Virus record (IMG/VR): IMGVR_UViG_3300042090_002011
Span: 1-23,360 of that record
DNA: 23,360 bases
Reading direction: 5' to 3' (one strand)
From: a virus
In this document: positions 1 through 23,360 of the stretch, piece after piece
Numbering within the stretch: the first letter of the stretch is position 1
How the letters are laid out: every line of letters begins with the position of its first letter
Notes under the pieces: generated by a model
What the model saw: only the letters and a program-made list of their open reading frames with translations
What the model was told of the DNA's origin: nothing
The model's database searches: none
Translations under genes and position numbers: made by a program

Positions 1-878
1 CACTGATCGATCCCTGCGTCCACGATGCCGCCGCCGAACGCTCCTGGGCCATACAACTCGAAGTTGAGATTGTTGAGCGTGCCGCTGCTGCCGAGTTGGA
101 ACACTTCCGCCGCGGCGTGGCACGTACCGGCGTATGCAGCGGCGCGCGTCGGATATCGGCCGAGCATGTAAGCCCAAGGCGATTGCGGCCGCGCACCACT
201 GAAGAACGTAAATTCGGCCGCGATGTTCGTGGTCAGCCCGTACGTCATCTTCGCGGGCTTGCCCGCGTCGGCGGCGTTAAAGAGATAAGCGAGCGTGTCT
301 CCGCTGCCGGTGATCGAATACTGCCCTGCGCCGGGATTTGAGCCACCCACTTTGCGCATCGGGGTGTACACGTTCTGGGTTTCGTAATACCCGTCACCCA
401 CGCCTGGCGCTCCGCCGCTCTGCGGAAGACCGCTCGCGGGATCGTACGCGGGCACCCACACCTCTTGAGTCGTGATCAGCGAGATCCCAACGTCGTAAGA
501 GTAATTGCCATCGGTCACGCCCACCGGCGTGTAGCTGCCCGGATATCCCGCGGGGATATTGATCTGCTCCACCATCTGCCCGTTGCCGTACTCGCCCTGG
601 CCGTCCCAGATCATGCCGATTCGCACGCAACCTGGAGACATCGCCAGCGCGAGATCGACTGCGGCCTGATAGGTGTAGTTGGTGACGTTGCCGCCGCCCA
701 TGCCTTTTCCACCCACGCTCTGCTGATGCGAGATCGCTACAAAGTCCGCCCAGTCGATCATCTTGGCCGGCAGGCGATTCGTCCCTCGAATCGTCGGCAA
801 CACCACGCCGTAGATCGACGATTGCGCACGCAGGGTGCTCACGCTCGGAGCCGTCTTTGAGTTCGAGCTACCGAACAT
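1..878 (-). CDS. Phage tail protein, partial (C-terminus beyond the left edge)
   Basis: An open frame starts with ATG at 878 and runs without a stop to base 1, giving at least 292 residues. A good ribosome site (GGGAGG) lies just upstream of the ATG, and the start overlaps the end of the NlpC/P60 gene by 11 bases. The N-terminus begins MFGSSNSKTAPSVSTLRAQS, then continues as a Gly/Ala/Tyr-rich beta-type sequence with a WDGQGEYGNGQM stretch near residue 105. In siphoviruses with DUF2460, DUF2163 and NlpC genes, the next gene is normally the large tail-tip or host-specificity protein, so a baseplate hub or tip role is inferred from position. I do not recognise a named domain in the visible part. 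Confidence 0.8.
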   Translation of the reverse strand, partial: MFGSSNSKTAPSVSTLRAQSSIYGVVLPTIRGTNRLPAKMIDWADFVAISHQQSVGGKGMGGGNVTNYTYQAAVDLALAMSPGCVRIGMIWDGQGEYGNGQMVEQINIPAGYPGSYTPVGVTDGNYSYDVGISLITTQEVWVPAYDPASGLPQSGGAPGVGDGYYETQNVYTPMRKVGGSNPGAGQYSITGSGDTLAYLFNAADAGKPAKMTYGLTTNIAAEFTFFSGARPQSPWAYMLGRYPTRAAAYAGTCHAAAEVFQLGSSGTLNNLNFELYGPGAFGGGIVDAGIDQ

Positions 879-1407
879 CGAGACCTCCCGCGCTGGGTAA
901 CGCTGCGCTGCCAGCCGCAGGCGCGTGGCCGAAGCTGAAGCACTTCACAACGCCGTCCGCGATCTTCTGTGCGAGCGCAGGATTCTGCAGTGCATCCACG
1001 TAGACGATCCCGCAGCGAATGTGCGCATGAATACAGAGCGGCCATGCGGTCACGATCGCGCCGTGCGAGTAAGCGTGAGCAAAATGAAAGAGCAGGAAAT
1101 CACCTGGCAACGGCTCTCGCTCCGGAGGCGGCGCAACTTCGCAGAGGCCGTTGTCGCGCACCACGCGCTCCACCAGGTCGGTGTACACCGGCGTGTTATT
1201 GTGGACGGCCCAGTCCACCGGATAGTGCGGAACTTCGGGAATGACCTTGATGATGCCGGCTTCCTTATAGACCATCAGCGGCATCATGGCGCAGTCCGCG
1301 CCCGCACCCTTGATCCGCGCCTCGGGATGGTATGGCGTATTGAGCCACTGCTTCGCGATCTCAACCACCCGCGGGCGCATCGCTTCGATTTGGGATGGGC
1401 TCATCAT
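868..1407 (-). CDS. NlpC/P60-family tail assembly peptidase
   Basis: The 179-residue protein starts at the ATG at 1407, which overlaps the stop of the DUF2163 gene (TGATG), indicating translational coupling. Longer upstream starts would run through that gene and are rejected. The fold is that of papain-like NlpC/P60 cysteine peptidases. The catalytic Cys lies in GADCAMM (Cys39), followed by the typical PGDFLLF strand (101-107), a His in SHGAIV (His115) and a second His in IHAHI (His127). Phage members of this family sit at the tail tip and are thought to open peptidoglycan during DNA entry or to process tail fibres. The usual DCSG motif is DCAM here, but the catalytic Cys is present. The C-terminus is a short Ala/Gly-rich tail. 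Confidence 0.88.
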   Translation of the reverse strand: MMSPSQIEAMRPRVVEIAKQWLNTPYHPEARIKGAGADCAMMPLMVYKEAGIIKVIPEVPHYPVDWAVHNNTPVYTDLVERVVRDNGLCEVAPPPEREPLPGDFLLFHFAHAYSHGAIVTAWPLCIHAHIRCGIVYVDALQNPALAQKIADGVVKCFSFGHAPAAGSAALPSAGGLDVR

Positions 1408-2315
1408 CAGAACGCAGTCTCCGGCGTCGGCACAAAGTCCCATCCTGCATATCTGCTGGCGTTGGCAAATTTCGCGGCGCAGGTTGCGGCCGTGTAATCG
1501 CAACCCGGATACGCGGTGAACGTATCGCCCACCGCAAGCGGCGCGAGCAGGGGCGCATCGAGCTGAATTCCGTTTGCCAGCGCGTAACTCTTGATCGAAG
1601 CAGCGAGCCCTTGATTGGCTCCCGAGGTGAAGACTAGATAGCCGTTATCGAACCATGCGTCCGGCTTGTTCAACGCCGCGGCCTTCAGCAACACAGGAGT
1701 GCTTCCAGCGGCAGCCGCGCAATTCACTGCGTATGTGGCAGCGTTCACGCCACACCGTGGGTCGAATACCTGGTAGGGACATCCCGGCTGCATCCTTGTA
1801 TTCGGCACCTGGCGCTGCAGGCGTTGCGTCCAGGCGAGTACATCGAGCGAGACCAGCATGCGGCTGATTTCGCCAGGCTTCGACACCAGGCCGCTGAACT
1901 TCCACACCGGGCCCCACGGCGCAATCAGCAGTGAACCCACTTGCTGCCAGAACAACCGCTGCACCAGTATGCTCGCCTGGTCGAGCCATCCCGCGGCCGC
2001 CAACGCCTGCATGGTCATGCCGCGCAACACGCTGGCGAAGTTTCCGTTGTCGTCTTGCCCTAGGTGAAAGTCGAGCTGCATCTCATCGACTTCCGTGCCG
2101 ATCTTCGACTTGAGGTTTCCTCGCTGCGGAATCACCAAGCCGGTTCCAATGAAGCGCGTGGCACCAACAATCACGTCGCCGTCCCAGTCCGTGTAGGTGA
2201 GCACGTCTCCGCAGGTCAGAGTCAGAGTGAAAAGCTCGCAGTGTGGGATCTCTGTCATACCGAGATCGATACACTGCTGCAGGTAAGCGATGAGAGTGGG
2301 ATCGGCGGTCTTCAT
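1407..2315 (-). CDS. Tail-tip protein, DUF2163 family
   Basis: The 302-residue protein starts at the ATG at 2315, which overlaps the stop of the preceding DUF2460 gene (TAATG). The family signature is clear: an N-terminal region with CELFTLTLTCGDVLTYTDWD, a central GCPYQVFDPRCGV motif, and a C-terminal GCDYTAATCAAKFANASRYA motif ending in a Pro-rich tail. The paired cysteines in these two motifs are typical. DUF2163 proteins are baseplate or hub components of siphovirus tails and gene transfer agents, normally encoded between DUF2460 and the NlpC/P60 peptidase, exactly as here. The exact structural position is taken from the family, not visible in the sequence. Confidence 0.9.
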   Translation of the reverse strand: MKTADPTLIAYLQQCIDLGMTEIPHCELFTLTLTCGDVLTYTDWDGDVIVGATRFIGTGLVIPQRGNLKSKIGTEVDEMQLDFHLGQDDNGNFASVLRGMTMQALAAAGWLDQASILVQRLFWQQVGSLLIAPWGPVWKFSGLVSKPGEISRMLVSLDVLAWTQRLQRQVPNTRMQPGCPYQVFDPRCGVNAATYAVNCAAAAGSTPVLLKAAALNKPDAWFDNGYLVFTSGANQGLAASIKSYALANGIQLDAPLLAPLAVGDTFTAYPGCDYTAATCAAKFANASRYAGWDFVPTPETAF

Positions 2316-3400
2316 TAGCGCTTCACCGTCGTGAGCGGAGTATCCACATGCCAGTCGCCCTCGGCCCACTCTTTGAATTCCATCTCTTCCGCGTCGAAGA
2401 CGCAGCGATAGGCGAAGGTGAAATTTGCAGTCACCAGCGCGTTTTGCGCCGGCGCGGCAGCGAGTTGATATTGACCGTTGCCGAGATCCGAGAACGTTCC
2501 GGGTCCGGTGCGGTGGAGGACCGCGTCATCGAAACTTATATTGTTTCCGCCGGACCCAACTGCCTCCAGAACGACCCGCGCTGACACAGCATTGGCTGGC
2601 GCTACAACATTCAGAGAACAAAGCTGCCACCCAGGTGTTGCGACTTGGTTGCTCGCAGGGAAATAAAGCCCAGTGCCATTCACGTCATAGAAAGAGATAC
2701 TCACTGCTCCGTAACCAGCCGAGCCTGGCCCAAAGACCCACGCTTCGGCGTAGAACGAATCTCCTGGAGCACACGGTACGGCGTTTGACGCCAAAGTACA
2801 TGGCGAGGCGCTGCCTGAAGGACAGCAGCAGTATCCAGCGACGCCGTTGTGTCCAGGGCCGCCCCACCAAACGAATCCGTTATTTATCCACCCGCTTAGG
2901 TCGAGCGCGAAGCTCGGATTCGCGGCCAAGTTGCCAAACCCGGCCGCTACGCTGACTCCGCCGACGTACACCTCGGGAACCGACTGCGGCCAGTAGACAG
3001 CCTCGGGCCAGATGCCGATATTGCGAACAAGCTGAAATGTTGTGGTCGCCCCATCGCCCACGAACTGGCGCTCACCGTGGCGCGTGAATCTCCGTTGCTC
3101 GTGCGCGTTCACGCCCTGGAACAAAAAGCTCTGGAAGCCGGCATTGTGATAGTTGAAGAATCCGAACATGGTTTCGAAGTCGTTATAGACGGCCGATCCG
3201 TCCTTCGATGCCTTGGGCGCAACCTCGTCGAGAAAGCCCTCGTCGGAGTAGGAGATTGAGATCTTCGTTACCGGCTGCCCCGCATGCAACGCGCGAACCG
3301 AACGCCCGCTGCGTGCCACTTGCTTGCTGAAGAAGTGGTGAGGCGTGATACTCGCACCCCAACCAACTCCGCGTAGTTTCGGAAAGAAGAGGTTGGACAC
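2315..3400 (-). CDS. Distal tail protein, DUF2460 family, with inserted carbohydrate-binding-like domain
   Basis: The 361-residue protein starts with GTG at 3400, directly after the tape-measure stop (TAAGTG) and 7 bases after GGGAGG. Residues 1-150 and 305-361 match the DUF2460 distal-tail layout: FFNYHNAGFQSFLFQG near residue 85, a central VPEVYVGG strand, and a C-terminal AYRCVFDAEEMEF strand. Residues of about 153-300 interrupt this fold. They start NLAANPSFALDLSGW, contain an unusual CCCPSGSASPC loop, and end NNISFDDAVLHR, which looks like a CBM4/9-type jelly roll. DUF2460 proteins form the ring joining tube and baseplate. Inserted binding domains in such proteins are known to help attach to surface sugars, so a receptor-binding accessory role is inferred. 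Confidence 0.87.
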   Translation of the reverse strand: MSNLFFPKLRGVGWGASITPHHFFSKQVARSGRSVRALHAGQPVTKISISYSDEGFLDEVAPKASKDGSAVYNDFETMFGFFNYHNAGFQSFLFQGVNAHEQRRFTRHGERQFVGDGATTTFQLVRNIGIWPEAVYWPQSVPEVYVGGVSVAAGFGNLAANPSFALDLSGWINNGFVWWGGPGHNGVAGYCCCPSGSASPCTLASNAVPCAPGDSFYAEAWVFGPGSAGYGAVSISFYDVNGTGLYFPASNQVATPGWQLCSLNVVAPANAVSARVVLEAVGSGGNNISFDDAVLHRTGPGTFSDLGNGQYQLAAAPAQNALVTANFTFAYRCVFDAEEMEFKEWAEGDWHVDTPLTTVKR

Positions 3401-5731
3401 TTACATCCCTCCCAGTTTGCCCATGCGCATCGCGCGGGAGAGTTCCTTCACCATCTGCTTGCTGTTCTTCCTCATCACGCGCCCGGTGGAGACGCCGTCG
3501 AGCGCCGAGACCTTCCGGTTGTCGTGGTAATGCACATCGCCACCAGAGTTTGAGGTTGACTGGTCCACCATCCGTTCAAAGTTGGTGTTCTGGCTCGGAG
3601 TAAGAACGCGCTCCCCGCCGTGAACCATGGCAACTTGCGTCTTCGGCACCACGCCGCCAATATCGAAGGCCGCCATGCCCGCCCAGACCATGCCTTGCGC
3701 GTATGTTTCCGCTGCTGCACCCGGCGCCATCGCGGGCCCAATGATCGGGATAGCGGAAGTTGCCGCCAGTGCCGCAGCTGCAGCCACTGCAGCATAGCTC
3801 GCAGCGGCAAGCATATTGCTCATGGACGTCGTGAGAGTTGCCGCTCCTTGTGCCGTTTTTTGCGCGGCCAGCGAAGAGGTATCGATACCCAGCTTTGCCG
3901 CCGCAGCCGAGAGATGGCCGCCAACATCAAATGCGTGAAAGAGCGCACTCGCCGCCTTCATTAGTACGTGGGTGAGGATCCACCTCTCCGCAACCTGTTC
4001 GATTGCGCGGATCGAGTCCATGGCTATGGTGTTCCATTGCTGCTTCATCGCCTGGCCAAAAGTCTTCTGATGTTGCATCCAGCTGTTGATCCCGCTGAAC
4101 ATAGACTGGCTGACCTGTGTCATCCATTGCCGATATGCCTGCATCCGCTGCTGCAGGTTCGCGATGTCATCCTGAAGTGCCTGCTTGCGTCCCTTGGCCT
4201 CGATCTTCGCCTGCTCATCGATGTCCTTCAGGTATGCCTTCGTATCGGTCTTATCGATCTCGATCTTGGCCTGAATGTATGCGCGCTCAAGTGCGAGCTG
4301 TTCGGCGTGCAAGGCTCTAAGCTTTGAGAGAGCTTGCCCATCGTCGATCATTCCGAGCGACTGCTGGCCTTTGACCTGGGTTTCCTTGTAATCGACCTGG
4401 CCAAGCGACTCGTCGCGCTTTCCCTTCAGACTCAGGTCCGCTTCCTCGCGCGCCTCTTTCGCGTCTCGCGCGGCCTTCTCCATCTTTTTGTTTTCGTTGG
4501 CCCAGTACTTCTCCTGCATCTCGTACTTCGACTTTTGCTCGTCGGCAGCGGCTTTAATTATGCCTTCCTTGGCCCGCTGCACAAGCGCGAGAAACTCCGG
4601 AAGCGTCTGCTTATATTGCGCGGTCACATCGCCGCCGGGCATCGAGGAGACCATGGCCCCGAGGCCAGCCTGCTTCATCTCCTGCTGCAGGCGGATTCGC
4701 TTTTGTAGCTCGGCTTCTGCCGCGTCCGCCGCACGCTTACGAGTTTCCGCCTCCGCATCTGCAGCGGCCTTCGTCATATTTGCGAAGTCCTGCACGCGGA
4801 GCTGTGAGGTTGTCAGTTCCTGATTAAGTAGAGTGGCTTCCGTGCGCAGCTTCTCCATCTGCGCAACCGTCTGTTCAGAGACCACGCCTGGGACGCCCAT
4901 CGAGCCGGCTTCCGTCTGGATTACGCCAGGCGTTGCGGCTTCCTGTGCTCCCCGTTTTGCGGTCTCGGCCTGTGCAGTCTTGTTCGCCGCGAGCGCCGCC
5001 CTTATCGCATCAAGGTGGCTCTTTTCGTCGTCGAGATCGCGCTGCTTGATCTGCGACATCGAGTGTGTCTGATTAAATATCTCCTGTTGGTATTGCTTTT
5101 GTTTCCCAGCCTCGTCCGCCATCTTCTTATTGAAGACAAGCTCGGCGTCGTAGGCGTCCTGCATTGCCTTGGTAAAGATGTAGGTGTTGGCAATCCACTT
5201 TGAGATGGCATCGCCGATGTGCTCGGCGAGCTGGAGAAACGCGACGGCCGTGACCATTGGGAAGATCGCGCTCATTGCGCTCGACAGGGCAGGAGTCCGG
5301 CTGATGATCTGCTCCATGCCGCGCCCTAACCGCAGACCGAGGACGTTCGAGAACAGCGTTGCCTGGCTGTATCCGCTAGCCATCGCCGTAGTGCTATCGC
5401 CCATCGCCGACTTCAATTCGCGCTGGGCGGCGGCGTGGGCTTTGGCCGCCTGCGCAGCCTCAGCCTGCGCCACTGCGAGGTCGTTAACCACCCGCGTGGT
5501 CAACGGCACCTCGCCGGTGGCGATGGCCCGCAGCGTATCTTTTACGGCTTTCTGTGCGGAGTTCGCCTCGACGGTTGCCGAGGCTAGTTGCGACCAGGCG
5601 TTCTGCGCCTGGCGTCCTGCCTGCGACATCTGGTCGGTTGCGCTGCGTACAACCGACGCCGCTTCCTGCATGTCAGAATGCAGGGCGGCGACGTTCGAGC
5701 TGACCGCGATATTTACGCTAGGCGTTCCCAA
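3401..5731 (-). CDS. Tape measure protein
   Basis: The 776-residue protein starts with TTG at 5731, 7 bases after GGAG and overlapping the preceding chaperone gene by 14 bases. No ATG nearby fits better. It is the longest tail gene and lies directly after the two chaperones, which is diagnostic. The sequence is Ala/Gln/Lys-rich and predicted coiled coil over about residues 20-110 and 230-560. Hydrophobic, possibly membrane-spanning stretches occur near 150-185 and 625-670 (an Ala-rich run ending IIGPAMAPG). The C-terminus has the typical MVHGGERVLTPSQN segment. Tape measures set tail length and leave the tail during DNA injection. No lytic or peptidase domain is seen. Confidence 0.93.
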   Translation of the reverse strand: MGTPSVNIAVSSNVAALHSDMQEAASVVRSATDQMSQAGRQAQNAWSQLASATVEANSAQKAVKDTLRAIATGEVPLTTRVVNDLAVAQAEAAQAAKAHAAAQRELKSAMGDSTTAMASGYSQATLFSNVLGLRLGRGMEQIISRTPALSSAMSAIFPMVTAVAFLQLAEHIGDAISKWIANTYIFTKAMQDAYDAELVFNKKMADEAGKQKQYQQEIFNQTHSMSQIKQRDLDDEKSHLDAIRAALAANKTAQAETAKRGAQEAATPGVIQTEAGSMGVPGVVSEQTVAQMEKLRTEATLLNQELTTSQLRVQDFANMTKAAADAEAETRKRAADAAEAELQKRIRLQQEMKQAGLGAMVSSMPGGDVTAQYKQTLPEFLALVQRAKEGIIKAAADEQKSKYEMQEKYWANENKKMEKAARDAKEAREEADLSLKGKRDESLGQVDYKETQVKGQQSLGMIDDGQALSKLRALHAEQLALERAYIQAKIEIDKTDTKAYLKDIDEQAKIEAKGRKQALQDDIANLQQRMQAYRQWMTQVSQSMFSGINSWMQHQKTFGQAMKQQWNTIAMDSIRAIEQVAERWILTHVLMKAASALFHAFDVGGHLSAAAAKLGIDTSSLAAQKTAQGAATLTTSMSNMLAAASYAAVAAAAALAATSAIPIIGPAMAPGAAAETYAQGMVWAGMAAFDIGGVVPKTQVAMVHGGERVLTPSQNTNFERMVDQSTSNSGGDVHYHDNRKVSALDGVSTGRVMRKNSKQMVKELSRAMRMGKLGGM

Positions 5732-6002
5732 GATTGACTCCGAACTTCTGTTTCATCGCTTCGGCCCACTTGACCAGGTCTTTTATGTGGCTCGGCGCTC
5801 TCTGCGCAGCTCCGAAGGTTTGTGCCAGTCCGGCAGCCTTTTCTTCCACCGTCTTTGCCACCTTCTGCGGCTCGTATCGCGCCACGATCCGGAGCAGAAC
5901 AAATTCAGGGGGCCATTGCTGCCAATGCTCGAACAGTTCCCAGACATCCGGCATCGGGATCTGATCGATGGCCGAAGGCAACTGCTTCAAGGCCGTAGCC
6001 AT
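5718..6002 (-). CDS. Second tail assembly chaperone (GT-like), probably the frameshift extension of the first
   Basis: From the ATG at 6002 the frame codes for 94 residues with PDVWELFEHWQQWPPEFVL, a pattern common in the second chaperone of siphovirus tails. The frame is also open upstream of that ATG. It reads IDWGYLGAFMATALK across the start and a Gly/Arg-rich bridge (GGSGGRAGRTSGGR) before it, in the minus-one frame relative to the upstream gene. Only a poor ribosome site (GGGGGCG) precedes the ATG. The product is therefore likely made mainly as a fusion with the upstream chaperone, like lambda gpG-T, giving about 198 residues. The partner would be the tape measure protein encoded next. 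Confidence 0.83.
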   Translation of the reverse strand: MATALKQLPSAIDQIPMPDVWELFEHWQQWPPEFVLLRIVARYEPQKVAKTVEEKAAGLAQTFGAAQRAPSHIKDLVKWAEAMKQKFGVNLGNA

Positions 6003-6025
6003 GAACGCCCCCAGGTAGCCCCAAT

Positions 6026-6316
6026 CTATCCGGCCGCCACTGGTGCGGCCGGCTCTTCCCCCTGACCCACAGGCTTTGTCGCGCGCATGCCGTTAATGTC
6101 CAGGCATTCGGGCAGCAGTCGCATGGCGTCGGTGTAGGGGAGATTGTCGATCTCCGCGCTGGTGCGCGTTCCGTTATCCGCATTGTTCAGCGAGTAGGTC
6201 AGCAGCGGCGTGTTGATGTCCTTCACCTCGCCGGTGAACAATTCCTTGCCCTGGCCAAACTTCAGGGCGCCGATCACATAGGTTGTGTCATCGATTACGA
6301 TTGTTTTGGTCTTCAT
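6026..6316 (-). CDS. First tail assembly chaperone (G-like)
   Basis: The 96-residue protein starts at the ATG at 6316 with a weak AAGAAG ribosome site, and a strong hairpin lies about 20 bases upstream. The start MKTKTIVIDDTTYVIGALKF and a Leu/Pro-rich middle are typical of small siphovirus tail chaperones, which coat the tape measure protein before tube polymerisation. It lies between the tail tube and tape measure genes, the standard place. The C-terminal end is low-complexity (GQGEEPAAPVAAG) and contains the likely frameshift run. It ends at a TAG at 6026-6028, 23 bases before the next ATG. Confidence 0.83.
   Translation of the reverse strand: MKTKTIVIDDTTYVIGALKFGQGKELFTGEVKDINTPLLTYSLNNADNGTRTSAEIDNLPYTDAMRLLPECLDINGMRATKPVGQGEEPAAPVAAG
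6056..6062 (-). other. Candidate minus-one ribosomal frameshift site GGGGGAA
   Basis: On the minus strand the first chaperone frame reads CAG GGG GAA GAG here. Slipping back one base would let the ribosome enter the second chaperone frame, which is open from this point through to 5718. The P-site pairing GGG to GGG is perfect, but the A-site GAA to GGA is mismatched at the second base, so this is not the canonical X XXY YYZ heptamer. The frame relation and uninterrupted bridge are seen directly. Use of this exact site is inference. Confidence 0.5.
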
Positions 6317-6335
6317 CTTCTTTTGCGGAAGAGCT

Positions 6336-6363
6336 GGGGAGCCGCGCTTCCGGGCCGCTCCCC
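6336..6363. other. Strong hairpin before the tail chaperone genes
   Basis: GGGGAGC at 6336-6342 and GCTCCCC at 6357-6363 form a perfect 7-bp stem with a 14-base loop. No T-run follows on the minus strand, so it is not a classic terminator. It sits between the highly expressed tail tube gene and the weakly needed chaperone gene. An attenuating or mRNA-stabilising role is plausible. Confidence 0.5.
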
Positions 6364-6415
6364 ATATTTACTTTTGCTCTGGCTTCTCCGCGACCTCCTC
6401 TCACACCGAATTTTT

Positions 6416-6454
6416 GAAACCTTGAAACCTGCGAAACCTTGGAACCTTGCAACC
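6416..6454. repeat. Tandem GAAACCTTG-like short repeats
   Basis: Four imperfect tandem units of about 9 bases occur in a row: GAAACCTT, GAAACCTGC, GAAACCTTG, GAACCTTGC, followed by AACC. They fill much of the 193-base gene-free gap between the tail tube and chaperone genes. No protein can be assigned here. Confidence 0.7.
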
Positions 6455-6509
6455 CGAGCTTCGCAGCCGGGTACGCGGCAACAGACGCCGCTCCGGCCGC
6501 GGGCGCTCG

Positions 6510-7436
6510 TTAGAACGTGTCCGCGTAGATGTGCCCAACCACTTCGCTCGAATCAGCGAAGGCGTCGAAGCTGATGTCGCAAACCCAGAACGCGCCCTGC
6601 TTCGTCGGAATTGAAAAGTCGGAGACGATGCAGTCGTTCAGCTCAATCGCGAAGTACTTGCCGAGCTCATCGATGTCATAGAGCAGCGCCTTGAACTCCG
6701 GCGCGCTGCCTTCTACCTGGTTATTGAGCGTGATCGTGGTGCCGCGAACGACGGTCGAGGTGTAGCTGATCTTCACGCCAGCGGCGATATCCGCGGCGGA
6801 GAAGGTGTAGATCCCGCTGCTGACCTGGTACTGACCTTGCACCGGAGCGACAAGTCCCGAGTTGATCAGCGGCGCGCTGCCGTTCGAATACTTCACGCCG
6901 TAGTCCATGACAAAAGTCCCGGCGTTCGCCACCGTGATCGTGTTTCCGGTCGCGGCGATGCACTGCATGATGGCCGCGCCATCTTCATTCTCCGAGCCGA
7001 TCACCACTGACAAAGCTGGCGGAGCGCCTGCAGAGATTCCCGCCGTCACGCACTTGTAGATAAATCCGGCGAGTGAGTAAATGTCGCCCACGTTATATTG
7101 ATGGGTGTTCTGCCGCGCCGCGGGAATGCCTCCGCCAACCACTCCCGCTTCGTCCTCATTAATGATCGTCATGCCGGCAGCCTGCGGGCAGCCTAGAATA
7201 AGCTGGTTGATCATGTTCGGGTCGAGCGATGCGACCTTGCTCTTCACGCTGATGTCGATCTCGGCGCGGCGTTCTTTCACCGCGTGCTGTTTGCGGCCGC
7301 GCAGCTTGACGAGCTTTGCTTTCAAATCCAGCTGCGCGTCCTGCAGAATTGCATAGCGCCACGGCGTTGGATTCGCGACCGTGACACCGCCCACCGGCAC
7401 TCCGAACAGAACTCCCGATCCCATTGGGGTAAGCAT
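6510..7436 (-). CDS. Major tail tube protein
   Basis: The 308-residue protein starts at the ATG at 7436, 8 bases after a strong AAGGAG. The N-terminal MLTPMGSGVLFGVPVGG with a following TPWRYAILQDAQLDLKAK stretch, and the C-terminal strand-rich part with VSDFSIPTKQGAFWVCDISF, fit siphovirus tail tube subunits. Position before the chaperones supports this. Residues of about 110-140 (YNVGDIYSLAGFIYKCVTAG) look like a small inserted carbohydrate-binding-type or Ig-like module. Residues 150-230 hold a second beta-rich block ending IYTFSAADIAAGVKIS. These insertions make it longer than a minimal tube protein. No sheath gene is seen nearby, which agrees with a non-contractile tail. Confidence 0.85.
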   Translation of the reverse strand: MLTPMGSGVLFGVPVGGVTVANPTPWRYAILQDAQLDLKAKLVKLRGRKQHAVKERRAEIDISVKSKVASLDPNMINQLILGCPQAAGMTIINEDEAGVVGGGIPAARQNTHQYNVGDIYSLAGFIYKCVTAGISAGAPPALSVVIGSENEDGAAIMQCIAATGNTITVANAGTFVMDYGVKYSNGSAPLINSGLVAPVQGQYQVSSGIYTFSAADIAAGVKISYTSTVVRGTTITLNNQVEGSAPEFKALLYDIDELGKYFAIELNDCIVSDFSIPTKQGAFWVCDISFDAFADSSEVVGHIYADTF

Positions 7437-7448
7437 TAAATTCTCCTT

Positions 7449-7554
7449 TTAAGCCGCTGGTTGCGGGCTTGTGGTTTGCGTCATGACCTGGATGGTGATC
7501 TCCGCGTGGTGGCAGAGAGCACCTCGCACGCCGAAGTGCCGAAAATCGACAACC
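7449..7554 (-). pseudogene. Out-of-frame tail of the connector-like gene
   Basis: After the connector-like frame stops at 7555, the neighbouring frame stays open to a TAA at 7449-7451 and codes for KVVDFRHFGVRGALCHH followed by EITIQVMTQTTSPQPAA. That stop lies directly before the tail tube ribosome site, as expected for a true gene end. No good start codon serves this segment alone. Removing one A from the A5 run at 7559-7563 (minus strand) would join the two frames into a protein of about 109 residues. Confidence 0.5.
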
Positions 7555-7779
7555 TTAATTTTTGGTGCCCGCGAACCCGTCTTCCCAGCCTTCCGGCAGC
7601 GGAAGGTCGCCGGTGTTGCCGTCGCCTGGGATGTCGGTGACCTGGAGCAGCGGATGATCCTTGCTGTAGCGCTGCACGATCGCGCGCTGCACCGCCGCCT
7701 GGCGGTCACCAGCACTCAGCTTGTTAGCCGTGTCCTGGATGACCGAGGCGACCCGAGTTGTGAGATCCGTGAGCAACAT
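7555..7779 (-). CDS. Truncated head-tail connector-like protein
   Basis: The 74-residue product starts at the ATG at 7779 (AGGA 9 bases upstream) immediately after the exported-protein gene. The helix-rich MLLTDLTTRVASVIQDTANK start and the LPLPEGWEDGF segment resemble the N-terminus of gp6-type head-tail connector proteins, which are usually around 200 residues. The frame ends abruptly at TKN, just past the GW.DGF motif. A one-base change in the adjacent A5 run would add about 35 residues. Even then the protein would be short. This may be a frameshift, a deletion scar or a sequencing error. Confidence 0.62.
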   Translation of the reverse strand: MLLTDLTTRVASVIQDTANKLSAGDRQAAVQRAIVQRYSKDHPLLQVTDIPGDGNTGDLPLPEGWEDGFAGTKN

Positions 7780-7791
7780 GACGCTTATCCT

Positions 7792-8640
7792 TTACTGCTG
7801 AACGTAGGTCAGAAAGCCCTGGTAGTTGGGCGTCGTTCCAGCCGAGGTGATACAGAGCTGGTTGCTGGCCGGCGCGGTAAGCAGCGAGGTCCCAGTTCCG
7901 ATCACCAGTCCCTGACCTGCCGTCGCCGTAATATTCATCACGCCGGTGAGGTTGACGGCTCCCGTATCGCAGGCAGTCGAGGTCTGAGTGCCGTACTTGA
8001 GGAGCATGGTTGGTGAAGTCCCGGAGGTGAACAACGCAGTGATGCCGCAAACATACGTTGCCTTGCCTGTGAAAGAGGGCACCAGCACTGCAGTTGTCGC
8101 CGAGGAAACCGCGATCGGCACTGACTGCTTAGGAAAGGCGGGATTCTCACAGGGGTCGCCAGGCCCGGTCTGTGCCTGGAAGTAGTCCGGCTTGAATGCG
8201 CCGTAAATCGAGAAGGTAAAGGTTGGGGTTGCGGTTCCGCCGATTGTCCAGGTCATCCTTATATAGCGGCCGAAGCCGTTGACCTGAATCAATTGCGTAC
8301 CGGCGGCCGTGACCTGCGTCGCCGACTGGAGGGTTACACAGCTGGCGGCGAGATTTGCGCTGCACGTCTGGAATGCCACATCAAGCGTGGGATTGGTGCC
8401 TGAAACCACGGTTACCGCCAACGTAAGGACACCGCCCTGGTAGGCTCCTGCGTCGATGATTGCGGACGATCCGTTCGTGGTCTCAGCCGCGCTGGCGTGG
8501 AAAGTCTGTTCCTTCAGGAAGCCGCTGGTGGCGTCGATGTAGCCAACCTGCGCCAACGCAGGGAGGGCCAACAGAAACATCGCCAGCACAAGGAAGAAGC
8601 CGACGGTCGATCTCCATCTAAATCCGAAAGCGCTTTTCAT
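7792..8640 (-). CDS. Exported beta-rich protein encoded among head genes
   Basis: The 282-residue protein starts at the ATG at 8640 with AGAGGA about 8 bases upstream. Residues 1-30 form a clear Sec signal peptide: basic n-region to Arg10, hydrophobic core 12-26, and an ALA cleavage motif before Gln31. The mature part has two beta-rich halves. The first holds GTNPTLDVAFQTC and a Thr/Phe-rich strand ending SIYGAF, as in phage decoration or fibre-like proteins. The second (about 175-282) has GTSPTMLLKYGTQ and ends LCITSAGTTPNYQGFLTY, with scattered cysteines. It lies between capsid and connector genes, where decoration proteins often occur, but those lack signal peptides. It could be a surface or periplasmic protein made during lysogeny or infection. 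Function is not recognised. Confidence 0.75.
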   Translation of the reverse strand: MKSAFGFRWRSTVGFFLVLAMFLLALPALAQVGYIDATSGFLKEQTFHASAAETTNGSSAIIDAGAYQGGVLTLAVTVVSGTNPTLDVAFQTCSANLAASCVTLQSATQVTAAGTQLIQVNGFGRYIRMTWTIGGTATPTFTFSIYGAFKPDYFQAQTGPGDPCENPAFPKQSVPIAVSSATTAVLVPSFTGKATYVCGITALFTSGTSPTMLLKYGTQTSTACDTGAVNLTGVMNITATAGQGLVIGTGTSLLTAPASNQLCITSAGTTPNYQGFLTYVQQ

Positions 8641-8676
8641 TTCTCTGTCCTCTTTTCCGTTCGAGCTTCGTCATGC

Positions 8677-8707
8677 GCCGGCAGTCGGTTCATCACCGGC
8701 CGCCGGC
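8677..8707. other. Hairpin downstream of the capsid gene
   Basis: GCCGGC at 8677-8682 pairs with GCCGGC at 8702-8707, and CGGT (8686-8689) with ACCG (8695-8698), around a 5-base loop. The stem is nearly continuous, with one mismatch and one wobble pair. It starts 10 bases after the capsid stop codon. There is no T-run, so it is more likely a partial terminator or mRNA 3' end stabiliser, separating high capsid expression from downstream genes. Confidence 0.5.
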
Positions 8708-8716
8708 ACAAGGAAA

Positions 8717-11200
8717 TTAGTGATTAAGGCTGTAACCGACGCCACGGAAGTCGAGCACGGCGCCGCCCCAGACCTGCTTCACCTTGTATTGAATTTCATC
8801 CTTGGTGAAGGGCACGGAACCGTTGGACGGATTGTTGTTGACGTAGATCTGCGGCGTCTCATATCCGCCGAGGAAGCCAACCTCGATCACCGGAACGTCG
8901 GCGGGATAGCAGCCGTAGAACCAGTCGTTGGCGTAGGTCAGCAGCTCGTTCTCGATCAACCCTTCGTTGTTCGCGCCAAAGGCGTGGAAGAAGGGGTTCA
9001 CCGTGAACGTGCCAGGGCCGGTAGGCCACTTGTCCGTCTGGTTCAGCGCGATGGCGTTGCCCCACTGCGCAGGGTTGAACATCAGCCACTGCAGCGGCAG
9101 GCTCAAGGGCTTCAGCGAGTCCTTTTCCGTCTGCATCTTCAGCGCGGTGCGTGCAGCGGTCAGCGCAGCGATCGAGAGCGGCTGCGCAAGCAGGTTGTTG
9201 TGGCCTGCGTTGAACCAGGTCACGCCGTCTGGGTTGTAGTTCGGGTTATTCAGGAAGAAGTTCGTTACGAACTGCTTCAGAGTCCGGCGCGCGGCGCGGG
9301 CCATGCGTCCAGGGAACTGCGCCACTTTGCCGAGATCGTCATTGCGGATCGTCTCCTCGGTCACCGAGAGCAGGTACCCACGCTTCTGGGGCGTGTATGG
9401 AACCTGGTCGTCGGTCATGTGGGTGACTTCGCCGTACGCGCCCTCTTCGGCCACGGTCGGAAGATCGCCGAGATACCCCATGCGGACCCGGTATTGGGTT
9501 TTGTAATCGGAGAGCGTGCCCGTGGTGTAGAGCTTATCGACTCCGCCCATTCCGACTTCGGCGTAGTCCTGAACCAAACGCTTGGTCATCGAGTTGAGCA
9601 GGATATTGGGGAAGTCGGCAGTGGCTACCGCCGCGGCGTCTTCGCGGACTCCGTAGATGCCGTTGTTAAAGCGCAATTCGGAGTCGCCGCTGATCGCCAC
9701 ATACCCGGCAGTCAGCGAAGGCGCGCCGCGGAACTTGAAGGGCTTGGCTCCGCCAGCAATTGCCTCTTTCACGCCGAACGTTGCGTCCATCGCCTTCTGC
9801 AAGGCATCAGCGCCGCTGTCGCCGACTTCGATGCCGCCGGTAACCCGGCCCACGTTGGAGAAAGCCGCGAAGGCTTCCCGCGTGCGCTTGATCTCCGCGT
9901 CCACCAGCTCGCCGGTGATTGCGGCCGGATCGGACTCCAAACGAAACGCCAGGTGTTCCTTCACCAGCGTGACCGCCGAGGTTGGCAGCTTGGACGCCGT
10001 CACCTTCTGGTCGATCAGGTTCTGCGCCTGCAGCTTGCGCGCTTCAGCCAGCGCGTCCTTGGCTTCCTTCACCAGCGCCGTGTTGGCCGCGTTGTTGTTG
10101 TCGTTTGCTGCGGACATTGCCGCTTCGGTCACCTTCACCAGGAAATCGGGAAGCGCGGCTTCCGCCAGGCCCTCCAACTCCGTGGTGAGTGTGCCGGCGC
10201 GGTTGGCATCCTTCGCCCGCAGAGCTTCCAGCACCTGCAAAATGCGCTTCTTCATTGCCTCTCCCTCATTGCTTTCGCGGCCCGCCTCGGCGCGGCCGTG
10301 AGTTCGTACAGCTTTGGTTTGAAGTTCCGAGATCTCGCTCAAGGTCGCCCGCGAAGCGGCCACCAGGAAGCGTCCTCCCGCTCCCGCCTCTGCAACCAGG
10401 TCCACGCTTGCGAGCTTGACCAGCTTGCCCGAGACCATGGCGTCGCGCCCTTCCGCTTTACCCTTGCTGAAGGCCACGTATCCGTTGATCGACAGCCCGA
10501 AGAGATCTCCGAGCTTGCCCGCCTTGCGCGCGGCATTCAGCCGCCCTGCAAGGTCGCTTTCGTTCGCCAGCAGATTCAGCTCGGCGGTCGCCTCGTTCGC
10601 CTGGAGCGTGCCGTTCGTAAACCAACCTGCGATGCGCTCTGGCTCGTTCGAGCCGGTGCCCTCCGCAGGATGCTTACGCCCGAACTTCGCGCCGTTAAGC
10701 GACTGCGCAAGTTCGGCAACCGTCTCCTGGGTGTAGTAGTGAGGAGTCGGAGAGCCGTTGAGCGTGCCCTTTCCCCACCCGGCCTTCATCGCGACCACGT
10801 TGTACTTGAACGGGTCCGCGCCGTCTGCCGACTCATTCACGAAGCACGCCGCCTCGCGCACCGGAACGTATGCGGTCTCTACCTGGACCGGATCTCCGAA
10901 GACGAACGATTCAGTTCCTTCGTCAACGCTGAATGTGATCTGATACAGCTCGCCGTCCTGGCTCCGCGCGATGACATACGTGGGAAAGGTTTCGACGATG
11001 GAGTACTTCGACCAGCCGTGATCGTCCACGCCGAACTTGGCGTCCAGGGCGCGGGCAAGTTCCGCCATCCGGTCCTCGATGGACTCATCCGCGTCTCCGG
11101 AAACCACGCCAGCCTCCTGGGCAAGCATGACCAACGGAACCGGGATGCCGTAGCGTTCCTGCGGGTGGATCAGCCTGTATGTCTTCTGCTGCTTCATCAT
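8717..11200 (-). CDS. Prohead protease, scaffold and major capsid protein fusion
   Basis: The ATG at 11200 has AAAGG 5 bases upstream and is preferred over a GTG at 11206, giving 827 residues. Residues 1-115 are a small accessory domain (SKYSIVETFPTYVIARSQDG). Residues of about 120-300 look like a prohead protease: His177 in KHPAE, Ser237 in FGLSINGYV, and Asp267/Glu271 in SVDLVAEAG are catalytic candidates. Residues of about 316-450 are Ala/Lys/Glu-rich helix typical of scaffold. Residues 530-827 are the capsid domain, with GYLLSVTEETIRNDDLG, PLQWLMFNPAQWG and a C-terminal AVLDFRGVGY. The protease would cut the scaffold from the shell during head maturation. Fused arrangements are known in related phages. 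An internal start at 10255 could give the capsid precursor separately. Confidence 0.9.
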   Translation of the reverse strand: MMKQQKTYRLIHPQERYGIPVPLVMLAQEAGVVSGDADESIEDRMAELARALDAKFGVDDHGWSKYSIVETFPTYVIARSQDGELYQITFSVDEGTESFVFGDPVQVETAYVPVREAACFVNESADGADPFKYNVVAMKAGWGKGTLNGSPTPHYYTQETVAELAQSLNGAKFGRKHPAEGTGSNEPERIAGWFTNGTLQANEATAELNLLANESDLAGRLNAARKAGKLGDLFGLSINGYVAFSKGKAEGRDAMVSGKLVKLASVDLVAEAGAGGRFLVAASRATLSEISELQTKAVRTHGRAEAGRESNEGEAMKKRILQVLEALRAKDANRAGTLTTELEGLAEAALPDFLVKVTEAAMSAANDNNNAANTALVKEAKDALAEARKLQAQNLIDQKVTASKLPTSAVTLVKEHLAFRLESDPAAITGELVDAEIKRTREAFAAFSNVGRVTGGIEVGDSGADALQKAMDATFGVKEAIAGGAKPFKFRGAPSLTAGYVAISGDSELRFNNGIYGVREDAAAVATADFPNILLNSMTKRLVQDYAEVGMGGVDKLYTTGTLSDYKTQYRVRMGYLGDLPTVAEEGAYGEVTHMTDDQVPYTPQKRGYLLSVTEETIRNDDLGKVAQFPGRMARAARRTLKQFVTNFFLNNPNYNPDGVTWFNAGHNNLLAQPLSIAALTAARTALKMQTEKDSLKPLSLPLQWLMFNPAQWGNAIALNQTDKWPTGPGTFTVNPFFHAFGANNEGLIENELLTYANDWFYGCYPADVPVIEVGFLGGYETPQIYVNNNPSNGSVPFTKDEIQYKVKQVWGGAVLDFRGVGYSLNH
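10255..10270 (-). promoter_or_regulatory. Internal ribosome site and start inside the protease-capsid fusion
   Basis: On the minus strand TGAGGGAGAGGCAATG precedes codon 316 of the fusion, in frame. GGAG is 5 bases and GAGG 8 bases from the ATG, which is as good as the best start sites in this operon. Starting here gives MKKRILQVLEAL and a 512-residue scaffold-capsid product (8717-10255) without the protease. Making excess capsid relative to protease is a known need, as in lambda C and Nu3. Use of the start is inferred. Confidence 0.65.
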
Positions 11201-11218
11201 TGTCACCTTTCGCGCGTG

Positions 11219-11545
11219 CTACTTTTTCTTCTTATCCGGGTCCGGAACGGGGAACTTGTAGCGCTTGGCGTCCGTGGTCACGATGCGCAGCTCGCCATCC
11301 ACTACCTCGGAGAGCAACACCTGGTGAGCCGGCAGCGCCAGCGCTTCCTCGTGAGACTTCGGCTCTGGAACCTGCAGCATTCGGTTTGCTTCGCGCAACG
11401 CGGCTTGCCGCTGGGCTGCTTCGTCTTCAGGAAAATTGCGCTGCGCCTGGCGGAATGCCTTCGCATAAAGCTCCGCCCACTCGGCGCGTTCTTTTTTCGG
11501 TAAGCATTGAGGAGCTTCCGGAATGTTGATTTCTTCTGCTGCCAT
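11219..11545 (-). CDS. ChaB-like small phage protein
   Basis: The 108-residue protein starts at the ATG at 11545 after GAGAGGAAG. A longer frame upstream would overlap the F-like gene and reads as shadow sequence. Residues 5-55 (PEAPQCLPKKERAEWAELYA followed by KAFRQAQ and a conserved-looking Ala-rich helix) resemble the ChaB domain, a small helical domain seen in host cation-transport regulators and in many phage genes near the prohead protease. Residues 60-100 form a second part ending in a Pro/Lys-rich tail. It lies between the F-like minor head protein and the protease-capsid fusion, so a head-assembly accessory role is possible. No function is established by the sequence. Confidence 0.7.
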   Translation of the reverse strand: MAAEEINIPEAPQCLPKKERAEWAELYAKAFRQAQRNFPEDEAAQRQAALREANRMLQVPEPKSHEEALALPAHQVLLSEVVDGELRIVTTDAKRYKFPVPDPDKKKK

Positions 11546-11561
11546 GATTTGCTTCCTCTCT

Positions 11562-12470
11562 CTACGCGACCTTGATCGCGATTCCCAGTTTGTCCAACAA
11601 CGCCTTGTGTTCCGCCGACGGCTTGAGCACGTCCGCATCGAAATGTGGAAGGCTCAGGCAGTGGCAAAAGATCGTGTTCTCTGCAGACCCGTTCGGATCG
11701 CGCGGATACATCAACTCCTCCGGGGCCGCGCCTGGCAGAACCGGAATTTCAAAAGGTTCGTTCACGCCCTTGATCTGCCCGTCCGCAATGAGGTGTGTCA
11801 GGCGCGGGAAACGGGCTACCGGAATGTGCTTCCATATCTTTTTCAGAGCAGGATGACGCTCGACAAGTTCCTCCATGCGAGCCTGTCCGCTGATCCCATG
11901 AATGCGAAGAATCTCGTTGGTTGCGATTCCAGCCGCGCGCTCGCCGATCTTGTCGAAGATGCTCACCCGTCCGGTCGCTCCCAGGCCGCGCCCGATCTGC
12001 TGCACGATCTGGTCCCAGCTCTGTCCGCCCAGGAAGGCCCGCTGCAGCGCCGAATTAATGTCATGTGCCGCCTGGCGCGAAAGGTTGGTGATGAGATCGG
12101 CCGTGTAACCCTGGGCAATCGACAGTGTTGTCGGATTCACATGCCCCATGGCGATCGCTTCCATCCCAATCGCGATCAACGGCTGGGTCACTCCCTCGGC
12201 GCCCATACGCGCTGCGTGCGACTCGGCAGACTCCAGAAACGTTGTTGCGTCGGAGCGGAACTTATCCATCGCCTGGTCAATCGAGCGCTTCAACTCCGTG
12301 AGCTGAGCCGCCGAGAAACTTGCGGGATCGACGTCCGCCAGGCGTCCGAGGATCTCGCGCCGCGTCGCATCGAGCATCTCCAGAACGCGCGAGCGGGCAG
12401 CCGGCGCCAGATCCTTCGTCTGGGCAATCAGCTCAGCCACCTTCGCCGCGAATTCGGATTGAATGCTCAT
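11562..12470 (-). CDS. Minor head protein, phage Mu F-like (SPP1 gp7-like)
   Basis: The 302-residue protein starts at the ATG at 12470 with AGGGA just upstream. The long helical N-terminal region (1-210) is followed by the family core near residues 220-235, FPRLTHLIADGQ, in which the Arg, His and Asp-Gly-Gln are typical. A CHCLSLPHF motif near residue 270 matches the C-terminal Cys signature. Mu F-type proteins bind the portal vertex and are needed for head assembly and DNA ejection. The portal gene lies upstream and the capsid gene downstream, the usual order. The ChaB-like gene follows after 16 bases. Confidence 0.87.
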   Translation of the reverse strand: MSIQSEFAAKVAELIAQTKDLAPAARSRVLEMLDATRREILGRLADVDPASFSAAQLTELKRSIDQAMDKFRSDATTFLESAESHAARMGAEGVTQPLIAIGMEAIAMGHVNPTTLSIAQGYTADLITNLSRQAAHDINSALQRAFLGGQSWDQIVQQIGRGLGATGRVSIFDKIGERAAGIATNEILRIHGISGQARMEELVERHPALKKIWKHIPVARFPRLTHLIADGQIKGVNEPFEIPVLPGAAPEELMYPRDPNGSAENTIFCHCLSLPHFDADVLKPSAEHKALLDKLGIAIKVA

Positions 12471-12479
12471 CTCAGTCCC

Positions 12480-12770
12480 TTACCGCGCGACCAGCGTGTA
12501 TCCGCCTTCGAATGCTTCCGCAGGTGAGAATGATGTGTAGCCGTCTTCGTAGATCACGAAGTAGCCGCCCACGCGTGGTTGGTGCTTGACGATGAAGTCT
12601 CTCGATACTTCGCAGTGCATCGTTGAAACCGTGAGACCTGGGAGAAGGAGCGTTAAGTCAGTTCCATTGACCATCGCTATCTTTGCCGCGCGCACTTTCT
12701 TGTGACACTCGTATTCCGGAATGACCCAAGCTGCAGCCGTCGCAGGCGAAATTTGTTCTTCATTCGGCAT
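12480..12770 (-). CDS. Small conserved-looking phage protein
   Basis: The 96-residue protein starts at the ATG at 12770 with a very strong TTTAGGAGGGG ribosome site 8 bases upstream. The C-terminal half (RVGGYFVIYEDGYTSFSPAE followed by AFEGGYTLVAR) has the look of small proteins often found among head genes of temperate phages, with a short beta fold and a Ser-Pro turn. There is no Cys cluster or membrane segment. It lies between portal and F-like protein, after a 201-base gene-free gap, and 9 bases before the F-like gene start. I do not recognise a function. Head completion or portal accessory is possible by position only. Confidence 0.72.
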   Translation of the reverse strand: MPNEEQISPATAAAWVIPEYECHKKVRAAKIAMVNGTDLTLLLPGLTVSTMHCEVSRDFIVKHQPRVGGYFVIYEDGYTSFSPAEAFEGGYTLVAR

Positions 12771-12971
12771 TTCGTTCCCCTCCTAAATCAAAATTCCGCT
12801 TCATGCGGGTCTCACCCTCGAACCAGATAGCTCGGTGAGGCCTCACACAGCACCTTCCTGCCCTCGCTGCGATTTTTACGGCCCCTCGTACCCGACTTTT
12901 GCCCTAGGGCCTTTTCTGCGCAATTTCCGGTCTCTTGCAAGTCGTGCCTTTTCCGATACTTCCAAAACTTT
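12771..12971. promoter_or_regulatory. Gene-free gap with two perfect palindromes
   Basis: This 201-base gap lies inside the otherwise packed late operon, between portal and the 96-residue gene. It holds a 12-bp palindrome GTGAGGCCTCAC (12835-12846) and a 10-bp palindrome GCCCTAGGGC (12901-12910). No minus-strand frame in it looks coding. A promoter, a processing site or the remains of a lost gene would all fit. No convincing -10/-35 pair was found. Confidence 0.4.
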
Positions 12972-14561
12972 TCAGTTGACAACCGGACCCGCTTGCGCTA
13001 TCGGCTGCGCGGTCACAGTTTCCTCTTGCGGTTTCTGGGCCAGCGCCGCCGCCAGCTTCGACTGCGCATTGAGCGTGTTGATGTCCTGGGCCTTTTTGTC
13101 CTGGAGTTCCTTCTGTGCCTCTTCGTACTCGACCTGGGGATCGTCCACGTCGGTGCCGATTTGCGTCAGCACATTCACAAAGGCCCGCGCCGCCGTCACT
13201 CCGCGGATCCAGCCGCGATCCTCGGCTACTGCCAGCGAGCTCGTCGCGCCCTGCAGAATGGTTGCGCCTTTAGCGAAGTCCTTCATCAGCAGGTCGGGCG
13301 TGGTCAGCGTGAACTTTTCATTCGCACCCTCGGCCAGCGATCCGTGCAGCTTTGCCTGGGCGATGACGAACTTCAGAATGTCCGTGGTATCGCGCACTAG
13401 TTGGTTTTGGTGCTCGGTGAGAACCTTTCCCGTGGGGCCGTCCATCTCGGCGGCCACGGCGCGGTTGGCGTCGTTCGGGTCGCCCATCCAGTGCGGAGGT
13501 AAACCGGCGCCGCCGCATCCGTAGTGCTTTACAACCCTCACAGATTCGCTGGTGTCTGCGCCCTTCAGATCCGGCGTCACCGCCGCCACCGTCATCTTTT
13601 CGTTATGAACCTTGACCCCGCCCTGCCGTGGAGGATTCTTAGTGAACTCGTCGTTAAACTTGCGCAGCTCAGGCTCGGTCGCTCCCTGCACCGTCACGTC
13701 CCAGATGAACTGCTGCAGGAACCTGACGCGATCGGCGAAGTCGAAGACCATCTGGTCGAGCACGTCCACCCAGTCAGCCAGCGCGAACAGTTCGCTGATG
13801 CCGCGGCTGCCCATCTTGGCCTTATTAATCGAGAAGTAGAAAACCTCGCCGATCATCTTGCCGTAGCTCGCCGAGTAGAAGTCCTCGTCGCGGCGGATGA
13901 TGGCCAGCTCGCGTCCCTCGGGCTCTCCGGTACGTGCCCGGAGCTTGACCGCCGTGGGGATCGAGATCTCCGATTGCCCATTGCCGGTCTGCAGCAGTCC
14001 GTAGCGGATCGAGGCCACGTCGGCGGCGTCGATATAGCCCAGCCGCACAAAGCCGTCCACCGGATTCACCGCAACCGGCAGCGTCAGTTCGCCGAAGACA
14101 AGCTTTTCGTGCATCCACTGCGAGAGATTCTCTTCCAGGTTGTTGATCGGATCGTCCCAGAAGCGGTCCACCACGGCCTGCGTCTGCGGATCCTCGCACT
14201 GCACCGAAAAGCCTTCGCCTACCACGAACGCCGTGAGCATTCGCAAAATCTGCTTGGCGAAAGGATTGGTGACCGAGAGGTAGTAGCACACTTGCTGCAT
14301 CCGCTGCTGCATGAACGGATTCAGGTCGCGCATCGAGTTCGGCGAGGTGATGCGCTGGAAGTGAACGTCTTCGCTGTCGCCCGCGCTCAACGTGAACAGC
14401 ATCGGGCCAACGCTTTCTTTCACACCCGCGGGCTTGCTCTCGACTGCCTGACGCGCCTCGCTGAGATCGAGCAGGGTCATGTCGGCACGATGAAACGCGT
14501 TGTAGATCGCGCTGTCTTTGCCCTTGTGCCCGAGCAGGTTCTTTAGCCCCTTGAAGTCCAT
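12972..14561 (-). CDS. Portal protein
   Basis: The ATG at 14561 has AGGAG 8 bases upstream and is preferred over a longer start at 14597, giving 529 residues. It overlaps the end of the large terminase gene by 19 bases. The order terminase, portal, F-like protein is standard. Sequence features fit a portal: an N-terminal region ending SPNSMRDLNPFMQQRMQQ, a CYYLSVTNPFAKQILRMLTA helix, a SRGISELFALADWVDVLDQM stretch typical of the wing/stem region, and a helical C-terminus rich in Gln and Lys. Portals form the dodecameric ring through which DNA is packed. The family is not DUF935 (Mu gp29), so the Mu resemblance of the neighbours does not extend to this gene. Confidence 0.88.
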   Translation of the reverse strand: MDFKGLKNLLGHKGKDSAIYNAFHRADMTLLDLSEARQAVESKPAGVKESVGPMLFTLSAGDSEDVHFQRITSPNSMRDLNPFMQQRMQQVCYYLSVTNPFAKQILRMLTAFVVGEGFSVQCEDPQTQAVVDRFWDDPINNLEENLSQWMHEKLVFGELTLPVAVNPVDGFVRLGYIDAADVASIRYGLLQTGNGQSEISIPTAVKLRARTGEPEGRELAIIRRDEDFYSASYGKMIGEVFYFSINKAKMGSRGISELFALADWVDVLDQMVFDFADRVRFLQQFIWDVTVQGATEPELRKFNDEFTKNPPRQGGVKVHNEKMTVAAVTPDLKGADTSESVRVVKHYGCGGAGLPPHWMGDPNDANRAVAAEMDGPTGKVLTEHQNQLVRDTTDILKFVIAQAKLHGSLAEGANEKFTLTTPDLLMKDFAKGATILQGATSSLAVAEDRGWIRGVTAARAFVNVLTQIGTDVDDPQVEYEEAQKELQDKKAQDINTLNAQSKLAAALAQKPQEETVTAQPIAQAGPVVN

Positions 14562-15997
14562 ACCGATCTCCTGTCGCGCTGTGCGCGTGCTCCCCACTCC
14601 GGTGCTTCGTCGCCAGCGGATTCGCCGCCGCTCATCTCATTTATCGCCTGGCTCATCACGCCGCGCTCGCGCCCGTGAACTTCCGTCGTGTCGCCGTGTA
14701 CTATCGCGGCCGGAGCCGAGTCCGCCGCCGCCGCTGCCGCCAGCGCCCCAGCCCAGAATTCATCGGCGTGGCCAGCCTCGGTGCGCACGGCGTCGAAGCG
14801 GAAGTGTCCGGTTGGCGACGTGTAGCGCTTCACTGCATTGCAGGCGCGGCGGATAAAATTCGCGGCTGGGATTCGCACTGTACGGTTTTCAAAACGTGTC
14901 TTAAAGCCTGTGGCCATCGCCTCTTTGTTCGCGATATTGAACTCGACGGCTTCCACGCGACCGCCATACTTTACGACCAGGTCTTCGCCGATCTGCGCGC
15001 CGATACCCGTGGAGTCCACGCATCCACGGCGAACGCCGTGATCCATCAGGCTGCACGCCATCTCGAACTGGACGCGGAATGGAGTTCGTTCCAGGACAAT
15101 GACCGCGCGTGTGATCAGCACGTCGGCGAGCTTCTCAACCAGCCACATCACCGTGCGGTCTTTCTTGCGGCCAATATCAATCCCGAGGAACAAATCTCCG
15201 ATGGGCGCAAAGTCCGCAGGAATATCGAGCGTCGCCATTTCACTCTCGGCCGCCACGATCAGTTCCATGGGAATGAAGTTCTCGGCATCTGCCAGAAAGA
15301 TGCAGCAGTACTCCTGCATCCAGGTGTCTTCATCGCCTGCAGCCTCGTGCATTGCGGCGATGTCAATCGGGCAACCCTCTTGGGTCGCGCGATAGATATC
15401 CAGCCAGTGGATGCTCCACACGCCATGCGTCCACCTGGTGCGCTCCGAGCCGCCGAATGCCGGGACGCCGACTTCACGGCAGACATCCCAGTACTTCCCC
15501 TGCTGACCGTTGGGGGTGGAAACCACTTCAACGCCAAAGCCGCGCGAGGCAATAGCCATTGCGCCCTTCCAGATCTTGTGCGGGTCGCGATGGAAGGCAA
15601 ATTCGTCCAGGACAACATCGCCACTGAAGCCGCGCATGGTGTCCGGATTGGCCGGCAGTCCAACAATGCGCGAGCCGTTGTGGCGGAAGGTCACCATCTC
15701 GGCTTTGTCGTCGGTGCCGGGGAAGTCGATCTGTTCGTACTCGAAAATCTGTTTGACCGCGCGGGCGTGCGTCTGAACGTACTCGATGGCTTCCTTCGAC
15801 TGACGCTGCGAAGCCGAGATCCAAACGGTTGTGCCGCGCGTCCGGACGCGCTTGCGAACGTGGCGGAACGAGGTGCCGAAGCTGAGGCCAGTCTGGCGCC
15901 CTTTCACCATCAGCTTGAAGCGCGACTCATCCGTGATCCACACCTTCTGGTATGGATACAGCTGAATCTTTGCCCCGGTCTGTGGCGATTCGGTCAA
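14543..15997 (-). CDS. terL: Terminase large subunit, Mu gp28-like
   Basis: The 484-residue protein starts with TTG at 15997, overlapping the stop of the XRE gene (TTGA) and 8 bases after GGGAG. The ATPase domain has a variant Walker A, KGRQTGLS (32-39), and a Walker B, VVLDE (128-132). The C-terminal RNase H-like nuclease has Asp274 in LGIDIGRKKDRT, Asp328 in CVDSTGIG and a likely third acid near HADEFW (about 429). All catalytic acids are present, so the enzyme appears intact. It would cut and pump DNA into the prohead together with the small terminase encoded two genes upstream. The GIDIGRK.D motif is typical of Mu gp28 relatives. Confidence 0.94.
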   Translation of the reverse strand: MTESPQTGAKIQLYPYQKVWITDESRFKLMVKGRQTGLSFGTSFRHVRKRVRTRGTTVWISASQRQSKEAIEYVQTHARAVKQIFEYEQIDFPGTDDKAEMVTFRHNGSRIVGLPANPDTMRGFSGDVVLDEFAFHRDPHKIWKGAMAIASRGFGVEVVSTPNGQQGKYWDVCREVGVPAFGGSERTRWTHGVWSIHWLDIYRATQEGCPIDIAAMHEAAGDEDTWMQEYCCIFLADAENFIPMELIVAAESEMATLDIPADFAPIGDLFLGIDIGRKKDRTVMWLVEKLADVLITRAVIVLERTPFRVQFEMACSLMDHGVRRGCVDSTGIGAQIGEDLVVKYGGRVEAVEFNIANKEAMATGFKTRFENRTVRIPAANFIRRACNAVKRYTSPTGHFRFDAVRTEAGHADEFWAGALAAAAAADSAPAAIVHGDTTEVHGRERGVMSQAINEMSGGESAGDEAPEWGARAQRDRRSVWTSRG

Positions 15998-16392
15998 TTT
16001 GCTCTCCCAAGGTCAAACTGTTCCAAAACTCCGCGCGCTACCGCATCCATCGCACCGTTGGTACAGGCCGTCATGATCCTGAATCCGCCGTGGGCAAAAA
16101 CCACGGTCCTGCCAGACATCAGCGACATCGCCTCGGCGAGGTCATCTCCGCTGAGACCTGCCTGCTCGTAGAACCACAACCTCTGCTCTTTCGGGGCGAT
16201 CTTTGCCATGCGGATGAGGTTTCTGTCGGAAGGTGGCTTTTCACCGTTCTCCCATCGAAGGGCGGCGATCCGCGTTACGCCGAGCTTTTCGGCAAACTCG
16301 CCCTGCGACATGCCAAGCATCACGCGCAGCGAAAAGATTCGCATGGCCGTATAGGTCGGGAATTTCCGTAGCTTTTTGCTTTTCGCATTCAT
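15994..16392 (-). CDS. XRE-type helix-turn-helix protein
   Basis: The 132-residue protein starts at the ATG at 16390-16392, overlapping the TGA of the small terminase gene, and ends overlapping the TTG of the large terminase. The helix-turn-helix covers about residues 18-65: MRIFSLRVMLGMSQGEFAEK, then LGVTRIAALRWENGEKPPS, a classic Cro/C1-type DNA reader. The C-terminal half ends MDAVARGVLEQFDLGRAN and is not recognised. Standing between the two terminase genes and translationally coupled to both, it may act in late gene control or in DNA recognition for packaging. It is not placed like a lysogeny repressor. Confidence 0.83.
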   Translation of the reverse strand: MNAKSKKLRKFPTYTAMRIFSLRVMLGMSQGEFAEKLGVTRIAALRWENGEKPPSDRNLIRMAKIAPKEQRLWFYEQAGLSGDDLAEAMSLMSGRTVVFAHGGFRIMTACTNGAMDAVARGVLEQFDLGRAN

Positions 16393-17036
16393 TCGGCAAT
16401 CCCGTAAATCTGGTCAAGCTTCTGTTGCAACTGTTCGGGCGTGACTTCCTTCTTCTCGATGGCGTCTTTCAGGCCCTTAACGCTGCCCTTCATCAGTTCC
16501 AGCTTTTTGCCGAGCAGCTCGATCTTCTGTTGCTCCTGCTCCACTCGCGTCCGCGCCAGTTCGTTGCGGTCGAAGCGCGCCAGCAGCAGCCCGATGTCAG
16601 CCAGCGCTTCGGCGATCACCATCGGGTTGTGTTCGTTATTCATCAGCTCGAAGACCGTCTCACCCATGGCGTGTTTCACGGACTCGGTCAGGTTTGAGAA
16701 GCCGCGCCCGGCGACTTTATCCGCGGCTGCGTGTGCGGCGATCGAGCGCTGCTCCTGCTCTTTCATCACCTGCGAGACCCGGAGGTCGTACCAGCGATGC
16801 AGATTCGAGTGCGGCAAACGGCGGCCGGGAAAGAGCGCGTAGACCTCGGTCGCAACGCCGTCGTTCCATTCCTTCCAGGAGGGCGAATCCTCCTCGATCT
16901 CCATCCAGGTGCGCCCCGCGATCCGCGCCGCGCGAATGTGGTCCTGCATGGCCAGCGGCAGCCGGTCGATGCCGAGGGGCTGGCGGACCTTTCGCGCCTC
17001 TCCGGTTCTGGGACGCCTGGCGGCATTTCCGGTCAT
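16389..17036 (-). CDS. Terminase small subunit-like protein, DUF3486 (Mu gp27-like)
   Basis: The 215-residue protein starts at the ATG at 17036 and overlaps the stop of the upstream small gene (ATGA). The N-terminal segment RQPLGIDRLPLAMQDHIRAA with the following RTWMEIEEDSPSW helix looks like the HTH-type DNA-recognition part of DUF3486 proteins. The remainder is a long helical, Glu/Lys/Gln-rich oligomerisation region (about 90-215). In Mu-like phages the family pairs with gp28-type large terminases, as found two genes downstream. It would bind the packaging signal and hand DNA to the large subunit. The assignment rests on pattern and place, not a diagnostic catalytic motif. Confidence 0.77.
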   Translation of the reverse strand: MTGNAARRPRTGEARKVRQPLGIDRLPLAMQDHIRAARIAGRTWMEIEEDSPSWKEWNDGVATEVYALFPGRRLPHSNLHRWYDLRVSQVMKEQEQRSIAAHAAADKVAGRGFSNLTESVKHAMGETVFELMNNEHNPMVIAEALADIGLLLARFDRNELARTRVEQEQQKIELLGKKLELMKGSVKGLKDAIEKKEVTPEQLQQKLDQIYGIAE

Positions 17037-17215
17037 TGCGTGAGCACCATTTGGTCCGGTGTTGCGCCATCTACCACGTCGCGACCGTCCGCCGTGATCT
17101 CGATGTTGAAGATGAACATGCGTTCGTCGGCATCGCGTATCTGGGCGAAGCGCAGGTACCAGTTTCTCTTTGACTGGCCGAGGGAAATCCCGCAGCCAAC
17201 CGGCGATGACTTCAT
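17033..17215 (-). CDS. Small protein at the head of the late operon
   Basis: From the ATG at 17215 the product has 60 residues. The stop overlaps the next gene's start (ATGA at 17033-17036), and the sequence reads as a real protein: NWYLRFAQIRDADERMFIFN then IEITADGRDVVDGA. No ribosome site precedes 17215 or the alternative ATG at 17278, so the true start is uncertain. The start is only 12 bases from the first early gene on the opposite strand. The function is not recognised. Confidence 0.6.
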   Translation of the reverse strand: MKSSPVGCGISLGQSKRNWYLRFAQIRDADERMFIFNIEITADGRDVVDGATPDQMVLTQ

Positions 17216-17227
17216 CGAGGTGGCCGC

Positions 17228-17431
17228 ATGATCTGCGAACACTGCCAGCGCGAAGTAAAAGGACGAATGCAGCGCCATCTATTGGGCGCGCCCTGCATCC
17301 GCACGCGCTTCGAAAAGATTCTGCCCGGCCAGCGTGTGGATGTGGCCGTGAAGCGCCTCACCAAGGGACGCATGCGTGTGAACATCTACATCGCAAACGT
17401 GGAGTACAAGTTCGATGGAGGAATCGCGTGA
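17228..17431 (+). CDS. Small zinc-finger-like protein
   Basis: The 67-residue protein starts at the ATG at 17228 with GAGGTGG 5-8 bases upstream. The N-terminus MICEHCQREVKGRMQRHLLG followed by a further Cys gives a C-x2-C-H-C arrangement able to hold one zinc. The rest is basic and beta-type (VNIYIANVEYKFDGGIA). It is the first gene of the rightward operon, and its stop overlaps the next GTG (GTGA). DNA or RNA binding is plausible but unproven. Confidence 0.78.
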   Translation: MICEHCQREVKGRMQRHLLGAPCIRTRFEKILPGQRVDVAVKRLTKGRMRVNIYIANVEYKFDGGIA

Positions 17432-17757
17432 GCCACAAATACGACAGCACGGCCGGCCATCCGATCCCCGTCATCGAGACCGACAACGAATTCCAGTTCA
17501 TAGCCGCGCTCAAGGCGATGACCGACCGCAACGGCATCATCCACGTCACCGCCGACACGCTCATCCCCTTGCTGCTCCAAGGCCAGCGCTCGATCGCGCT
17601 GCACGACATCACCATCCGGTTCATCGAGAAAGCGCAGAAGGCATGGGCGGCCAAGGACGCGACCGGCTTCTCCGCCTCGTTCGAATCGTTTCTCACAGAC
17701 GTTGAAGTCTGGCACGCGCGGATGAAGGCCACGCCGCCTGCCGGGAGGATGAACTGA
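17428..17757 (+). CDS. Hypothetical early phage protein
   Basis: Starting with GTG at 17428 (GGAGG 7 bases upstream, overlapping the previous stop as GTGA), the product is 109 residues. A longer frame upstream would run across the first gene and is rejected. The sequence has a hydrophobic centre (HVTADTLIPLLLQGQRSIAL) and a helical C-terminus (SFLTDVEVWHARMKATPPAG). No Cys cluster, membrane helix or known motif is seen. The stop overlaps the next ATG by one base. Confidence 0.75.
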   Translation: MSHKYDSTAGHPIPVIETDNEFQFIAALKAMTDRNGIIHVTADTLIPLLLQGQRSIALHDITIRFIEKAQKAWAAKDATGFSASFESFLTDVEVWHARMKATPPAGRMN

Positions 17758-17939
17758 TGATCGTTCCATTGTTCGAACTACGTTGCGACGACTGCCGCGA
17801 GCGCTTCGAGGATCTCCACGACGGCGCGATCTTCACCCACGCCGAAGTGCGACTCGCTGCCAACATGCGCGGCTGGGTCCGCCGCAAGACCCACAACGGA
17901 CTTCACGACTATTGCCCGCAGTGCAAGGGGAAACACTGA
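17757..17939 (+). CDS. Small zinc-ribbon protein
   Basis: The 60-residue protein starts at the ATG at 17757, overlapping the previous stop (TGATGA). It has a C-x2-C near residue 10 (LRCDDCRERF) and a C-terminal C-x2-C (DYCPQCKGKH), the layout of a zinc ribbon with about 40 residues between the halves. The middle is basic (RGWVRRKTHNGLHD). Such proteins may act as transcription or replication adaptors, but there is no direct evidence for that. Confidence 0.78.
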   Translation: MIVPLFELRCDDCRERFEDLHDGAIFTHAEVRLAANMRGWVRRKTHNGLHDYCPQCKGKH

Positions 17940-18700
17940 TGAACGCACTCAATGATGACATCACCGTCGAGGTATGCCTGAAGTGCAAAAAGACTAAGGC
18001 CGAGCATCACCTCGAAACAAACGGTTGCAGTTTCCCGATCTTCATGCCCTTCCACGCCGGTGGCGTCGTGGTGCACGATACGCCGAAGCCTGCTGGGCGC
18101 TTCATCGCCACCGCACGCGAAATCGGCGAACTCGTGGAGAAAAAGAACGAAGCCTATGGCGATTCGTTTGCGAAGTCAGGAGATTTTCTCCGTTTGCTTT
18201 ATCCAGGTGGGATGCGCCCAGAGCAGTACAACGACGCTCTCACGCTGGTGAGGATCTTTGACAAGCAGATGCGCATCGCAACCGCGAAAGACGCGCTTGG
18301 CGAGAACCCATGGATTGACATCACGGGGTATTCGCTCCTCGCGACGGTGCGGCGAGACGAAGCGCCGGAGGAGGCAGGGTCAACGCCGGAAGAGCGCTGT
18401 CCAGGTTGCACTGTCCTGATGACCGCCCCGCATCTGAAACTCTGCAGGTTCCTTTCATCTTCCTTATTGGAGACCTGGGGCGCGAACGCCCTGTCCGATG
18501 TGGTCTCCAGGGCGATCGACGCTTCCACGGACTTCCACCCCGTGCATTTCGATTTCAACGATGTCCGCGTGTTCGTCTGCGGGCAGGCCGAGTCTGTTAG
18601 GGAAATTATCGAGCGCTACTTCCGTGACCAGAAAGACGGAAAGAAGGCTTCATACCCGCCACGCGAGCGCCTGCTTCACTGCGGCGCGGAGGAACAGTAA
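17939..18700 (+). CDS. Cys-rich N-terminus with MazG/DUF1599-like domain
   Basis: The ATG at 17939 overlaps the previous stop (TGATG), giving 253 residues. Residues 10-35 have a small Cys motif (VCLKCKKTKAEHH, then a Cys before FPIF). Residues 55-150 match a conserved phage domain: AREIGELVEKKNEAYGDSFA, then LRLLYPGGMRPEQYNDAL, RIFDKQMRIAT and NPWIDITGYSLL. This looks like the DUF1599 or MazG-like type, suspected of acting on nucleotides. The C-terminal 90 residues are not recognised. Family assignment is from memory of the pattern and uncertain. A role in nucleotide pool control or DNA modification would suit a gene just before the helicase. Confidence 0.75.
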   Translation: MNALNDDITVEVCLKCKKTKAEHHLETNGCSFPIFMPFHAGGVVVHDTPKPAGRFIATAREIGELVEKKNEAYGDSFAKSGDFLRLLYPGGMRPEQYNDALTLVRIFDKQMRIATAKDALGENPWIDITGYSLLATVRRDEAPEEAGSTPEERCPGCTVLMTAPHLKLCRFLSSSLLETWGANALSDVVSRAIDASTDFHPVHFDFNDVRVFVCGQAESVREIIERYFRDQKDGKKASYPPRERLLHCGAEEQ

Positions 18701-19014
18701 TGGACGGCGGCGCATGGTTCATCATTCTCTGCGCGGTCGCGGCGGGGCTCTGGTACCTCTGCGCCGTGCTGCGTTTGATCGGCTTCCGTCCGCCACGCTT
18801 CCGCGCCCCTTACTGGCTGCGCTGCTGGCGCGCCGCGCGGATCCGCCGCGACTGCGATCAGCGTGGAGAGTGCGAAGCGGACATCGTCTTCCTCTCGCGT
18901 ACCGAAGCCTTCTACGTCTGTCACCGGCACGGCCTCGTCAACCTCATCACCGACCCGGTCCAGATTGAGCGGTTGTTTGAGATCATCCAGGGCTGTAAGG
19001 AGGAGGAACGCTGA
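18700..19014 (+). CDS. Small membrane protein with Cys-rich cytoplasmic part
   Basis: The 104-residue protein starts at the ATG at 18700, overlapping the previous stop (TAATG). Residues 5-28 form one membrane span (AWFIILCAVAAGLWYLCAVL). A basic, Arg-rich stretch follows (residues 29-50), so by the positive-inside rule the C-terminus is cytoplasmic. Cys residues in RRDCDQRGECE and AFYVCHRHG could bind metal. The C-terminus is helical. Function unknown; it could tether an early complex to the membrane. Confidence 0.72.
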   Translation: MDGGAWFIILCAVAAGLWYLCAVLRLIGFRPPRFRAPYWLRCWRAARIRRDCDQRGECEADIVFLSRTEAFYVCHRHGLVNLITDPVQIERLFEIIQGCKEEER

Positions 19015-19256
19015 TGGCCTGCGAATACGTCAAGTTCGGCAACTCCTTTGCGATCTGCTGCAGCCGCAACAAGAAGCCGCAGTGGTGCGAGTTCTGCCAC
19101 GAACGTCCGGCGACGAAGCTCTGCGATCACAAGCTGGAAAACGGTAAGACCTGCGACGCCTCGATCTGCGATCACTGCACGACGAATGGCGGCAAAGACA
19201 TCGACTACTGCCCGCGCCACAAGCATGAGGCGAAGCAAGGAGCGCTATTTCTGTGA
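19014..19256 (+). CDS. Cysteine-rich, multi-zinc small protein
   Basis: The 80-residue protein starts at the ATG at 19014, overlapping the previous stop (TGATG). It carries about ten Cys and several His in paired motifs: AICCSRN, WCEFCHERP, LCDHK, TCDASICDHC and YCPRHKH. Two or more zinc sites are likely. The order resembles small RING- or AN1-like cross-braced folds, but no family is certain. Its stop overlaps the GTG start of the helicase (GTGA). Confidence 0.8.
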   Translation: MACEYVKFGNSFAICCSRNKKPQWCEFCHERPATKLCDHKLENGKTCDASICDHCTTNGGKDIDYCPRHKHEAKQGALFL

Positions 19257-20626
19257 GTACCGATTACTCGCTCGATCGCGGTCTGCCCGCCTCGCCAGAG
19301 GCGGAGCGCTCCATCCTGGGCGCGATCCTGCTCGATAACAACCTGCAGAACGAGGCGCTCGCCACACTGAAGGCGGAGCACTTCTTCCTCGACGCTCATC
19401 GCCGCATCTACCAGCGCATCGCCGATCTCTCCGAGACCAACCGCCCCATCGACATCGTCACCCTCACCGAGGAGTTGCTCCGCCACAAGGAGTTGGAGAA
19501 GGTCGGAGGAGCCGGGTACCTGGCATCGCTTACCGATGGCGTTCCACGCCGTTCTTCCGTCGAGCATTACGTCCGCATCGTGCGCGACAAGGCGATGCTG
19601 CGCAACCTGATTCACGCCGCCAACGGCACCATCGCGCAGGCGCTCGAGCAAACCAGCACCGCCGCCGAAGTCGTCGATGCCGCCGAGTCCAGCCTCTTCA
19701 ATATCAGCGACGAGCGCAGCGGGCAGCAGCTTACCGACATCAAGACCATCGCGCAGGAATCCTTCGGCGGGGATCTCGACAAGCTCTTTCAGCGCGGCGG
19801 CCGCATCACTGGCCTCGAAACCTATTACGCGGATCTCGACGATCTCACCAGCGGCCTCCAGCGCTCGGACCTCATCATCATCGCCGCGCGCCCCTCGATG
19901 GGCAAGACGGCCTTTGCCATCAACATCGCCGAAAACGCCGCCATTCATGGAGGCAAGTCCGTTGCCGTGTTCTCGCTGGAGATGGCCAAGGAAGCGCTTC
20001 TCAATCGCATGTTGTGTTCGCAGGCGCGCGTGGACGCCCACAAGATGCGCACCGGCTTTCTCGGCCGCGAGGACCTTGGAAAGCTGGCGAAGGCGCTCGA
20101 TACGCTTACCACCGCGCCCATCCTTATAGATGACACGGCCGGGATTTCGCTCACCGAACTCCGCGCCAAGGCTCGCCGCCAGGCAATGTCCAACGCAGGA
20201 CTCGACCTGATCGTCGTCGATTACCTGCAACTGATGTCCGCCTCCGCGCCTGGTGGACGCCGCTACGAAAACCGCACGCAGGAAGTCTCCGCCATCTCGC
20301 GTGGGTTGAAGGCCATCGCCAAGGAGCTGCGCGTGCCGGTCGTGGCGCTCTCGCAGCTGAGCCGCGCTCCCGAGCAGCGAGGCAAAGACACCGAGCCCAA
20401 GCTCAGCGATCTGCGCGAGTCCGGCTCCATCGAGCAGGACGCCGACATCGTGATGTTCCTCTATCGCCCGGAGTACTACGACCGCGCGAATCCCGAGTTG
20501 GAAGGCAAAGCCAAGCTCATCGTCGCCAAGCAGCGCAACGGCCCCACGGACACGATTCAACTCGCGTTTATCAAGGGTTCCACGCGCTTCGAAACGATGG
20601 CAAGAGAGGACTGGATACATGACTGA
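19253..20626 (+). CDS. dnaB: Replicative DNA helicase
   Basis: The 457-residue protein starts with GTG at 19253 after AAGGAG and has normal DnaB length. The N-terminal domain (1-100) includes SPEAERSILGAILLDNN and FFLDAHRRIYQRIADLSE. The RecA-like core has a Walker A (RPSMGKTAF, about 213-221), a Walker B (DLIVVDYLQLM, about 317-327), a KELRVPVVALSQLSR motif and the C-terminal RESGSIEQDADIVMFLYRP motif, so it appears fully active. It would form a hexamer on the lagging strand and need a loader and primase, neither of which is visible. It is the only large enzyme of the early operon. Confidence 0.97.
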   Translation: MSTDYSLDRGLPASPEAERSILGAILLDNNLQNEALATLKAEHFFLDAHRRIYQRIADLSETNRPIDIVTLTEELLRHKELEKVGGAGYLASLTDGVPRRSSVEHYVRIVRDKAMLRNLIHAANGTIAQALEQTSTAAEVVDAAESSLFNISDERSGQQLTDIKTIAQESFGGDLDKLFQRGGRITGLETYYADLDDLTSGLQRSDLIIIAARPSMGKTAFAINIAENAAIHGGKSVAVFSLEMAKEALLNRMLCSQARVDAHKMRTGFLGREDLGKLAKALDTLTTAPILIDDTAGISLTELRAKARRQAMSNAGLDLIVVDYLQLMSASAPGGRRYENRTQEVSAISRGLKAIAKELRVPVVALSQLSRAPEQRGKDTEPKLSDLRESGSIEQDADIVMFLYRPEYYDRANPELEGKAKLIVAKQRNGPTDTIQLAFIKGSTRFETMAREDWIHD

Positions 20627-20873
20627 CGAATCCGTAACACTGAAACATTTTGAAGACGCTATTGCAGGACGCAGGCTCTCGGGCACGATGGCCTATGAAA
20701 TCAACGAGGCAATCGGTTCCGACTACGAGGGCGGAGACAAGCTCGAACAGCCATACAAAAACAAGCTCGCGAAGGTTGCCCTGGCGATGATCCAGCGCGG
20801 CGTGATGCCCGCCAAAAGCCTGTTGACCGAACATCAGAAGCTCGCGATCGAGATGCGGAGGGCGAAGGCATGA
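20619..20873 (+). CDS. Hypothetical early phage protein
   Basis: The 84-residue protein starts at the ATG at 20619, overlapping the end of dnaB by 8 bases, with AGAGGA about 9 bases upstream. The sequence is helical and acidic then basic (HFEDAIAGRRLSGTMAYEIN to LLTEHQKLAIEMRRAKA). No motif is recognised. Position right after dnaB makes a replication accessory (such as a loader) possible, but it is too short for a typical loader ATPase and has no P-loop. Confidence 0.72.
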   Translation: MTDESVTLKHFEDAIAGRRLSGTMAYEINEAIGSDYEGGDKLEQPYKNKLAKVALAMIQRGVMPAKSLLTEHQKLAIEMRRAKA

Positions 20874-21304
20874 CTGACCAGGAATTGATTGATGAGGTGA
20901 TGACTGTGCGCGAATCGCGTGCAAAGGCTCTCGGCGGTCGGAAGGCATTGCTCCGCCGTCTCAGCGCGCTCTCGGCCGAGGCCATCCTCGAAGCTGCGCT
21001 CGGCGCGTATTTCCCAGCGGAGCGGTTCATTGAAGACGCCGAGGTTCACGAACGCGCCTTGAAATATCGGAAGCTCGATCGCGAGTTGGCGCGTTTGCTG
21101 GAGAAAAACAAGGCCATATCCTGCACCGATCGACAGTATGCAAGAAACTCCGAACGAGTCTACGAAATCTTCGACGAGATGGACCTCATCAACGACCCCA
21201 ACGGCGAGATGGGCCGCCAGCAGGGACGCACGCCAATGTCAAAGAAGTACCAGCGTCTGGCGGAAGTGAATGCGCGGGTTGCGGAGAGGAAGGCCCGCAC
21301 ATGA
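20870..21304 (+). CDS. Hypothetical early phage protein
   Basis: The 144-residue protein starts at the ATG at 20870, overlapping the previous stop (ATGA). It is charged and largely helical, with a likely coiled part at residues 60-85 (KYRKLDRELARLLEKNKAIS) and a basic tail. No catalytic motif, Cys cluster or membrane helix is seen. The stop overlaps the next start by 4 bases, so it belongs to the same translationally coupled operon. Confidence 0.74.
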   Translation: MTDQELIDEVMTVRESRAKALGGRKALLRRLSALSAEAILEAALGAYFPAERFIEDAEVHERALKYRKLDRELARLLEKNKAISCTDRQYARNSERVYEIFDEMDLINDPNGEMGRQQGRTPMSKKYQRLAEVNARVAERKART

Positions 21305-21828
21305 GCAAAATCACCAAGCTCCAACTCAAGCGCGTCCAGGTCTTATATTCGCAGTTCGCCGCGCGTTCCTTCGACGCTGGCCCCTCACGCGAGGCGCGGA
21401 TCGCGTGGGCCTCCGAGAAGCTCGGCCGCTCAATAACAAGCTTCTCGGACTTATCGAAAGACGACGCACACAAACTTATTGACACGCTGCAGGGCGGCCT
21501 TGGAATCGCACCATCGCCACGTCGCCGGCGTCCGCGCACCAACTCACAGGCAGCAGGCACGGAAGGCCGCCGCGATAACACAGCCAACATGCGCACGATG
21601 CCCACACAAGAGGACTGGGACCGCATCCAGAACGCGCTCACGCGCCTGCAATGGTCCACGGCTCAATACGAAGCCTGGCTGCGCTCCGTGCGCTCACCGC
21701 TGGCCCGCAAGATGGGTAAGACGCGCGTCGCGCCTACCGACATTACTCTGCGCACGCTGCATGACACCAACCGCGTCTGGTGGGCGCTCAAACAGATGTT
21801 GAAAGCGAGGGGATTATGGACAGCGTAA
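21301..21828 (+). CDS. GemA (Mu gp16)-like early regulator candidate
   Basis: The 175-residue protein starts at the ATG at 21301 in an ATGA overlap. Residues 1-70 (KLQLKRVQVLYSQFAARSF, then REARIAWASEKLGRSITSFS and DDAHKLIDTLQ) resemble the short helical domain of phage GemA/DUF1018 proteins. A Ser/Arg/Pro-rich linker follows at 70-95. The C-terminal part (about 100-175) is helical with Trp residues (LQWSTAQYEAWLRSVRSPLA). Mu gp16 relatives have poorly defined early regulatory roles. The match is by pattern and should be treated as tentative. Confidence 0.68.
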   Translation: MSKITKLQLKRVQVLYSQFAARSFDAGPSREARIAWASEKLGRSITSFSDLSKDDAHKLIDTLQGGLGIAPSPRRRRPRTNSQAAGTEGRRDNTANMRTMPTQEDWDRIQNALTRLQWSTAQYEAWLRSVRSPLARKMGKTRVAPTDITLRTLHDTNRVWWALKQMLKARGLWTA

Positions 21829-22082
21829 ACAATGCGAACTGGCTGGAGAAGGCTCTGACACAGCGGATCGCTGAGATGGTCGAACACGATCCCAAGGCCA
21901 CACGGATGCTCCGCGCGATACAGAGCCACGGCGTCGAAGCTATTCACATCTGGCTCATCCGGCCCGCGTCACCGGCGGCGAAGACCGCTCCTGCGGAGTG
22001 CCGCTTCATGTCGAGCCTCACCATCCGCGACCGCCGTTTTCTAAAGTCGATGCACATCGATCCAGACATGGAAGTGAAGTAA
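21816..22082 (+). CDS. Hypothetical early phage protein
   Basis: The ATG at 21816 has AGGGG about 4 bases upstream and overlaps the previous gene by 13 bases, giving 88 residues. The frame extends further upstream but without a better start. The product is helical at the N-terminus (LEKALTQRIAEMVEHDPKAT) and ends in a short charged segment. No motif recognised. It has one Cys only, unlike its zinc-ribbon-like neighbours. Confidence 0.7.
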   Translation: MDSVNNANWLEKALTQRIAEMVEHDPKATRMLRAIQSHGVEAIHIWLIRPASPAAKTAPAECRFMSSLTIRDRRFLKSMHIDPDMEVK

Positions 22083-22096
22083 GGGGACCTGCACGA

Positions 22097-22336
22097 ATGC
22101 GACACTGCGGACACTGCACGAAGGAACTTGTGAACGAGAAGGGCGAGCCGGTTTATGACCGCTATTTTTGCTCGGCCGAGACCTGTGGCAAAGCCGATCG
22201 CGCCGAGCGCATGGCCTCAAAACGAGCGCGCGCAAAGGACGATATGAACCGCCGTATCGAGCGCGCCATCCGCGCCCACTGCAAGGCCTGCAGAGGCGGG
22301 TGCGCGGGCGTTTGTGCGAAAGACGTGGGTCAGTGA
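22097..22336 (+). CDS. Small Cys-rich zinc-binding protein
   Basis: The 79-residue protein starts at the ATG at 22097 after AAGGGGA. It has an N-terminal C-x2-C (MRHCGHCTKEL) with a matching Cys pair (YFCSAETCGKAD), followed by a basic helix, then a second Cys group at the end (HCKACRGGCAGVCAKD). Two zinc sites are likely. The stop overlaps the next GTG (GTGA). Nucleic-acid binding is plausible from the basic middle. Confidence 0.75.
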   Translation: MRHCGHCTKELVNEKGEPVYDRYFCSAETCGKADRAERMASKRARAKDDMNRRIERAIRAHCKACRGGCAGVCAKDVGQ

Positions 22337-22563
22337 GATATCGCGCGAGCGACTATCTCCCGCTGCCGGAAGTGGTCGAAGCTCTCGGCTGCTCAAGGCA
22401 GACGGTATACCGCTTAATTGAGTGCGGAGAGATCGAAGGAATCCAGCTCACCGATCATGGTCGATGGAGAGTTTTAGAGCGCTCGCTGGATCGATACGTC
22501 ACGCGGCGCATGGGCCCCAAGCACCCGCGAAGTGCGGGTAAAAATGGGAGGCGAGGGAAGTGA
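22333..22563 (+). CDS. Excisionase/MerR-type HTH protein 1
   Basis: Starting with GTG at 22333 the product has 76 residues. The ORF is longer upstream but would overlap the zinc protein throughout. The winged helix is clear: YLPLPEVVEALGCSRQTVYR, LIECGEIEGIQL, then HGRWRVLERSLDRYV, the HTH_17 pattern of excisionases and small regulators. The tail is very basic. A following HTH gene of the same type overlaps its stop. It could act as a recombination directionality factor or as a small regulator. Confidence 0.78.
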   Translation: MRYRASDYLPLPEVVEALGCSRQTVYRLIECGEIEGIQLTDHGRWRVLERSLDRYVTRRMGPKHPRSAGKNGRRGK

Positions 22564-22811
22564 AATCGAAGCCTGAAACCAAGGGACAAATCAACCTGCC
22601 ACTGAAGCATGATCGCTGTGTTCCCGTGCAGCGTGCGGCGCAAATTCTGGCTTCGTCTTTGGGCCACGGATACTCCCGTCAGTCAGTCCGCCGGCTGATC
22701 GAAAGCGGCGACCTCAAAGCCCACCGCGTGAGCCGCGGCGGACGCATCTGGGTGGACGTAGATTCGGTCCTCACCCTCATCAGCAAAACGCTCGCCGAGC
22801 CTGCTATATAA
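22560..22811 (+). CDS. Excisionase/MerR-type HTH protein 2
   Basis: The 83-residue protein starts with GTG at 22560 after GGGAGGCGAGG, overlapping the stop of HTH protein 1. Residues 20-75 form an HTH_17 winged helix: VPVQRAAQILASSLGHGYSR, QSVRRLIESGDLKAHRVSRG, GRIWVDVDSVL. It is related in fold but not a near-copy of the preceding protein. Two such genes in tandem at an operon end suggest a heteromeric regulator, or an excisionase paired with a regulator. No integrase follows in the window. Confidence 0.8.
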   Translation: MKSKPETKGQINLPLKHDRCVPVQRAAQILASSLGHGYSRQSVRRLIESGDLKAHRVSRGGRIWVDVDSVLTLISKTLAEPAI

Positions 22812-22827
22812 GGATAGGAGAATAGCC

Positions 22828-23109
22828 ATGCCAAAGCCGCCATTCTTAGTTCTCTCGGTTGATCGATTGGTAAATACTTCGGGTTGTGGATTTTTGGCCC
22901 TGGAATGGCCGGGTCCATTGCGCTTGGATTTTCCTCACTTTTGGGTCCGCAAAGGGTATTGCGCTAGGAATATCTTTCGAACTTTCAGTGGTTTAGGAGC
23001 GTTCCGCCACCTGTTTTCTGGCCTTGCGCTAGGATTTGTGTCGCGCGAACTGGTTATCAACAACTTACAAGCGAAATCGGGCCTGTTTTTCCGTTCTACT
23101 GCCCCATAA
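22828..23109 (+). CDS. Doubtful small ORF in the right-end region
   Basis: The 93-residue frame starts at an ATG with AGGAG about 8 bases upstream, which supports it. Against it, the sequence (VDRLVNTSGCGFLALEWPGP and later LFSGLALGFVSREL) resembles no phage family I know, its GC is lower than its neighbours, and it contains all three TTGCGCTWGGA repeats. It is not coupled to the preceding gene (16-base gap). It may be a recently acquired gene or a chance frame. Confidence 0.3.
   Translation: MPKPPFLVLSVDRLVNTSGCGFLALEWPGPLRLDFPHFWVRKGYCARNIFRTFSGLGAFRHLFSGLALGFVSRELVINNLQAKSGLFFRSTAP
22918..23034 (+). repeat. Three direct repeats TTGCGCTWGGA
   Basis: Copies are TTGCGCTTGGA at 22918-22928 and TTGCGCTAGGA at 22959-22969 and 23024-23034, each followed by an AT-rich stretch. 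Start-to-start spacing is 41 and 65 bases. A partial inverted copy CCTAGCG lies at 23319-23325. They could be binding sites for the adjacent HTH proteins or for an integrase. Confidence 0.65.
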
Positions 23110-23120
23110 AGTTGTTATGG
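23104..23120. repeat. Inverted repeat CCATAA-AGTTG-TTATGG
   Basis: Perfect 6-bp arms flank a 5-base spacer. It resembles an operator dyad or a small hairpin. The AACAACTT at about 23059-23066 is also the inverse of AAGTTGTT inside this site. Confidence 0.6.
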
Positions 23121-23360
23121 CCATCCCGCCGCCGCGCCGCTCTCATCCCGCGCCCGCCGCCCGCAAACACCTGAATTGATTGCAACTTGCCCGCCGATTT
23201 CCCCCAATATCCCTCCATCCCCCTCACTCTCTCTCTACTGCCCTACAATTCTGTTATCTCCACTGGAATGCGCTCCGAGTTGCAGAATTGCAATGCCAAG
23301 AAATTATTTTTGGGTTAACCTAGCGGGGCCAAATTGTAGATTGAGTGTGGCTGCCTGTTG

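Follow-up and report, generated by a model that had tools for sequence, protein, structure and literature searches.

How can a phage fuse its prohead protease to its shell protein without arming the whole shell? A protease on every shell subunit should be harmful, and the question of how such genes escape this is raised by a protease–scaffold–major capsid fusion gene on the minus strand (8717..11200) of the window, the 23,360-base virus record that we analysed. An earlier note on this DNA had proposed that an internal in-frame ATG at position 10255 yields a second, protease-free protein from the same gene. Here, we examine the anatomy of the gene, the folds of its parts, the conservation of the internal site and its counterparts in other phages.

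A tripartite gene in the head module

The window carries a leftward head module in which a small terminase-like gene (16389-17036, weak match) is followed on the minus strand by the terminase large subunit (14543..15997), the portal protein (12972..14561), a Mu gpF-like head morphogenesis protein (11562..12470), a small gene for a 108-residue protein without a family match (11219..11545) and the fusion gene, after which come tail genes. One open frame spans protease, scaffold and HK97-fold capsid protein: the minus-strand ORF 11206..8717 is open throughout, and its product has 827 residues when read from ATG 11200. The likely primary starts, ATG 11200 and ATG 11197, are equally plausible (SD energies of -5.8 and -6.9), while GTG 11206, an alternative primary start, has an SD energy of only -0.7.

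Folds of the protease and capsid parts

The N-terminal domain was modelled with AlphaFold from 43 sequences (mean pLDDT 78.6), and its best structural match was the T4 prohead protease gp21 (5jbl; Foldseek E 5.6e-5). The two structures aligned over 144 residues (Z 10.1, rmsd 3.6) within residues 108-270, counted from ATG 11197, which places the protease core at 10388..10876 on the minus strand. Herpesvirus proteases came next, at Z about 5; MCE-type and other matches at Z about 4 were set aside as common arrangements. Judged by the model, this makes the N-terminal domain a putative T4 gp21-like prohead protease, with His176 (codon 10672..10670) and Ser236 (codon 10492..10490), both invariant in the 43 sequences, as its candidate catalytic pair. 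The identity of the protease is drawn from the fold because sequence libraries give no protease name beyond weak PHROG matches: a Pfam and NCBIfam search of the N-terminal domain returned no protease match, a sequence profile of the domain had no match in the PDB, and the first 300 residues matched phrog_15531 (head maturation protease, E 0.019) and phrog_3894 weakly.

In its model, which has a moderate pTM of 0.54, the 512-residue nested product begins with a helical segment (residues 1-133), and a capsid domain of the HK97 fold comes after it. On AlphaFold secondary structure the helical region occupies 9857..10255 (minus strand) and, by its position, would be a delta-like scaffold; the major capsid domain (8738..9631, minus strand) is matched by Pfam Phage_capsid_4 at residues 524-821. 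These assignments bear out the order that the earlier note had proposed, with protease before the internal site and scaffold–capsid after it.

A probable internal start where protease meets scaffold

With ATG 11200 as codon 1, ATG 10255 is in frame at codon 316 and directly follows a putative internal ribosome-binding site, TGAGGGAGAGGCA (10256..10268, minus strand), that contains the SD core GAGGGAGAGG (10267..10258, minus strand). It opens a nested ORF (8717..10255, minus strand) for a scaffold–capsid protein beginning MKKRILQVLEALRAK. On re-examination of the minus strand, both this arrangement and the claimed length of 512 residues proved correct.

All SD energies reported here assume that the host has the standard CCUCC anti-SD sequence. 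By this measure the duplex of the site with the 16S tail has an energy of -8.5 kcal/mol, a value reached by 0 of the 11 other in-frame ATGs of the gene. Across the window, 19 of 627 ATGs on both strands (3%) score at least as high; two GTGs and one out-of-frame ATG within the fusion gene also outscore it. In the window sequence alone, the signal is only suggestive.

Conservation among relatives with a gp21-like protease

Viral contigs were scanned with a protein query and then with an alignment query, which gave about 80 loci and a set of 50 non-redundant full-length sequences (<90% identity, window included), the most distant being that of Microcystis phage Mae-JY22 at about 26% identity to the window. 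The fusion is a single open frame in all full-length relatives, and a junction that is open across all of them rules out a sequencing error or an accidental gene fusion. The fusion protein of one relative (L004:774-3308; also L026) contains, towards its N-terminus, a highly cysteine-rich insert of ~42 residues (CCQMRGQCCGGACCQNGCCGGESCQCAACQGPCCYGNCCCGQGC). In several others (L003, L007, L010; alignment columns 1-95), the protease is preceded by an additional N-terminal domain (AKTKSVGGKEYPASDFLYVGDP...), which is absent from the window.

In 50 of 50 sequences, the aligned junction has a Met to within two residues, preceded at a distance of 2-10 bases by an SD-like sequence. The internal ribosome site put forward in the earlier note is thus conserved together with its ATG, and no sequence among the 50 keeps the junction without them. 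The junction has a mean SD energy of -8.2 kcal/mol, whereas the mean of the 637 remaining Met codons in frame is -2.4 kcal/mol (p 4e-30) and the means of other Met columns that are conserved range from -1.7 to +0.5; the junction is the gene's best SD site in 40 of the 50 sequences. Conservation in all 50, together with z-scores of -15.5 and -9.0 on shuffling of the 30 upstream codons at identity cuts of 90% and 70% (20 sequences at the latter), places the site far beyond chance; at cuts of 60% and 50% the z-scores were -4.3 and -4.5.

One explanation for such a site is that it is the vestige of an old gene border, where separate genes lost the stop between them and left the SD and ATG idle. 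Faecalibacterium phage FP_Epona does have the two parts as separate genes, an S78-type protease (177 aa) and a scaffold–capsid protein (530 aa; L095:1528-3664), split where fused genes have the internal start, and the linker 5' of the junction is variable, being less conserved than any other part of the protein and of differing length. A vestige would decay, however, and the junction SD is never lost in the 50 sequences: it shifts between all three codon phases, for which a conserved peptide would not account, and is re-encoded by unlike peptides (EGAT, QRSGP, LGGE, VREDQ, QERAT and EIGANA), which together show selection on the RNA. Codon choice is likewise biased toward the SD, since redrawing synonymous codons from the gene's own usage with the peptide fixed gave a mean of -6.6 against -8.3 observed (z -4.8). 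A former gene border may be the origin of the site but does not explain its maintenance, and we consider an idle vestige very improbable.

The same observations weigh against a protein-level constraint, a reading we hold to be slightly less probable still, in which the protease cleaves itself at the junction peptide, whose codons resemble an SD by chance. Prohead proteases cut at scaffold borders, and many relatives have E-G-A before the Met; the junction peptides are nevertheless diverse where the SD is constant, and codon choice favours the SD significantly even when the peptide is held constant. Least probable is a ribosome pause, suggested by the place of the site directly after a folded domain, in which the SD-like sequence would slow the ribosome and give the protease time to fold ahead of the synthesis of the scaffold–capsid part, the Met being incidental: a pause needs no ATG 5-10 bases further on, but the ATG is invariant at the spacing of initiation, and the RNA at the junction is less folded than its flanks in 39 of 50 sequences, as at starts.

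A proposed pair of nested proteins from one gene

We favour, with a probability of roughly 90%, the reading that one gene gives two nested proteins in the same frame, a short form in the majority and a long, protease-bearing form in the minority. It builds on the anatomy of the gene, the conservation of the site, RNA-level selection and the folds of both parts. The full-length product of 827 residues would comprise the gp21-like prohead protease, the helical scaffold and the HK97-fold capsid protein, while initiation at the internal SD and ATG 10255 would yield the 512-residue scaffold–capsid protein without the protease, presumably in excess, so as to supply most of the shell subunits. The minority long form would co-assemble with it and carry the protease into the procapsid, where the enzyme would remove the scaffold domain, probably by cleavage at the scaffold–capsid border.

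On the simplest reading, alternative initiation would determine how many shell subunits bear the protease and how many do not. Averaged over the sequences, the internal SD is only moderately stronger than that of the best primary candidate (-8.2 against -7.4), and it is the stronger of the two in 32 of 48 sequences. The primary start, too, is served by a usable SD, so any excess of the short form is presumptive. A conserved second start would explain how tripartite genes escape the harm of a protease on every subunit, and it predicts the true shell precursor: 512 residues in the window and, in fusion genes with a ClpP-like protease, the product from Met219/220.

Probable nested starts in other fusion families

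The capsid half of the window gene is related to NF045540 (ClpP-like) and NF045541, both named by NCBI as protease/major capsid fusion proteins. As the matches are limited to the scaffold–capsid half (357-820 and 364-820) and, at 137-159 bits, fall below the cut-offs of 475 and 525, the window gene lies outside both families and is a relative with another protease. Among ClpP-type fusions (MD8, mEp043, Fels-1, Pmp14 and IMG/VR relatives), 23 of 23 carry the aligned Met, with a mean SD energy of -6.4 versus -2.0 elsewhere and a synonymous-codon z of -5.2. The case is weaker for this type because the junction peptide itself is conserved and another Met within the protease, in the conserved GGDADDM, likewise follows a strong SD-like sequence; that it scores -7.4 means that an SD-like score by itself is no proof of initiation.

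S78-type fusions (S1, MinM1 and relatives), which with the ClpP type make up the two known protease–scaffold–capsid families, have the Met in 49 of 49 sequences (90% identity cut) and an SD 4-mer in 47, and every one of the three codon phases occurs. In the phrog_15531 family, whose protease is joined to the scaffold but not to the capsid protein, an SD and ATG were found near the border in 24 of 25 sequences, a generous count because the best start within 25 residues was picked. This family includes a Methanoculleus archaeal virus that, like its relatives, has a protease–scaffold gene with a nested start of this kind (aagcagcaggagaatccagcATG) and a separate capsid gene (L092:861-1955; L256-L284). 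A nested start was present in every fusion-gene family examined.

A scan of a genome collection found no fusion and only two stand-alone capsid genes of the same family as that of the window, both on acidobacterial contigs (L086:3411-4580, L087:3357-4550). These encode about 390 residues without scaffold or protease, and each lies directly after an XRE-type-regulator-like gene and before tail-like genes.

We lean, somewhat beyond even odds, toward a broader proposition whose three parts are taken jointly: that all fused phage capsid genes have, as a general and unannotated rule, a nested start where protease meets scaffold; that this start was retained, or evolved anew, alongside two or more unrelated protease folds (ClpP-like and gp21/S78-like); and that a protease can be fused to a shell protein only if alternative initiation controls the ratio.

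Annotation and literature

Ten database records of fused genes (mEp043, Fels-1, MD8, S1, Pmp14, MinM1, Mae-JY22, PhiR40_1, 606R10 and E. coli TUM1881) list only the long CDS, and an internal start is annotated in none of them, in agreement with the earlier remark that nested starts in capsid fusions rarely are. Prophages of E. coli are widely concerned: roughly one in three complete genomes of this species (1810 of 5426) has a match to the Fels-1 gene, the matches are annotated as fusion protein and the short protein is unannotated there. In our literature search, no account of an internal start in a tripartite gene came up, although the Gifsy-2 work may contain an earlier mention; the passages of the MD8 paper on the searched terms do not mention one (PMC8508860).

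Comparison with known systems

A nested scaffold start is already known from Mu and lambda; the window gene would extend it to a nested scaffold–capsid start, in a tripartite fusion with a third, gp21-like protease type. By analogy, the internal start at the protease–scaffold border would work like those of Mu I/Z and lambda C/Nu3, and phage fusion genes would be linked in this way to the nesting of scaffold within protease in these phages. The earlier note had drawn the parallel with lambda, and it is apt, as is that with Mu. In Mu, an in-frame start for the scaffold (Z), with its SD, lies inside the protease gene (I) at the border, as in the window; the Mu record annotates I and Z as nested, and the Z SD scores alike, at -7.4 by the same measure. 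The Mu capsid protein T, in contrast, is a separate gene, whereas the nested product of the window includes the capsid protein. An internal scaffold start has also been described for Mu-like phages including PaMx73 (PMC4378225).

Lambda C/Nu3 is annotated as a protease–scaffold gene with a nested scaffold start, again as in the window, but the lambda protease is of the S49/ClpP-like type and capsid protein E is separate, where the window has a gp21-like protease and a fused capsid protein. At codon 239 of C, where the nu3 start of lambda NC_001416 is annotated, the SD is poor (-2.7), and by far the best internal site is codon 309 of C, which follows ctcaggagggcga with an SD energy of -10.8 (5132-5344; L286:733-945); a re-assignment of the Nu3 start may already be published.

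Closest to the window are the tripartite genes of Gifsy-2, Fels-1 and MD8, which likewise combine protease, scaffold and capsid protein in one gene. Their scaffold–capsid part is homologous to that of the window, and a conserved internal Met with an SD is found in the NF045540 and NF045541 types too; their protease, however, is ClpP-like or S78-type, whereas that of the window is gp21-like and covered by neither NCBIfam model. The Gifsy-2 gene is reportedly the subject of a 2010 study by Effantin, and the three-in-one capsid gene of MD8 is described in passages of its own paper (PMC8508860).

T4 gp21 (5jbl) shares the fold of the N-terminal domain but is not fused to scaffold and capsid protein. 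The fold of herpesvirus assemblin (pUL26N) also resembles this domain (Z about 5), and in herpes UL26/UL26.5 the nested scaffold comes from a nested transcript. Lastly, HK97 gp5 joins a scaffold, the delta domain, to a capsid protein of the HK97 fold, as in the window, but its protease gp4 is, in passages of the MD8 paper (PMC8508860), a separate gene, whereas the protease of the window is fused to both.
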